Positions 1-64,000 of a stretch of DNA of 64,000 nucleotides are shown here, piece by piece. The position numbers were made by a program, and so were the translations under genes. How positions within the stretch are numbered: the first letter of the stretch is position 1; each line of letters begins with the position of its first letter. A model generated the notes under the pieces. The model ran no database searches. It saw nothing but the letters and a program-made list of their open reading frames with translations, and was not told the DNA's origin. Source of the stretch: Enhydrobacter aerosaccus (GTDB lineage: Bacteria; Pseudomonadota; Alphaproteobacteria; Reyranellales; Reyranellaceae); contig NZ_FUWJ01000003.1 of NCBI RefSeq assembly GCF_900167455.1, positions 124,001 through 188,000 on the forward strand, written 5' to 3'.

Positions 1-970
1 TGTCGAGGTCCGGGGCGGCCTGGCCCCATCGCACCATCTGGCCGAGGAACCAGTCGGCGTGGCTGCGCCAGGGGAAGTTGGCGAAGCTGCGATGGAAGAC
101 ATGGAAGTCGGCGATATCGAGCGTGCGCGCCAGGATCTCCACCGGCGTGTTGAGATAGCGCGGGCTCGACAGCACGCGGGCGGCCTCGGCGCGATTTGCT
201 GGCTCGTCCAGCCATTGGCTGGCTTCGATCAGGGCCTTGATCAGCGCCTTGAGCGTGTTGGGATGTCGCTCCGCCCACGCCTCGGTGACGCCCAGCACCT
301 TCTCCGGCATGCCGCGCCAGATGTCTGGACCGGTGAGCACGATGCGTCCGATGCCGAGCGCCACCGCGCGCTGGTTCCAGGGCTCGCCGACGCAATAGCC
401 GTCGATCACCTTGGCCGACAGATGCGCCACCGTATGCGGCGGCGGCACGACCGTGAGCCGGACGTCGTGATCGGGATCGAGGCCGCCCGATGCCAGCCAG
501 TGGCGCAGCATGTAGTTCTGGACCGAATAGGGAAACACCGACGCCAGCACGATGCGGGGCGCGCCACGGGCAGCGCGCTGGCGGACCACGGCCGCGAGGG
601 CGCGCGCCACCAGCGGCGGATGACCGGCCCCGGCGAGATCGGGCGCGGCCTCTTCCATCTCGCGCCACAAGGCCTGCGACAGCGTCAACGCGTTGCCGTT
701 CAGCTCAAGCGTCATGGCGTTGATCATCGGCACCGTGACGCTGTCCATGCCGAGCGTCAGCGCCAAGGGCAGGGGCGACAGGATGTGCGAGGCATCGAGA
801 ACGCCGAGCGCCAGCTTGTCGCGCACATTGGCCCAGGACACTTCGCGGCGGATCTCGACCTCGAGCCCCTGTCGCTCGTAGGCGCCGAGCTCGTCCGCCA
901 GGATGATCGGCGCGCAATCGATGATCGGAATGTATCCGACATTGAGTTTCGTCCGCTCGAGTTCGGCCAT
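1..970 (-). CDS. nasS: NasS-type nitrate-sensing protein (NrtA/CmpA family), C-terminus beyond window edge
   Basis: The reading frame starts at 970 (MAELERTKLNVGYIP) with a GGAG 11 bases upstream and runs off the left edge after about 323 codons. The fold signature is that of periplasmic nitrate/bicarbonate binding proteins (NrtA/CmpA), with the opening 'VGYIPIIDCAPIILADELG' typical of the family. There is no signal peptide, so the protein should be cytoplasmic. That, together with nasT directly upstream, fits NasS, the nitrate sensor that binds and inhibits NasT until nitrate or nitrite is present. It lies behind an RNA leader with a terminator (986-1105), so its own expression probably depends on NasT. 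It could instead be a cytoplasmic NrtA paralogue; the missing signal peptide argues for NasS. Nitrate assimilation genes would be expected further left, outside the window. Confidence 0.82.
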   Translation of the reverse strand, partial: MAELERTKLNVGYIPIIDCAPIILADELGAYERQGLEVEIRREVSWANVRDKLALGVLDASHILSPLPLALTLGMDSVTVPMINAMTLELNGNALTLSQALWREMEEAAPDLAGAGHPPLVARALAAVVRQRAARGAPRIVLASVFPYSVQNYMLRHWLASGGLDPDHDVRLTVVPPPHTVAHLSAKVIDGYCVGEPWNQRAVALGIGRIVLTGPDIWRGMPEKVLGVTEAWAERHPNTLKALIKALIEASQWLDEPANRAEAARVLSSPRYLNTPVEILARTLDIADFHVFHRSFANFPWRSHADWFLGQMVRWGQAAPDLD

Positions 971-985
971 GTCGTACGCGACTCC

Positions 986-1026
986 AAAAACAAAAAGCGC
1001 CCCGCTCGGCCGGCAAGATTTGCCGG
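986..1026 (-). terminator. Intrinsic terminator in the nasS leader
   Basis: Read on the minus strand, a 7-bp hairpin (1010-1026, CCGGCAA/TTGCCGG, 3-base loop) is followed by a short GC hairpin AGCG-GGG-CGCT (996-1006) and then two runs of five T separated by one G (986-996). It ends 16 bases before the nasS start, so it would cut off transcription of nasS and anything downstream unless antiterminated. Confidence 0.7.
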
Positions 1027-1033
1027 TCGCTCA

Positions 1034-1105
1034 GGACGCCGTTGTCCACGTGCGGACCGCCATTGGTCCGCGTCTAACTCAGGAGAGAACCCACCGTTGG
1101 GTCTC
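1034..1105 (-). promoter_or_regulatory. ANTAR (NasT) target: three hexaloop hairpins in tandem
   Basis: Three hairpins on the minus strand each present a six-base loop with A at position 1 and G at position 4, the known signature recognised by ANTAR-domain antiterminators. P1 at 1085-1105 has stem ACCC/GGGT (extended by GAG/CTC with one bulge) and loop AACGGT. P2 at 1052-1071 has a perfect 7-bp stem GCGGACC/GGTCCGC and loop AATGGC. P3 at 1034-1047 has a 4-bp stem GGAC/GTCC and loop AACGGC. P1 and P2 are 13 bases apart, P2 and P3 four. The terminator follows at once. NasT, encoded just upstream, is the obvious ligand. Most described ANTAR sites have two hairpins, so the third is unusual, although its stem is short. 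Confidence 0.75.
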
Positions 1106-1214
1106 GCGGAAGGAGACGCACAAGTCGTGCCAATCCGGGTCGCACGGCGCGCCTTCCGCTAAGTGTCTGAAATCGCCTCTCCATGCCGACCGACCGCCTA
1201 TCGCAGCAGTGGCT

Positions 1215-1228
1215 GCCCGAATTCGGGC
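1215..1228 (-). repeat. 14-bp perfect palindrome just after nasT stop
   Basis: GCCCGAATTCGGGC begins six bases past the nasT stop codon. It could form a hairpin in the nasT transcript. No T-run follows, so it is not a canonical terminator; its role is unknown. Confidence 0.35.
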
Positions 1229-1233
1229 TGCGG

Positions 1234-1821
1234 CTATTTCTTCAGCACCTTTGCATAAGTAACGAGCTCCTGCGCGACCTCGCCGATGCGCTTGTTCTGG
1301 TCCATGGCGAGCTTGCGCAACAGCTTGTAGGCCGCCTCCTCGCCCAAGCCCCGCTGCTCCATCAGCAGGCCTTTGGCGCGATCGATGGCCTTGCGTTCGA
1401 GCAATGTGAGCCGCGCGCGCTCCAGCTCCTCGCGCATGGCGTGATAACGGTTGAAGTGGCCCACGGCGACATCGAGGACCGACCGGACCCGGTCCTGGGC
1501 CAGCCCTTTCACCACATAGGCCGAAACGCCAGCCTCCATGGCCGCCGCAATCGTGGCCGGATCGGACTGGTCGACGAACAGCGCGATCGGGCGCGGCTGC
1601 TGCTCGGTGCTGCGGCGCATGTCCTCGATGGCATCGCGACTTGGACTGTCGGTGCTGACCACCACGACATCGGGGCTCAGGTCGCGCACCCGGGCCGTGA
1701 GATCCTGCGTGCCTTCCAGCCGGGCAAGAAGGCGATATCCGGCGGCCTGCAGTCCGGCTTCGACGACCTCGGCACGGGCAGGATTATCGTCGATCAGCAG
1801 AACGGACAGGGTCTTCGTCAA
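1234..1821 (-). CDS. nasT: NasT: ANTAR-domain response regulator / antiterminator
   Basis: 195 residues. The N-terminal two thirds is a pseudo-receiver domain (LSVLLIDDNPARAEVVEAG) and the C-terminal part, about 130-190, is an ANTAR RNA-binding domain (LLERKAIDRAKGLLM, then GLGEEAAYKLLRKLA). ANTAR proteins bind paired hexaloop hairpins and prevent termination; NasT does this for nitrate/nitrite assimilation operons and is held inactive by NasS. The start at 1821 is TTG: an in-frame stop lies upstream and no ATG or GTG comes early in the frame. Three matching hairpins and a terminator stand directly downstream, in front of nasS. The kinase gene ends 59 bases upstream on the same strand, so nasT may be read through from it or have its own promoter there. 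Confidence 0.9.
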   Translation of the reverse strand: MTKTLSVLLIDDNPARAEVVEAGLQAAGYRLLARLEGTQDLTARVRDLSPDVVVVSTDSPSRDAIEDMRRSTEQQPRPIALFVDQSDPATIAAAMEAGVSAYVVKGLAQDRVRSVLDVAVGHFNRYHAMREELERARLTLLERKAIDRAKGLLMEQRGLGEEAAYKLLRKLAMDQNKRIGEVAQELVTYAKVLKK

Positions 1822-1880
1822 AGTCGGCGCGGCTGTTGGAACAAACGAAACCTATGGCCGCAACTTCCATGCCACCGCCG

Positions 1881-3890
1881 CTAAGGTGCTGATTCCACTT
1901 GCTTGCCAGCTTCCCAGCGACCCGGAACGCCCTTGCCGTCGGCACCGAACACCTCGCCGTAGCCCTGGCGCTTGCTGCCCTTGAACTCACCTTCGTAGCG
2001 TTCGCCGTTGGGCAGGGATTCGACGCCCAGGCCGTCCAACTGGTCACCGTGCCATTCGCCCGACTGCACGCCGCCGCCGTTGCCGGTCAGGCGGCGAACG
2101 GCGAGTCCATCCAGACGACCATCGACGAAATTGCCTTCCGCGCGTTCCGTTCCGGGCCTTTCGCGCACGCCCAGGCCGGTCGACTGGCCATCGCGCCATT
2201 GCCCTTCGTAGCGCGAGCCATCCGGCAGACGTACCGTGCCGAGGCCATTGAGGCGGTCGTCCTTCCATTCGCCCGACTGCCGCTCGCCGGTGTCGAGGGT
2301 CGCGACCCCGAGCCCATCCCGCTGCCCGGACATGGTCTGGCCGATATAGCTCGCGCCATTGGGATAGGAGAGCCGCTGGGCGTTCTCGAGCCCGGGCCGC
2401 GCCGCGCGCGCGGCGACGATGCGGGCCTCGCCCGCCGCGGCCCGTCCGGCATCGGCTGCCTCCTTTGCCTTGTCGGCGGCGTTGCGGCCTTGAGTGGCGG
2501 CGCGCTCTGCCTGGCCGACCAGCGCCTGCCGCGCCATCGAGGCCGAACCGTCGGTCGGCGCCGAAGCCGGCGGTGCAGCGCCCGCGGAAGGTTTGAGCGG
2601 CGTGGGACTCGGCAGCGTCGCCGCATTCGGCGGTGGCGATGCCGGCGCGGCAGGCTGCGCCGTAAGAGCGGTCGGCCCGGTGCCGCCTTGCGCCGAGTCC
2701 GAAGACCCCGAGGCAGGCGGTGCCGATATCAGCGGCGGCGGCAAGTTGTCAGTCGCGCTCGACGAAGAGGCCGTCGTCGTTCCCGAAGGCTTCGGCGTGA
2801 TGATGCTGCGCACGTCGGGCGATAGGTACCAAAGCGCGGCCGCGCCGCCGGCAGCGACAACTGCCAGAACGGGCAGCCAGCGCCTGCCCGCCGCTGGCCG
2901 TGGACGTGGCTCGGAGAGCGGCGGCGTGAAGTCGCGCTGCTCGCGCTGGACGCCGCCCAGGCGGGGCGCCGCAGCCGGCTCCATCCGCTGCGTCGGGGCG
3001 TCCTGAGCCGACGGCAAAGAATTGCCGAACAGGGCACGCCATTCGCTGACCGATTGCGGCCGGTCGGGAGCGGCAAAGGCCAGTCCGCGGTCGACCGCCG
3101 CCAGGAACGCCGGATCGAGCCGCCCGGCCTCGCTCTCGGCCAGCGGCCGGTAAGGATCATGGCCGACACGCGACGCGGCCTCGGGCGGCGTCCGGCCGGT
3201 GATGGCGTGGTAGAGCACAGCGGCGGCGGAATAGATGTCGCTCCACGGCCCCTGCTTGCCGTCGAACGCATATTGCTCGATCGGCGCGTATTGGGGCGTG
3301 AGCACGCCGGTCAGCGTCCGGGTGCGGTCTCCCATGGCGCGACGAGCAGCGCCGAAATCGATCAGGATCGGCACGCCATCGCGGCGGATGATGATGTTGG
3401 ACGGCTTGATGTCGCGATGGAGAAAGCCTTGGGCATGGACGGCAGCCAGCCCGCTCAACAGCCCAGCGGCCAGCCGCCGGACATCGTCCGGCGCCAGCCG
3501 ACCACCCGGCTCGCGCAACAGCTCGGCGACATTCCGGCCGTCTTCAAATTCCATCACCGTGTAGGCAGTGCCGTTGGCCTCGAAATAGCGCAGCACGGGG
3601 ACGATGTGCGGATGGCGGAAGCGGGCGAGCGCGCGCGCCTCGTCGAGGAAGCGCTCCCGGCCCCAGGCAAAGTCGTCGGCATAGCGGGCCCCGCGCGGCA
3701 CGACATCCTTGTCTGCCTTGCGCACGGCGCATTCGACCGGCAGGTACTCCTTGATCGCCACCATCTTGGCGAGCTGGCTGTCGAAGGCCCGATAGGTGAT
3801 GCCGAAACTGCCATGGCCGATCACCGCGTCGAGGCGGAAGTCGCCGAGCTGGGTGCCGAGCGGCAGGGCCTGGACGTTGTCGTGAGTCAT
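1881..3890 (-). CDS. Membrane serine/threonine kinase with C-terminal MORN repeats
   Basis: A Hanks-type kinase of 669 residues from the ATG at 3890; an in-frame ATG at 3917 would add nine, and no clear Shine-Dalgarno decides between them. The kinase core (about 15-285) has a glycine loop GHGSFG, the lysine in VAIKEYLP, HRDIKPSN and the DFG of LIDFGAAR, so it looks active. A Pro/Ala/Arg-rich linker leads to one membrane span near 337-356 (LPVLAVVAAGGAAALWYL). A long Pro/Ser/Ala-rich stretch follows, then an Ala-rich helical segment, then about six MORN repeats (from about 508 to the end; repeats of LPNGxRYEGEF / DGLGV type). This puts the kinase in the cytoplasm and MORN repeats outside or in the periplasm. 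Substrate unknown. Confidence 0.88.
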   Translation of the reverse strand: MTHDNVQALPLGTQLGDFRLDAVIGHGSFGITYRAFDSQLAKMVAIKEYLPVECAVRKADKDVVPRGARYADDFAWGRERFLDEARALARFRHPHIVPVLRYFEANGTAYTVMEFEDGRNVAELLREPGGRLAPDDVRRLAAGLLSGLAAVHAQGFLHRDIKPSNIIIRRDGVPILIDFGAARRAMGDRTRTLTGVLTPQYAPIEQYAFDGKQGPWSDIYSAAAVLYHAITGRTPPEAASRVGHDPYRPLAESEAGRLDPAFLAAVDRGLAFAAPDRPQSVSEWRALFGNSLPSAQDAPTQRMEPAAAPRLGGVQREQRDFTPPLSEPRPRPAAGRRWLPVLAVVAAGGAAALWYLSPDVRSIITPKPSGTTTASSSSATDNLPPPLISAPPASGSSDSAQGGTGPTALTAQPAAPASPPPNAATLPSPTPLKPSAGAAPPASAPTDGSASMARQALVGQAERAATQGRNAADKAKEAADAGRAAAGEARIVAARAARPGLENAQRLSYPNGASYIGQTMSGQRDGLGVATLDTGERQSGEWKDDRLNGLGTVRLPDGSRYEGQWRDGQSTGLGVRERPGTERAEGNFVDGRLDGLAVRRLTGNGGGVQSGEWHGDQLDGLGVESLPNGERYEGEFKGSKRQGYGEVFGADGKGVPGRWEAGKQVESAP

Positions 3891-3975
3891 CGGGGGCGTG
3901 TTAATCAGCCCCTTCATGCGCGTTCGCGGGCGCGCGCACAAGCTCCGTTACGTCGCGCGCCGGACGGCGCAACGA

Positions 3976-4143
3976 CTAACGGACGGTGCTTGCCGGGATG
4001 CCGGAACGCAGCGAGGCGTTCTGGAACTGTGGAACGAGCTGCATCAGCATGATCAGCAAGCAAAGACCAATCGCCGTCATCATGGTCGCGGGCCGCGTAT
4101 GCAAATGCGGCGTCGGCTTCCGCTTCTCGCGTTCGTCCGCCAT
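3976..4143 (-). CDS. Small single-span membrane protein
   Basis: A 55-residue protein with a strong ribosome site (GGGGAG eight bases before the ATG at 4143). A charged N-terminus (MADEREKRKP) leads into one hydrophobic span, ATMMTAIGLCLLIMLMQL, and a short polar tail. The orientation rule (positive N-terminus) suggests the N-terminus is inside. It lies 85 bases upstream of the MORN kinase on the same strand, so the two may be co-transcribed. I do not recognise the family. The good ribosome site and clean span make it a likely real gene despite its size. Confidence 0.6.
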   Translation of the reverse strand: MADEREKRKPTPHLHTRPATMMTAIGLCLLIMLMQLVPQFQNASLRSGIPASTVR

Positions 4144-4398
4144 TACGGACACTCCCCGAATAAATGTCGTCAAAAAAAGACCCAATCCCGAAAATGAAGA
4201 GGGCGGGCCGTGCGTATCTATAGGCGAGACCCTTCGATGGTTCAAGAAAACCGCAGCCGAACAAGGGCTTAAGAATTGTCATCAATGTTTCAGCCAAAAG
4301 CGCGTTGAATCCCGGCCGGCGGCGCCATCGCGCACTATGTTATGGTCGGTGCGTCGCGGGATGGTCCAAAGCGCGCCAGACGGAGTATTGTGCCCATC

Positions 4399-5151
4399 AT
4401 GAACGCCCTCCCGCATGACAATGTCCGTACCCTGGTGCTGACCGGCGCCAGCCGCGGCATCGGCCACGCCACGGTGAAGAAGTTCAGCGCCAGCGGTTGG
4501 CGCATCATCACCATTTCGCGGCAACCTTTCAGCGCCCTTTGCCCCTGGCCCAGCGGCGGCGAGAACCATGTCCAGCTCGATCTCGCCGATCCCGTCGAGC
4601 TTGGCCGCGGCATCGAGGAAATCCGCAAGCGGCTCACCGGCGGCCGGCTCGACGCCCTGGTGAACAACGCCGCCATTTCGCCCAAGGGCAAGAACGGCGA
4701 GCGCCTGGGCGCGATGGATACGCCGTTCGACCTGTGGCGCCAGGTGTTCAACGTCAATTTCTTCGCTCCCGTGGCGCTGGCGCGTGGACTGGTCGAGGAA
4801 CTTTCGGCCGCCCAGGGCGCCGTCGTGAACGTCACCTCGATCGCCGGCAGCCGCGTGCATCCCTTTGCCGGATCGGCCTACGCCACCTCCAAGGCGGCGC
4901 TGGCGGCCCTGACCCGCGAGATGGCGCACGATTTCGGGCCGCGCGGCATCCGCGTCAACGCCATCGCTCCAGGCGAGATCGATACAGCGATCCTGTCGCC
5001 CGGCACCGAGAAGATCGTCGAGAACCAGATTCCCATGCGGCGCCTGGGGACGCCGGACGAAGTCGCCGACGTCGTCCATTTCCTCTGCGAGAGCGGCGCG
5101 AGCTATGTTTCCGGGGCCGAGATCCAGATCAACGGCGGCCAGCACGTGTAG
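4399..5151 (+). CDS. Short-chain dehydrogenase/reductase (SDR)
   Basis: 250 residues from the ATG at 4399; a longer frame from 4342 exists, but GGAG at 4382-4385 favours 4399. Classical SDR marks are all present: the NAD(P)-binding TGASRGIGHA near residue 16, NNAA (LVNNAAIS), the catalytic Ser in VVNVTSIAG, the YxxxK of YATSKAAL and the C-terminal INGGQHV. It catalyses NAD(P)-dependent oxidation or reduction of an unknown alcohol/ketone. It is followed after nine bases by the DUF1445 protein and then the DUF2848 protein, so it most likely handles an intermediate of the same catabolic route. Confidence 0.9.
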   Translation: MNALPHDNVRTLVLTGASRGIGHATVKKFSASGWRIITISRQPFSALCPWPSGGENHVQLDLADPVELGRGIEEIRKRLTGGRLDALVNNAAISPKGKNGERLGAMDTPFDLWRQVFNVNFFAPVALARGLVEELSAAQGAVVNVTSIAGSRVHPFAGSAYATSKAALAALTREMAHDFGPRGIRVNAIAPGEIDTAILSPGTEKIVENQIPMRRLGTPDEVADVVHFLCESGASYVSGAEIQINGGQHV

Positions 5152-5160
5152 GAGAGTTCC

Positions 5161-5964
5161 ATGGATACCAACATCACCGGGTTGAAAGGCGAGACCGGCC
5201 GTGACGCCCGCCGTCGCATCCGCGCCGGCGGTCATCGTCTGCCCACGTCCGGCATGGCGCCGGGTTACGTCCAGGGCAACCTAGCGATCCTGCCCAAGGC
5301 CCTGGCCGCCGACTTCACGCGCTTCTGCCTGCTCAACCCCAAGCCGTGTCCGCTGCTCGGCCAGTCCGAACCAGGCGACTGGCGCCTGCCGATGCTGGGC
5401 GAGGATCTCGACATCCGCACCGACATCCCGATGTATCGAGTCTGGAAGAATGGCGAACTGGTCGAGGAAGTGACCGATCTGAAGAAGGTGTGGCGCGACG
5501 ATCTCGTCTCCTTCCTGCTCGGCTGCTCCTTCTCCTTCGAGGAGGCGCTGATCGAGAACGGCCTCGAGCTCCGGCACCAGACCTGCAACAGCAACGTGCC
5601 GATGTTTCGGACCAACATCGAATGTACGCCGGCCGGGCCGTTCCATGGCCCCATGGTCGTCTCCATGCGACCGTTCAAACCCGCCGATGCGATCCGCGCC
5701 GTGCAGGTCACGACGCGCTTTCCGTCGGTCCATGGCGCGCCGGTCCATATCGGCAAGCCCGAGATGATCGGCATCAAGGATATCGCCAAGCCCGACTATG
5801 GCGATGCGGTGCCGGTGCACCACGACGAGCTGCCGGTGTTCTGGGCCTGCGGAGTCACGCCGCAATCGGTGGTCGCGACGGTGAAGCCGGAATTCTGCAT
5901 CACTCATGCGCCGGGCTATATGCTGGTAACCGATTTGCTGAACTCCCGTCTCGCCGTTCTCTGA
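5161..5964 (+). CDS. Putative hydro-lyase, DUF1445/UPF0317 (D-glutamate cyclase-like)
   Basis: 267 residues, starting at an ATG with AGGAG six bases upstream. The family is recognised from the conserved N-terminus with RxxIRxG and PGYVQGNL, the segment [11 protein letters not shown], the Cys-containing [17 protein letters not shown], and the C-terminal CGVTPQ and [12 protein letters not shown]. Length matches the family (about 260-270). Members are annotated as hydro-lyases; a mammalian homologue is a D-glutamate cyclase. The substrate here is not known. It overlaps the next gene by one base (TGATG), so the two are translationally coupled, and lies between an SDR and an MFS transporter. Confidence 0.9.
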
Positions 5965-6650
5965 TGGCGACACTCTCGTTCGAGGGTCATGCCAAGGGCA
6001 GTATCGAAAAGGTCGCCGTCGAGATCGAGAAGCTGGTGATCGCCGGTTGGACCGGCCGTGACGTCGAAGCGCTCAACCATCACATCGAGGAGCTGAAGGC
6101 GATCGGCGTTCAGCCGCCCTCGAAAGTGCCGCTCTATTATCGCGTTGCCGCCGACCTGGTGACGCAGGCGGAGGCCATTCAGGTCCTCGGCGACGACAGC
6201 TCGGGTGAGGTCGAGCCGGTCCTGGTCGGAGCGGCCGACCGCCTCTGGGTCACGGTCGGATCCGACCATACCGATCGCAAGGTCGAAAGCTACGGCGTCG
6301 CCGTGGCCAAGCAGGTCTGCCCGAAGGTCGTCGCCCGCACGGCCTGGCGCTTCGAGGAAGTCGAGCCGCATTGGGACAAGCTCCTGCTGCGCAGCTTCAT
6401 CGTCGAAGCAGGCGGCCGCACGCTCTATCAGGAAGGCGGCGTCGCCAAGATCCGCTCGCCGCGTGACCTGATCCTCGGATGGCAGGGCGAAAAGAGACTT
6501 CCAGCGGGCGTGGCGATGTTCTGCGGAACGCTGCCGTCGATCGGCGCCATCCGTGCCTCCTCGCGCTTCGAAATGGAACTCGAGGATCCGGTGCTGGGCC
6601 GCTCGCTCCGCCATGCCTATGACGTCGAGGCACTGCCCGTCGTTTCCTGA
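5964..6650 (+). CDS. DUF2848 family protein (fumarylacetoacetate-hydrolase-like fold)
   Basis: 228 residues. The start ATG overlaps the stop of the DUF1445 gene by one base. The family is recognised from AGWTGRDVEALNHHIEELKAIGV at the N-terminus (quoted in part), VPLYYRVAADLVTQ, the VGSDHTDRKVE motif and the C-terminal region FCGTLPSIGAI with EMELEDPVLGR. DUF2848 proteins share the fold of the fumarylacetoacetate hydrolase superfamily, which cleaves C-C bonds or hydrates keto acids with a divalent metal. No substrate can be assigned. Coupling to DUF1445 suggests sequential steps on one organic acid or oxoproline-like compound; this is inference. Confidence 0.82.
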   Translation: MATLSFEGHAKGSIEKVAVEIEKLVIAGWTGRDVEALNHHIEELKAIGVQPPSKVPLYYRVAADLVTQAEAIQVLGDDSSGEVEPVLVGAADRLWVTVGSDHTDRKVESYGVAVAKQVCPKVVARTAWRFEEVEPHWDKLLLRSFIVEAGGRTLYQEGGVAKIRSPRDLILGWQGEKRLPAGVAMFCGTLPSIGAIRASSRFEMELEDPVLGRSLRHAYDVEALPVVS

Positions 6651-6722
6651 GCAGTGACCGGCCCGCAAGCCATTCCCCGGGCGGCGCCGAAACGATAAGC
6701 TTTCCAAAGTATGTTGGTGTAC

Positions 6723-6748
6723 CGGCCGGCTTTCGATCCCGCCGGCCG
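6723..6748 (+). repeat. 8-bp-arm inverted repeat in the leader of the MFS gene
   Basis: CGGCCGGC and GCCGGCCG are separated by ten bases and would form a strong hairpin between the DUF2848 gene and the MFS gene. Two Ts and a mixed sequence follow, so it is at best a weak terminator or an intercistronic processing hairpin. Confidence 0.4.
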
Positions 6749-6794
6749 TTCCTGCTCGATCTCGATAATGAAGATGAAGAGAGGAAACCGCATC

Positions 6795-8177
6795 ATGACC
6801 AGCGCATCGACAACGATCGCGGCCAGGCTCGATCGCCTGCCCAAGTCCCGCTATATCCGTCGCCTCATCGTCCTGATCTCGCTCGGCGCCTGCTTCGAAC
6901 TCTACGATCTGTTCTTCACCGCCTACATCGCCCTCGGCCTGTTCAAGAGCGGAATCTTCACGCCGACCACCAAGGCCCTGTTCGGCATGGAAGGCTTTGC
7001 GAGCTTCATCGCCGCGCTGTTCGGCGGCCTGTTCGTCGGCACCATCCTCTTCAGCCGGCTTTCCGATCATTTCGGCCGCCGGTCGATCTTCACCTTCTCC
7101 CTGCTCTGGTACTCCACCTGCACGCTCATCATGGCGTTCCAGGACACGGCGATGAGCATCGACATCTGGCGCTTCATCGCCTCGATCGGCATCGGCGTCG
7201 AGTTGGTCAACATCGACGCCTACGTATCGGAACTGGTGCCGCAGGAAGGGCGAGGCCGCGCCTTCGCCTTCAGCCAGTCGATCTCCTTCATCGCCGTACC
7301 GGTCGTGGCTTTGATCGCCACCTTCTTGGTGCCCACCTCGATCTTCGGGATCGATGGCTGGCGCTGGGTGGTGGCGATCGGCTCGATTGGCGCTGTCTTC
7401 ATCTGGATCATCCGGCTCGGCTTGCCGGAATCGCCGCGATGGCTGGCCCAACGCGGCCGAACCGCCGAGGCCGAAGCCATCATGGCGGACATGGAGCGGC
7501 GGGTGCGCGAGGAGACCTGCCGCGAGCTGCCGCCGCCACGCGTGCTGCCGAACGAGGTCGAGGAAAAGCAGGGTGCCTGGATCGAGATGTGGCAGGGCCC
7601 GTATCTCGGCCGCACCGTGATGATGATCGCCTACAACCTGCTGCAGACGATCGGCTACTACGGCTTCGCGACCTGGGTGCCGACGCTCCTCATTTCGGAG
7701 GGCATCACCGTCACCAAGTCGCTGCAGTACACCTTCATCATCGCGCTGGCGAACCCGATCGGGCCGCTGCTCGGCATGCTGGTGGCCGACAAGGTCGAGC
7801 GCAAATGGCAGGTCGCCTGTTCGGCGCTTGCCATCGCCGCCTTCGGCCTGATCTTCTCGCAGCAGACCGGCGCCGCCGGCATCATCGTCATGGGCATCCT
7901 GGTGACCCTGGCCAACAACTGGCTGTCCTTCTCCTTCCACGCTTATCAGGCCGAACTCTATCCGACGCGGATCCGCGCCCAGGCAGTGGGGTTCGTCTAT
8001 TCCTGGAGCCGGTTCTCGACCATCTTCACCGGCTTCATCATCGCCGCGGTCCTGGCGCGCTACGGCGTGACCGGCGTCTTCGTCTTCATCGCTGTGGCCA
8101 TGGTCCTGGTGTTCGGCATCGTTGGCACCTGGGGCCCTCGCACCAACGGCCGCCGGCTGGAGGCGATCGCTCGCTAG
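6795..8177 (+). CDS. MFS transporter, metabolite:H+ symporter type
   Basis: 460 residues from the ATG at 6795, preceded by GAGGAA at a good distance; in-frame ATGs at 6711 and 6768 lack such a site. About twelve membrane spans are visible. Family marks are the loop 2-3 motif SDHFGRRS and the post-TM6 sugar-porter motif PESPRWL, typical of the aromatic-acid/sialate/sugar porter branch. It should import an organic anion or sugar acid with protons. It follows the SDR/DUF1445/DUF2848 genes by 144 bases and precedes a CoA-transferase, so it is the likely uptake step of that set. Substrate unknown. Confidence 0.88.
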
Positions 8178-8273
8178 GCCCGATCTGCTCCCGCGCATGG
8201 CGCCTTTGCACGCCCGGCCTTGATCGCACGGCACCGGTAAACGTACGTTCAGGGCCGGGAGGAGTTCGCATCC

Positions 8274-9473
8274 ATGGTCAAAGGCGCGTTCGACGGGGTC
8301 ACGGTTCTGGATTTCACGCAGGGCGTCGCGGGGCCGCACGCCTCGATGCTGCTGGCCCTGCACGGAGCCGACGTCATCAAGATCGAGCCGCCGGAGGGCG
8401 ACTGGGGCCGGGCGCTGGGCGAGCTGAAGGGTGATCATTGTGCCCATTCGATCGCCTTCAACCGCGGCAAGCGCAGCATCGCCCTCGATCTGAAGTCGCC
8501 GGACGGCATCGCCGTGGTGAAAAAGCTCGCGGCCAAGGCCGACGTGGTAATGGAAAGCTTCCGCCCCGGTGTTATCGGGCGGCTGGGCTTCGGCTACGAG
8601 GACCTGAAGAAGATCAACCCGAAGGTCGTCTACTGCTCGATCTCGGGCTTCGGCCAGACCGGTCCCTACAGCAAGCGGCCCACGGTCGACGGGCTGATCC
8701 AGGCCTTCTCGGGCATGATGGTGATGAACAAGATGCCCGACGGCACGCCGTGGCGTCAGGGCATGATCGCGGTCGATGTCACCACCGGCCTCTACACCTT
8801 CCAGGCGCTCGCTCCGGCCATCATGCGGCAGTTCCGCTTCGGCGAAGGCTGCTACATCGATTCGAGCCTGATGCGCGCCGCGGCCGCCTACCAGGGCGCC
8901 AAGCTGATGGAGTGGGTCTTCTCCAAGGGCAATCCGCCGGTGCTCTACATGCCGGCCGGCAGCTACAAGACCGCCAACGGCTACATCATGTTGTCGGCCA
9001 TGCGACCGCACCACTTCAGGCTGCTGTTCGAGCTGATCGGCCGCGAGGATATCGCCAACGACCCCGACCTGCAGAGCCATGACAACCGCATCAGGAACGC
9101 CGCCAAGATCATCAAGGCGCTGAACGAGACCATGCCGCAGAAGACCACCGAGGAGTGGATCGAGATCCTGCAGCCGAAGGATGTGTTCTGCGAGCGCGTG
9201 AACAACTACACCGACTATCTCCAGCACCCTCACGTCAAGGCGACCGGTGCGGTCGACTGGATCGAGCAGGACGGCATGGGCGCCTTGCCGGTCGCGAACA
9301 TCCCTGGCTTGCCGCGCGCTTCCGAGCATCCGCCACAGCAGTACGCTCCGCATATCGGCGAGAACGGGCCGGAGATCCTGCGCGAGCTGAGCTACAGCGC
9401 CGCCGACATCGACGCCATGCTGTCGCGCGGCGGGGTGCGCGCACCGGCACCGGCGGTGAAAGCGGCGGATTGA
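8274..9473 (+). CDS. CaiB/BaiF (class III) CoA-transferase
   Basis: 399 residues, with GGGAGGAG before the ATG. The N-terminus (GVTVLDFTQGVAGPHASMLL, in part), IKIEPPEGD, the FNRGKRSIALDLK segment and SGFGQTGPY are diagnostic for the family. Asp139 in KRPTVDG sits where formyl-CoA transferase has its catalytic Asp. The enzyme moves CoA between an acyl-CoA and a carboxylic acid, often as the activation step of a degradative pathway. It lies 96 bases after the MFS gene and could activate the imported acid. Substrate cannot be inferred from sequence. Confidence 0.92.
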   Translation: MVKGAFDGVTVLDFTQGVAGPHASMLLALHGADVIKIEPPEGDWGRALGELKGDHCAHSIAFNRGKRSIALDLKSPDGIAVVKKLAAKADVVMESFRPGVIGRLGFGYEDLKKINPKVVYCSISGFGQTGPYSKRPTVDGLIQAFSGMMVMNKMPDGTPWRQGMIAVDVTTGLYTFQALAPAIMRQFRFGEGCYIDSSLMRAAAAYQGAKLMEWVFSKGNPPVLYMPAGSYKTANGYIMLSAMRPHHFRLLFELIGREDIANDPDLQSHDNRIRNAAKIIKALNETMPQKTTEEWIEILQPKDVFCERVNNYTDYLQHPHVKATGAVDWIEQDGMGALPVANIPGLPRASEHPPQQYAPHIGENGPEILRELSYSAADIDAMLSRGGVRAPAPAVKAAD

Positions 9474-9543
9474 GTGCCGACGGCGGTGACCGCAAGATAT
9501 AGGGGCGGCTACCGCAAGTAACGCTTAAATAAATGGAGGATTA

Positions 9544-9624
9544 ATGGCCCTCCCCCAGATCTGGTGGCGCGATCATCGATGGGTTTTCCGGCGAGCACGG
9601 TTGTGGCGCCCTATAATTGCATAA
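9544..9624 (+). CDS. Possible 26-residue Trp/Arg-rich small protein
   Basis: A short frame begins at ATG 9544 with an ideal ribosome site (GGAGG five bases upstream) and ends at TAA 9622-9624. The peptide has four Trp and six Arg in 26 residues. It lies alone between a CoA-transferase and a convergent gene. It could be a leader peptide or small cationic protein, or chance. Only the ribosome site supports it. Confidence 0.3.
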   Translation: MALPQIWWRDHRWVFRRARLWRPIIA

Positions 9625-9634
9625 TTCGCAATTA
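9614..9634. repeat. AT-rich inverted repeat, 7-bp arms
   Basis: TAATTGC and GCAATTA flank a seven-base spacer in an otherwise GC-rich stretch between two converging genes. It is perfect over both arms. It could be an operator or a bidirectional hairpin; nothing else identifies it. Confidence 0.4.
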
Positions 9635-9666
9635 ATGCCAATGCCGCAAATACGCGGCGATCGGCG

Positions 9667-10221
9667 CTAATACGGCAAGGAAGCCTGACCAACGCCCAGC
9701 GGGCCGGCCGAGACAAAGCGTTCGACCTCAGCGGCACTGCGCAGGCGCACGACCCGCTTCTCTTGGCCCAAGGCGGCGCACTCGGCGCCGAACCGCTCGC
9801 GGTATTTGTGGTGTGTCCTGAGCGCCCAGAGCAGGATCGACTGCCGGCTGAAGAAGGCATTGGCCAGGGATTCGCGATTGCCGGTGCCCCACAGCTCCTC
9901 TTTCGTCAGCGCCCGCTTCAGCGTCCGCCGGACCAGGCGGGACATCACCAGCGGCAGCGGCAGATCCAGCCAGACCAGCGTGTCGGCCGGATGCCAGGTG
10001 AGATCGCGCACCTGGCCGTAATTGCCCACCACGATCCAGTCGCCCTGCCGAACCTCGTTCTCGACGCGATAGCGGAACAAGTCGACCGGCGCCGGTTGCC
10101 AGTCGCGTCCCCAGTACAGGGCATCGAGCTCGACCACGCGCAGGCCGGTGCGCTCGGCGAGACGCTGCGCCAGCCGGCTCTTTCCTGATCCAGTCGTGCC
10201 GAAGACCACAACGCGCCGCAT
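9667..10221 (-). CDS. P-loop kinase-like protein (adenylate kinase / FlaR topology-modulation family)
   Basis: 184 residues. A Walker A motif GTTGSGKS stands at residues 8-15, followed by LAERTGLRVVELDALYWG, in which the ELDALYW segment is characteristic of the small P-loop proteins annotated as adenylate kinases or DNA topology modulation protein FlaR. The W-x-x-D-G-N-Y area (DWIVVGNYGQV) and the Arg-rich MSRLVRRTLKR lid segment also fit. The target for phosphorylation is unknown. It is transcribed alone, converging on the CoA-transferase and diverging from the amidohydrolase genes. Confidence 0.8.
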   Translation of the reverse strand: MRRVVVFGTTGSGKSRLAQRLAERTGLRVVELDALYWGRDWQPAPVDLFRYRVENEVRQGDWIVVGNYGQVRDLTWHPADTLVWLDLPLPLVMSRLVRRTLKRALTKEELWGTGNRESLANAFFSRQSILLWALRTHHKYRERFGAECAALGQEKRVVRLRSAAEVERFVSAGPLGVGQASLPY

Positions 10222-10394
10222 CAGCCGCCTCCACCGCGCCCTGTGCGCGTGAGGCGACCTCTATGCTGCGCGGTGACGGCGAGAACCCGGCCCCGCCACC
10301 CGATGCGTGCCATGCTGCCCCCTTGCCAATGGGCGAACTGTAGCGTCAATACGCGCGCCGTCGTAGGGTGTCGGCTTCTGTTGGGGGAGCGTTG

Positions 10395-11630
10395 ATGTCG
10401 CAGATTCTGTTCAAGAACGCCAACGTGCTGGATCCGCGCTGGACGGAAGCGCGCGGCGGCTACGAGGTGCTGGTCGAGGGCGAGCGCATCAAGGAAGTCT
10501 CCGCCAAGCCGATCAAGGCTGCCAATGCCCGAGTCGTGGACTGCGGCAAGCGCACGCTGATGCCGGGCCTGATCGACTGCCACGTGCATGTGTTTCTGAG
10601 CGAAGTGAACATCCGCAATCTCGAGAACGTGCCCCTCACCCTGATGACGGCGCGCGCCGCCGACCTGATGAAGGGCATGATCGACCGCGGCTTCACCACC
10701 GTCCGCGATACCGGCGGCGCCGATTGGGGCATCAAGACCGCGGTCGACACCGGCCTGATTGCCGGTCCGCGCCTGTTCATCTCCGGCCGCGCCATCGGCC
10801 CCACCGGCGGCCACAGCGATTCGCGTCGCCGCACAGATCAGGGCGCTCCCTGCGGCTGCTGCAACGCCATGGTCTATGCGATGGCGGTGGCCGATGGCCC
10901 CGACGAAGTGCGCAAGACAGTGCGCGAGCAGATGCGCCAGGGCGCCGACCAGGTGAAGATCATGTGCTCGGGCGGCGTCGCGTCTCCCTACGATCCGCTC
11001 GACTCGCTGCAATTCTCCGAAGCCGAGATCGCCGCCGCGACCGACGAGGCGAAGAATTTCGGCCGCTACGTCCTCGCCCATGCCTATACGCCCGAGGCGA
11101 TCACGCGCGCGGTCAGCAATGGCGTGCGCACTATCGAGCACGGCAACCTGATCGACGACAAGTCGGCGCGCCTGTTGAAGTCGAAGAAGGGCTACATGAT
11201 CGCCAACCTCGTCACCTACTTCGTGATGAAGGAACGCGCGGCGCAGTTCGGCATGACGGCCGACATGCTGGCCAAGAACGATATCGTGCTGGAAGGTGCC
11301 TTGCGGTCGCTCGAGATCTGCAAGAAGGCCGGCGTCAAGGTCGGCTACGGCAGCGACCTCCTGGGCCAGCTCCAGGTCGAGCAGAGCCGCGAGTTCCTGT
11401 TCCGCGCCGAGGTGCTGAAGCCGCTGGAGATCATCCGGCAGGCGACCGTGGTGGGAGCGGAGATCCTGCGCCAGGAGGGTCAGCTCGGCATCATCGAGCC
11501 CGGTGCCTATGCCGATCTGATCGTGGTCGATGGCGATCCACTCAAGAAGCTCGAGCTCTTCCTCGACCAGGGCAAGCACCTGCCGGCCATCATGAAGGCC
11601 GGCAAGTTCCACAAGAATGCGTTGATGTAA
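10395..11630 (+). CDS. Metal-dependent amidohydrolase (imidazolonepropionase/prolidase-like), copy 1
   Basis: 411 residues from ATG 10395, with GGGGGAG upstream. All metal-site features of the amidohydrolase superfamily are visible: HxH in LIDCHVHVF, the lysine in DQVKIMCSGG that is carbamylated in two-metal members, His in LAHAYTPEA, His in TIEHGNLID and the Asp in YGSDLLG. Members of this branch hydrolyse Xaa-Pro or Xaa-Arg/Lys dipeptides or N-acyl amino acids. Copy 2 follows after 144 bases and is about two thirds identical by eye. A PotABCD-like ABC transporter follows both, so they probably act on imported substrates in the cytoplasm; no signal peptide is present. Confidence 0.9.
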   Translation: MSQILFKNANVLDPRWTEARGGYEVLVEGERIKEVSAKPIKAANARVVDCGKRTLMPGLIDCHVHVFLSEVNIRNLENVPLTLMTARAADLMKGMIDRGFTTVRDTGGADWGIKTAVDTGLIAGPRLFISGRAIGPTGGHSDSRRRTDQGAPCGCCNAMVYAMAVADGPDEVRKTVREQMRQGADQVKIMCSGGVASPYDPLDSLQFSEAEIAAATDEAKNFGRYVLAHAYTPEAITRAVSNGVRTIEHGNLIDDKSARLLKSKKGYMIANLVTYFVMKERAAQFGMTADMLAKNDIVLEGALRSLEICKKAGVKVGYGSDLLGQLQVEQSREFLFRAEVLKPLEIIRQATVVGAEILRQEGQLGIIEPGAYADLIVVDGDPLKKLELFLDQGKHLPAIMKAGKFHKNALM

Positions 11631-11774
11631 GCGTGCCGCGGCGGCGAGTCCTTCGCTGCGCTCGGAATTCACATTGGGTTTTGGCGTGCACTGTGTGTGG
11701 CGCCGATCGCCGATGTGTTCCGGAGACGATGCCGATGCCGCGTGCGCTCGGATGACACCGTTCGGAGTCCTGCA

Positions 11775-13004
11775 ATGTCTTTCCTGTTCAAGAACCTGAA
11801 CCTCCTCGATCCGCGCTGGAAGGAAGCGCGCGGCGGCTATGAAGTGCTGGTCGAGGGCGACACGATCAAGGAAGTGTCGCCCAAGGCCATCAAGTCGAAG
11901 ACGGCGACCGTGATCGACTGCGGCAAGCGCACGCTGATGCCCGGCCTGATCGACTGCCACGTGCACACGCATCACAGCGAGGTCTACATCAACCGCATGG
12001 AGGCGGTGCCGCTGACGCTGATGATGGCCCGCTCGGCCGGGCGCCTGAAGCGCATGCTCGATCGCGGCTTCACCACGGTGCGCGACGCCGGCGGCGCCGA
12101 CTGGGGCACCAAGACCGCGGTCGAAGCAGGTCTGATCCCGGGCCCGCGCCTCTTCATCTCCTGCCGCTCGATCGGCCCCACCGGCGGCCACAACGACCGC
12201 AACCGGCGCACCGACATCGGCCCGCCCTGCCTGTGCTGCAACGGCATGGTCTTCATCCGCTGCATCGCCGACGGACCGGACGAAGTGCGCAAGGCGGCGC
12301 GCGAGCAGATGCGCCAGGGCGCAGATCAGGTGAAGCTGATGGTCTCGGGCGGTGTGGCCTCGCCGTACGATCCACTCGAATCGCTGCAGTTCACGGTCGA
12401 GGAGATCACCGCGGCGGTGGAGGAAGCGCAGGCCTTCGGACGCTACGTGCTGACCCATGCCTATACGCCGGAGGCCATCAGCCGCGCCGTGAATTGCGGC
12501 GTGCGCACCATCGAGCACGGCAATCTCGTCGATGCCCCGACCGCCAGGCTGATGGCGAAGAAGGGCGTCTACATGATCCCCAATCTCGTGACCTACGACG
12601 CCATGAAGCGGCGGGCCAAGGAATTCGGCATGCCGAACGAGATGCTGGAGAAGAACGATGAAGTCCTGAAATACGGCTATGCCGAACTCGAGCATTGCCG
12701 CAAAGCGGGCGTGAAAATGGCCTACGGCTCCGACCTGTTGGGTGCGCTGGAGAACGAGCAGACCGGCGAGTTCCGGATCCGCGGCGAGGTCATGCCGGCA
12801 ATCGACGTCATCCGTTCGGCTACCCTGATCGGCGCCGAGGTCGTGCGCCAGGAGGGCAAGCTCGGCACCATCCAGCCCGGAGCCTATGCCGACTTGCTCG
12901 TGGTCGACGGCGATCCCCTCAAGGATCTCGGCCTGTTCCAGGATGGCGGCGTCAACCTGCCGGTCATCATGAAGGCCGGCAAGTTCCACAAGAACGCGCT
13001 GTGA
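11775..13004 (+). CDS. Metal-dependent amidohydrolase, copy 2
   Basis: 409 residues from ATG 11775, with CGGAG seven bases upstream. Same ligands as copy 1: HxH in LIDCHVHTHHS, Lys in QVKLMVSGG, His in LTHAYTPEA, His in TIEHGNLVD, Asp in YGSDLLG. The two copies are nearly colinear but differ after HxH (HVHVFLS versus HVHTHHS), in the Cys-rich segment (PCGCCNAM versus PCLCCNGM) and near the end, which suggests different substrate preference rather than a fresh duplication. It precedes the ABC permease gene by 97 bases. Confidence 0.9.
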   Translation: MSFLFKNLNLLDPRWKEARGGYEVLVEGDTIKEVSPKAIKSKTATVIDCGKRTLMPGLIDCHVHTHHSEVYINRMEAVPLTLMMARSAGRLKRMLDRGFTTVRDAGGADWGTKTAVEAGLIPGPRLFISCRSIGPTGGHNDRNRRTDIGPPCLCCNGMVFIRCIADGPDEVRKAAREQMRQGADQVKLMVSGGVASPYDPLESLQFTVEEITAAVEEAQAFGRYVLTHAYTPEAISRAVNCGVRTIEHGNLVDAPTARLMAKKGVYMIPNLVTYDAMKRRAKEFGMPNEMLEKNDEVLKYGYAELEHCRKAGVKMAYGSDLLGALENEQTGEFRIRGEVMPAIDVIRSATLIGAEVVRQEGKLGTIQPGAYADLLVVDGDPLKDLGLFQDGGVNLPVIMKAGKFHKNAL

Positions 13005-13101
13005 CAACCGACGGCCTCTTCGCCAGCGGCGCGTCACGCCAGTGCCGCGATCTCGACCGCGATCGGCAAAGACGCGCGACCGGAGTCGCGCGCCCCAAGC
13101 C

Positions 13102-13926
13102 ATGAACGCCGTCGCGCTTATCCGCCGCCGCGCAGGCCGCTGGGCCTTGAACGGTGCCGCGACGCTGTCGCTGGCCTACATCTTGCTGCCGCTCGTCTTC
13201 GTGGTGTGGCTTGCCTTCTTCCGCCAGGAAATCCCGTCCTTCCCGCCCGAGGGCTATAGCCTGCGCTGGTTCGCGGCCATCCTCGACCAGAGGAAGTTCG
13301 TCGACGGGTTTTCGCTCTCATTCCAGGTCGGCGTGCTGGCGACCGTGATTGGCCTCGCACTGGGCGTGCCGGCCGCGCTCTGCCTGGCGCGGTACGACAT
13401 CTCCTGGCGGGCGCCGCTCTCCAGCCTGCTGCTGATGCCGCTGATCGTGCCGGGCGTCGTGCTGGGCACGTCGATGTACGTGTTCCACGTCGAGCTCGAG
13501 AACGCGCTCGATGTCGACGTGATCGGCACCTTCTATGCCCTGGTGGCAGGGCATGTCGTGATTGTCATTCCCTGGATCGTGAGGCTGGTCACGGCGAGCC
13601 TGGCCGGCGTCGACCGCACCACCGAAGAGGCGGCACAGAATCTCGGCGCCAATCGCTGGATCACCTTCTGGCGCATCACCCTGCCGGCGATCCGGCCGGG
13701 CATGGTGGCCGGCGCCCTGTTCGGCTTCGTCACCTCGTTCGGCAATCTGGAGATGAGCCTGTTCCTGGTCGGCCCGGGCCGCACCACCTTGCCGATCGTG
13801 ATCCTCCAGTATCTGGAGTGGAAGATCGATCCGACCATCGCGGCGGTCTCGGTGGTGCAGATCGTCCTGATCGCCATCGCCATGCTGATCACCGATCGTT
13901 ACGTCAAGCTGGCCCGGGTGGTCTGA
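13102..13926 (+). CDS. ABC transporter permease, PotC-like
   Basis: 274 residues from ATG 13102. Six membrane spans and the EAA loop (TTEEAAQNLGANRWITFWRI, in part) characteristic of binding-protein-dependent permeases are present. The N-terminus with LPLVFVVWLAFF and the length fit the PotC branch of spermidine/putrescine-type importers. It is the first gene of a compact unit: ATPase two bases downstream, then binding protein and second permease. The order permease-ATPase-binding protein-permease differs from the classical potABCD order. Confidence 0.9.
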   Translation: MNAVALIRRRAGRWALNGAATLSLAYILLPLVFVVWLAFFRQEIPSFPPEGYSLRWFAAILDQRKFVDGFSLSFQVGVLATVIGLALGVPAALCLARYDISWRAPLSSLLLMPLIVPGVVLGTSMYVFHVELENALDVDVIGTFYALVAGHVVIVIPWIVRLVTASLAGVDRTTEEAAQNLGANRWITFWRITLPAIRPGMVAGALFGFVTSFGNLEMSLFLVGPGRTTLPIVILQYLEWKIDPTIAAVSVVQIVLIAIAMLITDRYVKLARVV

Positions 13927-13927
13927 C

Positions 13928-14980
13928 ATGGCACAGCTCGACATCGAGAACCTGTCCAAGCGCTACGGCGACTTCCAGGCCGTGCGCGAGGTTTCGCTGC
14001 AGGTCGCGGACGGCGAATTCCTCGTGCTCCTGGGACCTTCCGGCTGCGGCAAGACCACGACCTTGCGCATGGTGGCTGGCTTCATCGAACCCACCGCCGG
14101 CCATGTGAAGCTGGGCGGACGCGATGTGACGCTGCTGCCCCCGTGGCGGCGCAACGCCGGCATGGTGTTCCAGAGCTACGCCCTATTCCCCCATCTCACC
14201 GTGGCGCAGAACGTCGCCTTCGGCCTCGAGATGCGCAAGGTGGCGCGCGCCGAGATCGCCAAGCGCGTCGATGATGCGCTGGCGCTGGTGCGCCTGGCCG
14301 GCCATGGCGGCCGCCTGCCCCGCCAGCTTTCCGGCGGTCAGCAACAGCGCGTGGCGCTGGCCCGCGCATTGGCCATCCATCCCGACGTGTTGCTGCTCGA
14401 CGAGCCGCTCAGCAACCTCGACGCCAAGCTGCGCCAGGAAGTGCGCGTGGAGATCCGCGAGCTGCAGCAGAAGCTCGGCCTGACCGCGGTGATGGTGACG
14501 CACGACCAGGAAGAGGCCCTCACCATGGCCGACAGGCTGGTGGTGATGAGCGAAGGCGCGGTGCGCCAGGTCGGCACCCAGCGCGACCTCTACGAGCGGC
14601 CGGCCAACCGCTTCGTGGCCGACTTCGTCGGCCGCAGTACCTTCTTCGAGGGCATGGTCGAGGCACCCGGCCGGTTCCGGACCGATGGCGGTCTGACCTT
14701 GGCGTGTGTCGGCGGCACGCCGGGTCGGGGAGCGCTGGCGCTGCGACCGGAACGCGTCGGCATCGCGTCGACCGCCGGGAGCGGGTTGGACAACAACCTG
14801 CGCGGTACCGTGGAATTCGTCTCCTATCTCGGCGCCTTGATCGACATCCACGTCCGCCTGTCGCCCAGCGACCGGCTGATCGTCCATGTCGCCAATCGCG
14901 ATGGCGCCTTCGTGCCCGAGGTTGGCCAGCCGGTTCATGTCGGCTGGCCAGCGGCGGCGGCGCAGGTATTCAACGAGTAG
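13928..14980 (+). CDS. ABC transporter ATPase, PotA-like
   Basis: 350 residues. Walker A GPSGCGKTT, signature LSGGQQQRVALARAL, Walker B VLLLDEPLSNLD and the switch His in MVTHDQEEAL are all intact. The C-terminal TOBE region (from about 275, with LALRPERVGI) is typical of the PotA/MalK group. It begins one base after the PotC-like stop. It energises uptake by the flanking permeases with the binding protein at 15016. Confidence 0.95.
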   Translation: MAQLDIENLSKRYGDFQAVREVSLQVADGEFLVLLGPSGCGKTTTLRMVAGFIEPTAGHVKLGGRDVTLLPPWRRNAGMVFQSYALFPHLTVAQNVAFGLEMRKVARAEIAKRVDDALALVRLAGHGGRLPRQLSGGQQQRVALARALAIHPDVLLLDEPLSNLDAKLRQEVRVEIRELQQKLGLTAVMVTHDQEEALTMADRLVVMSEGAVRQVGTQRDLYERPANRFVADFVGRSTFFEGMVEAPGRFRTDGGLTLACVGGTPGRGALALRPERVGIASTAGSGLDNNLRGTVEFVSYLGALIDIHVRLSPSDRLIVHVANRDGAFVPEVGQPVHVGWPAAAAQVFNE

Positions 14981-15015
14981 CAAGACCGAATAAACGAAAG
15001 ACACAGGAGGCCTTC

Positions 15016-16059
15016 ATGTCCGGTCCGTTCCCGCTTCGCCGCCGCACCCTGCTGGGTGGCGCCGCCGCCCTTGCTCTTGGCGCGCCCCAGTTCGCACGCG
15101 CCCAGGACAACAAGCGCATCGTCGTCGGCACCTGGGGTGGCGATTATTCGCGCCTGCTGGCCAAGAACATCGAGAAGCCCTTCCTCGAGCCCAAGGGGTG
15201 GGACGTGGTCAAGGACGAGGCCAACGACCCGCCGCGGCGGGCCAAGATGCTGGCCGAGAAGACGCTGCGGCGCGGCACATCGGACGTGCAGGGCCTGTCG
15301 GCCGCGAACATGTACGAGGCCAACGAACAGGGCCTGCTCGAGCAGCTCGACTACTCGAAGATCCCGCTGGCCAAGAATCTGATGCCGATGATGAAGTACC
15401 CCTACGGCATCGGGCAGATCTATTCGGGCAAGGTGATCCTCTACAATCCGAAGCTGCTCTCGACGCCGCCGACCAGCTTCGCCGAGACGTTCGATCCCAA
15501 GATGGGCTCCAAGCTTGGCATCATCGACATCCAGTACCAGTACACGCTGGTTGCCGCCGGCATGGCCGGCGGTGGATCGCCGAGCAACATCGAGCCTGGC
15601 AAGGCGCTGCTGCTGGCCTGCAAGAAGGCCGGCGCCCGCATCTATCCCAGCAACGAGGCCTTCGCCCAGGCGATGAAGACCGAGGAGATCGCCATCGGCA
15701 TCATGTGGAAGGCGCGCGCGGTGCAGTGGCAGAATGCCGGCATCCCGATCGAGACGGCGGCCGCGAAGGAAGGCGTGCCGATGTACATCTCGGGCTTCGC
15801 CATGCCGAAGAATGCGCCCGACAAGCCCGGCGCCTATGCCTATCTGAACGCCATGCTCGAGCCGGCGGCGCAGGAGGCCTTCGCGGTCGACATGGGCTAC
15901 AACCCGACCGTCACCAACGCCAACGTGCCGGCCGACGTGCAGAAGCGCATCGGCTTCACGCCCGAGGAGCAGAAGCGGCTGGTCGATCTGGATTACGGCT
16001 ATCTGGCCAAGAACGACGTCGCGTTCCAGGAATGGTGGAACAAGTCGTTCAAGGGATGA
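15016..16059 (+). CDS. ABC transporter substrate-binding protein, spermidine/putrescine type, Tat-exported
   Basis: 347 residues, starting at ATG 15016 behind CAGGAGG. The N-terminus (RRRTLLGGAAALALG) reads as a twin-arginine signal with likely cleavage after ARAQ. The mature part starts with RIVVGTWGGDYSRLL, typical of PotD-like extracellular binding proteins. The ligand-binding residues cannot be assigned by eye, so polyamine, opine or another small cation or peptide are all possible. It is followed by the PotB-like permease with a four-base ATGA overlap. Confidence 0.9.
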   Translation: MSGPFPLRRRTLLGGAAALALGAPQFARAQDNKRIVVGTWGGDYSRLLAKNIEKPFLEPKGWDVVKDEANDPPRRAKMLAEKTLRRGTSDVQGLSAANMYEANEQGLLEQLDYSKIPLAKNLMPMMKYPYGIGQIYSGKVILYNPKLLSTPPTSFAETFDPKMGSKLGIIDIQYQYTLVAAGMAGGGSPSNIEPGKALLLACKKAGARIYPSNEAFAQAMKTEEIAIGIMWKARAVQWQNAGIPIETAAAKEGVPMYISGFAMPKNAPDKPGAYAYLNAMLEPAAQEAFAVDMGYNPTVTNANVPADVQKRIGFTPEEQKRLVDLDYGYLAKNDVAFQEWWNKSFKG

Positions 16060-16940
16060 GCCTCGCGATCGACAGGCAGCGCAGCCGACTCCTGACGGCA
16101 TCGGCGCTGATCGGGCCGGCGACGATCTTCGTCGCCGTGAGCCTGTTCGCGCCGCTGGCGATCCTGTTCCGCTTCAGCCTCAACGGCTTCGACAAGGCGA
16201 CCAAGACGATGGTCGAGGCGCTGACGGCCGCCAACTACATCCACTTCTTCACCGATCCCTATTACACGGCGGCCCTGGCGACGACGGTGAAGATCGCGCT
16301 GCTGTCGACGGTCGCCTGTCTCGTGCTGGGCTTTCCGCTCGCCTATGTCGTGGCGCGCACGCAAAGCCGCTTCAAGCACCTGCTGATCATCGCCATCGTC
16401 CTGCCGCTGTTCGTCGGCAATGCCGTGCGCGCGGCGGGCTGGATGGTGGTGTTCGGCAACAAGGGCTTCGTCAATGCCGGCCTGACCGGGCTCGGACTGA
16501 TCGACAAGCCGCTCGAGATCATGTTCACCGAGAAGGCCGTCATCATCGGCATCATCGCCGTCAACCTGCCCTTCATGGTCCTGTCGCTGCAGAGCGTGAT
16601 CGAGGGCATCGACCGCGCCGTCGAGGAAGCGGCCTTCAGCCTGGGCGCCCCGCCCCTCACCATGTTTCGGCGCGTGCTGTGGCCGCTCGCCTTGCCCGGC
16701 ATCCTTTCGGGCACCATCCTGACCTTCATCCTGGCGATGAACGCCTACGCCACGCCCTATCTGCTGGGCGGGCCGCTGTTCAAGATGATGGCGCCGCTGG
16801 TCTACAACCAGTTCACCCAGCAAACCAACTGGCCGTTCGGCGGCGCCATCGCCTTCATTCTGATGGCGGTGACGCTCGGCCTCACGGTGGTGGCGAACCT
16901 CCTGATCCAGCGCCGCTCCGCGCGACGGACGACCGCATGA
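16056..16940 (+). CDS. ABC transporter permease, PotB-like
   Basis: 294 residues from ATG 16056, overlapping the binding-protein stop by four bases. Six spans and an EAA loop (AVEEAAFSLGAPPLTMFRRV, in part) identify it as the second permease of the importer. Its stop in turn overlaps the start of the next, unrecognised gene by four bases, so all three are translationally coupled. Confidence 0.92.
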   Translation: MSLAIDRQRSRLLTASALIGPATIFVAVSLFAPLAILFRFSLNGFDKATKTMVEALTAANYIHFFTDPYYTAALATTVKIALLSTVACLVLGFPLAYVVARTQSRFKHLLIIAIVLPLFVGNAVRAAGWMVVFGNKGFVNAGLTGLGLIDKPLEIMFTEKAVIIGIIAVNLPFMVLSLQSVIEGIDRAVEEAAFSLGAPPLTMFRRVLWPLALPGILSGTILTFILAMNAYATPYLLGGPLFKMMAPLVYNQFTQQTNWPFGGAIAFILMAVTLGLTVVANLLIQRRSARRTTA

Positions 16941-17815
16941 GCTACGATCTCTACTTGAAGCCAAGATCAGGGACGATCACCGAAGGCCAGATGCTGGACT
17001 ATTTTCGTGCGCAGCCCAACTACACCATCGAGAGCGGGCAGGCGTTTTACGAGAACCAGTCCACCGGTGTGTATTTCTGGTTCGACAAGCACGAGGCCGA
17101 GCCTGACTCCCCGGATAGCAGCTATGCCGTTGCTTTTGGGGTGAACTTCTTCCGGCCCAGCTTCTTCATCTACGAGGCGGAGCTGGAAGTCGCGGCCTTC
17201 GTCCGCGAGTTCGACTGCGTGGTCCTCGACCCCCAAAGCCATGGCATGGGTGAAGGTGAGTATCGTCGTAACGAGCTGATCAGCGGCTGGAACCATGGCA
17301 ACGAGATCGCTTATCGATCGGTCCTTACCCGCCAGTCCCAATCCGGCAAAAGACCGTCGGCGTTGCCGGCCGAGCAGCTGACGAGAATCTGGAACTGGAA
17401 CTACTGTCGGCCGATTCTGCAGCATGAGCAGACGCGCGATCTTTTCGTTCCCGCCATCATCTTCATCCTGATCGATGGGCGACTCGCGACGATGGCGGTG
17501 TGGCCTGACTGCATCCCCGCGATCCTGCCGAAAGTGGACTATCTGTTGATCGAACGGGAGAAGTTTGCCCCTCGGCGGCTTTTCAGTAAGGCCATCGATA
17601 TGGTCTACCTGCCGTGGAACGAAGCGCTCCCCGACCTTGGACGGCACAGTTCCCCCCACGAGGGAGAGGCCGTGTCACTGAATTACGATGATCAACCGGC
17701 CGACGTCGTCGCCTTCGTCTCATCCCTCGTGCCGCGCAGCCATACGGTGTCCGGTGTCGCGATGGCCGAGGTTCTCGACCGCGAGCTGGTCGAGAAGGTG
17801 CTTTACACTTCTTGA
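16937..17815 (+). CDS. Unrecognised 292-residue protein coupled to the ABC operon
   Basis: Begins MSYDLYLKPRSG and has no signal peptide or membrane span, so it should be cytoplasmic. It is rich in aromatic residues and acidic patches, with the segments GVYFWFDK, AVAFGVNFFRPSFF and IIFILIDGRLATMAVWPD. The start overlaps the PotB-like stop by four bases (ATGA). Base composition looks lower in G+C than its neighbours, with less biased third positions, which hints at separate ancestry. I cannot name a function. Proteins opening with MSYDLY occur in unrelated contexts, so position does not prove a link to transport. Confidence 0.75.
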   Translation: MSYDLYLKPRSGTITEGQMLDYFRAQPNYTIESGQAFYENQSTGVYFWFDKHEAEPDSPDSSYAVAFGVNFFRPSFFIYEAELEVAAFVREFDCVVLDPQSHGMGEGEYRRNELISGWNHGNEIAYRSVLTRQSQSGKRPSALPAEQLTRIWNWNYCRPILQHEQTRDLFVPAIIFILIDGRLATMAVWPDCIPAILPKVDYLLIEREKFAPRRLFSKAIDMVYLPWNEALPDLGRHSSPHEGEAVSLNYDDQPADVVAFVSSLVPRSHTVSGVAMAEVLDRELVEKVLYTS

Positions 17816-17849
17816 CCTCGGGAGCCCGGAACAAGGCAGGATTGTCGAC

Positions 17850-18524
17850 ATGCATATCGGACTGATCGGCGGTATCGGACCGGCGGCAACGGATTTCTAC
17901 TATCGCGGCCTGATCGACCGGCATCGCGCCGCCGGCCGTCCGCTCACCCTCACGATCGTCCATGCCGATGTCGAGGAAATGGGCCGCAACCTGACCGCCA
18001 ACCAGCCCGCCCGGCAGGCCGCGATCTTCGCCGGCCTCATCGATCGTTTGAAGGCGGCCGGCGCCGATATCGCGGCAGTCACCTCGATGGGCGGACATTT
18101 CTGCATTAGGGAATTGGAGCCGATTTCGCCTCTGCCGCTCGTCAACGCCATTCCCGCCGTCGGTGCCGCGATCGCCGCCCGCAAGCTCAGGAAGATCGGC
18201 GTGCTCGGCACGCGCATGGTGATGGGCAGCAAGCTCTATGGCGGCGTACCGTTTGCCGATCTGATCGCGCCCGAGGGCGAGATGTTCGACCGCGTGGCGG
18301 ACGCCTATTCCGCGATGGCGAATATCGGCCGCGTCACCGAGCAACAGCGGCTGATCTTCCTGGAGGCCGGCCGGATGCTGTGCCGCGATCGGGGCGCCGA
18401 GGCGATCATGCTGGGCGGCACCGATCTGTTCCTGGCGTTCGCCGACCGCACGCCTGACTTTGCCGTGATCGACTGCGCCGACATTCATGTCGAGGCGATC
18501 TTCCGGACCGCCCTATCGACCTGA
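17850..18524 (+). CDS. Aspartate/glutamate racemase-fold protein lacking the two catalytic cysteines
   Basis: 224 residues. GLIGGIGPAATDFYYRGL, VHADVEEMGRN and the C-terminal ADIHVEAIF identify the Asp/Glu racemase family. The two catalytic Cys motifs of active racemases (CNT/CTNT near residue 80 and GCTE near 190) read instead TSMGGHF and GGTDLF, so both nucleophilic cysteines are replaced; one Cys remains five residues after the first site (HFCIRE). Racemisation by the usual two-base mechanism is therefore unlikely. It may be an isomerase, lyase or binding protein of the same fold. It sits 34 bases after the unrecognised gene and 144 before the TRAP genes. Confidence 0.85.
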   Translation: MHIGLIGGIGPAATDFYYRGLIDRHRAAGRPLTLTIVHADVEEMGRNLTANQPARQAAIFAGLIDRLKAAGADIAAVTSMGGHFCIRELEPISPLPLVNAIPAVGAAIAARKLRKIGVLGTRMVMGSKLYGGVPFADLIAPEGEMFDRVADAYSAMANIGRVTEQQRLIFLEAGRMLCRDRGAEAIMLGGTDLFLAFADRTPDFAVIDCADIHVEAIFRTALST

Positions 18525-18668
18525 TCCGCGCGTGAAATAGCGCCAAGCGGCTCGCTGCGACATTTGGCCTTTAACGCCAGACGCTACCGCTTCTAAACTG
18601 CTCCTTGCGGACCGGCGACGCACGTCGCCCAAGAACCATAAGGCAAGGTCCAATTGGAGGAACGTCTG

Positions 18669-19685
18669 ATGTCTCTGCGCCTTTCGCGCCGCGCCGTATT
18701 CGGCGCTGCCGCCGCCACGCTCGTTTCGCCGGCCATCCTGCGCGCCGCCGAGCCGCTCAAGATCCGCTGCTCGCTCGACACGGCCCCCAGCCATCCGCGC
18801 AATCAGACGATCGTCGACTATTTCGAGAAACTGGCCAAGGCCTCCAATGGCGGCATCGTCGGCGAGGTGTTCCATTCCGGCCAGTTGTTCGCCGACCTCA
18901 ACGTCTCCAAGGCCCTGTTGCAGGGTCAGGTCGAGATGGCCGCGCCCGGCGCCTGGACGCTGACCGGCCTCGTGCCCGACTGCGACATGGTGCAGTTGCC
19001 TTATTTCTACGGCCAATCGTCGGAGACCACGCACAAGGCGACCGATGGCAAGCCAGGCCAGTACGTGAACCAGCAGCTCATGGGCAAGCTGCATACCCAG
19101 GTACTGGGGCCGTGGATCGATCTCGGCTATCAGAACTGGTACAGCACCAAGACGGCGCTCAATCACCTGTCTGATCTCAAGGGCCTCAAGATCCGCAGCC
19201 CCGGTGGCGCGGGCATCTCCTGGCGCATCAAGTTCGTGGGCGGCATCGCCAACACCACCGCCTGGCCGAACGTGCCGCTGGCGCTGAGCCAAGGCACTTT
19301 CGACGCCCTGGTCAGCACCGACGAAAGCTGCAATTCGGCCAAGCTGTGGGAAGCGGGCGTGAAGTACTCCTATGCCGACCATCAGTTCATGGGCCAGTAC
19401 ATCCCGATGATCGGCAACGCCACCTGGGCCAAGCTCGGCGCCGACAATCAGAAGATGATGACCGACCTCTGGGCCCAGAATATCGGCGGCTACCGCAGCA
19501 ACGCGGCGGCTTCCCAGGCCAACGGCCGCAAGGTCATGGAGTCCAATGGCGTGAAATTCACCGACCCCTCCGCCGACGAACTCGCGGCAGCCCGCAAGGC
19601 CATGCTCGGCGACGTCGACGCCCTGATCAAGGATGCCAAGCTCTCGCCCGAGATCGTGAAGCTGGTCAAGGAAGCGATCGGCTAG
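18669..19685 (+). CDS. dctP: TRAP transporter substrate-binding protein (DctP family)
   Basis: 338 residues from ATG 18669, with GGAGG upstream. The N-terminus LRLSRRAVFGAAAATLVSPAI (in part) is a Tat-type signal. The body has the DctP signatures QLFADLNVSKALLQGQVEMA (in part), the LSDLKGLKIRSPGG segment carrying the conserved Arg that binds the carboxylate, and the ALSQGTFDALVST segment. It captures an organic acid in the periplasm for the DctQM permease encoded just downstream. Confidence 0.92.
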   Translation: MSLRLSRRAVFGAAAATLVSPAILRAAEPLKIRCSLDTAPSHPRNQTIVDYFEKLAKASNGGIVGEVFHSGQLFADLNVSKALLQGQVEMAAPGAWTLTGLVPDCDMVQLPYFYGQSSETTHKATDGKPGQYVNQQLMGKLHTQVLGPWIDLGYQNWYSTKTALNHLSDLKGLKIRSPGGAGISWRIKFVGGIANTTAWPNVPLALSQGTFDALVSTDESCNSAKLWEAGVKYSYADHQFMGQYIPMIGNATWAKLGADNQKMMTDLWAQNIGGYRSNAAASQANGRKVMESNGVKFTDPSADELAAARKAMLGDVDALIKDAKLSPEIVKLVKEAIG

Positions 19686-19707
19686 GGTTGGCACGGCTAG
19701 GTCCAGA

Positions 19708-20271
19708 GTGAACCGCACGGACAATTTCTGGGATCGCATCGAGCGGACCCTGGTGGGGCTGCTCGGCGCCATTGCCATGATCGTGGGCATCGTCCAGGTC
19801 GCGGGGCGATACTTCTTTCCGGCCTATGCCATCAGCTGGGCCGAAGAGGTGATCGTCTATCTCGTGGTCTGGGGCGTGATGATCATCTCGAGCCAGCTGG
19901 TGCGGACCGATGGCCATGTGCGGCCCGACCTGGTGCTGCGCCTCGTCGGCCCGACGGGTCAGCGCTGGCTGGAGAGCTTCAACTGTATCGTGGCGCTGGT
20001 CTTCTGCATCGGCATGGTGTGGTACGGCTTCAACATCACCGAGTCGTCTTGGATGCTGGACGAGCACAGCTCGACCGACTTCGCCTTCCCGATGTGGATC
20101 TACTACGCGTCGCTGCCGGTGGGCGGTCTACTGATGACGGTCCGTTACGCCATTCGCCTCTACCGGTATCTCTTCCGCTTCGATCCCGCGACCATGACGG
20201 TTGGCCATACGGCGGAGCATGACCTGATGGCACCGGCCGGCGGCGACGCCAAGTCGGCAACGACGGACTGA
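19708..20271 (+). CDS. dctQ: TRAP transporter small permease (DctQ family)
   Basis: 187 residues, starting at GTG 19708. Four membrane spans and the conserved segment WAEEVIVYLVVWGVMI are typical of DctQ. The C-terminal 35 residues are hydrophilic and cytoplasmic. It links the binding protein to the large permease, whose start is seven bases downstream. Confidence 0.9.
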   Translation: MNRTDNFWDRIERTLVGLLGAIAMIVGIVQVAGRYFFPAYAISWAEEVIVYLVVWGVMIISSQLVRTDGHVRPDLVLRLVGPTGQRWLESFNCIVALVFCIGMVWYGFNITESSWMLDEHSSTDFAFPMWIYYASLPVGGLLMTVRYAIRLYRYLFRFDPATMTVGHTAEHDLMAPAGGDAKSATTD

Positions 20272-20277
20272 TCGCCG

Positions 20278-21558
20278 ATGTGGGTCACCCTCTTCTTCGT
20301 GATGTTCTTCGGCCTGCTCGCCTCGGGCATGCCGATCTTCCTCGTGCTCGGCGCCTGCGCCGCGGTCCTCTACATTTTCTCCGACCAGCCGCTGATCGGG
20401 GCCGCGCAGGTCGTGATCGATTCGCTCAACTCCTCGACCCTGATGTCGCTGCCGCTGTTCGTGATGGCAGCGGCCTTCATGCGGCAGGGTGGCGTCGCCA
20501 AGGCGCTGGTCGATCTCTGCACCGCCTGGATCGGCGGCGTGCGCGGCTCGCTGGGACTGGTGACCGTGGTCTCCTGCACCCTGTTCGCCGCGATCTGCGG
20601 CTCCTCGGTGGCGACCGCGCTTGCCATGGGCACGATCCTGCTGCCGGCCATGCTGGAAAAAGGCTATCCGCGCTCCTTCGCGCTCGGTGTCATCGGCGCC
20701 TCGGGCACGATCGGCATCGTCATCCCGCCCAGCCTGGCCCTGATCCTGTACGGCATCGTCGCCGAGCAATCGGTCCCCCGTTTGTTCCTGGCGGGCATCC
20801 TGCCGGGCCTGCTGCAGGCCGCCGCCTTCTTCGGCTGGGTCTGGTACACCGCGCGCCGCAACAACTTCCCCGTCGAGCCGGCTCTGCCGATGGCGGAGCG
20901 GCTCAAGGTCACCTGGCGGGCGATCCCGGCCCTGCTGGTGCCGATCATCGTCCTGGTCGGCATCTATGGCGGCATCGTCACCGTCACCGAGGCAGCCGCC
21001 ATCGCTGCCGCCGCCTCGATGGCCATCAGCCTCGGCTTCTATCGCGGGTTCCACTGGACGCAGTCGCTGTCGGTGATCGCCGACGCCATCAAAAGCGCGG
21101 GCACGATCATGCTGATCGTCGCCACCGCCATCGCCTTCGGCCACTGGATGACCGATTCCGGCGTGCCGGCGCAGCTCGTGAAATGGGTGCTCGACCACCA
21201 TTTCTCGACCTGGGAGTTCCTGCTCGCCATCAACGTCCTGCTGCTGATCCTCGGCTGCTTCCTCGAAGTGGTGGCGACCTTGCTGCTGGTGCTGCCGATC
21301 CTGGCGCCGGCGCTGGTCCCGCTTGGCGTCGACCCGGTACATTTCTCCATCATCTTCACGCACAACATGGAGATCGCCCTGGTGCATCCGCCGGTCGGGC
21401 TCAACCTCTATGTGCTGGCCACCATCTCGACCGCGCCGATCGGCGAGGTCATTCGCGGCATCCTGCCGTTCCTGGTCCTGCTGCTGATCGTCCTGATGAT
21501 CATCACCTACTGGCCGCCATTGACCATGTGGCTACCGCAGCTCGTCTACGGACATTAG
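20278..21558 (+). CDS. dctM: TRAP transporter large permease (DctM family)
   Basis: 426 residues with about twelve hydrophobic spans. FGLLASGMPIFLVLG at the start, the SGSS-like segment AAICGSSVATALAMG, GTIGIVIPPSLALILYG and HPPVGLNLYV near the end are family signatures. Full length. It is the sodium-driven translocating subunit; TRAP systems carry C4-dicarboxylates, keto acids, amino acids or other acids, and the substrate cannot be told here. Confidence 0.93.
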   Translation: MWVTLFFVMFFGLLASGMPIFLVLGACAAVLYIFSDQPLIGAAQVVIDSLNSSTLMSLPLFVMAAAFMRQGGVAKALVDLCTAWIGGVRGSLGLVTVVSCTLFAAICGSSVATALAMGTILLPAMLEKGYPRSFALGVIGASGTIGIVIPPSLALILYGIVAEQSVPRLFLAGILPGLLQAAAFFGWVWYTARRNNFPVEPALPMAERLKVTWRAIPALLVPIIVLVGIYGGIVTVTEAAAIAAAASMAISLGFYRGFHWTQSLSVIADAIKSAGTIMLIVATAIAFGHWMTDSGVPAQLVKWVLDHHFSTWEFLLAINVLLLILGCFLEVVATLLLVLPILAPALVPLGVDPVHFSIIFTHNMEIALVHPPVGLNLYVLATISTAPIGEVIRGILPFLVLLLIVLMIITYWPPLTMWLPQLVYGH

Positions 21559-21693
21559 GTCGACACCGCGTATACGGATCAAGTTTAGCGGTGGCGAGAC
21601 ACGCACCGCCGATGACTGCCTGACGCGTCGATGCGTGTGAGCATGCATGCCAAAAAGGCGATGACCGCTAGGTCCAGGCAGAACGAGGATGCA

Positions 21694-21918
21694 ATGGAAC
21701 GCGAAGTAGCAGAGAAGATCATGGTGGCAATGAAGCAAGTGGAGCTTGCTCTGGGCGAGCTGCACATTGCGGTGGATGTCGTCGAAAGCGAGTCCGAACG
21801 CAAACAGATGATCCGCCTTCTTGGCGATATCATTCACAACCTGCATGTGCAGGTCACTCTTCCGGTTGCTCGACGATATCCCGATCTGCATCCCGACGGT
21901 TACAGTCGAACATACTGA
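21694..21918 (+). CDS. Small conserved-looking helical protein
   Basis: 74 residues from ATG 21694, preceded by GAGGA six bases upstream; an in-frame ATG at 21631 would add 21 poorly behaved residues. The sequence is strongly helical (MEREVAEKIMVAMKQVELAL) with a Pro-rich tail ending RRYPDLHPDG. No signal peptide or span. The composition, amphipathic helices and ribosome site suggest a real gene of unknown function. It lies between dctM and the convergent DUF2807 gene. Confidence 0.6.
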   Translation: MEREVAEKIMVAMKQVELALGELHIAVDVVESESERKQMIRLLGDIIHNLHVQVTLPVARRYPDLHPDGYSRTY

Positions 21919-21951
21919 ATCGGCAGCACTCCAACGTCGAAGCTGTCTCTC

Positions 21952-22686
21952 CTACTTGCCCACCGGCCCGGCAGGCACCTGGCTCAATCGGCCGGAGCCG
22001 GAGATGTGGGTGGTCAGATGGACAGGCCGGCTCAGGAGCTTGAGATTGCCCGAACCCGAGATCGACACGTCGGCCTCGTCCTGAGGTGCTGCCTCCACGC
22101 TGCCGCTGCCGGCGATCTTCACGGTCAGCGCCTTCACCGCGAGGTCGGCGAGCCGGGCGTCGCCGGAGCCCGCGACAGCAACCGACAGCCGGTCGACGCT
22201 GCCCTGGGCGCGCACGCTGCCGTTGCCACTGATCCGCAGCGCCATCTCCGGCTGGGAGAGGTTTTCCATCGTCAGCCGTCCAGAGCCGGAAAGGCCGATG
22301 CGATGGAAGGCCTTGCCCGGGAGAACGACCTCGAGTTCGCGGGACGCGCCGCGACCGTGGCAATCGAGAACGAGATGATCACCATGCACGGCGACATGGG
22401 CAACGATGTCCGGTGCGCCGCGCACGACGATCTCGTTGCCCTCGCCTGCGCGCAGCCGGACGCTGGCTGGCACGGCGATATCGATCGCGTCCTCGCCATT
22501 CCAGGCGAGCCGTCGTTCCGATGCGCCGTCGCGCCTAGCCTTGCCATCGTCGCAAGCCCAGTCGCGGCGATGCAGATGATCCCACAACCCGTCGACGTCG
22601 CGTCCGCCCAGCGTATAGGCGATGGCGAGCGAGACGATGCCGACACCGAGCCCGATGGCCGCAACGGCGCGAAGCCCCCTGATCAT
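21952..22686 (-). CDS. DUF2807 (GIN-type adhesin-like) exported protein
   Basis: 244 residues from ATG 22686 (GGAGG seven bases upstream; the ATG at 22690-22692 touches the GGAGG and is unlikely). A hydrophobic N-terminal segment (GLGVGIVSLAIAYTLG) serves as signal or anchor. The body carries the repeating beta-helix pattern 'SGSGxL' (IGLSGSGRLTME, RISGNGSVRAQG, VAGSGDARL, IAGSGSVEA, ISGSGNLKL, ISGSGRLSQV) typical of DUF2807. It is the last gene of a PadR-DUF1700-DUF2807 operon, a common arrangement for envelope-stress-type modules. Confidence 0.88.
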   Translation of the reverse strand: MIRGLRAVAAIGLGVGIVSLAIAYTLGGRDVDGLWDHLHRRDWACDDGKARRDGASERRLAWNGEDAIDIAVPASVRLRAGEGNEIVVRGAPDIVAHVAVHGDHLVLDCHGRGASRELEVVLPGKAFHRIGLSGSGRLTMENLSQPEMALRISGNGSVRAQGSVDRLSVAVAGSGDARLADLAVKALTVKIAGSGSVEAAPQDEADVSISGSGNLKLLSRPVHLTTHISGSGRLSQVPAGPVGK

Positions 22687-22696
22687 GGTCATCCTC

Positions 22697-23269
22697 CTAA
22701 GCCGCCGCCTGCCCGGCCTGGCCCAGCAGCGCGTAGTGCAGCCGCGCGAACTTCCCGAGCAGTCTCACGACATAATCGACCAGCAGCAGCAGGAGAGCGC
22801 CGCCGCCAACACCCACGCCCAGCAGACCGATGCCGGCGAAGAGGCGCGCCAGATAATGCAGGGTGAGACCGTGATCGAGGCGGAACAGCTCGAGCACCAG
22901 CACGAAGCCCGCGACGCAAAGTCCGAGCAGCACGAACCCGGCCAGCAAGACGAAGAACGCAAGCCCGGCGAGCACCGGCAACAGGAAGACGAAGTCGACC
23001 GCGACCAGTGCCAGGAAGCCGAACAAGACGGCAAAGAAGTTGGCCGGCGTCGGCGCTTCTTCCCAGCGACGAAAGCCCGCCTCCGCCCGCAGCTCGCGGG
23101 CCAGCCGTGCCGGATCGCCCAGGGCCTCGGCGATCTCGGCCTCGCTGCGGCCGGCCGCCATGCCGTCGTCGAAGTGCGTGGCATAGTCGCCGACAAGGTC
23201 GTCGATTTCCGCCGGCGGCAGGCCGGCGAGGCGGCGGCGCAGTGTGTCGAGAAACTCGGCCTTGGTCAT
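22697..23269 (-). CDS. DUF1700 membrane protein
   Basis: 190 residues from ATG 23269, with GGAG seven bases upstream, overlapping the PadR stop by four bases. The N-terminal part MTKAEFLDTLRRRLAGLP, then DLVGDYATHFDDGMAAGRSEAEIAEALGDP (in part) is the DUF1700 signature: a short cytosolic helical domain that resembles HTH-type dimer regions. Four hydrophobic spans follow. Members pair with PadR regulators and DUF2807/DUF4097 proteins. Exact role unknown. Confidence 0.9.
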   Translation of the reverse strand: MTKAEFLDTLRRRLAGLPPAEIDDLVGDYATHFDDGMAAGRSEAEIAEALGDPARLARELRAEAGFRRWEEAPTPANFFAVLFGFLALVAVDFVFLLPVLAGLAFFVLLAGFVLLGLCVAGFVLVLELFRLDHGLTLHYLARLFAGIGLLGVGVGGGALLLLLVDYVVRLLGKFARLHYALLGQAGQAAA

Positions 23270-23628
23270 TTGTCCGCTCCCTGGGATCGCGTTGCCGAGG
23301 AAGACCGCGCGTCCGACAGCACGTCGGCCACCGCGGCGGCGAAGGCATTCCATTCCGCCTTCTGGGCGGCGAGCGCGGCATGGCCCGCCTTGGTGAGCTG
23401 GTAATATTTGCGCGGCGGGCCGCTGCTCGATTCCTTGAGGTAGGTCTTCACCAGGCCATCAGCCTGCATGCGCCGCATCAAGGGATAGATCGTGCCCTCG
23501 CCCATGCCGATGTCCTCGGCCAGTCGGGCAGCGATGTCGTAGGCATATCCGTCGCTGCGCGCGAGCAGGGCCAGCACACACATGTCGAGCACACCTTTGC
23601 GAAGCTGAACGAGCAGCGAATCGGACAC
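23266..23628 (-). CDS. PadR family transcriptional regulator
   Basis: About 120 residues. A winged-helix PadR domain is clear: LVQLRKGVLDMCVLALL, DGYAYDIAARL, GMGEGTIYPLMRRMQADGLV, and the wing PRKYYQLTKAGHAAL. The start is taken as the GTG at 23628; a GTG at 23640 is also in frame but lies directly against its only AGAGG. Such regulators usually repress their own operon. The inverted repeat at 23662-23680, directly upstream, is the best operator candidate. A serine hydrolase gene diverges from the same region. Confidence 0.9.
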   Translation of the reverse strand: MSDSLLVQLRKGVLDMCVLALLARSDGYAYDIAARLAEDIGMGEGTIYPLMRRMQADGLVKTYLKESSSGPPRKYYQLTKAGHAALAAQKAEWNAFAAAVADVLSDARSSSATRSQGADK

Positions 23629-23661
23629 GGGCTTCAGCACCCTCTATCACGTATGACACAG

Positions 23662-23680
23662 TACCTTGCAAAACAAGGTA
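23662..23680. promoter_or_regulatory. Probable PadR operator (TACCTTG-N5-CAAGGTA)
   Basis: A perfect 7-bp inverted repeat with a five-base A-rich spacer lies 34 bases upstream of the PadR start and 40 bases upstream of the divergent serine hydrolase. PadR proteins bind short inverted repeats overlapping their own promoters. Its position would allow control of both directions. Confidence 0.6.
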
Positions 23681-23719
23681 GTGGATGCCATGTCGTCTGT
23701 CCAGAGGAGAACAGCGCCC

Positions 23720-24853
23720 ATGACCGACCAAGTCCGCCGCCACCCGCTCGACCGTTCCATCGCCCGCCGCAGCTTGATGCTGGGCGGTGCGGCCATTCTG
23801 CTCGCTGGGCGAGGCCGAGCTGCGTTCGCCACGCCGGCAGCGGCCGATTTCGATCGTCGCCTCGCATTCGTGACCGAGCAGGAAAAGCTCAGCGGCTTGC
23901 ACGCCCTGCTGGTCTCCCAGCACGGCAGCGTCATCTTCGAGCACTACCAACCGGGCGAGGACAAAAGCCGATCGCGCGGACCGCTCGGCCGGGTCGTGTT
24001 CGGCCCCGACGTGCCGCACGACTTGTACTCCGTGTCCAAGGGCGTGGTGGCGCTGCTCTACGGCATTGCCCTCGCCGAGGGAAAAGTCCCGCCGCCCGAG
24101 GCCGGGCTCTATGCGCAGTTCCCCGAATATGCCGACCTCGCGCTCCAGCCTGGCCGGGAAAAGCTCACCATCGCCCACGTTCTCAGCATGACCATGGGAC
24201 TCGCATGGGACGAGCTCTCGATCCCCTATGGCCATCCGCAGAACAGCGAGGATGCGATGGACGCCGCGCCGGACCGCTATCGCTACATCCTGTCGCTACC
24301 GATCGTGTACGCGCCCGGCTCGCAATGGACCTATTGCGGCGGCGCCACGGCGCTGCTTGCCCATCTGATCGTGCGCGCAACAGGACAACCGTTGCTCGAC
24401 TATGCGCGCCGCGTCCTGTTCGAGCCCATGGGCTTCGGCGCATCGGCCTGGGCGACGGACAGCAGGGGCGAACCCTATGCCGCCTCCGGCCTTCGCCTCC
24501 TGCCGCGCGACATGCTGAAGATCGGCCAGCTCGTTCTTTCGGGCGGCGAATGGCAAGGCCGCCAGCTCGTACCCGCGGGCTGGGTGAAGACGATCACGAC
24601 GCCGGTCGTCCGGATCGATGCCCGCCGGGACTATGGTTATCACTGGTATGTGGGCCAGGTGACGGCGGCCGGGCAATCGCTGCTGCATCGCTGGGTCGGC
24701 GGCATCGGATGGGGCGGCCAGTTCCTTTTCGTGCTGCCTGATCTGGACTTGGTGGTGGCGATGAATTGCGGCAACTACGGCATGACCGGTCGGGAACAGG
24801 GCCGTGTCGCCTTCACGATCCTCATGGCGGTGGTGCTGCCGCTTCTGTCATGA
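23720..24853 (+). CDS. Serine hydrolase, beta-lactamase/esterase family (class C-like)
   Basis: 377 residues from ATG 23720, with AGAGGAG upstream; in-frame ATG 23690 is possible. The N-terminus with RRSLMLGGAAILLAG looks like a Tat signal. The catalytic SxxK is SVSK in HDLYSVSKGVVALL. The Tyr motif is YCGG rather than the usual YxN, and HRWVGGIGWGG replaces KTG. This is the pattern of 6-aminohexanoate-oligomer-hydrolase/EstB-type enzymes rather than a true beta-lactamase. It diverges from the padR operon over a shared operator. Confidence 0.85.
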   Translation: MTDQVRRHPLDRSIARRSLMLGGAAILLAGRGRAAFATPAAADFDRRLAFVTEQEKLSGLHALLVSQHGSVIFEHYQPGEDKSRSRGPLGRVVFGPDVPHDLYSVSKGVVALLYGIALAEGKVPPPEAGLYAQFPEYADLALQPGREKLTIAHVLSMTMGLAWDELSIPYGHPQNSEDAMDAAPDRYRYILSLPIVYAPGSQWTYCGGATALLAHLIVRATGQPLLDYARRVLFEPMGFGASAWATDSRGEPYAASGLRLLPRDMLKIGQLVLSGGEWQGRQLVPAGWVKTITTPVVRIDARRDYGYHWYVGQVTAAGQSLLHRWVGGIGWGGQFLFVLPDLDLVVAMNCGNYGMTGREQGRVAFTILMAVVLPLLS

Positions 24854-24915
24854 AGGAAGGGGCCGACGTCAAACGTGGCACGCCCCTTGCGCCGGGTGAG
24901 GGAGAGGAGACCGAG

Positions 24916-25941
24916 ATGCACAGATTCCTTCTGGCGACAATGATCTGCTTGTCCCTGCTTGCCCCATCGGGCTACGCGCTGGCCGGCAAGGATCTCGACA
25001 CCGTGCAGGCCCGCGGCACGCTGATCTGCGGCGTGGCGGCGGGCGGTTTGGCCGGCTTCATGATGGTCGACAACGAAGGCAAGTGGCGAGGCATCGACGT
25101 CGATGTCTGCCGCGCGGTCGCCGCCGCCCTGTTCGGCGATTCGGAGAAGGTCAAGTACGTGCCGCTGTCGGCCCAGCATCGCTTCACGGCCCTGCAGTCC
25201 GGCGAGGTCGACGTGCTTTCGAACAACACGACCTGGACCCTGACACGCGACACCGCGCTCGGCCTCGATTTCACGGGCATCACCTACTACGACGGCCAGG
25301 GCTTCATGGTGCCCAAGAAGCTCGGGGTGAAGAGCGCCCGGGAGTTGAACGGCGCCACCATCTGCGTGCCGTCGGGAAGCACGACCGAGCTCAATATCGC
25401 CGATTATTTCCGCGCCATGAAGATGACCTTCAAGCCGGTCATCTTCGAGGATATCGACCAGATCCGCGCCGCTTTCTTCGCAGGGCGTTGCGACGTCTAT
25501 ACCGGCGACCGCGCCCGCCTCTACAGCACGCGCGCCGCCAATAGCGCCAATCCCGACGACTACGAGATCCTGCCCGAGATCATTTCCAAGGAGCCGCTGG
25601 GACCGGCCGTGCGTCACGGCGACAACCAGTTCGCCGACATCGTCAAATGGGCCCAGTACGCCATGATCGAGGCCGAGGAGTACGGCATCACATCGAACAA
25701 CGTCGACGAGATGCTGAAGAGCGACAATCCCACCGTGAAGCGCCTGCTCGGCGTCACCCCCGGCATGGGCAAGGCGCTCGGCGTCGACGAGCGGTGGGTC
25801 TACAACATCGTCAAGCAGGTCGGGAACTACGGCGAGGCCTTCGACCGCAACCTGGGCGCCGGCAGCGCGCTCAAGGTCGATCGCGGCCTCAATAGGCTGT
25901 GGAGCCAGGGCGGTCTGCAATACGCACCGCCAATCCGGTGA
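24916..25941 (+). CDS. aapJ: General L-amino-acid ABC transporter binding protein, AapJ-like
   Basis: 341 residues from ATG 24916 with GGAGAGGAG upstream. A Sec signal (FLLATMICLSLLAPSGYALA) is followed by the AapJ pattern: TVQARGTLICGVAAG, GIDVDVCRAVAAALFG, NNTTWTLTRD, TICVPSGSTTELN and the C-terminal WVYNIVKQVGNYGEAFDRN. Full length. AapJ normally heads an aapJQMP operon, but no permease or ATPase genes follow here; a lysR gene converges immediately. It would have to work with permeases encoded elsewhere. Confidence 0.92.
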   Translation: MHRFLLATMICLSLLAPSGYALAGKDLDTVQARGTLICGVAAGGLAGFMMVDNEGKWRGIDVDVCRAVAAALFGDSEKVKYVPLSAQHRFTALQSGEVDVLSNNTTWTLTRDTALGLDFTGITYYDGQGFMVPKKLGVKSARELNGATICVPSGSTTELNIADYFRAMKMTFKPVIFEDIDQIRAAFFAGRCDVYTGDRARLYSTRAANSANPDDYEILPEIISKEPLGPAVRHGDNQFADIVKWAQYAMIEAEEYGITSNNVDEMLKSDNPTVKRLLGVTPGMGKALGVDERWVYNIVKQVGNYGEAFDRNLGAGSALKVDRGLNRLWSQGGLQYAPPIR

Positions 25942-25965
25942 AGGCCAGCGACGCGCCTTAACCGA

Positions 25966-26904
25966 TCACGCGACCTGTCGCGGTCTTCCGACCGTCGCCT
26001 TGGCCTCGGCTGCCACCCAGGCGGCGAAGCAAGCGACGCGCTCGTCGCTGCCGAGAGCCGCTGGCGAGCGCACGACATGAACCTTGCTCGATGCCATCTC
26101 CCAGCTCGGGGGAAGGACCCGGACGAGGCGCCCGTCCGCCAGCGCGTCATGCACCAGCAGCGAGCGCGCGAGCACCACGCCAGCACCCTCCAACGCTGCG
26201 CTGATCGCCGTTCCCAACGTGCCGAACCGCAGTCCCGAGGGCGGCCGCGTCGAGATGCCCAGCCGCTCGAACCACACCGGCCACGACCATTCCGCGCCGC
26301 CGCCACGGCCCGCCGGCCCTTTGTGCAGGAGCGGCAGGCTGGCCAGGGCCTTCGGATCGCGCAGGCTTCTGCCATTCGGCAAGAGGCGCGGGTGGCAGAC
26401 CGGGAATACCCGCTCCTGAAAGAGCATGCGCTGCGTCGAGGTCTGGCGCGCAGCGTCGACCGGCAGCCAGCGGATCTCCACATCGACATCCGGCAACCGC
26501 GTCTGGATCTCGCCTTCGACGATGACCAGTTCGATCTCCATTGCGGGATGAGCGGCCGTGAAGGCCGGCAAGCGACGCACCAGCCAATGGTGGGCCAGCG
26601 CCGGGCCGATGCCGACCCGCAGGCTGGCTGGCGCCATCGCCGCCCGACAACGAGCCCGCAAATCGGCCAATCCATCGAGCAGCTCGGTAAGGCCTGTCGC
26701 CAAGGCCTCGCCGGTGGCGGTCGCGCTCAGTCCCTCGCTCGTTCGATAGAGCAGCGGGGCGCCAATGAACGATTCGAGTCGTCGCAGCCGGTGGCTCACC
26801 GCACTTTGCGTCACGCCGAGTTCGCCCGCCGCCCGCGTCACGCTGCGGTGACGAAGCGCGCTGTCGAAGGCGACCAGGGCATCGAAGGGTGGCAGGCGGC
26901 GCAT
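25966..26904 (-). CDS. LysR-type regulator (GcvA-like)
   Basis: 312 residues from ATG 26904 (MRRLPPFDALVAFDSALRH); in-frame ATGs at 26928 and 26988 are possible but the first would overlap the operator-like palindrome. The helix-turn-helix SVTRAAGELGVTQSAVSHRLRRLE is standard (quoted in parts: VTRAAGELGVTQSAVSHR). The effector domain shows the GcvA-type 'ISAALEGAGVVLARSLLVHD'-like pattern. It diverges from the DHA2 exporter gene and probably controls it. No Shine-Dalgarno is evident. Confidence 0.88.
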   Translation of the reverse strand: MRRLPPFDALVAFDSALRHRSVTRAAGELGVTQSAVSHRLRRLESFIGAPLLYRTSEGLSATATGEALATGLTELLDGLADLRARCRAAMAPASLRVGIGPALAHHWLVRRLPAFTAAHPAMEIELVIVEGEIQTRLPDVDVEIRWLPVDAARQTSTQRMLFQERVFPVCHPRLLPNGRSLRDPKALASLPLLHKGPAGRGGGAEWSWPVWFERLGISTRPPSGLRFGTLGTAISAALEGAGVVLARSLLVHDALADGRLVRVLPPSWEMASSKVHVVRSPAALGSDERVACFAAWVAAEAKATVGRPRQVA

Positions 26905-26913
26905 TACTGCACT

Positions 26914-26928
26914 ATGAACGATATTCAT
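26914..26928. promoter_or_regulatory. LysR-type T-N11-A box
   Basis: ATGAACGATATTCAT is an interrupted palindrome (ATGAA-N5-TTCAT) that contains the T-N11-A form of LysR sites. It lies ten bases upstream of the lysR start and 58 bases upstream of the divergent exporter, the usual place for an autoregulated divergent operator. Confidence 0.5.
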
Positions 26929-26986
26929 GTTGGAGTGAAGCGTTGGCGCTCGGAGCGACCGGCCAGGCCCGGCGACAATCCCCGGC

Positions 26987-28348
26987 ATGAGTCGCTTTCA
27001 TCACACGCCCGCCCTCGCCCTTTCATTCGCCGCCTTTCTCACCCAACTCGACGTAACGGCCGTCGTGGTGGCCATGCCCTCTATCGGCGCGGATCTCGGC
27101 TTCGGCATCGCCGGCTTCGCCTGGGTCATGGACGCCTACAGTCTCGCTTTCACCGGTTTGCTGCTCGCCTCGGGTGCCCTGGCGGATCGGTATGGGCGGA
27201 GGCGCGCCCTTCTCCTGGGCAATGTTGGGTTTGCCCTCGCCTCACTTGCCTGTGCCTTCGCCTGGGACGGCCCGTCCCTATGGCTCGCGCGGGCGCTGCA
27301 AGGCGCGGCGGCAGCCTTTGTCATCACCGGATCGATCTCGCTGATCGCCGGGCTCTATGCCGATGCCGGTCATCGTGCGCGAGCCTTCGCCGTGACCGGT
27401 ATCGTTTCCGGCGTCGCCATGGCGCTGGGGCCGACTCTCGGCGGCGCGGTAGCCTCTGCTTTCGGCTGGCGCTGGATCTTCCTGGCCAATCTGCCGTTCT
27501 GCCTGCTGGCCGGCTGGATGCTGCCCCGGCTCGTGGCAGAAATGCGCCCCGACACCGGCCGGCCGCTCGATCCAACCGGCATCCTGCTGCTGACCCTGGC
27601 CCTCTCGCTGGCGGTCGAGGCACTCCTTCAGGGCAGCAGCATGCCCGTGACGCGCCCCACCACCCTTCTCGGCAGCGCCGTCATCGGGTTGATGTTCGTC
27701 CTGCAGCAACGGCGACAGGCCCAGCCGATCCTCGATCCCGCGTTACTGGCGCGGCCGGCAATGATCGCGAGCGCCACACTGCTGGTCACACTTTCGGTCG
27801 GCTACTGGTCCGTCCTCGTCTACCTGCCGTTGTTCCTGCAAGCCGGTTTTGGATTCTCGGTCGACATGTCGGGGCTCGTTCTCCTGGCCGCGACGCTGCC
27901 GATGCTCGTTCTTCCGCCCGTCGGCGGAAGGCTGGTATCGCATTGGGGATCGCGCTGGCCATTCACCCTCGCGCTTCTGATCGTCGCCGCCGGAGATCTG
28001 GTCCTGGCTGGCGCGGCGACGCATGCCTCTTCGGCCATCGCCTTCGGTCTCGCCCTCACCGGCATGGCGTGCATCGGCATCGGAGCGGCGCTGGCCCATT
28101 CCCAGCTCTCCGGCGCCGTCGTCGCCCTGGCACCGCCGGCCCAAGCCGGCATGGCCTCGGCGCTGACCATCGTCATGCGCCAGGGCGGATTTGCCGTCGG
28201 CATCGCCGCGCTCGGCGCAGCGGTCGGGTCGGACCGTGCGCCGGCCGGATTCGCTCAAACCTTTGCGTTGGCGGCGTGCATCGCCGCGGTCGGTGCTATC
28301 GCCGCCTGGAGTCTGTTGCCCAGGCCCGTGCCGCAGCCGGCGGCATGA
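26987..28348 (+). CDS. MFS drug-efflux transporter, DHA2 (EmrB/QacA) family
   Basis: 453 residues. TQLDVTAVVVAMPSIGADLG and WVMDAYSLAFTGLLLASGALADRYGRRRAL (in part) are signatures of the 14-span DHA2 exporters: motif D1 near TM1 and motif A with ADRYGRRR. Motif C (GVAMALGPTLGGAV) marks it as an exporter. Slightly short for the family (about 450-500). Divergent from a LysR gene. It ends nine bases before the convergent nrdB stop. Confidence 0.88.
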   Translation: MSRFHHTPALALSFAAFLTQLDVTAVVVAMPSIGADLGFGIAGFAWVMDAYSLAFTGLLLASGALADRYGRRRALLLGNVGFALASLACAFAWDGPSLWLARALQGAAAAFVITGSISLIAGLYADAGHRARAFAVTGIVSGVAMALGPTLGGAVASAFGWRWIFLANLPFCLLAGWMLPRLVAEMRPDTGRPLDPTGILLLTLALSLAVEALLQGSSMPVTRPTTLLGSAVIGLMFVLQQRRQAQPILDPALLARPAMIASATLLVTLSVGYWSVLVYLPLFLQAGFGFSVDMSGLVLLAATLPMLVLPPVGGRLVSHWGSRWPFTLALLIVAAGDLVLAGAATHASSAIAFGLALTGMACIGIGAALAHSQLSGAVVALAPPAQAGMASALTIVMRQGGFAVGIAALGAAVGSDRAPAGFAQTFALAACIAAVGAIAAWSLLPRPVPQPAA

Positions 28349-28357
28349 CCTGCCAGC

Positions 28358-29320
28358 CTACGAGAACGCCTCTTCCCAGGTGCCGCGCGTCGAGGCCTTG
28401 GAATACTCGGTGGCGCGGTTCTCGAAGAAGTTGGTGTGCTCGATAGCGTTCAGCATCTGGTCCATCCACGGCAGCGGATTCTTGGCATCCTTGCGGTAGA
28501 TGGGTTGCAGGCCGAGCTGGACCAGGCGGCGGTCGGCGATGAAGCGGATGTAGCGCTTCACGTCGGTCGCTGTCATGCCCTCGATGCCATCGAGTTCAAA
28601 GGCGAGATCGATGAAGGCATCCTCGTGCTCGACGATGGTCGAGCAGGCCACGTAAAGCTCGCGCTGCAGACCCTCGTTCCAGACCTGCGGGTTCTCCTGC
28701 ACGAAGGTGCGGAACAGCTTGACGATCGAGTTGCAGTGCAGCGTCTCGTCGCGCACCGACCACGACACGATCTGCCCCATGCCCTTCATCTTGTTGAAGC
28801 GCGGGAAGTTCATCAGCATGGCGAAGGTGGCGAAGAGCTGCAGGCCCTCGGTGAAGGCGCCGAACACTGCCAGCGTCTTGGCGATGTCCTCCTTGGAGTC
28901 GACGTTGAAGCCCTGCATGTAGTCGTACTTGTCCTTCATCTCCTTGACGGTGAGGAAGGCGGAGTATTCGGTCTCGGGCATGCCGATCGTGTCGAGCAGA
29001 TGGCTGTAGGCGGCGACATGCACCGTCTCCATCGCCGAGAAGGCAGACAGCATCATCTGCACTTCCGTGGGTTTGAACACCCGCGAATAGTGCTTCATGT
29101 AGCAGTTGTTCACCTCGACATCGGCCTGGGTGAAGAAGCGGAAGATCTGCGTCAGCAGATGCCGCTCGCTGTCCGAGAGCTTGTTGCGCCAGTCCTTGAC
29201 GTCGTCGGCCAGCGGCACTTCCTCCGGCAGCCAGTGGATGCGCTGCTGGGTCAGCCACGCATCGTAGGCCCAAGGATAGTGGAACGGCTTGTAGATCGGC
29301 TTGGCGTCGAGAAGGGACAT
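28358..29320 (-). CDS. nrdB: Ribonucleotide reductase class I, beta subunit
   Basis: 320 residues. Metal-site residues are visible: Asp in FTQADVEV, Glu and His in METVHVAAY, Glu in TEGLQLF, and RDETLHCN. The radical Tyr is present four residues after the first-site His (HVAAY), so a stable tyrosyl radical of class Ia type is expected. No ATP-cone is attached. The gene lies 71 bases downstream of nrdA, with a strong hairpin between. It forms with NrdA the aerobic enzyme for making dNTP precursors. Confidence 0.96.
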   Translation of the reverse strand: MSLLDAKPIYKPFHYPWAYDAWLTQQRIHWLPEEVPLADDVKDWRNKLSDSERHLLTQIFRFFTQADVEVNNCYMKHYSRVFKPTEVQMMLSAFSAMETVHVAAYSHLLDTIGMPETEYSAFLTVKEMKDKYDYMQGFNVDSKEDIAKTLAVFGAFTEGLQLFATFAMLMNFPRFNKMKGMGQIVSWSVRDETLHCNSIVKLFRTFVQENPQVWNEGLQRELYVACSTIVEHEDAFIDLAFELDGIEGMTATDVKRYIRFIADRRLVQLGLQPIYRKDAKNPLPWMDQMLNAIEHTNFFENRATEYSKASTRGTWEEAFS

Positions 29321-29354
29321 GGCGCGGAATTCTTCGGCTGGAGCTGTGACGGTA

Positions 29355-29378
29355 ACGGGCTGCCTTTCGGCAGCCCGT
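29355..29378 (-). repeat. Intercistronic hairpin with GAAA tetraloop between nrdA and nrdB
   Basis: On the minus strand a perfect 10-bp stem (ACGGGCTGCC/GGCAGCCCGT) is closed by a GAAA loop, a stable GNRA tetraloop. No T-run follows, so it is more likely an mRNA processing or stability element setting the nrdA:nrdB ratio than a terminator. Confidence 0.6.
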
Positions 29379-29391
29379 CATCGGGGACGCG

Positions 29392-31296
29392 TTACTGGCA
29401 GCTTAGACACTCTTCATAGTCGTTGTTATTGGCCCCACCGGCCGGCGGCGTGCCGACCGGCAAGGGCGCGGGGACGTCTACTCTAGGCACGGAGAGAGCT
29501 TGATCGCCGAGCGGCGAGACGACAGCGTCGTTCGAGACGATGTCCGCGCGCTGAATCGACAGCGAGCGGCAGTAATAGAGGCTCTTCACGCCGCGCTTCC
29601 AGGCCATCATGTGGATCTGGTGAAGGTCGCGCTTGTGCACGTCCGCAGGCAGGAAGAGGTTGAGCGACTGGCTCTGGCAGATGAACGGCGCGCGGTCGGC
29701 CGCGTGCTCCACCAGCCAGCGCTGATCGATCTCGAAGGCGGTCTTGAACACGGCCTTCTCGTGATCGTCGAGGCAGTCGAGATGCTGCACCGACCCCTGG
29801 CTGGTCATGACCGAGGTCCAGGTGTCCTCGTCGTTGCGGCCCTTCTGCGCCAGCACCTTTTCCAGGTACGGGTTGCGCACCACGAACGAGCCGGACAGCG
29901 TCTTGTGATTGTAGACGTTGGCCGCCGCCGGTTCGATGCCGGGCGAGGCGCCGCCGCAAATGATCGAGATCGAGGCGGTGGGCGCGATGGCGAGCTTGTT
30001 GGAGAAACGCTCCTGGACGCCGAAATCGGCGGCATCGGGACAGGCACCGCGTTCGGCGGCCAGCATCTTCGATGCCTGGTCGCACTGGGCGCGGATGTGC
30101 TTGAACATCTTCTTGTTCCACACCTTCGCCATCACCGCTTCGATCGGGATGTTGTTCTGCTGCAGGAAGGAGTGGAAGCCCATGACACCGAGGCCGACCG
30201 AACGCTCGCGCATGGCGGCATAGGTGGCACGGGCGAAGTCGCTGCCGGCATTGTCGATGAAGCCCTGCAGCACATTGTCGAGGAAGCGCATCACGTCCTC
30301 GATGAAGGTCGGATGCTCGTGCCACTCGAGATAGGTCTCGAGGTTGAGGGACGAGAGGCAGCACACCGCCGTGCGTTGCTTGCCGTGATGGTCGACGCCG
30401 GTCGGCAGCGTGATCTCGCTGCACAGGTTGGAGGTCTTGACCTCGAGACCCGCGAGCTTGTGGTGCTCCGGCATCGCCTTGTTCACGTGATCGACGAACA
30501 CCAGGTAGGGTTCGCCGGTCTCGATGCGCGCCGTCAGGATGCGGATCCACAGATGGCGAGCCGACACCTTGCGCAGGACGGCGCCGTCCTTGGGACTGGT
30601 CAGCGCCCATTCCTCGTCGGCCTCGACGGCGCGCATGAAGGCGTCGGAGATCAGCAGGCCGTGATGGAGGTTGAGCGCCTTGCGGTTGGGGTCGCCGCCG
30701 GTGGGGCGACGAATCTCGATGAACTCCTCGATCTCGGGATGGTTCACGGGCAGGTAGACCGCGGCCGAGCCGCGACGCAGCGAGCCCTGGGAGATGGCAA
30801 GCGTCAGCGAGTCCATCACGCGGATGAAGGGCACGACACCGGAGGTCTTACCGTTCATGCCGACCTTCTCGCCGATCGAGCGGAGATTGCCCCAGTAGGA
30901 GCCGATGCCGCCACCACGCGCCGCCAGCCAGACATTCTCGTTCCACAGCCCGACGATGCCCTCGAGCGAGTCGTTGGCCTCGTTCAGGAAGCAGGAGATC
31001 GGCAGGCCGCGCGACGTGCCGCCGTTGCTGAGCACGGGGGTCGCGGGCATGAACCAGAGGTTGCTGATGTAATCATACAGCCGCTGGGCATGGGCATCGT
31101 CGTCGGCATAGGCCGAGGCGACGCGCGCAAACATTTCTTGGTAGCTTTCGCCCGGCAGAAGGTACCGGTCGGCCAGGGTGGCCTTGCCGAAGGCCGTCAG
31201 GCGGGCGTCCCGAGAGGAGTCGGTAACAACCCGAGCACCGCTTCGAACTTGAACAACATCAAACACTTGCGGCCCCCATTTTCTTCTTGTCCACAC
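29392..31296 (-). CDS. nrdA: Ribonucleotide reductase class I, alpha (catalytic) subunit without ATP-cone
   Basis: 634 residues if the GTG at 31296 is the start (no ATG in the early frame). Catalytic residues: the redox Cys in LPISCFLN, N-x-C-x-E in SNLCSEITLPTG holding the thiyl Cys, the partner Cys in AVCCLSSLNL and the C-terminal shuttle pair in ECLSCQ. The specificity region is present. At about 635 residues it is shorter than the 760-residue enterobacterial type; the N-terminal ATP-cone that senses dATP is absent. The start codon lies inside an inverted pair of DnaA boxes. A later start around 31266 (GTG) cannot be excluded. Confidence 0.93.
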   Translation of the reverse strand: MWTRRKWGPQVFDVVQVRSGARVVTDSSRDARLTAFGKATLADRYLLPGESYQEMFARVASAYADDDAHAQRLYDYISNLWFMPATPVLSNGGTSRGLPISCFLNEANDSLEGIVGLWNENVWLAARGGGIGSYWGNLRSIGEKVGMNGKTSGVVPFIRVMDSLTLAISQGSLRRGSAAVYLPVNHPEIEEFIEIRRPTGGDPNRKALNLHHGLLISDAFMRAVEADEEWALTSPKDGAVLRKVSARHLWIRILTARIETGEPYLVFVDHVNKAMPEHHKLAGLEVKTSNLCSEITLPTGVDHHGKQRTAVCCLSSLNLETYLEWHEHPTFIEDVMRFLDNVLQGFIDNAGSDFARATYAAMRERSVGLGVMGFHSFLQQNNIPIEAVMAKVWNKKMFKHIRAQCDQASKMLAAERGACPDAADFGVQERFSNKLAIAPTASISIICGGASPGIEPAAANVYNHKTLSGSFVVRNPYLEKVLAQKGRNDEDTWTSVMTSQGSVQHLDCLDDHEKAVFKTAFEIDQRWLVEHAADRAPFICQSQSLNLFLPADVHKRDLHQIHMMAWKRGVKSLYYCRSLSIQRADIVSNDAVVSPLGDQALSVPRVDVPAPLPVGTPPAGGANNNDYEECLSCQ

Positions 31297-31306
31297 CTGT
31301 GGATAA
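31287..31306. promoter_or_regulatory. Inverted pair of DnaA boxes at the nrdA start
   Basis: TTGTCCACA on the plus strand (31287-31295) and a perfect consensus TTATCCACA on the minus strand (31298-31306) face each other across two bases, giving a 20-bp near-perfect palindrome. DnaA control of nrdAB is known in enterobacteria. Here the palindrome spans the assigned GTG start, so either DnaA acts at the transcript start or the true start codon is downstream. Confidence 0.55.
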
Positions 31307-31714
31307 AACAGTTTGTGGAAGACACCTACATCTAGGGACCGGTTGGCCCAGCCCCACTATTCCTTGATGATACGCGTAGCGGCCGCCCTGTCATCGCCAA
31401 TTTTATTCCACTAATGTGAATCTCAGGAATGGTCTCTTAGTGCATTGTTTTGAAATGAAAAAATGACCCTACAGATTCTGATTTCTTGGCCTCGGCAGAC
31501 TCTTCGCAGATGCAGCATGGGAGGAGAACAAAACGCGCTTTCCCGCGGATTCCGTGGGTCCCAAACAGAAAGCCCAGCGAATCAGCCCGGCGGCGTCGGG
31601 CCATAGAGCGAAAGGGCCGATGCGGTGGGCACTTCTGGCCTGCCAAGTCTTCGTCGTCAGATTGTCATGGTGCGGCGTACCATCCAGGCAGCGCCGACAG
31701 CGTAGGAAAGATCG
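31307..31714. other. Divergent intergenic region nrdA / gdh, no gene seen
   Basis: About 410 bases separate the two divergent genes. An AT-rich core at roughly 31400-31490 is the likely promoter area for both. An inverted repeat CACTAA (31409-31414) / TTAGTG (31437-31442) lies within it. I looked for NrdR boxes (paired ACAC-W-type 16-mers) and found none convincing. A 69-codon frame at 31437-31646 (minus) has no ribosome site and unlikely composition. No RNA gene recognised. Confidence 0.5.
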
Positions 31715-34700
31715 ATGGCAACAGTACTCGCACCGAGAATCTACGGCCTGGATGCTATCTGCGCGGCCGCCGCGAGCCAGTCCCAGAGCCAGGGCGCGGC
31801 CGAATTCGCTCGGCGCCTCTATGAGCGCGTGGCGGACAGGGACCTGGCGGCGGCGCCCATGGAGCAGCGCGCGGCCGCCGCTGTCTGCCTTCTGAATTTC
31901 GCGAGGCGGCGCCTGCCCGGGATCGCCAAGGTGCGCGTGTTCAATCCGACCCTGGCCGACCATGGCTTCGAAAGCCGACATACGATCGTTCAGATCGTGA
32001 ACGACGATATGCCGTTCCTGGTCGATTCGATCACCAACGAGCTCAATCGCCGCGAGATCTCGGTCCATCTGCTGGCGCATCCGGTTATGGCGGTGCGGCG
32101 CGATCTCGATGGTGACCTGATCGAAGTGGCGACGGAGGCGGGCGAACGGGCGCGGCCCGAGTCGATGATGCATATCGAGATCGACCGGCAGGCCGAGCCG
32201 GAGGTGCTGGACGAGCTGGCGGCCACGCTTGCCCGCGTGCTCGGCGAGGTGCGGATGGCGGTCGAGGATTGGCCGGCGCTGCGCCGGGCCTGCCTCGATT
32301 CGCTCGAGGACCTGATGGCCGGCAGCGGCACGGCTCACACCGAGCAGGAGGAATTCCTGTGCTGGCTCGAGTCGAATCACTTCACCTTTCTCGGCCATCG
32401 CCGCTATCGCTACGTCGATGACGCGACACATCCCGGTGGCCTCCGCTACGACCTGATCCCGGGCTCGGCGCTCGGCATCCTGCGGCGCGACGAGGTGCAT
32501 CTGTTCGATGCCGGCCTCGGCGGCGGCGAGGCGATGGCGCGCTTCGCGCGCGGCCCGCAGCAGCTCATGATCGTCAAGACCGATCGGCTGTCGCTGGTTC
32601 ATCGCACCGGCGGCATGGACTGCGTGATCGTTAAGACACACGACCCGGATGGCCGCGTGACCGGCGAGCGGCGACTGGTCGGCCTGTTCACCTCGACCGC
32701 CTATCACGCCATGGTGCGTGAAGTGCCGCTACTGCGCGGACGCGTCGACAGCGTGCTGCGGCGCGCCGGCCTCGATCCCAACAGCCACGATGGCAAGGCG
32801 CTGCTGGCCATCCTCGATTCCTATCCGCGCGATGAGCTATTCCAGATCGACGAGGACACGCTCTACAAGCACGCGCTCGGCATCCTGCAGCTGCAGGAAC
32901 GTCGTCGCGTGGCGCTGTTCACGCGACGCGATGCAGTTGGCCGCTTCGCCACGTGCCTGGTCTTCGCGCCGCGCGAGCGCTTCGATGCGGCGTTGAGCGA
33001 GCGCTTCTGCCATCTGCTGCAGGAGGCCTGGCACGGCAAGGTCATCTCCATCACCGGCGCCAGCAGCGACGAGTCGGCGCTGGCCCGCGCGCTCTATACG
33101 CTCAAGCTCGACCGCCCCAATGCGCCCACCCCCGACCTTGTGGCACTCGAACAGGCGCTCGCCGAAGCCGCCACCTCATGGAACGACCGCCTGCGCGCGG
33201 CCCTGCAGGCCAAGCTGGGCGATGCCGAAGGACGCGCCGCGGCGCGCACCTGGCGCGGCTATTTCCCACCGGTGTACCGCGACAGCTTCGACGCAGATCA
33301 TGCCGTGGCCGATATCGAGCCGCTGCAGGCCGCCCTCGCGGGCGCCCCGTTCGGCGTCCGCCTTAATCGCGACCCGGGACTGCCGCCGCATCGGTTCAGC
33401 GTGCGCCTGTTCCATCCCGGCGAGCCGATCGCGCTCTCCGACATCCTGCCGCTGGCCGAGAATCTCGGCCTGCGCGTCCTGAGCGAGGCGCCGTTCCTGC
33501 TGGGCGCGGAGGCGGCGCCAAGCGGCGTGGCGCTGCAGGTGCTGAGCGTGGAGACGGCCGACCAGTCCGCCGTCGATCTCATTGCGGTGGGAGAACGCTT
33601 CGCCGAGACCCTCGACCGCTTGTGGGCGGGGGCCATGGAGAACGATGGCCTCAACCGGTTGGTGCTGGGCGCCGGGCTGGCCTGGCGCGAAGTGGCTCTG
33701 CTGCGCGCCTATGCCAAGTATCTGCGGCAGGCCGGTATCGCCTTCAGCCAGGACTACATGGAGCGGGTCCTCACCGCCTATCCGGCGATCGTGCGCGGGA
33801 TGATTGATCTCTTCCGTGCCCGCCTCGACCCGGCCCTGGGCGAGGCGCGCTCAGACCGTCGCGCCGAGCGCATCGACTCGGTCGAAGCCGCGCTGAGCGG
33901 GGCTGTCGAGGCCGTCGCCACGCTCGACGAGGATCGCATCCTGCGGCGCTTCCTCAATGCCGTGCGTTGCACGCTGCGCACCAACTATTGGCAACGGGAC
34001 ACGGCCGGCGAGGTAAAGGAATGGATCTCCTTCAAGGTCGATAGCCGCGCCATCGACGACCTGCCGGCGCCACGGCCACTGGTCGAGATCTTCGTCTACA
34101 GTCCGCGCATGGAAGGCATCCATCTGCGCGGCGGCCGCGTCGCCCGCGGCGGCATCCGCTGGTCCGATCGCCGCGAGGACTTCCGCACCGAGATTCTCGG
34201 CCTGATGAAAACGCAGATCGTGAAGAACGCCGTGATCGTGCCGACCGGCTCCAAGGGCGGTTTCTACGTCAAGCGGCCGCCCCAGGGTGGCAGCCGCGAG
34301 CAACTGCAGGCAGAAGGCGTCTTCTGCTATCAGACGCTGATACGCGGCCTGCTCGATCTCACGGACAATTACATCGCCGGCGCAGTCAAGCCGCCGCCGC
34401 AGGTCGTGCGCCACGACGGCGACGATCCCTACCTGGTGGTCGCCGCCGACAAGGGCACGGCGACCTTCTCCGACATCGCCAACGCGCTGGCGCGCGATTA
34501 CGGCTTCTGGCTCGACGATGCCTTCGCCTCGGGCGGATCAGCAGGCTACGACCACAAGAAGATGGGCATTACTGCCCGTGGCGCCTGGGAATCGGTGAAG
34601 CGGCACTTCCGGGAGCTCGGCACCGACATCCAGCGCACGCCCTTCACGGTCGCGGGCGTCGGCGACATGTCGGGCGATGTGTTCGGCAACGGCATGTTGC

Positions 34701-36541
34701 TGTCCAGGCAGATCAAGCTGGTTGCAGCCTTCGATCATCGCCACATCTTCATCGATCCGTCGCCCGACCCGGAGATCAGCTGGGCCGAGCGCAAGCGGCT
34801 GTTCGAGTTGGCGCGTTCCTCGTGGATGGACTACGACAAGAAGTTGCTGTCTGCGGGCGGTGGCCTCTACGAACGCACGGCAAAATCGATCACGCTGTCG
34901 GAGGCCGCCTGCGCCGCGCTTGGCATCGAACAGCCCGTCACGACCCCGATCGATCTCATGCGTGCGATCCTGAAGGCGCCGGTCGATTTGCTGTATTTCG
35001 GCGGTATCGGCACTTATGTGAAAAGCTCCGGCGAAAGCAATGCCGAGGCGGGCGATCGAACCAACGATGCGCTGCGCATCAACGCCGCCGACGTGCGGGC
35101 GCGGGTCGTGGGCGAGGGCGCCAACCTCGGCTTCACGCAACGCGGCCGCATCGAGGCGGCGCTCGCAGGACGCAGGATCAACACCGATGCGCTCGATAAT
35201 TCGGCCGGCGTCGACACTTCCGATCACGAGGTCAACATCAAGATCGTGACGGGCACTGCGATCGAGCGCGACCAGCTCGACGTCGCCGATCGCGATGCAT
35301 TGCTGTTCGGCATGACCGACGAGATCGCCTCGCTCGTGCTGCGCCACAACTACCAGCAGAGCCAAGCCATCAGCATTGCCGAGGCGCAGGCCGGGGAGGA
35401 GCATGATCGGCTGGAGCGTTTCATGCGTGCGCTCGAGCGCCAGGGTCGCCTGGACCGAGCCGTCGAGTTCCTGCCTGATTCGGCCGCCATGCGCGCCCGC
35501 GCGCAGAACCGCCAGTACCTGACACGGCCGGAACTCTGCGTCCTGCTGGCCTATGCCAAGATCGATCTCGCCGAGCAGATCCTGAATTCGGATCTGCCCG
35601 ACGATCCGCTGCTGGAAAGCGAGCTGCTGCGCTACTTCCCGACCACGCTGGAGCAGAAATTCGAGAGCGCGATCCGCGACCATCGCCTGCGGCGTGAAAT
35701 CACGACGCTGCAGGTCGTGAACTCGATGGTGAATCGCTGCGGTCCGACCTTCGTGCGCAGCGTAGGCCAGCGCACCGGCGCGTCGGCCGCGGCCATCGCG
35801 CGGGCCTTCGCCGTGGTGCGCGACGCCTGGAACCTGCGCGATCTCTGGACCGATATCGAGGCGCTGGACGAGTCGCTCAAGGCCGAAGCGCAGATCCGCA
35901 TGCTCGTGGCCTCGCAGCGGTTCCTGATCCGCACGGTGCAATGGACCTTGCGTCGCCTGCCGCAGCCAATCGACACGCTGGCCGCGACCGACCAGCTCGG
36001 CACCGCGGTCGCGGCGCTGGGCGACCTGCATCCCACGATGATCGGTCCGGCCGAAACGGCCGCCTTGAACGAGCGCGGCGCCACCTTCGAGGCGCTTGGC
36101 GCGCCGCCGGCGGTGGCACGGCGCGCCGCATCCCTGGAGACGCTTGCCAGCGCCGGCGATCTGATGCTGGCGGCGCGCGCCAACGGCTGCAGCATCGAGG
36201 ACGCGGCGCGCCTCTACTTCCGGCTCGGCGAGCGGCTGTCTTTGGCCGCCCTCGCCATTGGCGCGCAAAAGCTGCCGCGCGAAGGCCAGTGGCCGGCGCA
36301 GGCGGCGCTGTCCATGGCGGACGAGCTGGCAGCCTTGCATGCCGACCTGCTCGGCTCCGTCCTGCGTGCCGCCGGCGCCGATGGCGCAGCCGATCCGGAC
36401 GTCGCGCTGTCCCGTTGGGCCGAGGGCCGGCCGCTCGCCCTCGAGCGCGTCGACCGGCTCAAGGAAGAGCTGTCGGGCACGGGCCAGCTCGATCTCGCCA
36501 TGCTGTCGGTGACGACGACGGAGTTGCGAAGCCTGGTCTGA
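31715..36541 (+). CDS. gdhB: NAD-dependent glutamate dehydrogenase, large (180 kDa) type
   Basis: 1608 residues, starting at ATG 31715 behind AGGAAAG. This is the full length of the GDH-180 family. The N-terminal half carries ACT-like regulatory regions ([19 protein letters not shown], in part). The catalytic core lies in the second half: [23 protein letters not shown] (in part), [14 protein letters not shown] with the substrate Lys near 845, [14 protein letters not shown], and [17 protein letters not shown] near 980 for NAD binding. It converts glutamate to 2-oxoglutarate and ammonium, usually in the catabolic direction. It is transcribed on its own with msrB 43 bases downstream. Confidence 0.96.
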   Translation: [1608 protein letters not shown]

Positions 36542-36584
36542 ATACGTTGTGTGAGCGGAGATCGGCAGTCAATCGGAGGACATC

Positions 36585-36986
36585 ATGAGCACCAAGACCC
36601 CCATCGACAAAAGCGATACCGAGTGGCGCCAGGAACTCGATCCGCTGCAGCACCATGTGCTGCGCAATCATGGCACCGAGCGGCCTTTCACCAGCCCGCT
36701 GAACAACGAGAAGCGCACGGGCATCTTCCGCTGTGCCGGTTGCGGCGAACCCTTATTCGACTCGTCGACCAAATATGAAAGCGGCTCGGGCTGGCCATCC
36801 TTCTGGGCGCCGATGGGCGCTGCCGTCGACACCTCGGTCGATCAAAGCCACGGCATGACGCGTGTCGAGGTGCATTGCGCCAAATGCGGCGGCCATCTCG
36901 GTCACGTCTTCCCGGACGGCCCGCAACCGACTGGCCAGCGCTACTGCATGAACGGCGCGGCGCTCAAGTTCGAGGAGAAGAAATAG
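36585..36986 (+). CDS. msrB: Peptide methionine (R)-S-oxide reductase
   Basis: 133 residues with GGAGG before the ATG. The zinc pairs CAGC and CAKC, the SGWPSFWAP segment and the catalytic RYCMNGAALKF motif are intact; the resolving Cys found in some members is not obvious. It reduces the R form of methionine sulfoxide in proteins in the cytoplasm. It probably shares the gdh transcript. The next gene converges 66 bases on. Confidence 0.96.
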   Translation: MSTKTPIDKSDTEWRQELDPLQHHVLRNHGTERPFTSPLNNEKRTGIFRCAGCGEPLFDSSTKYESGSGWPSFWAPMGAAVDTSVDQSHGMTRVEVHCAKCGGHLGHVFPDGPQPTGQRYCMNGAALKFEEKK

Positions 36987-37052
36987 TCATATCGTGCACC
37001 GCGCGCTTCCCGTGCGGAGATGGATCGCCTGGAAGCGCGCGGTTCCGAAGAT

Positions 37053-38027
37053 CTAGAGCCCCTTCAGGAATGCGATCAGCAGCCGGTTGACCTCGTCGGC
37101 GCGCTCCTGCTGCACCCAGTGGCCGGCACCGTCGAGGATATGGCTGCCCTTCAGACCGGGCAGAGTCTTGGGATAGGCGTCGAGCTGCGCCTGAGCCGCC
37201 GGAAACCTGAGGACGCCATCGCGGCTGCCAGCGATGAACAACGATGGCTGACGGATCGGTTGACCGCGCCACGGTGCCGCCAGTTCCCAGTTGCGACGCA
37301 GGTTGCGATACCAGTTGAGGCCACCGCGGAAGCCGGTGCGGGAGAATTCCTGGGCGTAATAGTCGAGATCCTCGGACCGCAGCCAGGCCGGCAGCGCGGC
37401 CGGATCGACCGTATTGCCGAGCAAGGACCCGGCGGTGAGCCGCGCAAATCCCTTGCCCTGTTCGGTGACGTCGCCGCTCGCCGCATAATAGAGGCGACGC
37501 AGGGCGCCTTTGATGTCCTGCTGCAGCTCGGCCTCGGGCACGCCGGGCTTCTGGAAATATTGCAGGTAGAAGTCGTGGATGCCGAGCTTGTCGAGCGCAG
37601 TCAGGATGTCGACATGGCCCGGCGGGGCGTAGGGCACGCTCATGCCGCAAACGGCCGGAAAGAGGTCGGGCCGCCAGAGCGCGGCGTGCCAGGCGACTGG
37701 CGCGCCCCAATCGTGGCCGACGATATAGGCCTTGGTCTCGCCCAGCGCCTTGGTGAGTTCGGCCATGTCGCCGACCAGATGATGCAGCGTGTACTGGTCA
37801 ATCGGCTCCGGCGACTCCGTGCCGCCGTAACCGCGCATGTCGGGCGCCACGCAGCGGAAGCCAGCGGCAGCCAGGGCCGTCAACTGATGCCGCCAGGAAT
37901 ACCAGCTCTCCGGCCAGCCGTGGCAGAACAGCACCAGCGGTCCGCTGCCGATCTCGGCGTAACGCATGTGGATGTTGTTTGCCGTGACCGTCTTGAGTGC
38001 CACGCCAGGAACCGGTGAAGCCGTCAT
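37053..38027 (-). CDS. Epoxide hydrolase-like alpha/beta hydrolase
   Basis: 324 residues from ATG 38027, with GGAGGAG upstream and a four-base overlap with the YeeE/YedE stop. HGWPE (36-40) forms the oxyanion loop, Asp106 in GHDWG is the nucleophile, and GHWVQQE near the C-terminus carries the His; the cap region has Tyr residues (YYAASG, LDYYAQ) able to act as epoxide-opening acids. This is the soluble epoxide hydrolase family; haloalkane or ester hydrolysis is less likely. Coupling to a YeeE/YedE gene and zinc transporter is odd and unexplained. Confidence 0.9.
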   Translation of the reverse strand: MTASPVPGVALKTVTANNIHMRYAEIGSGPLVLFCHGWPESWYSWRHQLTALAAAGFRCVAPDMRGYGGTESPEPIDQYTLHHLVGDMAELTKALGETKAYIVGHDWGAPVAWHAALWRPDLFPAVCGMSVPYAPPGHVDILTALDKLGIHDFYLQYFQKPGVPEAELQQDIKGALRRLYYAASGDVTEQGKGFARLTAGSLLGNTVDPAALPAWLRSEDLDYYAQEFSRTGFRGGLNWYRNLRRNWELAAPWRGQPIRQPSLFIAGSRDGVLRFPAAQAQLDAYPKTLPGLKGSHILDGAGHWVQQERADEVNRLLIAFLKGL

Positions 38028-39019
38028 GCCTGTCTCCTCCAACGCCATTTGAACGTCGCCGCCGCCGCCACGACCATGGCCGGGACGGCGATGAACGAGG
38101 TCGGCGCCAAGGACGCGACGCCGGTGAGACCATTGCCGATCGTGCAGCCCAGCGCCAGTACGCCGCCCACTCCCATGAGCGCCGCGCCGAACGCATAACG
38201 CAAGATGTCGACCGGCCGATCGAACCCCACCAGTTTGAAGTCGCCCTGCAACGCCACGATGACAGCCGCGCCCACCAGGATGCCGGCGACAAAGGCGATT
38301 CCGAAATTGATCTTCGCTCCGGTCCAGATCAGCAGATAGACCAGCGCATCGCCACCGGCGCGGGTGACGTTGAGGCTCTCCACCGGCAGCGGATCGAACT
38401 CGTCAGCCAGGAGCGTCGTGGCGAGGTAGCCGGCCGGGACCAGCAGACCGATCAACAGACCCGCCACCAGATGCCGTGGCGGCACACGGCGCCAGAAAGC
38501 GCCGACGAGCGCCAACGCGGCGACGATCACGCCGACAGTCGTCGGCAAGGTTTGCCGTCCGAGCGGCGTCGAACTCAGCGCCATCAGCGCACTGCGCACC
38601 GGCGCGAGGATGCCGCGGATCGTGGCATAGGCGACGAGCGCGAAGACGAGAAAGGAAATCGCCGATCGCAGATTGCCGCCGGCCATGAGCACCAGCAGGC
38701 GCGTGCCGCAGCCGCCGGTCAGCACCATGCCGACGCCGAACAACGCACCGCCCAGCAGGGCGCCACCCCAGAATAGGCTCTGCGGCAGCACCACCGCCCT
38801 CGACAGATCGAGGCGGCCCGTCAGGACCAGCGCCTGGACGCCGAGAAAGGCCACCGCCATCGCCAGCAGGAAACTGCGCAGCCGTGGCGCCTCGGGGATC
38901 GTGAGAGTGTCCTCGACGGCGCCGCGCAGGCAGAAGCCGGACCAGCGGGCCAAGGCTCCGAAGAGCGCGCCAATCACGAAAGCCGCAAGCGCGACCGCGG
39001 CATTACTGTCCAACGACAT
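38024..39019 (-). CDS. YeeE/YedE family transporter (thiosulfate/sulfur transport type)
   Basis: 331 residues with about nine spans. Three family cysteines are visible: Cys30 in SGFCLRG, Cys104 in TGGCGTR and one in ALGCTIGNGLTG near 300. In characterised YeeE these pass thiosulfate across the membrane. The two-domain repeat of the family is complete in one chain. It starts nine bases after znuB and overlaps the epoxide hydrolase by four, so it is in the znu transcription unit. Confidence 0.88.
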   Translation of the reverse strand: MSLDSNAAVALAAFVIGALFGALARWSGFCLRGAVEDTLTIPEAPRLRSFLLAMAVAFLGVQALVLTGRLDLSRAVVLPQSLFWGGALLGGALFGVGMVLTGGCGTRLLVLMAGGNLRSAISFLVFALVAYATIRGILAPVRSALMALSSTPLGRQTLPTTVGVIVAALALVGAFWRRVPPRHLVAGLLIGLLVPAGYLATTLLADEFDPLPVESLNVTRAGGDALVYLLIWTGAKINFGIAFVAGILVGAAVIVALQGDFKLVGFDRPVDILRYAFGAALMGVGGVLALGCTIGNGLTGVASLAPTSFIAVPAMVVAAAATFKWRWRRQA

Positions 39020-39028
39020 GAAGACAGG

Positions 39029-39898
39029 TTATGCCCGAAGGTGCACGCGCTGCGACAGCCTTGCCCGCACCGAGGCGCGGGAGCCCAGGAGCAACGAGCC
39101 AAGGAAGAACAGGCTGGCAATCAGCACGATGACCGGGCCGGACGGCAATCCGGCATGGAACGATACCAGCAGGCCGATCGTCGCCGACAGAAACGCCATG
39201 GGGGCGGCGATCGCGGTCATCGACCACACTTCGCGCGCCCAGAACGAGGCCGCGACGGCCGGCAGAAGCATGAGGCCAAGCGCCATCAGCGTGCCCAGCG
39301 CCTGGAACGAGGCCACCATGTTGAGCACGGCGAGCGCCAGAAAGAGATAATGATAACGTGAGCCCCTTACGCCCATGGCGGCGAGGAAGCCCGGGTTGAA
39401 GCATTCCACGACCAGCGGCCGATAGATCGCGGCAAGCCCGGCCAGGGTAACGGTCGTCGTCGCTGCCACCAGTATGAGGGCCGTGTTGTCGACAGCGAGA
39501 ATGGCGCCGAACAGGATGTTCATCAGATCGATCGCCGAACCGCGGAAGGAGACGATCATCACGCCGAGCGCCAACGACGTCAGATACGCCGCTCCGAAGC
39601 TCGCATCCTCGCGCATGCTGGTGAACCGGGCGATCGCCCCGGAGGCCAGCGCCGTGGCGATGCCGGCAAGAAATCCGCCGAGACTCATTGCCGGAAGCGA
39701 AAGGCCGCCCAGGAGAAAGCCCAGCGCCGCGCCGGGCAGCAGCGCATGCGCCAACGCATCACCCATCAGTGTCATGCGCCGCAGGATCAGGAACACGCCG
39801 ATCGAGGCGCCGCCCATCGACAGAGCAAGGCTTGCCACCAGCGCGCGGCGCATGAAGCCGAAATCGGCGAACGGCCCAATCAGAAGATCGTAGAGCAT
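39029..39898 (-). CDS. znuB: Metal (zinc/manganese) ABC transporter permease
   Basis: 289 residues with about eight spans. Signatures of the ABC-3 permease family are GASIGVFLILRRMTLMGDALAHALLPGAALGFLLGG (in part: MTLMGDALAHALLPG), FGAAYLTSLALGVMI and FNPGFLAAMG. Zinc rather than manganese is inferred from the Zur-like box upstream of the unit. It begins ten bases after the ATPase gene. Confidence 0.9.
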   Translation of the reverse strand: MLYDLLIGPFADFGFMRRALVASLALSMGGASIGVFLILRRMTLMGDALAHALLPGAALGFLLGGLSLPAMSLGGFLAGIATALASGAIARFTSMREDASFGAAYLTSLALGVMIVSFRGSAIDLMNILFGAILAVDNTALILVAATTTVTLAGLAAIYRPLVVECFNPGFLAAMGVRGSRYHYLFLALAVLNMVASFQALGTLMALGLMLLPAVAASFWAREVWSMTAIAAPMAFLSATIGLLVSFHAGLPSGPVIVLIASLFFLGSLLLGSRASVRARLSQRVHLRA

Positions 39899-39908
39899 GG
39901 GCCGCCGA

Positions 39909-40652
39909 TCAGGCGCTCAAGCGCATCGGCATGTCGCAGGCGCCGGCATGTTCGTCCCACGCTTCGGCCATCGCCCGCGCACGCAGGAGGTTCTCGGCCG
40001 AGAGCACCCGCTCGGTCGGTCCCGATGCCACGAGTTCGCGGGCCAACAGCAGGCTGTTGGGAAACTCGCGCCGGACCTGATCGAAATCGTGCAGAACGGC
40101 AACCACCGTGCGCTTCTCCGCGCGCCAACGCCGGATCACGACCATGAGATCGGCCACCGTCTTGGCGTCGACCGCGGCGAAAGGCTCATCGAGCAGCACG
40201 AGATCGGCGTCCTGCAGCAACAGGCGGGCGAACAGCACGCGCTGGAACTGCCCAACCGACAAAGTGTCGATGGGCCGTTGTTCGAAGCCGGCGAGTCCGA
40301 CCGCCTCGATGGCACGCCAAGCGTCATTGAGATCGGTCTTGGTGACCGCGTCGAAGCCGCCGAAGCGCGTCCAGCCGCCCAGCAATACGGTGTCGAACAC
40401 CGAGATCGGGAAGCTGCGATCGATCTCCGCCTGCTGGGGAAGATAGGCGATGCGCTGCGCGTGGCATTCGATCCGGCCCTCGATCCGCGGCGCAAGGCCG
40501 AGCAGGGCTTTGAGGAGCGTGCTCTTGCCGGCGCCATTCGGACCGACGATCGCCGTCATCTCTTCGGCCGGGATGTCGACGGACACGTGGTGCACGGCCG
40601 GATGGCGATCGTAGCTGACCGTGACATCGACCAAGCGAAACGCCGGGTTCAT
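39909..40652 (-). CDS. znuC: Metal ABC transporter ATPase
   Basis: 247 residues. Walker A GPNGAGKSTLLKALLG, the signature LSVGQFQRVLFARLL (SVGQF replacing the usual SGGQ), Walker B LVLLDEPFAAVD and the switch His in AVLHDFDQV are visible. The arrangement matches the ZnuC/MntB family. No binding-protein gene (znuA) occurs next to it in this window, so ZnuA must be encoded elsewhere. A Zur-like box lies 134 bases upstream. Confidence 0.9.
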   Translation of the reverse strand: MNPAFRLVDVTVSYDRHPAVHHVSVDIPAEEMTAIVGPNGAGKSTLLKALLGLAPRIEGRIECHAQRIAYLPQQAEIDRSFPISVFDTVLLGGWTRFGGFDAVTKTDLNDAWRAIEAVGLAGFEQRPIDTLSVGQFQRVLFARLLLQDADLVLLDEPFAAVDAKTVADLMVVIRRWRAEKRTVVAVLHDFDQVRREFPNSLLLARELVASGPTERVLSAENLLRARAMAEAWDEHAGACDMPMRLSA

Positions 40653-40659
40653 GAGGGCC

Positions 40660-40776
40660 TCAGATGACTGCCCAGACGCAGAGCCACAGCAGCGCCGCCA
40701 CAGCCAGTGCCGCAGCGACCCGGCTGGATGCGCTCATCGCGAGCAGGGCAGTGCCTGGTGAAACGGGCGTCGGCAT
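40660..40776 (-). CDS. Possible 38-residue membrane peptide upstream of znuC
   Basis: A frame from ATG 40776 (inner ATG at 40737) ends at TGA 40660-40662, seven bases before znuC. It encodes a Pro/Ser-rich start and one clear hydrophobic span (VAAALAVAALLWLCVWAVI). It lies between the Zur-like box and znuC, in the right direction to be the first gene of the unit. No Shine-Dalgarno is visible, so this is tentative. Confidence 0.35.
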   Translation of the reverse strand: MPTPVSPGTALLAMSASSRVAAALAVAALLWLCVWAVI

Positions 40777-40785
40777 CGGCAAATT

Positions 40786-40800
40786 TGTTATATTATCACC
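40786..40800. promoter_or_regulatory. Zur-like box
   Basis: TGTTATATTATCACC lies in an AT-rich island of a GC-rich divergent region. It matches the alphaproteobacterial Zur site TGTTATATTATAACA at all but two positions. It would allow zinc-dependent repression of the znuCB unit on the minus strand, and possibly of the DUF1223 gene at 40872. Confidence 0.6.
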
Positions 40801-40871
40801 TTTTACGAGTCCAGCTGCCGCTAACCGTTTGTTGATTGGCCGAGAGCGTCCGATCTGTCCATTCTAGAACC

Positions 40872-41642
40872 ATGTCGAGCGTGTCCATGCTTGGGCGCCG
40901 TCTGATCCTGACGGGTGCCGCAGCGTTCACGGCCACCGCACTTGCGAGCCGCCGCGAGGGCGCTGTCGCGCGCGAGGCCGCGGCTGGTCCATGGGCGGTC
41001 GAGCTCTTCACCTCGCAAGGCTGCAGCTCCTGCCCGCCGGCCGATCGGCTCCTGGGGATGTTGGCGCGCCGCGCCGACATCGTCGCGCTCTCCTATCACG
41101 TCGATTACTGGGACTATATCGGCTGGAAGGACAAGTTCGCCTCGTCGACCACAACGCTGCGCCAGCGCGCGTATGCCCGGAATCTGAAACAGCGCTATGT
41201 CTATACGCCGGAGATGGTGGTCGACGGCATCGTGCACCGGCCCGCGGTCACAAGCGCCAGCGTGGAAGACATGCTGGATCAGGCGCGCTCCCGTTGCCCC
41301 CGGCGCGCGACTCCGGAGCTGACCCACGCCGTCAACGCCCCACTCGTCATCCGGCTGGCGCCCTTCGATCTTGGCCACGAACCCGCCGACATCGCGCTGG
41401 CCGTATACGACCGTCGCGTCGCCACCAAGATCGGGGCCGGCGAGAATGACGGACGAACGCTCGAGAATTTCAATATCGTGCGTCATTTCGAGGTCGTCAG
41501 CCGCTGGGATGGCAGCTCGGCGCAATGGACCGTGCCGGCGGATCGCTTCGGACCCGAGCAAGGCGTCGCGGTCCTGGTCCAGCGCGCCAATCAGGGCCAG
41601 ATCATCGGCTGCAACAAGCTCGAGCCGATTGCGACCAACTAA
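40872..41642 (+). CDS. DUF1223 secreted thioredoxin-like protein
   Basis: 256 residues from ATG 40872 (ATG 40887 also possible). The N-terminus LGRRLILTGAAAFTATALA looks like an export signal. The mature part begins AVELFTSQGCSSCPPADRLL, the DUF1223 signature with a CxxC motif in a thioredoxin-like fold, and continues with LSYHVDYWDYIGWKDKF and YTPEMVVDG. A periplasmic redox or metal-binding role is likely but unproven. It starts 72 bases after the Zur-like box and could belong to the zinc response. Confidence 0.85.
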   Translation: MSSVSMLGRRLILTGAAAFTATALASRREGAVAREAAAGPWAVELFTSQGCSSCPPADRLLGMLARRADIVALSYHVDYWDYIGWKDKFASSTTTLRQRAYARNLKQRYVYTPEMVVDGIVHRPAVTSASVEDMLDQARSRCPRRATPELTHAVNAPLVIRLAPFDLGHEPADIALAVYDRRVATKIGAGENDGRTLENFNIVRHFEVVSRWDGSSAQWTVPADRFGPEQGVAVLVQRANQGQIIGCNKLEPIATN

Positions 41643-41699
41643 CGCCTGGGGCCGATTCGCGGCCTTGCTTCGGCCGCAGACGCGGGCGAAGGTGGCCCC

Positions 41700-44600
41700 A
41701 TGTCGCTCAGCAGCGCTGCCGGCCGCCTGACCGCCGTTCTCGGTCCCACCAATACCGGCAAAACTTATCTCGCCATCGAACGCATGCTGGGACACGAGTC
41801 CGGCATGATCGGTTTCCCGCTGCGCCTGCTCGCGCGCGAAAACTATGACCGGATCGTTCGGATAAAGGGCGCCCATCAGGTAGCCCTGATCACCGGGGAG
41901 GAAAAGATCCTTCCGCCGGGCGCGCGCTATTTCGTTTGCACGGTCGAGTCGATGCCCGTCGAGCGTACGGTTTCGTTCCTGGCCGTCGACGAGATCCAGA
42001 TGGCCGCCGATCCCGAGCGCGGGCATTTCTTCACCGACCGGCTTCTCAATGCGCGCGGCACGAACGAGACCATGCTGCTCGGCGCCGACACGATCCGACC
42101 GGTACTGAATCGCCTGCTGCCCGACATCGACATCGTCGCGCGCCCGCGCTTCTCCAAGCTTTCCTATGTCGGCCCGAAGAAGGCGACTCGCCTGCCGCGG
42201 CGGTCCGCTGTCGTCGGCTTTTCCGCCAACGAAGTCTACGCCATTGCCGAGCTGATCCGGCGACAGCGCGGCGGCACGGCGATCGTCATGGGCGCCCTCA
42301 GTCCACGCACGCGCAACGCCCAGGTCGAGATGTTCCAGTCGGGTGAGGTCGAGTATCTCGTTGCGACCGATGCGATCGGCATGGGCCTCAACATGGACGT
42401 GAACCATGTCTGGTTCGCGTCATTGCGCAAATATGACGGGCGTAATCTGAGGCCGCTGCGCAACGTCGAGTTGGCGCAGATTGCCGGTCGTGCTGGCCGG
42501 CACATGAACGACGGCACCTTCGGCACCACCAGCGATGTCGGCGGGCTGGACCCCGAAACCGTGGAGGCCATCGAAAATCATCGCTTCGACCCGCTACGGG
42601 ACGTGCAGTGGCGCAATTCGGCGCTGGATTTCCTTTCCGTATCGGCGCTGATCGGCTCCCTCAACCGGCCGCCACCCCATGCCGCACTCCAACGGGTGCG
42701 TGAGCAGGACGACCAGCTCGCCCTGCAGACTCTCGGCCAGCGGTCCGAGTTCCTGCCGCGCCTGCATGCGCCAAGCCGGGTGAAGCTGCTGTGGGAAGTA
42801 TGTCAGGTACCCGATTTCCGCAAGACCATGACGGAGGAGCATACCCATCTTCTCGGCGAACTCTTCCAGCATCTGACGCAGGGCGGCGAACGACTGCCCG
42901 AGGACTGGATCGAAAGCCACGTCAAAAGACTAGAGCGCTACGACGGCGACATCGATACATTGATGGCTCGTATCGCACATGTGCGTACTTGGACTTATAT
43001 TTCGCATCGAGCGGACTGGATTCAGCGCGCGGCACATTGGCAGGAACGTGCAAGAGCAATCGAGGACAAGCTTTCAGACGTGCTACATCAGCGCCTGACA
43101 CAGAGGTTTGTCGATAGACGTGCCGCGTTGCTTGTACGAAGATTACATGATGAGGGTGAAATGACGACGTCGGTCGCCGAAGCGGGCGAGGTCATTGTCG
43201 AGGGCGAGCATCTCGGACGCATCGAGGGGTTCCGCTTCGTTCCTGATACGACCGAAGGCCAGACGGATCAGAAAGCCGTTCTGACTGCCGCCTTGCGCGC
43301 ACTGCGCGAAAACCTGCCGACGCGGCTGCAGGCTTTCACGAGTGCGAACGACGGCGAGCTCGTTTTCGATTCGCAGCTGCGCGTCTGCTGGGGCGGTGGG
43401 CCGATCGCCCGCCTCGTAGCGAGTGGCGACACACTCGCCCCCAAGGTCGAGGCGCTGCCGTCGGATCTTCTCGACGGTCCCGCACGCGAGGAAGTCCGCA
43501 AGCGCGCCGCGACATGGGTGGAGACTCGCATCCGCCTCGGCCTCAGCGAGTTGATGGATGCACGCGCGACGCAGGAACAGCTGCCGCCGGGCGCTCGCGG
43601 CATCATCTTCCAGCTGTGCGAGCATCTTGGCGTGCTGCCGCGTCGACCGATCGAGCAGCAGCTGTCCGAGCTCACCGAAGAGGATCGCAAGGCCCTGGCC
43701 AAGCTGGGCGTGCGTGTGGGCGTGTACTCCCTCTATTTCCCCAGCATGCTGAAGCCGGTGCCGATCCGTCTGCGCGCTGGCCTATGGATGGTGGCGCATA
43801 ATCGCGACAGCATTCCGCCGCTGCCGGCCGAGGGTCGCACATCGATCGATCTGCCGCGCGATGCCGAGCGCGAATTCTATGCCGCGATCGGTTATCTGCC
43901 GCTGGGTGCCCACGCGATCCGCGCCGACATGGTCGAGCGCCTGGCGGCGATGGCGCGCCAGTCCGTCCGCGAAAGCCGCGAAGCCGCACGCCGGGCGCAA
44001 CAGCAGGAACGTAAGGCCGAAGGCGAAAAGGAAAAGCCCGCAGCCTCCGAGCTCGCAGCCCCCGAGGCGCCCAAGCCTTCGGCGGACGAGATCACGGAAT
44101 GGGCCATCGTTGCAGCGGCCTTCGGCGAAAGCGAGCCGGAACCCCAAGGCGAGGCGGGGACGGCCGAGACGAGCGCCGGGGAGCTGGCGGCTGAGGCACC
44201 GCAAGCGCCAGAAGCTGTTGCGACCGCGGCCGAGGAAGTAACGGCCGAGACACCGATGGCCGAGCCGGTGACGGCCGAAGTCTCGTCGGAAGCGGCGCCG
44301 TCGCATGAGACGACTGCCGAGCAGCCGGTCGGGACCGACGAGACAGCGGCCAGCGAGCCGCACGCACCCGCCGCCCAACCGGCGGAATCAGCAACGGAAG
44401 AGACCTCCGGCGCGTCGGCCCAGGCCGAGGAAGGCCACGCGCCGCAACCCAGGAAGGATCCGCCGAAGCAGCTCCCGCCGGGCCATTTCCGCGCCACGCC
44501 CCAGATGATGTCGCTGGTTGGATGCTCGGAGCCGCAAATGGCCGACGTCCTGCGCGGCCTCGGCTATCGCGTTCTGCTTCCGACCGAAGAAGGCGGTCCG

Positions 44601-44981
44601 CACAGTTTCTCGGTCAAGCCACGCTTCCTGCGCGAGCGCGAGGAACAGCGCGAGCGGCAGCGCCAGCAGCAGCGCGACCACCGCGAGCAACGGCGTCGGG
44701 AGCGGCCCGAGCGGCCGAACGAACGGCAGTTTTTTGCCGACAGCCCTCGTCGGGAAGGTCCCAATCGCGGACCGAAACCCCATGGCCCGCGACCAGACCA
44801 GGGCAAGGGCGGCGGACGCGAGAACCGGTCGCGCGACGACCGCCCGCAGGGTCCACGGCAACGGCGGGACGACCAGGGTCCGGCGCTGCGCCTTTACGCC
44901 ACGACGGAAAAGAAGGGCGAGGCGAATGCTGATTCGCCTTTTGCCAAGCTGCTGGAGTTGAAGCTGGGCGGAAAGAAATGA
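41700..44981 (+). CDS. Suv3-like DExH RNA helicase with long disordered C-terminal tail
   Basis: 1093 residues. Walker A GPTNTGKT at 15-22, the DExH-like box VDEIQMA near 96-99, motif IV-V TDAIGMGLN and motif VI QIAGRAGR near 260-267 place it with mitochondrial Suv3-type helicases. A helical region follows (RTWTYISHRADW, RLTQRFVDRRAALL). From about 760 the chain becomes Ala/Glu/Pro-rich, then a folded-looking block (LPPGHFRATPQMMSLVGCSEPQM), then a strongly basic Arg/Gln/Glu tail (RERQRQQQRDHREQRRRERPE), as in RNA-binding disordered tails. It unwinds RNA in eukaryotic counterparts; a role in RNA decay or ribosome biogenesis is inferred. The S4 gene follows at 45002. Confidence 0.9.
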   Translation: MSLSSAAGRLTAVLGPTNTGKTYLAIERMLGHESGMIGFPLRLLARENYDRIVRIKGAHQVALITGEEKILPPGARYFVCTVESMPVERTVSFLAVDEIQMAADPERGHFFTDRLLNARGTNETMLLGADTIRPVLNRLLPDIDIVARPRFSKLSYVGPKKATRLPRRSAVVGFSANEVYAIAELIRRQRGGTAIVMGALSPRTRNAQVEMFQSGEVEYLVATDAIGMGLNMDVNHVWFASLRKYDGRNLRPLRNVELAQIAGRAGRHMNDGTFGTTSDVGGLDPETVEAIENHRFDPLRDVQWRNSALDFLSVSALIGSLNRPPPHAALQRVREQDDQLALQTLGQRSEFLPRLHAPSRVKLLWEVCQVPDFRKTMTEEHTHLLGELFQHLTQGGERLPEDWIESHVKRLERYDGDIDTLMARIAHVRTWTYISHRADWIQRAAHWQERARAIEDKLSDVLHQRLTQRFVDRRAALLVRRLHDEGEMTTSVAEAGEVIVEGEHLGRIEGFRFVPDTTEGQTDQKAVLTAALRALRENLPTRLQAFTSANDGELVFDSQLRVCWGGGPIARLVASGDTLAPKVEALPSDLLDGPAREEVRKRAATWVETRIRLGLSELMDARATQEQLPPGARGIIFQLCEHLGVLPRRPIEQQLSELTEEDRKALAKLGVRVGVYSLYFPSMLKPVPIRLRAGLWMVAHNRDSIPPLPAEGRTSIDLPRDAEREFYAAIGYLPLGAHAIRADMVERLAAMARQSVRESREAARRAQQQERKAEGEKEKPAASELAAPEAPKPSADEITEWAIVAAAFGESEPEPQGEAGTAETSAGELAAEAPQAPEAVATAAEEVTAETPMAEPVTAEVSSEAAPSHETTAEQPVGTDETAASEPHAPAAQPAESATEETSGASAQAEEGHAPQPRKDPPKQLPPGHFRATPQMMSLVGCSEPQMADVLRGLGYRVLLPTEEGGPHSFSVKPRFLREREEQRERQRQQQRDHREQRRRERPERPNERQFFADSPRREGPNRGPKPHGPRPDQGKGGGRENRSRDDRPQGPRQRRDDQGPALRLYATTEKKGEANADSPFAKLLELKLGGKK

Positions 44982-45001
44982 CTGTCGGGTAACAGGAGCA
45001 G

Positions 45002-45256
45002 ATGCGGCTCGACAAATGGCTTTGGCAGGCACGTTTCTTCAAGACCCGCTCGCTCGCCGCGCGCTATGTCGAGACCTCCCGCTGTCGCGTCGATGGACGC
45101 GTCACGGACAAGCCGCACGCGACCGTGGCTCCTGGCATGGTATTGACCTTCGCACTGGGGCCTCGCGTGCGTGTCATTCGGATAAAGGCACTTGGAGAGC
45201 GGCGGGGTCCGGCGCTCGAGGCCCGGACGTTGTATGATGAAATCGACGCAGCGTGA
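45002..45256 (+). CDS. S4-domain RNA-binding protein, Hsp15-like
   Basis: 84 residues: MRLDKWLWQARFFKTRSLAARYV is the S4 fold (quoted in part as RLDKWLWQARFFKTRSLA), followed by VDGRVTDKPHATVAPGMVLTF. Hsp15 (HslR) binds stalled 50S subunits carrying nascent tRNA; this protein is shorter than the 133-residue enterobacterial type, lacking the C-terminal extension. It follows the RNA helicase by 20 bases, which points to a shared RNA-linked role. Confidence 0.9.
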   Translation: MRLDKWLWQARFFKTRSLAARYVETSRCRVDGRVTDKPHATVAPGMVLTFALGPRVRVIRIKALGERRGPALEARTLYDEIDAA

Positions 45257-45322
45257 TTTGGGAGCCTTGCGCGCGGCCTCGCCCCGCGTTAAGCACCCGG
45301 CCGCTCGTGTCAGGAGCTGTTG

Positions 45323-45658
45323 ATGACGTATGTGGTTACGGAAGCTTGCATCAAGTGCAAGTACATGGATTGTGTCGAGGTCTGCCCGGTAGACTGCTTC
45401 TACGAGGGCGAGAACATGCTCGTCATCAACCCGGACGAATGCATCGATTGCGGCGTCTGTGAGCCCGAATGCCCGCCGGCAGCGATCGTGCCGGATACGG
45501 AAAAGGGCATCGAGAAGTGGCTGGAATTGAATCGCAACCTGGCGGGCCAATGGCCGAACATTACCCGCAAGGGCGAGGCGCCGGCCGATGCAGAAGCCCA
45601 CAAGGGTGAGCAGGGCAAGTTCGAGAAGTACTTTAGCGACAAGCCGGCGGCGCGTTAG
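45323..45658 (+). CDS. fdxA: 7Fe-8S ferredoxin
   Basis: 111 residues from ATG 45323, with AGGAG seven bases upstream. The pattern [17 protein letters not shown] and [13 protein letters not shown] gives one 3Fe-4S and one 4Fe-4S cluster, and the C-terminal extension ([19 protein letters not shown], in part) is that of FdxA of alphaproteobacteria. It carries electrons in the cytoplasm; partner unknown. Placed between the S4 gene and carD, a common arrangement in this class. Confidence 0.95.
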
Positions 45659-45957
45659 CGCACCGCTCCGTTCTTTACACGCCCTTACGCGCTTATTTGC
45701 GGGAGCCATGCACTTCGCGCATAGGCGGAGCGTTGCCGAAATGCAACATAGGGCGCGACTCCCGAGCATTTTTCTGTTATATGAATCTGGCTGGAAGTGA
45801 TCCGGGTCCGGGTCGCCGCTGGCTCGGTCGCCGTATCGGTATCCGAAAGCAACTTGATTCACCGATACCAGGCATCGGGCTGACTGCGCAGGGGAGCGCA
45901 TGCGGCGGGCCGCGGTATCGCTTTACGAAGGGGCGAAGTGTGAAGGGACAAGAGGAT
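45659..45957. other. Non-coding region upstream of carD
   Basis: Nearly 300 bases without a convincing gene. It has an AT-rich stretch around 45768-45785 (TTTTTCTGTTATATG) that could be a promoter, and an inverted repeat GTATCGGT (45833-45840) / ACCGATAC (45861-45868). Either a long leader or an operator region for carD is plausible. No RNA gene recognised. Confidence 0.45.
45833..45868. repeat. 8-bp-arm inverted repeat in the carD leader
   Basis: GTATCGGT and ACCGATAC are separated by 20 bases, 90 bases upstream of the carD start. It may form a hairpin in the leader RNA or bind a dimeric regulator. Confidence 0.4.
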
Positions 45958-46485
45958 ATGGCCAAGCCGAAGAAGACCGCGGCGAAGGCGAAGGAATTTG
46001 CTTTCGAGAAGGGCGACTTCGTCGTCTATCCGACCCATGGCGTGGGCCGCGTGATCGATATCGAGGCCAAGGAAATTGCCGGCCACAAGCTCGACCTGTT
46101 CGTGATCTCGTTCGAACAGGAGCGCATGATGCTGCGCGTGCCTGTGGCGAAGGCGAAGATCTCCGGGCTGCGTAAACTCTCCTCGCGCAAGATCATGGAA
46201 AGCGCTCTGGTGACGCTCAAGGGCCGTAGCCGCGTGAGCCGCGCCATGTGGAATCGCCGCGCCCAGGAATACGAAGCCAAGATCAACTCGGGTGATCCGG
46301 TATCGATCGCGGAAGTCGTGCGCGACCTGCATCGTAATGCCGGTCAGCCGGACCAGTCCTACAGCGAGCGCCAGATCTATGAGGCCGCCCTCGACCGTCT
46401 GGCTCGCGAGCTGGCCGCCGTCGAGCGCATCGACAAGGATCTGGCGACGCAGAAGCTGAACAGCGTTCTGCAGAAGGTCGCGTAA
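45958..46485 (+). CDS. carD: CarD-family RNA polymerase-binding regulator
   Basis: 175 residues from ATG 45958. After a Lys/Ala-rich start (MAKPKKTAAKAKEF) comes the RNAP-interacting domain: FEKGDFVVYPTHGVGRVIDIE (in part), then VISFEQERMMLRVPVAKAKISGLR, and a helical C-terminal domain ending VERIDKDLATQKLNSVL. CarD binds the RNAP beta subunit and stabilises open promoter complexes; it is important for growth and stress responses in alphaproteobacteria. A clear terminator follows at 46508. Confidence 0.96.
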   Translation: MAKPKKTAAKAKEFAFEKGDFVVYPTHGVGRVIDIEAKEIAGHKLDLFVISFEQERMMLRVPVAKAKISGLRKLSSRKIMESALVTLKGRSRVSRAMWNRRAQEYEAKINSGDPVSIAEVVRDLHRNAGQPDQSYSERQIYEAALDRLARELAAVERIDKDLATQKLNSVLQKVA

Positions 46486-46507
46486 GCGACGCTCGCGAAT
46501 AGTCAGG

Positions 46508-46542
46508 AAAAGGCGGCGGTCCGAAAGGCCTGCCGCCTTTTT
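46508..46542 (+). terminator. Intrinsic terminator of carD
   Basis: AAAGGCGGC pairs with GCCGCCTTT around a 14-base loop, followed by TTT. It lies 23 bases after the carD stop and faces the convergent protease gene. Confidence 0.75.
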
Positions 46543-46568
46543 CGTGCCCGGTTTCGTGCCCGCAGCTG

Positions 46569-47966
46569 TCAGGGCTGGACGATTTTGACCTGAGGCAAGC
46601 GCATCAGAGCCGCCGGCTGATCCACCCCGTTGAGGGTAAGCAGTCGATCCATCTTGTAGTCACGATAGGGCATGCGTGCCGCCAGGGCCTCCGGCGATGT
46701 CCCGGCGGAGGGGACGACGTGCAGACGCAGCGGCTGAAGGGCCGCAGCCTCGGCCTCCGAAAGGGTATGGAAGCTGCGCGTCGCGGCGACCATCGCCTCG
46801 ATCTGGCGGTCCCGATCGGGGCCATCGCTCAATAGATTGAAGTAGCAGATCCCTTGGCCGCGCCGGATCAACACGTAGCGGATCTGCGCGAGACTGGTAT
46901 CCGATCCGCGCGGCCGAGAGCCGATCGCTGCTTCGGCGCCGCCGATCTCCGTCGCCTGGATGTTGACCGGCGTGGGCTTCAATTCATTGCGCATCCACAC
47001 GTCGAGCCGGCCGGGTACCTCTTCGTCCGTGCACGAGAAGAACATCAACGACCGGCCGCGGCCGACACCCAGGACGCCGTCATGGGCATTGAACAGCCTG
47101 AAGTCGGAAGGCGCGGTGAAGGCCAGGCGCATCACCGGATGCAGGAACGAGGATCCGCGAACGAAGCCCTCTTCCGGCGAATCGTCGACCGACATGCCCT
47201 CGACGGCCGTCAGATAGGGTTCGCGGCCCGAATCGCCGCGCTGGCGGGCCGCCGGAAGCGTCTGTAGGGCGGCAAGACGCTGCTCAGGATTGGGATGGGT
47301 CGAAAGGGCGCTACGGTCGGCCGTGTCCGACGACGGACCCATGATCTCGTCCTCCAGCCGCGCCTGGAGTTGCAGTTTCTCGATCAGCGTCGCCATGGCA
47401 TCGCCGCGATAGCCGGCGTGGACGAGATAGCCCAGCCCGACCCGATCGGCTTCGAGTTCCTGGTCACGCGAATAGCGGCGCAGAGCCAACAAGCCGTCTC
47501 TCGCAACCGAGCGGCCCACGCTGACCGAGCCGCTCGCAATCGCCGCCTTCACCGCCGCGTCAGTCACGTCCCGGCGCACCCTTTCGCGCTGCGCGGCATG
47601 CTTCAGCTCGATGTGGCCGAGTTCGTGCCCGAAGGCGGCGGCCAGTTCGGCCTCGTCCTCGATCAGCGCAAGCAGACCGCGCGTGACAAAGACGTAGCCG
47701 GAGGAGATCGCGTGGGCATTTGGGATCGGATCGTCGAGCACATAGAAGCGAAAACTGCCCGGCAGGCGGGAATCGGCTACCACCCGCCGCCCGACGCGAT
47801 CGACCAGGCTCTGCAGGTCGCGCGATGTATAGACCGGCCCGACCTCGCGCTCGATCTGCGGCGGCAGGGCCTCGGATGCGCCCGGCTGCGGCAGATTGTT
47901 GCCGCTCGTACAGGCGGTGGCGACAAAAAGGAGCGCGATCAGCGCCAGAATACTCCGAAAACCCAC
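46569..47966 (-). CDS. M48 family zinc metalloprotease, lipoprotein
   Basis: 465 residues. The N-terminus ends in a lipobox (VATAC, Cys19), so it is probably tethered to the inner face of the outer membrane. HELGH at 114-118 is the M48 zinc site, with the downstream Glu in DQELEADRVG. The region after about 260 is a C-terminal extension with DUF-like beta content (LMFFSCTDEEVPG). This resembles BepA/LoiP-type periplasmic proteases for outer membrane quality control. It converges on carD. Confidence 0.92.
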   Translation of the reverse strand: MGFRSILALIALLFVATACTSGNNLPQPGASEALPPQIEREVGPVYTSRDLQSLVDRVGRRVVADSRLPGSFRFYVLDDPIPNAHAISSGYVFVTRGLLALIEDEAELAAAFGHELGHIELKHAAQRERVRRDVTDAAVKAAIASGSVSVGRSVARDGLLALRRYSRDQELEADRVGLGYLVHAGYRGDAMATLIEKLQLQARLEDEIMGPSSDTADRSALSTHPNPEQRLAALQTLPAARQRGDSGREPYLTAVEGMSVDDSPEEGFVRGSSFLHPVMRLAFTAPSDFRLFNAHDGVLGVGRGRSLMFFSCTDEEVPGRLDVWMRNELKPTPVNIQATEIGGAEAAIGSRPRGSDTSLAQIRYVLIRRGQGICYFNLLSDGPDRDRQIEAMVAATRSFHTLSEAEAAALQPLRLHVVPSAGTSPEALAARMPYRDYKMDRLLTLNGVDQPAALMRLPQVKIVQP

Positions 47967-48078
47967 TATTCCTCCTCGGCGCCCATAGCGACCTTAGCGC
48001 CTAGACGATAGCCCTCGCAATGCGCGCGAGGCTGGAACATGAGCCGCCTCTGTGGCAGTGATGCGAAGGGATTTAAGC

Positions 48079-49092
48079 ATGCCGCGTTCCGAGACACCGC
48101 TTCGCTCCGACCTGTTTCCGGAAATCTCGCCCTATGCCAGCGGGATGCTGGCACTCGACGGACGCCATACCCTGTACTGGGAGCAGAGCGGCAATCCGGA
48201 GGGCCAGCCGGTCGTCTTCCTTCATGGCGGCCCCGGTGCCGGCTCGGCTCCGGTCCATCGCCGTTTTTTCGATCCGCAATTCTATCGCATCATCGTGTTC
48301 GACCAGCGGGGATGCGGTCGCTCGATGCCGCTGGGTGACCTGCACGACAACACGACGCCGCATCTGGTCGCCGACATGGAGAAGCTCAGGGTCCATCTGG
48401 GCATCTCGCGCTGGCTTCTGTTTGGCGGCTCCTGGGGCAGCACCCTCGCCCTTGCCTACGGGCTGAAGCATCCCGATCGGGCGACCGGGTTCATCCTGCG
48501 CGGCATCTTCCTCGGCGGACGCTCCGAGATCGACTGGTTCCTGCACGGAATGCGGATGATCTTCCCCGAGGCGTGGCGTGAGTTCGCGGAGCAACTGCCC
48601 GAGCACGAGCGCACAGATCTGCTGGGCAACTATTATCGCCGGTTGGTCGATCGCAATCCCGACGTCCATCGGCCGGCGGCCCGGGCCTGGAGCCGCTACG
48701 AGGCCGCCTGCTCGACTCTCTATCCGACGACGCGGGCACCTTTCGAATCCGACCATGGCGGCTTTGCCCTCGCCCTGTCCCGGATCGAGGCGCACTACTT
48801 CGTCCACGGTACCTTCGTGCCCGAGGGTTGGCCCTGGACGGAGCTGGGACGCATCCGCCATCTGCCCTGCACGATCGTCCAAGGGCGCTACGACGTGGTC
48901 TGTCCGCCGGTGACAGCGGATGCTCTGGCACGCAACTGGCCGGAAGCCCGCTACGTCATCGTTCCCGATGCCGGGCACAGCGCCTTGGAGCCGGGGATTC
49001 GCGCCGCGCTCGTCAACGCCACGGAAAGCTATCGGCTGTCGATGTCCGACGATGCGATGTTCGCGCCGCGCTTTCCCTGGGAAACGGCCTGA
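48079..49092 (+). CDS. pip: Prolyl iminopeptidase
   Basis: 337 residues from ATG 48079 (AAGGGA upstream; in-frame ATG 48061 and GTG 48052 are less well placed). HGGPG at 49-53 and the nucleophile Ser118 in GGSWGS are the S33-family motifs; DQRGCGRS and the Asp in GRYDVVCPP and His in DAGHSALEPG complete the triad. It removes N-terminal proline from peptides in the cytoplasm. It overlaps the next gene by one base. Confidence 0.95.
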   Translation: MPRSETPLRSDLFPEISPYASGMLALDGRHTLYWEQSGNPEGQPVVFLHGGPGAGSAPVHRRFFDPQFYRIIVFDQRGCGRSMPLGDLHDNTTPHLVADMEKLRVHLGISRWLLFGGSWGSTLALAYGLKHPDRATGFILRGIFLGGRSEIDWFLHGMRMIFPEAWREFAEQLPEHERTDLLGNYYRRLVDRNPDVHRPAARAWSRYEAACSTLYPTTRAPFESDHGGFALALSRIEAHYFVHGTFVPEGWPWTELGRIRHLPCTIVQGRYDVVCPPVTADALARNWPEARYVIVPDAGHSALEPGIRAALVNATESYRLSMSDDAMFAPRFPWETA

Positions 49093-50153
49093 TGCCCCTG
49101 TCCTTCGAGCTTCCACCAGAACAGACCGGCCCGGCTGCCTGGTACGGTCCCGAGATGGCGCGGCGCGACGATTGGCTGATGCCGCTGTCGCCGGCCGACG
49201 TGGCCGAGGTCGAGGCCGCCGTCGAACCGCTCGTCGCGCGTGAAGCGGATATCGCGAGCATTTCCAAGGCCGAGTTTCCACTGCCGACGCTCGGCCCGAA
49301 GCTCTCTCGACGAATCAGGGACGAAGTGCTGAACGGCCGCGGTTTCCTGCTGATGCGCGGCCTGCCCGTGCAGCGCTGGACGATGCGCCAGTCGGCGACG
49401 GCGTTCTACGGATTGGGCACGCATCTCGGCAGCGCCCGCTCGCAGAATGGCAAGGGCCATGTGCTGGGCCACGTGCGCGATCTCGGCCTCGATGTGAAGG
49501 ACCCGAACGTCCGCATCTACCAGACGCACGAGCGTCAGACCTATCACACGGATTCCTGCGATATCGTCAGCCTGCTCTGTCTCAAGACGGCGAAATCGGG
49601 CGGACTGTCGGCTCTGGTCAGTTCGACCACGATCTTCAACGAGATGCGTCGCCGCCGGCCCGATCTGCTCAAGCTGCTGTTTCAGCCTTTGGCAACCGAT
49701 CGCAGAGGCGAGGTGCCGGAAGGGCAGAAGCCCTATTTCGAGATCCCGGTGTTCAACTGGCACGACGGCTTTCTGAGTGCGATCTACCAACGCCAGTACA
49801 TCGATTCGGCCCAGCGCTTCCCCGATGCGCCGCGTCTCACGCCGCAGCAGGTCGAGGCGCTGGACATGTTCGATGCCCTGACCAACGATCCCAAACTGCA
49901 TCTGTTCATGGAGTTCCGTCCGGGAGACGTGCAGTTCGTCCACAATCACACGCTGCTGCACGACCGCACGGCGTTCGAGGATTGGCCCGAGCCGGAGCGC
50001 CGTCGCCACCTGTTACGTCTGTGGCTGGCGGCCACCGATGCCCGGCCGCTGCCCGCGGTCTTCGCCCAGCGCTATGGCTCTGTGACCGTCGGCGATCGCG
50101 GCGGCATCATCGTTCGCGGCACGCGGTTGCAGGCGCCCCTCGATGCCGTCTAG
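49092..50153 (+). CDS. TauD/TfdA-family Fe(II)/2-oxoglutarate dioxygenase
   Basis: 353 residues. The facial triad is visible: HTD in QTYHTDSCD and the distal His in VHNHTLLHDR; the 2-oxoglutarate Arg is in RRRHLLRLW. RGFLLMRGLPV is a family hallmark. The substrate is not known. Translational coupling to a prolyl iminopeptidase (TGATG overlap) hints at a proline- or peptide-derived substrate, but that is inference. Confidence 0.88.
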   Translation: MPLSFELPPEQTGPAAWYGPEMARRDDWLMPLSPADVAEVEAAVEPLVAREADIASISKAEFPLPTLGPKLSRRIRDEVLNGRGFLLMRGLPVQRWTMRQSATAFYGLGTHLGSARSQNGKGHVLGHVRDLGLDVKDPNVRIYQTHERQTYHTDSCDIVSLLCLKTAKSGGLSALVSSTTIFNEMRRRRPDLLKLLFQPLATDRRGEVPEGQKPYFEIPVFNWHDGFLSAIYQRQYIDSAQRFPDAPRLTPQQVEALDMFDALTNDPKLHLFMEFRPGDVQFVHNHTLLHDRTAFEDWPEPERRRHLLRLWLAATDARPLPAVFAQRYGSVTVGDRGGIIVRGTRLQAPLDAV

Positions 50154-50164
50154 GCGCAGGCGGG

Positions 50165-50192
50165 TTGACCAAGGGCTGGCGCGTCCCTAAGT
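50165..50192 (+). promoter_or_regulatory. Possible heat-shock (sigma-32 type) promoter before grpE
   Basis: TTGACC at 50165-50170 and CCCTAAGT at 50185-50192 are separated by 14 bases, resembling CTTGAA-N13/15-CCCATxT. It lies 44 bases upstream of grpE. Match is imperfect. Confidence 0.35.
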
Positions 50193-50235
50193 GAAGGCCG
50201 CCTAAAGAAACCACTCGAACTAGGGATTAAAACGT

Positions 50236-50826
50236 ATGGCCAGCGATCCAACCGCGGGCGACGCCCCGGCTGAGATGCCGGTCGAGAGCGCCGAAGACCT
50301 CGACATTCGTCAGCCGGCCGATCTCGAACGTCAGATCGAGCAGCTCAAGGCCGAGAATGCGGACCTGCAGGACAAGCATCTGCGTGCGATGGCCGAGGCG
50401 CAGAATGTGCGCCGTCGGGCACAGCAGGACATCGAGAAGGAGCGCAAGTTCGGCATCGAGCGCTTCGCCCGCGATGTGCTCTCGGTTGCCGACAATCTCG
50501 GGCGCGCCCTGTCGGCCGTACCGGTCGAGGAATCGCTCGACCCCGGCCTTCGCAATGTGATCACCGGCGTCCGGGCGACCGAACGCGAACTGCAGTCGGT
50601 GCTCGAGCGCCATGGCGTCACGCGCATCGAAGCGCTGGGCAAGCCGTTCAACGCCGAGTTCCACCAGGCCATGATGGAAGTCGAGGATCCGTCGGTTCCG
50701 TCCGGCACCGTCGTGCAGGAGCTGATCCCCGGCTATCTCCTGGCCGGCAGGCTGCTGCGTGCGGCGATGGTCTCCGTCTCCAAGGGCGGTCCGGCACGGA
50801 CTGCCGAAGCCAGCAACGAACGCTGA
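50236..50826 (+). CDS. grpE: GrpE nucleotide exchange factor
   Basis: 196 residues. An acidic N-terminus leads into a long coiled coil (IEQLKAENADLQDKHLRAMAEAQN, in part) and the C-terminal beta domain (NPEFHQAM-type FNAEFHQAMMEVEDPSVPSGTVVQE, in part: HQAMMEVED). It exchanges ADP for ATP on DnaK. dnaK lies 318 bases downstream, after a terminator, so the two are separate transcripts. Confidence 0.95.
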   Translation: MASDPTAGDAPAEMPVESAEDLDIRQPADLERQIEQLKAENADLQDKHLRAMAEAQNVRRRAQQDIEKERKFGIERFARDVLSVADNLGRALSAVPVEESLDPGLRNVITGVRATERELQSVLERHGVTRIEALGKPFNAEFHQAMMEVEDPSVPSGTVVQELIPGYLLAGRLLRAAMVSVSKGGPARTAEASNER

Positions 50827-50968
50827 CCGGCCCGCATCGCACGGCGAACAGCGTCGGGATGCATCGACCTGGAAACCGTGGCAACGTGGTGATCTCGGCC
50901 GCTCGCTGACATGAGCGACCGAGCAGATCGGCACCAAAGGCTGCAATGGAGATCGGCTCTTGGACTAG

Positions 50969-50990
50969 ATCTCGGCGAGGCCGAGATTTT
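50969..50990 (+). terminator. Intrinsic terminator of grpE
   Basis: ATCTCGGC-GAG-GCCGAGAT is a perfect 8-bp hairpin followed by TTT. It lies between grpE and the dnaK promoter. The preceding 140 bases (50827-50968) hold nothing recognised. Confidence 0.75.
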
Positions 50991-51013
50991 CGTTAGTTTC
51001 CGGGCTTCCGGCC

Positions 51014-51044
51014 CATTGCAGGCAGCACGATAGGACCTATATAG
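51014..51044 (+). promoter_or_regulatory. Candidate heat-shock promoter of dnaK
   Basis: CATTGC (51014-51019) and CCTATATAG (51036-51044) are 16 bases apart and resemble the alphaproteobacterial RpoH pattern (CTTG / CCTATAT). It stands 100 bases before the dnaK start. No CIRCE repeat was found. Confidence 0.45.
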
Positions 51045-51144
51045 CCCCTGTCCTGACCCGGGTTTTCCGGCAGGTAACAACATACGGGGATCCGTCCGGC
51101 GCTCTTTGGGGCTGGAGCGATCCGCCGAGCAAGAGAGTGGGAAC

Positions 51145-53073
<1,929 letters not shown>

Positions 53074-53096
53074 TCCGGTCCTGAGACAAGCCAAGA

Positions 53097-53122
53097 CGGC
53101 CTCCCGTACCAGCGGGAGGCCG
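53097..53122 (+). terminator. Strong hairpin between dnaK and dnaJ
   Basis: CGGCCTCCCG and CGGGAGGCCG form a perfect 10-bp stem with a six-base loop. It is not followed by a T-run (AACTTTACG), so partial attenuation or mRNA stabilisation is more likely than full termination. Confidence 0.55.
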
Positions 53123-53165
53123 AACTTTACGTGAGGGCGGCAAGTTGGGGGCTGCATAACGGATC

Positions 53166-54287
53166 ATGTCGCAGGACTACTATGAACTGCTGGGCGTTAG
53201 CCGCACGGCGAGCGCCGACGAGATCAAGAAGGCGTTCCGCAAGCTCGCGATGCAGCATCACCCGGACCGCAATCCGGACGACAAGGAAGCCGAAAAGAAA
53301 TTCAAGGACGTCAACCACGCCTATGACATCCTGAAGGATCCAGAGAAGCGCGCTGCGTACGACCGCTATGGCGCTGCCGCCTTCGAGGGTGGCATGGGGC
53401 CGGGTGGGCCTGGCGGATTCAATGGCCAGGGCTTCGATTTCGGCTCGGTGTTCGGCGACATCTTCGACGAGATGTTCGGAGCCGGCCGAGGCCGCCCCGG
53501 CGGCCGGGCCGACATGCGCGGCCAAGACCTGCGCTTCAATCTCGAGATCACGCTTGAGCAGGCTTATTCGGGCACCGAGGCGACGGTCCGCGTCCCGAGT
53601 TCGGTCGCCTGCGAGACCTGCAATGGCAGCGGCGCGGAGCCCGGCTCCAAGCCGCAGCAATGCCCGACCTGCCATGGCCGAGGCCGCCTGCGCGCGCAGC
53701 AGGGGTTCTTCACGGTCGAACGCACCTGCCACACATGCCATGGCGCCGGGCAGATCATCGACAAGCCGTGCCGGACCTGTGCCGGCCAGGGGCGCGTCCG
53801 GCGCGAGAAGACCCTGAAGGTGAATATTCCCGCCGGCGTCGAGGACGGCACCCGCATCCGCCTGTCCGGCGAAGGCGAGGCCGGCACGCGCGGCGGGCCG
53901 CCGGGCGACCTCTATGTCTTCCTGTCGGTGCGGCGCAATCCCCTGTTCGAGCGCGAAGGCGCGGACGTCCATTGCCGCGTGCCGATCTCCATGGTGCAGG
54001 CAACCCTCGGCGGCCATATCGAGGTGCCGACTCTCGACGGCAAGATGGCGCGGATCAATGTCCCCGCCGGCGCCCAGAGCGGCCATCAGTTCCGCCTGCG
54101 TGGCAAAGGCATGCCCATCGTACGGTCGACCCAGCATGGCGACATGTACATCGAGATCATGGTCGAGACGCCGACCAACCTCACCGCCAAGCAGAAGGAG
54201 CTGCTCAAGGAATTCGAGAAGGCCGGCAAGACCAGCCCCGAATCCGAAGGCTTCTTCAGCAAGGTGAAGGAGATGTTCGGCGGCTGA
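53166..54287 (+). CDS. dnaJ: Chaperone DnaJ (Hsp40)
   Basis: 373 residues. The J-domain HPD is in [11 protein letters not shown], followed by a Gly/Phe-rich region, four zinc repeats ([32 protein letters not shown]) and the C-terminal client domain with [14 protein letters not shown]. Class A DnaJ, complete. It stimulates DnaK ATPase. Its stop overlaps the start of the next gene by one base. Confidence 0.98.
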
Positions 54288-55039
54288 TGCATACGTGGCT
54301 CGCCGCACCGTGGCAGATCGCCCTGTCCGCGGCCGTGCCGGTGGCAATGGCAATCCTTCTGTTCGTGGCCGAGCAATACGGTCCGCTGGCCAAGCCGATA
54401 CAGGCGAGCACCGGGCTGGTCGCGTCGTACTTTAGCGCCGTCGCCGTCATCTTCGGCCTGTTCGCGGCCCTGCTCGCCAGCGACGCCTGGCGTAAGGAAA
54501 CCATGGCCCGCACGGCCGTCGAGGCCGAGGCCGATGCGGTTCGCACGATGGCCCATCAGGCACGCGTCGGCGGCATCGAGGCGCAGATCGTGCCTCGACT
54601 CAGGAGCTACATCGCGGCGGCCAGCGCCGAGGTGCCGTCTTCGGCTTCGATCGAGGAGGCCCGCAGCAAGACCGACACGGCGTTCGAGGAGCTGCTGGGG
54701 ACGATCACCAAAAATTCGAGCCTCGATGCCACCACGCGATCCCTGCTGTCGGGCAGCGCCCAAAGCCTGCAGAAGGCGCATGACGACCGGCTCCACCTCG
54801 CCACCGACGAGACGTCATTCATCAAGTGGATCTCCATCGTGGTCTTTGGCGGCATCACCCAGATTGCCCTGCTGCTGGTCCATGTCGGCAACCGCCATGC
54901 TCAACGCATTGCGGTCGGGCTGTTCACGGCAGCCTTCAGCTTCTGCCTGGTCGTGATGGCGATCTTCGACAGCCCGTTCGAAACCGTCCTGGCCCAGCAG
55001 CCCGGCGCAGCGCTCGGTGCAGTGCTCAAGACTTTCTGA
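54287..55039 (+). CDS. Membrane protein, DUF4239-like (bestrophin-like)
   Basis: 250 residues from ATG 54287, overlapping the dnaJ stop by one base. Two N-terminal spans (LSAAVPVAMAILLFVAEQ and YFSAVAVIFGLFAALLA), a hydrophilic helical middle of about 120 residues rich in Ala/Glu/Arg, and two C-terminal spans (WISIVVFGGITQIALLLV and AVGLFTAAFSFCLVVM). This 2+2 topology matches the DUF4239/bestrophin-like family of possible anion channels. Function unknown; coupling to dnaJ may be fortuitous. Confidence 0.7.
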   Translation: MHTWLAAPWQIALSAAVPVAMAILLFVAEQYGPLAKPIQASTGLVASYFSAVAVIFGLFAALLASDAWRKETMARTAVEAEADAVRTMAHQARVGGIEAQIVPRLRSYIAAASAEVPSSASIEEARSKTDTAFEELLGTITKNSSLDATTRSLLSGSAQSLQKAHDDRLHLATDETSFIKWISIVVFGGITQIALLLVHVGNRHAQRIAVGLFTAAFSFCLVVMAIFDSPFETVLAQQPGAALGAVLKTF

Positions 55040-55048
55040 GCTTCCCCT

Positions 55049-56206
55049 TCAATCCTCGCCCTCGAAGCGGCCGATCTGCGTGAGACCCTCGATCCAGGTC
55101 TCACCCTCCTTCTTCAGGACGGTTCGCGGCTGAACTCCGCCATGCTTTGCGAGCGCCAACGCCAGGCGCTCGGAATGTGTCACCAGCCAGATCTGTGTCC
55201 GCTCCGCCGCCTGCGCGATCAGTCGAGCGAGCGGCTCCAGCAGGTCGGGATGAAGACTGCTCTCCGGTTCGTTCAGGGCGATGAAGGCGGGCAGCCGCAG
55301 GGCCATCAGCGCCCCCATCAGGGCCAGATAGCGCAGCGTTCCGTCCGAGAGTTCGGCAGCCTGGAAGACGCGTCGCGGATGGTCGGGAAAGATCATCCCG
55401 AAGGAGGCATGGCTCTCCGGATACGGTATGTCGAGTACCGCCCCGGGAAAGGCATCCGCCACGGCACGATCGAGGGCGGCAGAGTCCTTGCGGATATGCA
55501 CCAGAGTGGCGAGCACCGCCGCGAGATTTGAGCCGTCGGCCGCCAGTGTCGGTGTGGTGACTGCGAGGCAAGGTCGCCGCAGCGCCGAATCGGAGTCGGT
55601 CCGGAGGCTGTGATAGAAACGCCAGTCGAGCATCGCGTGCCGGATGGCATGAACTTCCGGAAAGCGCTGCGGCTCGTCGAGCGAGGCGAGTGCCGTTTCG
55701 GACGCAAGCAGATCGCGCGCGATCTCCACGCGCCCTTCCTCGCAATCCCGCGCCACCAATGCCGGTCCCCGTCGCTGCAGAAGCTTGGTCGCCCGGCCGC
55801 CATGATGGAACAGCAGCGTCTCTTCCTTGATCTGAGGCTCGAGCGCGAAGGCGCCCGGTCCCGACGGAGCCGGCAGTCCGGTCTCGATCCTGTAGGAATA
55901 GACGGTATCGCTGCCGCTCGCGGGACCGCCAAACCCGGCCGACAGGGCGATGCGGACCGGCACATCGGCGCGGCGCCGTCCGGCCCATAGAGCCGAGTTC
56001 ATCCCGCCCTCGCGGGCGAGCTCAAGCGCCAGTGTCCCAGCTGCGGCGGCCTGCAGCAGTTGCAGACCTCGATAGAGGTTGGTCTTGCCGACGCCGTTGG
56101 CGCCGACGAACACCGTCAACGCACCGACGGGAAAGCGAATTGACCGCAGCGACCGATAGTTGGCGGCGTGAATTTCGCGGACAATGAAGTTGTGACCGAC
56201 GGCCAT
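55049..56206 (-). CDS. AAA family ATPase (RecF/SMC-like, AAA_21 type)
   Basis: 385 residues. IHAANYRSLRSIRFPVGALTVFVGANGVGKTNLYRGL (in part: Walker A VGANGVGKTN) starts the fold; the signature LSDGTLRYLALMGAL and Walker B FIALNEPESSLHPDLL follow, with the switch His in LVTHSERLALA. Walker B reads LNEPE instead of LDEPE. No nuclease or TOPRIM domain is attached. It sits 70 bases downstream of the oligopeptide-type transporter operon but is unrelated to transport ATPases. A hairpin lies over its start. Function unknown; OLD-family nucleases, for comparison, have a TOPRIM domain missing here. Confidence 0.85.
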   Translation of the reverse strand: MAVGHNFIVREIHAANYRSLRSIRFPVGALTVFVGANGVGKTNLYRGLQLLQAAAAGTLALELAREGGMNSALWAGRRRADVPVRIALSAGFGGPASGSDTVYSYRIETGLPAPSGPGAFALEPQIKEETLLFHHGGRATKLLQRRGPALVARDCEEGRVEIARDLLASETALASLDEPQRFPEVHAIRHAMLDWRFYHSLRTDSDSALRRPCLAVTTPTLAADGSNLAAVLATLVHIRKDSAALDRAVADAFPGAVLDIPYPESHASFGMIFPDHPRRVFQAAELSDGTLRYLALMGALMALRLPAFIALNEPESSLHPDLLEPLARLIAQAAERTQIWLVTHSERLALALAKHGGVQPRTVLKKEGETWIEGLTQIGRFEGED

Positions 56207-56208
56207 GG

Positions 56209-56227
56209 CATCGCCATTTTGGCGATG
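56209..56227 (-). repeat. Hairpin immediately upstream of the AAA ATPase start
   Basis: CATCGCCA-AAA-TGGCGATG on the minus strand is a perfect 8-bp stem ending two bases before the ATG at 56206. It would occupy the place of a ribosome-binding site, so translation of the ATPase may be limited or conditional. No T-run follows. Confidence 0.45.
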
Positions 56228-56276
56228 TCAGCCGCCTCTCGCCACAACCACTGCGCGCAATCCGCTTTCCGCCCGG

Positions 56277-57239
56277 CTATGCGGCGAGCACGCAACGGAC
56301 AGAATGATTGTCGCCCACCGGCGAAAGCACAGGCGGTGCCGCCAGGCATCTCGCCTCCGCGAACTTGCAGCGCGGCGCGAAGCTACAGGCCTTCGGCACC
56401 TCGGCGAGATCCGGCGGAGCGCCCGGGATCGCCTCGAGCCTCTGACCGCGCATGCCTTCATGCACCGTCGAGGCGAGAAGGCCTCGGCTGTAGGGATGGC
56501 GCGGACTGTCGACCATCTGTTCGACGGTCGCGAGTTCGATCAGCTTGCCGGCATACATGACGCCGATCCGGTCGGAGACTTCCACCGCCACGCCGATATC
56601 GTGGGTGACGAAGATGACGCCGAGATCGAGTTCGCGCTGCAGTTCGCGGATCAGCAGCAGGACCTGGATCTGCACGGTGGCGTCGAGCGCCGTGGTCGGC
56701 TCGTCGGCCAGCAGCAGGCTGGGGTTGCAGGAGAGCGCGAGCGCGATCATGGCGCGCTGTCGCATGCCGCCCGACATCTCGTGTGGATAGGCCTTGAGAC
56801 GCTGCGCCGGCGAGGGAATGCGCACCATTTCCAGCAGCTCCTTGGCCCGCTTCCAGGCGTCGGAGTCGCTCTTGCCGGTATGGCGCCGCACCGTCTCGGC
56901 GATCTGCTGGCCGATGGTGAAGACGGGGTCGAAGGCCGTCGCCGGCTCCTGGAAGATCATGGCGACGCGGTTGCCGCGCAGATCGGCCAGCGACTTGCCG
57001 GTCATCGACAGCACTTCATCGCCTTCGATCCTGATGCTGCCCGACCAGCGCGTGCGATGCTCGGGATGCAGTTTCAGGATCGAGCGCAAGGTCACGCTCT
57101 TGCCGGAGCCGGATTCGCCCAGGATTCCCAGCGTCTCGCCGCGCGCGACATCGAAGCTGACGCCGTTGACCGCGTGCACCGTGCGATCAGGCGTGACAAA
57201 GGTGACGTGGAGGTCCTTGACCTGCAGCAACGAACTCAT
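56277..57239 (-). CDS. Dipeptide/oligopeptide-type ABC transporter ATPase, DppD/OppD-like
   Basis: 320 residues from ATG 57239, overlapping the previous gene by four bases (ATGA). Walker A GESGSGKS, signature MSGGMRQRAMIALAL, Walker B LLADEPTTALD. The C-terminal Cys-containing segment (CSFAPRCKFAEARC) is the iron-sulfur-binding tail of Opp/Dpp ATPases. It works with the DppF-like partner at 57236. The unit ends here; the AAA ATPase follows. Confidence 0.93.
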   Translation of the reverse strand: MSSLLQVKDLHVTFVTPDRTVHAVNGVSFDVARGETLGILGESGSGKSVTLRSILKLHPEHRTRWSGSIRIEGDEVLSMTGKSLADLRGNRVAMIFQEPATAFDPVFTIGQQIAETVRRHTGKSDSDAWKRAKELLEMVRIPSPAQRLKAYPHEMSGGMRQRAMIALALSCNPSLLLADEPTTALDATVQIQVLLLIRELQRELDLGVIFVTHDIGVAVEVSDRIGVMYAGKLIELATVEQMVDSPRHPYSRGLLASTVHEGMRGQRLEAIPGAPPDLAEVPKACSFAPRCKFAEARCLAAPPVLSPVGDNHSVRCVLAA

Positions 57240-58270
57240 GGGCGACCCGCTCTCGAATGTCCGGAACCCGGCACGTACATGAGGCAAGCGACGGACTGGG
57301 CGCCGGTATCGGCGAGAACCGGCACCGTCTTGGCACACGCCTCCTCGGCAAAGGGACAGCGCGTGCGGAACCGGCAGCCGGATGGTGGATCGATGGGATT
57401 GGGTGGATCGCCCTGGATCGGCGCCTCCCGCGTGCGCTTGCGAGGATCCATCGACGGCCGCGCCGACAGCAGCGCCCGGGTATAGGGATGCTGCGGATTG
57501 CCGTAGATGGCATCGACATGTCCGATCTCGACGATCTTGCCGAGATACATGACCATGACGCGATCGCTGAGATACTGGACCACGTTCAGGTCGTGACTGA
57601 TGAAGACATAGGTGAGGCCGAACTCCTGCTTGAGATCGACCAGCATGTTCAGGACCTGCGCCTCCACCGACTTGTCGAGCGCTGACACGGCCTCGTCCAG
57701 GATCACCAGGCGCGGCCGCAGCGCCAGGGCGCGCGCAATGTTCACGCGCTGGCGCTGGCCTCCCGAGAGTTCGTGCGGGTAGCGATCGGCGAAGTTCGAC
57801 GGTTCCAATCCGACCTTGGCCAGGAGATCGCGCGCCCGGTCGCGCGCCTCTGCCGCCGGCACCCCATGCGCCTTGGGGGCGAAGGCGAGCGTCTCGACAA
57901 TGGTGAGCCGGGGATTGAGCGAGGCGTAGGAGTCCTGGAACACCATCTGCACCTGACGGCGCAGCTCGTTCACCGTGATGCCATGCGGCTCGTCGACGGG
58001 ATCGCCGTCCAGCACCATGCTGCCGCGATCGGGTTTGATGAGGCGGATCAGCAGGCGCGCCACGGTCGACTTGCCGCAGCCCGATTCGCCGACGACACCC
58101 AGCGTCTCGCCCTTGGCGACCGAGAGCGAGAGATCATCGACTGCACGCACGACCTTGGTCGTGCGACCAAGGAGGCCACCGGGAATGGGGAAATGCTTGC
58201 GCAGCCCCGTCGCCAGCAGGAGCGGCTGGGCGGGACCGCCGCGGTCGGTCACGGGCAGGAGAGTGTCCAT
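57236..58270 (-). CDS. Dipeptide/oligopeptide-type ABC transporter ATPase, DppF/OppF-like
   Basis: 344 residues. Walker [10 protein letters not shown], signature [15 protein letters not shown], Walker [13 protein letters not shown]. The C-terminal segment [15 protein letters not shown] matches the Opp/Dpp tail. The start is two bases after the upstream permease stop. With DppD-like it forms the ATPase pair. Confidence 0.93.
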
Positions 58271-58271
58271 G

Positions 58272-59180
58272 TCAGCCCTTCACATCCATGGCGGCCCGCA
58301 GACCGTCGCTCATCAGGTTGAAGCAGATCGAGGTCACGAAGATCATCACACCCGGCAGCGCCGCGAGCACCGGATTGACGTAGATGGCCTGGCGCAGCGT
58401 GTTCAGCATCAGGCCCCATTCCGGCTCGGGCGGCTTCACGCCAAGACCGAGGAAGGACAGGCCGGCCGCCAGGATGATGGCCACGCTGATCAGCGACGTC
58501 GCATAGACCAGGATCGGTCCGAGCACGTTGCCGAGCACATGGACCCGAACGATGGTCAAGGTGCTGGCGCCGCTCGCCTTTGCGGCATCGACGAAATCGA
58601 AGCCGCGAACCTGGGTCGTTACGCTTTCGGACACGCGGCAAATCGGCGGAATGAACACCAGGGTCAGGGCAAGCAATGTATTGTCGGCGCCCGCGCCCAT
58701 GGCGCCCGACAGCGAGATGGCCAGCAACACGGAGGGAAAGGCGTAGAAGACGTCCATCGTGCGCATGATCAGCATGTTGACGCGGCCACCCAGGAAGCCC
58801 GCGGTGATACCGAGCAGGCCGCCAATCAGCAGCGACAGCACGACCGGTGTCACGCCCATGAACAGCGAGAGCCGGCCGCCATAGACCAGGCGGCTCAGCA
58901 TGTCGCGGCCGAGCTCATCGGTGCCGAGCAGATAGTTGGGAGAGCCCACCGGATAGAGTCGGCGGATCATCGAGGTCTTGTAGGGATCGGCGAGGCCGAG
59001 CCAGGGCGCGGCGAGCGACGACGCGACGATCAGAACGAGGACGATGCCGCATATCACGGTCACGGGGTCGCGTGAAAGACGACGGCGGACGCTCTGCCAG
59101 TAACTGCGCGATGCGGAGGCACGGGTCGCCTTGACGGTCGGCGGAGCCGCGATATCGAACGACGGGGTCTGGAAGGTCAT
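58272..59180 (-). CDS. ABC transporter permease, DppC/OppC-like
   Basis: 302 residues. The N-terminal cytosolic tail, then span [20 protein letters not shown], and the conserved [26 protein letters not shown] motif (in part), the DppC hallmark. EAA loop [19 protein letters not shown]. Full length. It is four bases after the upstream permease stop. Confidence 0.95.
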
Positions 59181-59184
59181 GGTG

Positions 59185-60138
59185 TCACGCTCGCTTGATG
59201 CGCGGGTCGACCATGGTCTGGATCACATCCACGACCAGGTTGAGCAACATGAAGAAGAAGGCGAGGACGAGCGTCGTGCCCTGGAGAATGGGCAGGTCGC
59301 GCCGGAAGATGGCGCTGTTCAGCAGGAAGCCCGTGCCCGGCCAGGCGAACACCGTCTCGATCAGGATCGAGCCGCCGATCAGGTTGCCCGCCTGCAGGCC
59401 CATGACCGCCAGACAGGTCGGCGCGGCATTCTTGAGAACATGCAGCAGGATCTGGCGGTCGTTCATGCCCTTGGCTTGCAACGCCGTCACGAACTCCATG
59501 TTCAGGATTTCCTTGACCGTCGAACGCACGGTGCGCGTCATGACGCCGAGCGGGATCACCGATAGGGCGATGGTTGGCAGCACCATGTGGGCGAGATGGG
59601 CGCCGTCGAGTCGCCATCCCGTTGCGTTATCGGGACCCATTCCCATCGGGGGCAGCCAACCCAGCTCGACCGAGAAGATGATCACCAGCACGATCGCCAG
59701 CCAGAAGTGCGGCACGCTCACCCCTGACAGGGCGATCGAGGTCACGAAGCGGTCGAGCAGGCGGGACTTGGCATAGGCCGCCGCGGTGCCGAGGATGGTC
59801 GCCAGCGTGAAGGAAAGGAAGGTAGCTCCAACCGCAAGGATGAGCGTGTTGGCGAAGGCCGTCCCCACTTCTTCGGAGACCGGCCGCCCGGTGCCGATGG
59901 AAGTTCCGAAGTCGCCGCTCAAGGTCACCGTCAACCAGCGGAAATATTGCACCGGCAGCGGCTTGTCGAAGCCGTAGTAGGCCTTGATCTTTTCGACGAC
60001 TTCCTGCGGCGCGTCGGGCGGGACGATGGCCGAGATGGCATCGCCCGGCGCGAGATGGACGAGCGCGAACACCAGCAGGGACACGCCGAACGCCACCGGC
60101 ACGAGGTAGATCAGACGTCGAAGCGCATAGAGCAGCAT
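59185..60138 (-). CDS. ABC transporter permease, DppB/OppB-like
   Basis: 317 residues. The N-terminus LYALRRLIYLVPVAFGVSLLVFAL (in part) and the LPTIALSVIPLGVMTRTVRSTVKEIL region (in part), with EAA loop around MEFVTALQAKGMNDRQIL, are characteristic. Full length. It follows the binding-protein gene by 16 bases. Confidence 0.95.
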   Translation of the reverse strand: MLLYALRRLIYLVPVAFGVSLLVFALVHLAPGDAISAIVPPDAPQEVVEKIKAYYGFDKPLPVQYFRWLTVTLSGDFGTSIGTGRPVSEEVGTAFANTLILAVGATFLSFTLATILGTAAAYAKSRLLDRFVTSIALSGVSVPHFWLAIVLVIIFSVELGWLPPMGMGPDNATGWRLDGAHLAHMVLPTIALSVIPLGVMTRTVRSTVKEILNMEFVTALQAKGMNDRQILLHVLKNAAPTCLAVMGLQAGNLIGGSILIETVFAWPGTGFLLNSAIFRRDLPILQGTTLVLAFFFMLLNLVVDVIQTMVDPRIKRA

Positions 60139-60154
60139 CGCCGCATGCCTTTCG

Positions 60155-61759
60155 TTATTGAATGGAAACCGGAGTGAGGTCCTGGAACCAGCTCTGCGCC
60201 TGCACGAAACCCTTGACCTTCGGGCTCATGGCACGGGGATTGAGATCGTGCGCAATCCAGATCCAGTAGGCCTGATCGACGATGTAGTTGTGTATGTCGA
60301 TCATGGCCTTGGTCTGCTCGGCCTTGTCGAAGGTCGTCTGCACCTTTTCGATCATGCCATCGAGCTTGGGATCCTTCAGGATGCCCCAGTTCGCGCCGAC
60401 CGGCGGCACGTAGTTGCTGTGCATGAGCCTGGTGAATCCGGAATAGGGATCGACCAACGCACGGCTGATATTGATGGCATTGACGCCGGCCTTCTGCGCG
60501 GCATCGCCCGTGACCGGCTGGAAGGAGAAGGTCACCAACGCGTTCCATTCCATCACCTCGAACGAACAGTCGAAGCCGACCGCGTTCAGGTTCTCCTGCA
60601 CGTATTCGTTCATCGGCAGCGGCTGCATCTGGCCGGACCCGGAGGTCGAGATCGCGATCTTGATCTTGGGCTTCTTGTTGGGACCGTAGCCGGCTTCCTT
60701 CAGCAGCTTCTTGGCCTCTTCGGGGTCGTACTTGATGTCGAAATCCGGATGCCCGAACCACGGATGTCCGGGATAAACATGGCCCTTGGCTTCGATCATC
60801 GTGCCGCCCAGCAGCTTGGCCAGGCCTGCGCGGTCGATCGCGAGATTGGCGGCCTTGCGCACACGGATATCGGTCCAGGGCGAGCCCTCGATCATACTGG
60901 GTTGGTAGGCCCAGTTGTGCGGATACTTGTTGGTGACGATCGTCATGCCGCCCTGCTTGAGTCGGGCGATCGCGTCAGGTGCGGGCACCTCGATCCAGTC
61001 GATCTGGCCGGCCAGGAGCGCGGCGGTACGCGTCGCCGCCTCGGGCATCGGGAACAGGATCACCTTGTCGAGCTTCGGCACGCGCGCCTTGTCCCAGTAG
61101 CCATCGAAGCGCGACAGCTCCAGGCGCTCGCGCGGCACCACGCGGTCGACCTTGAACGGACCGGTACCGACCGGATGCAGCGCCACCTTGTTCCAGTCGC
61201 GGCCCTGCGCCTCCCAGTTGGCCGGGCTCGAATAGAAGACGTAGGACATGTCGTAGGGGAACAGGGCGTTTACGACTTTGGTCGCAAGCTCGACGGTGTA
61301 TTTGTCGATCTTCTTGTAGCCGACAAGGGTCGGGATACGGGCGCGGACCTGGGCAAGCTGCTTCGAATCGAACTGGGGCGACTTGTCGTTCAGGATCTTG
61401 TCGAGGTTCCAGATGACGGCGTCGGCATCGAAATCCGTGCTGTCCTGGAATTTGACCCCCTCGCGCAACTTGAAGATCCAGCGCTTGGGATCGCCCTCGA
61501 CCGGCTTCCATTCCGTCGCCAGGCCGGGCTTGATGTCGGCGATGACATCGGCCTTCGACAGGTCCCAATTCACCAGCGCGTCATAGATCGTGTAGCCAGC
61601 GAAGCGATATCCCTCGAAGCCTTGATCGGGCTGCCCCGTGGTCAAAGGAACATCGGCGGCTGTCATGCCGATGCGCAAAGTGCCCTGCGACAGGGCAGGC
61701 ATGCTGGAGATGATCAGAAGGCCGAAGCCGGCCGCGACGGCGCGTAGACGATGCAACAT
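60155..61759 (-). CDS. ABC transporter substrate-binding protein, family 5
   Basis: 534 residues from ATG 61759 with GAGAGGGGTGGG upstream. A Sec-type signal (VAAGFGLLIISSMPALSQ) is cleaved near SQG. The family 5 pattern is seen in YTIYDALVNWD, PGLATEWKPVEGD, WIFKLREGVKFQDSTDFDADAV (in part) and PVGTGPFKVDRV. It is the first gene of the operon and selects the substrate; peptides, opines or other amides are possible. The second binding protein at 63470 is closely similar. Its start lies 90 bases from the divergent AtzG-like gene. Confidence 0.93.
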   Translation of the reverse strand: MLHRLRAVAAGFGLLIISSMPALSQGTLRIGMTAADVPLTTGQPDQGFEGYRFAGYTIYDALVNWDLSKADVIADIKPGLATEWKPVEGDPKRWIFKLREGVKFQDSTDFDADAVIWNLDKILNDKSPQFDSKQLAQVRARIPTLVGYKKIDKYTVELATKVVNALFPYDMSYVFYSSPANWEAQGRDWNKVALHPVGTGPFKVDRVVPRERLELSRFDGYWDKARVPKLDKVILFPMPEAATRTAALLAGQIDWIEVPAPDAIARLKQGGMTIVTNKYPHNWAYQPSMIEGSPWTDIRVRKAANLAIDRAGLAKLLGGTMIEAKGHVYPGHPWFGHPDFDIKYDPEEAKKLLKEAGYGPNKKPKIKIAISTSGSGQMQPLPMNEYVQENLNAVGFDCSFEVMEWNALVTFSFQPVTGDAAQKAGVNAINISRALVDPYSGFTRLMHSNYVPPVGANWGILKDPKLDGMIEKVQTTFDKAEQTKAMIDIHNYIVDQAYWIWIAHDLNPRAMSPKVKGFVQAQSWFQDLTPVSIQ

Positions 61760-61785
61760 GAACCCACCCCTCTCTCGGGACAGTT

Positions 61786-61828
61786 CCATGCAAGGGGCAA
61801 GCCAAGCTGCGGCATGTCACTTGCATGG
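61786..61828. promoter_or_regulatory. 9-bp inverted repeat in the divergent transporter/amidase promoter region
   Basis: CCATGCAAG (61786-61794) and CTTGCATGG (61820-61828) are perfect inverted arms separated by 25 bases, in the 90-base gap between the divergent binding protein and the AtzG-like gene. Arm centres are 34 bases apart, close to three turns, so two dimers or one looping regulator could act on both directions. Confidence 0.5.
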
Positions 61829-61849
61829 ACCGGGCGGGAGGGCCGTTCC

Positions 61850-62044
61850 ATGTCGTCGCCAAAGCCACCGCCAACGCTCGATGAGTTCCGCGCAAGAGCG
61901 GCGCTGACCGGCCTCACGCTGACCGAGGAAGATATCGGGCATCTGTACAAGGGCTATGTCGGGCTGCTCGCCCAGATGGAACGCATGCCGGTCCGCTGGG
62001 CCTGGGCTGCCGAGCCGCCTCACGTCTTCCGCGCCGACGAATAG
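61850..62044 (+). CDS. AtzG-like small protein (DUF4089 type) preceding amidase
   Basis: 64 residues from ATG 61850. A helical N-terminal half (LDEFRARAALTGLTLTEEDI) leads to a second helix and the C-terminal EPPHVFRADE, which matches the 'EPAxVFRP' ending of AtzG-type proteins that pair with AtzE amidases and resemble GatC. It lies 11 bases upstream of the amidase, so the two are probably co-translated and form a complex. It is more divergent than typical AtzG, so the assignment is moderate. Confidence 0.6.
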   Translation: MSSPKPPPTLDEFRARAALTGLTLTEEDIGHLYKGYVGLLAQMERMPVRWAWAAEPPHVFRADE

Positions 62045-62055
62045 AGACAACAGAC

Positions 62056-63453
62056 ATGACGGATTTGACAACGCTCGGCATCGCCGAGGCCGGCCGCCTG
62101 ATGGCGCGCGGCGAGATCACCTCGGTCGCCCTGACGGAAGCGTTCCTGAAGCGGATCGAGGCCGTGGACTCCAAGGTTCACAGCTACATCACGGTCACGG
62201 CGGATGTCGCGCGGCTCGCCGCCCAGCAGGCCGACATGGAGATGAGGGGCGGCTTCTGGCGCGGTCCCCTGCATGGTATTCCGGTCGCCCTGAAGGACAT
62301 CTACGAGACGGCCGGCATCCGCACGACCGGCCATTCGCATCTGAAGGCCGACTATGTGCCGTCGATCGATGCCGAAACCGTGCGCCGTCTCAAGGCGGGA
62401 GGTGCCGTCCTGCTCGGCAAGCTCGGCACCCACGAATTCGCCAATGGCGCGATGACGGCCGACCAGCCCTTTCCCGCCGTGCTCAATCCCTGGACGCTGA
62501 AGCACCAGCCCGGCGGATCGTCGAGCGGCTCGGGAGCGGCCGTGGCCGCGGCCCTGTGCATGGGCGCCATGGGCTCCGATACCGGCGGCTCGATCCGCAA
62601 TCCCGCCGGTTATTGCGGCGTCGCCGGCATCAAGCCGACCTACGGCCTGGTAAGTCGCTGCGGCATCTTCCCACTCGCCTTCAGCCTCGACACCGCCGGC
62701 CCCATGGCGTGGACGGTCGAGGACTGCGCCCTCATGCTCGACGTGCTGGCCGGCCACGATCCCAACGACCAGGCCTCCGCCAAGGTCGCCAAGGTCGATT
62801 ACGGCGCGGCGGCGCAACGGCCGATCAAGGGCATGCGCATTGCCCTGGCGCGAAGCTGGTACGAGCGCGACGATGCCAGCATCACGCCCGAAACGAAGAA
62901 GGGCATCGACGAGGCTGTCCGCGTCTTCAAGGATCTAGGCGCAATCGTCGAAGACGTCGTCTTCCCCGATCTCTGGGGCTATCACGTCTGCGGGCGGATC
63001 ATCATCTCGGTGGAAGCGCACGCCATTCATCGCCGCGATATCATCGAACGACCGGAGAAGTTCGGTTACACGACACGGCGGCGCTTCCAGATCGGCGCCT
63101 TCTTCTCGGCCGAGCAGTATCTGTCCGCGCTACGCCTGCGTCGCCAGCTCCATCAGGAGACGCGGGCGGCGATGCGAGGCTACGACCTCGTCATGATGGC
63201 GAGCCAGTGGGGACCGCCGGAGCCCGCCGACGAAGCGCCGGCGATCTTCCATTTCCTCAGCAAGCCGTCCCTCACCATGCCCTTCAACGTGACCGGGCAG
63301 CCCGCGCTTGCCCTGTGCTGCGGCTATGGCAGCGATGGCTTGCCGCTTAGTATCCAGCTCGGCGGACGCGCCTTCGACGAAGCGAGCGTTTTCGCCGCAG
63401 GCGCCGCCTATGAGCGCGCGACCGGTTGGCGGTCGCGGCGGCCGGCCCTCTGA
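62056..63453 (+). CDS. Amidase (amidase-signature family, AtzE/GatA-like)
   Basis: 465 residues. The Ser-Ser-Lys triad is present: Lys80 in VALKDIYET, the cis-Ser in GGSSSGSGAA (about 155-157) and nucleophile Ser179 in DTGGSIRNPA. It hydrolyses an amide, probably of the compound carried by the divergent ABC transporter. The AtzG-like protein upstream suggests the heteromeric AtzE-type arrangement. No signal peptide, so cytoplasmic. Confidence 0.92.
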   Translation: MTDLTTLGIAEAGRLMARGEITSVALTEAFLKRIEAVDSKVHSYITVTADVARLAAQQADMEMRGGFWRGPLHGIPVALKDIYETAGIRTTGHSHLKADYVPSIDAETVRRLKAGGAVLLGKLGTHEFANGAMTADQPFPAVLNPWTLKHQPGGSSSGSGAAVAAALCMGAMGSDTGGSIRNPAGYCGVAGIKPTYGLVSRCGIFPLAFSLDTAGPMAWTVEDCALMLDVLAGHDPNDQASAKVAKVDYGAAAQRPIKGMRIALARSWYERDDASITPETKKGIDEAVRVFKDLGAIVEDVVFPDLWGYHVCGRIIISVEAHAIHRRDIIERPEKFGYTTRRRFQIGAFFSAEQYLSALRLRRQLHQETRAAMRGYDLVMMASQWGPPEPADEAPAIFHFLSKPSLTMPFNVTGQPALALCCGYGSDGLPLSIQLGGRAFDEASVFAAGAAYERATGWRSRRPAL

Positions 63454-63469
63454 AAATCAGGAGACGATG

Positions 63470-64000
63470 ATGAAGCTATCACGCCGCACGTTGCTCGCTG
63501 GCGCGGGCGCGTTGACCCTGCCCGTGCTGGAAGGCATACGGCCCGCGTCGGCGCAGGAGAAGGTCGTGCGCTATGGCATCTCCATGGCCGACATTCCGCT
63601 TACGACAGGCCAGCCCGATCGCGGCGCCGGCGCCTATCAGTTCACTGGGCTCACGCTCTACGATCCGCTGGTGGCATGGGAGCTCGATGTCGCCGACCGG
63701 CCGGGCAAGCTGATCCCCGGCCTTGCCACCGAGTGGAAGGTCGACGACGCCGACAAGACCCTGTGGGTCTTCAAGCTCAGGCCGGATGTGAAGTTCCACG
63801 ACGGTTCCACCTTCAACGCCGATGCGGTGATCTGGAACCTCGACAAGGTGTTCGACAGCAAGGCGCCGCAATTCGATCAGCGCCAGGCGGCCCAGGTCCG
63901 GCCGCGCCTGCCCTCGATTGCCAGCTATCGGAAGCTCGACGACATGACGGTCGAGATCAAGACCAAGGCCGTCGATGCACTGTTCCCGTATCAGATGCTG
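63470..64000 (+). CDS. ABC transporter substrate-binding protein, family 5, Tat signal, 3' end beyond window
   Basis: The first 177 codons only; the frame runs off the right edge. The start is ATG 63470 (ATG 63467 adjacent), with AGGAG upstream. The signal MKLSRRTLLAGAGALTLPVL has a twin-arginine motif, whereas its paralogue at 60155 has a Sec signal. The mature part (YGISMADIPLTTGQPDRG, then GLATEWKVDDADKTLWVFKL) aligns with the first binding protein without gaps over long stretches. It probably feeds the same permeases or a second system. Confidence 0.9.
   Translation, partial: MKLSRRTLLAGAGALTLPVLEGIRPASAQEKVVRYGISMADIPLTTGQPDRGAGAYQFTGLTLYDPLVAWELDVADRPGKLIPGLATEWKVDDADKTLWVFKLRPDVKFHDGSTFNADAVIWNLDKVFDSKAPQFDQRQAAQVRPRLPSIASYRKLDDMTVEIKTKAVDALFPYQML

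Follow-up and report, generated by a model that had tools for sequence, protein, structure and literature searches.

The gap between nasT and nasS in the window (the whole 64-kb stretch of DNA analysed here, from the 6.77-Mb genome of a soil bacterium that its named relatives place in Reyranella) very probably encodes a nitrate-responsive NasT antitermination leader, in which three ANTAR hairpins lie between a sigma54-type promoter and an operon that starts with nasS, the gene for the NasT inhibitor, and continues with nrtABC, a sirohaem nitrite reductase gene, nasA and cysG. The whole feature is read on the minus strand (Table 1). At the level of sequence comparison we could establish the hairpins and their loops, the terminator and its exclusivity with the third hairpin, the partnership with nasT and the order of the operon.

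Table 1. Features of the nasT-nasS region of the window, in the order in which they are read.
Feature	Position	Strand	Remarks
nasT	1234..1821	(-)	195 aa, TTG start; antiterminator with receiver and ANTAR domains
sigma54-type promoter, TTGGCACG-ACTT-GTGCG (GG-N10-GC)	1117..1133 (1133-1117 in reading order)	(-)	consensus match
P1, ANTAR hexaloop hairpin	1085..1105	(-)	GAGACCC-AACGGT-GGGTTCTC (1105-1085), loop AACGGT 1098-1093; outer stem with one bulge or G-U; extra hairpin at the predicted mRNA 5' end
P2, ANTAR hexaloop hairpin	1052..1071	(-)	GCGGACC-AATGGC-GGTCCGC (1071-1052), perfect 7 bp, loop AATGGC 1064-1059; first half of the canonical dual motif
P3, ANTAR hexaloop hairpin	1034..1047	(-)	GGAC-AACGGC-GTCC (1047-1034), loop AACGGC 1043-1038; antitermination hairpin
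Intrinsic terminator hairpin	997..1039	(-)	43 nt; -29.3 kcal/mol
U tract, TTTTTGTTTTT	986..996	(-)	from sequence; T-run after the terminator hairpin conserved in the alignment
Probable nasS ribosome binding site, GGAG	982..985	(-)	from sequence
nasS, cytoplasmic nitrate/nitrite sensor	1..970, ATG at 970	(-)	3' end beyond the window

A sequence-only reading of this DNA had described three hexaloop hairpins with A at loop position 1 and G at position 4 (A1/G4), followed by a terminator and nasS; all of these are present on the minus strand and are conserved in an alignment of 45 Reyranella species. That reading made no mention of the sigma54-type promoter directly upstream of P1. When the C of its GC element is set at -12, the transcript is predicted to start at about 1106, one base ahead of P1. 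The match to the sigma54-dependent consensus (GG-N10-GC, TGGCAC...TGC) recurs in relatives: 44 of the 45 Reyranella leaders have such an element ahead of their first hairpin, and the remaining one (L017) has Ns at this place. Some leaders (L014, L017, L018, L028 and L032) carry about 20-40 nt extra between the sigma54-type element and P1, with a hairpin that is not of the ANTAR hexaloop kind (e.g. CCGCAATG-CATC-ATTGCGG). A near-palindrome, CATGCTGCAYATGCGAGCATC, recurs in L020-L033 right after the nasT stop, about 100 nt upstream of the sigma54-type element, and is a possible enhancer; it was not seen in the window. Here a gene for a Ser/Thr protein kinase with C-terminal MORN repeats (1881-3941, minus strand) precedes nasT by 60 bp in the same orientation, and the two are possibly co-transcribed.

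Considered in a single sequence the hairpin triple is only mildly surprising, since two turned up in 60 simulated strands of 64 kb (an expectation of about 0.07 per window), and this chance estimate is weak evidence; for the three hairpins as sequence features it is the comparative evidence that is decisive. We aligned 45 leaders from Reyranella, a genus whose sampling is MAG-heavy and in which nasT is present in 50 of 65 genomes. Across this alignment 96.4% of the cells of P1, P2 and P3 are paired compared to 88.6% in shuffled alignments, and eight pairs show changes on both sides, amounting to 62 such cells compared to 22.6 in the shuffles. Not one of 500 shuffles reached the observed value either for cells paired or for the covariation score, and controls slid along the alignment dropped to 34-56% paired, with the caveat that kin sequences can beat shuffles without structure. 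The stems of P1 and P2 both covary across the genus, P2 having changes on both sides at five pairs and 97.5% of its cells paired. The loops are equally constrained: A1, A2 and G4 are kept in all 41 species that have P1 (it is missing in 4 of the 45), P2 has G4 in 45/45 and A1 in 44/45, and P3 has both A1 and G4 in every species, with a stem (GGAC/GTCC) that is itself invariant in 45/45.

Published ANTAR motifs are dual (PMC3369931; PMC8164766). The motif, two adjacent hairpins with A1/G4 loops and stems of at least 3 bp, is found as P2-P3 in all 45 species, with one A1 exception, and P1 comes as a third hairpin in 41. The published description states no upper limit on the number of hairpins; exactly two are found only in L010, L042, L044 and L051, and three in 41 of the 45 leaders. 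Because the last two hairpins match the motif completely, we read the three-hairpin leader, from its sequence, as an extension of the ANTAR-target family. Rfam gave no match in the window at gathering thresholds.

The terminator is built partly from P3, the 3' arm of P3 together with its loop bases 5-6 being the terminator 5' arm. In the 45 leaders 94.3% of the terminator cells are paired, with changes on both sides at six pairs. The outermost of its pairs joins P3 loop base 5 to the terminator 3' arm (alignment columns 82-130); it is an A-U pair in 19 species and a G-C pair in another 19. As this covarying pair uses a base of the P3 loop, P3 and the intrinsic terminator exclude each other; that the four stem pairs of P3 never vary fits a 3' arm that has to take part in two helices. 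Judged by its sequence the arrangement is the classical ANTAR antitermination switch. The terminator fold was calculated at -60.8 kcal/mol, compared to -48.9 kcal/mol with P1, P2 and P3 enforced, and without protein it is the fold predicted to be favoured. The RNAalifold consensus left out P1 and shortened the terminator, since one consensus cannot contain two exclusive folds, and we therefore counted pairs in the named structures instead. The sequence-only reading had staked its case on the conservation of loop A1/G4 and of the terminator in relatives, and both are conserved.

The same reading had further proposed that the 3' arm of P2 pairs with the 5' arm of P3 (GTCC-GCACGT-GGAC, 1044-1057), giving an anti-antiterminator that excludes P2 and P3 alike. 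All four of its pairs are possible in the window and in the majority of relatives, but they show no compensatory change, score at the level of shuffles and lose their U-A pair in 8 species. Moreover P2 alone reaches -13.1 kcal/mol, far beyond what a 4-bp stem could give, and the terminator already excludes P3. We consider a role for this fold highly improbable.

Nor do the three hairpins offer two equivalent pairings, P1-P2 and P2-P3, as had been suggested. In Reyranella the P2-P3 linker measures 2-6 nt (mostly 3-5), whereas that between P1 and P2 measures 12-17 nt, P3 overlaps the terminator, and P1 has been lost twice. Natural linkers in the eut system are 5-12 nt long, and linkers of 3 and 14 nt impaired induction (PMC3369931); most P1-P2 linkers thus fall outside the range that works there. 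Since P1-P2 linkers are mostly beyond this range and P3 overlaps the terminator, P2-P3 is, by analogy with eut, the canonical dual motif and a better canonical pair than P1-P2. The losses of P1, in L010 and in L042/L044/L051, fall in separate supported clades of the NasT+NasS tree, and in these leaders the sigma54-type element is about 32 nt closer, adjoining P2. As P1 was lost in two lineages, the comparison of leaders points to a hairpin that is useful but dispensable, not essential for the switch. In the clade of L042, L044 and L051 the U tract is also shortened, to 3-4 T, as though termination had weakened along with the loss of a recruitment hairpin.

We conjecture that P1 is an auxiliary hairpin for NasT recruitment, a suggestion that draws on the handover model of PMC8934654. 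It might instead bind no NasT, and be a stem that stabilises the 5' end or part of a DNA site for sigma54 or its activator, given that it begins where the transcript is predicted to begin, is lacking in 4 of the 45 species and is preceded in some species by another, non-hexaloop hairpin. However, a DNA site or a plain stem would leave unexplained why P1 loop A1, A2 and G4 are kept in 41/41 species while the stem changes in a compensated manner, as well as the similar hairpin that 20 of the 33 other NasT leaders surveyed have at this position (1.5 expected); we regard this alternative as unlikely.

The protein encoded upstream fits the leader. NasT matches Pfam ANTAR at 6.3e-20 and Response_reg at 5.3e-09, and contains a receiver and an ANTAR domain with no nitrate-sensing domain. 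Its best PDB match is EutV (6wsh/6ww6), whose architecture it resembles. When considering the residues by which EutV contacts RNA (PMC8934654), R142, K143, K149, E160 and Y164 are kept in NasT as R143, K144, K150, E161 and Y165, and K147 is replaced by R148. We searched the genomes of the genus for the leader with a covariance model (R1), which found it in 47 of the 50 genomes with nasT but in none of the 15 that lack the gene (Fisher p 4e-12); all 47 strong matches within Reyranella are in genomes that carry nasT. Together with the conserved loops and the covarying terminator, this distribution bears out the earlier proposal of a NasT-type ANTAR antitermination leader. The three nasT genomes that lack it have a stop in nasT (G013), a truncated nasT match (G063) or a deletion that takes the leader (G059). 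The deletion in G059 (locus L231) removes promoter and leader and joins the beginning of nasS to a point midway through nasA, but nasT itself is intact; the locus is a decaying nitrate operon. In the genome of the window the covariance model finds a single leader (E 2.8e-29). The next match (6e-3) is coding-like, as are the other weak matches inspected, and the model found no further leader in this genome.

NasS can be assigned in a similar manner. The part of the gene inside the window matches Pfam NMT1_2 at 1.1e-85 (1.9e-85 for the entire protein), and its relatives in the PDB are NrtA (2g29) and the regulatory domain of a nitrate transport ATPase. The full-length protein (L008) has 384 aa and no signal peptide, and is thus an NrtA-like binding protein without a signal peptide, encoded beside nasT; by analogy it would bind nitrate and sequester NasT. 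The next gene, nrtA, overlaps nasS (ATGA) and encodes an NrtA with a Tat-type signal, unlike NasS. On the same strand follow genes for an ABC ATPase, a sirohaem nitrite/sulphite reductase-type protein, a molybdopterin nitrate reductase (nasA) and CysG. The gene that separates nrtA from the ATPase gene gave no Pfam match in the frame checked, and we assume from its position that it is nrtB. The sequence-only reading had placed nasS under the leader. This holds in that nasS lies immediately downstream, but it is not nasS alone: as read from the gene order, the leader heads the whole operon nasS-nrtABC-nir-nasA-cysG, of which nasS is the first gene. As the operon continues past nasS, the leader would control the pathway and nasS with it. 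A leader serving nasS alone was ruled out by the ATGA overlap with nrtA and the pathway genes downstream.

Having nasS behind a NasT leader recurs across lineages in three gene orders, though in most sampled lineages nasS lies upstream of the leader. A nasS without signal peptide is the first gene downstream of the leader in Reyranella, Azospirillum, L111, L176 and L181; it follows nrtA and nrtB behind the leader in L175/L177/L178/L179, and follows nrtABC behind the leader in gammaproteobacterial loci (L109/L110/L119/L129). Desertibaculum (L108) has the order nasT-leader-nasS too, but with G at loop position 1 of the last hairpin. Two loci (L138, L200), where a NasS-similar protein has a Tat-type signal or hydrophobic leader, were left out of the nasS count.

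Because NasS inhibits NasT without nitrate (PMC3795266), placing nasS behind the leader would give negative feedback by construction. By this analogy, feedback through nasS behind its own antiterminator is plausible, if conjectural, and is strengthened by other lineages in which nasS again lies behind a NasT leader. Against this stands a reading to which we give somewhat less than an even chance, that the leader is an ordinary pathway attenuator with nasS merely its first gene, and that basal leakage or read-through from nasT makes enough NasS for there to be no meaningful feedback. It is consistent with the ATGA overlap joining nasS to nrtA and the pathway genes, and with the majority of sampled lineages having nasTS upstream of the leader, yet still regulating (PMC5424462). 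Feedback could therefore be an accidental outcome of how the operon is arranged. With nasT directly upstream, read-through from that gene could also supply some nasS, though such transcripts also meet the terminator. However, the occurrence of nasS behind NasT leaders in unrelated lineages and in differing orders (nasS first; nrtA-nrtB-nasS; nrtABC then nasS) is more than a single accident predicts, and any NasS encoded downstream of the terminator would rise with antitermination by construction.

To see hairpin arrays more widely, we surveyed 54 leaders from other lineages, or 33 once those with NasT more than 80% identical were removed, with the numbers expected by chance taken from dinucleotide shuffles of these sequences. 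Of the 33 leaders, 17 have a hexaloop hairpin with A1/G4 in the place of P2 (0.5 expected), 20 have one in the place of P1 (1.5 expected) and eight have both, giving all three hairpins (0.01 expected); a stricter count agrees. The nasT-nasS gap of Azospirillum sp. TSO22-1 (L139) apparently has four ANTAR hexaloop hairpins in series ahead of its terminator. Six Reyranella genomes of one subclade (L268-L273) have a second NasT-type leader upstream of nirB, with three hairpins (gaggcAATGAAgcctc, gcgtccAATGGCgggcgc and ggcAAAGCTgcc), a terminator and a sigma54-type element of its own. That three hairpins are peculiar to the present locus was ruled out by the survey and by this second triple leader. 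As controls, Paracoccus yeei and Shinella have two hairpins, with nasT and nasS adjacent. We suggest, tentatively and with the chances leaning against it, that arrays of three hairpins (apparently four in Azospirillum) are common in NasT leaders and that the upstream hairpins are successive loading sites, relaying NasT to the terminator-overlapping hairpin as polymerase proceeds, with their number tuning efficiency; with nasS inside the operon, the whole would act as a circuit that balances itself, free NasT being titrated by the NasS that it causes to be made.

A different picture emerges in sister genera of the Reyranellaceae, including Vineibacter (L058-L062), where the order nasT-leader-nasS is found with two hairpins and a sigma54-type element, with no U tract, and with a P1 3' arm (GGGCGACTCC) complementary to the nasS Shine-Dalgarno region (GGAGTCG). 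These five sequences suggest, as a lead, that NasT acts there by translational control instead of antitermination, and ANTAR RNAs that act on translation are known in actinobacteria (PMC8164766). That the leader of the window likewise acts on nasS translation, besides or instead of termination, appears improbable, as the Reyranella leaders have a covarying terminator with a conserved T-run behind it, and complementarity to the Shine-Dalgarno region is only about 4 nt.

An antitermination switch in the window would work as follows. Under nitrogen limitation, transcription from the sigma54 promoter would begin only a few bases from P1. In the absence of nitrate NasS would hold NasT, the more stable terminator would form and transcription would end before nasS. 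With nitrate, free NasT would load on P1 and/or P2 and stabilise P3; because the 3' arm and last two loop bases of P3 are the terminator 5' arm, polymerase would continue into nasS and the pathway genes. P1 would raise the chance of NasT being in place in time. As nasS would be made only after antitermination, free NasT would make its own inhibitor, a negative feedback that would match NasS to NasT and speed shut-off once nitrate is exhausted. From the systems described below we infer that NasT binds the leader and controls read-through, and likewise the nitrate response and the use of the leader under NtrC/sigma54.

The leader probably sets its own level, in an operon starting with its own inhibitor gene. 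If true, placing an inhibitor gene behind its own antiterminator, as several lineages do, would be a simple way to build feedback into nitrate assimilation. Whether an extra hairpin raises read-through or lowers the NasT needed could readily be tested on leaders that differ naturally in having one, two or more upstream hairpins, among them those of close species without P1. In the open-access literature searched, we found neither extra hairpins in NasT leaders nor an inhibitor gene behind its own antiterminator. By its sequence this is a genuine NasT leader, well supported as an RNA, a variant within the ANTAR kind that is set apart by its third hairpin and the position of nasS, and not categorically new.

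The closest known system is that of Paracoccus denitrificans, which shares an ANTAR-domain NasT homologue, a cytoplasmic NasS and a hairpin leader before a nitrate-assimilation operon. There NasT binds the leader, in which hairpins HI and HII are described, nitrate dissociates NasS from NasT, and the order is nasTS-leader-nasABGHC (PMC3795266, PMC5424462), with nasTS a cotranscribed separate unit upstream of the leader that is expressed at a low level in all N sources (PMC5424462). Here, in contrast, the leader separates nasT from nasS, the attenuated operon includes nasS and the hairpins number three instead of two. The dual-hairpin EutV antiterminator of E. faecalis (PMC3369931, PMC8934654) shares the A1/G4 hexaloops, a last hairpin that shares bases with the terminator and a short last linker; the extra hairpin 12-17 nt upstream lies outside its two-hairpin definition, and the signal here would be nitrate via NasS, compared to ethanolamine via EutW. 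The nasF leader of Klebsiella oxytoca (PMC3369931, PMC5424462) is similar in the nitrate-responsive ANTAR antitermination of an assimilation operon under Ntr (nitrogen-limitation) control, but it is served by the one-component NasR, which has a NIT sensor and no NasS, so that no inhibitor is encoded in its operon.
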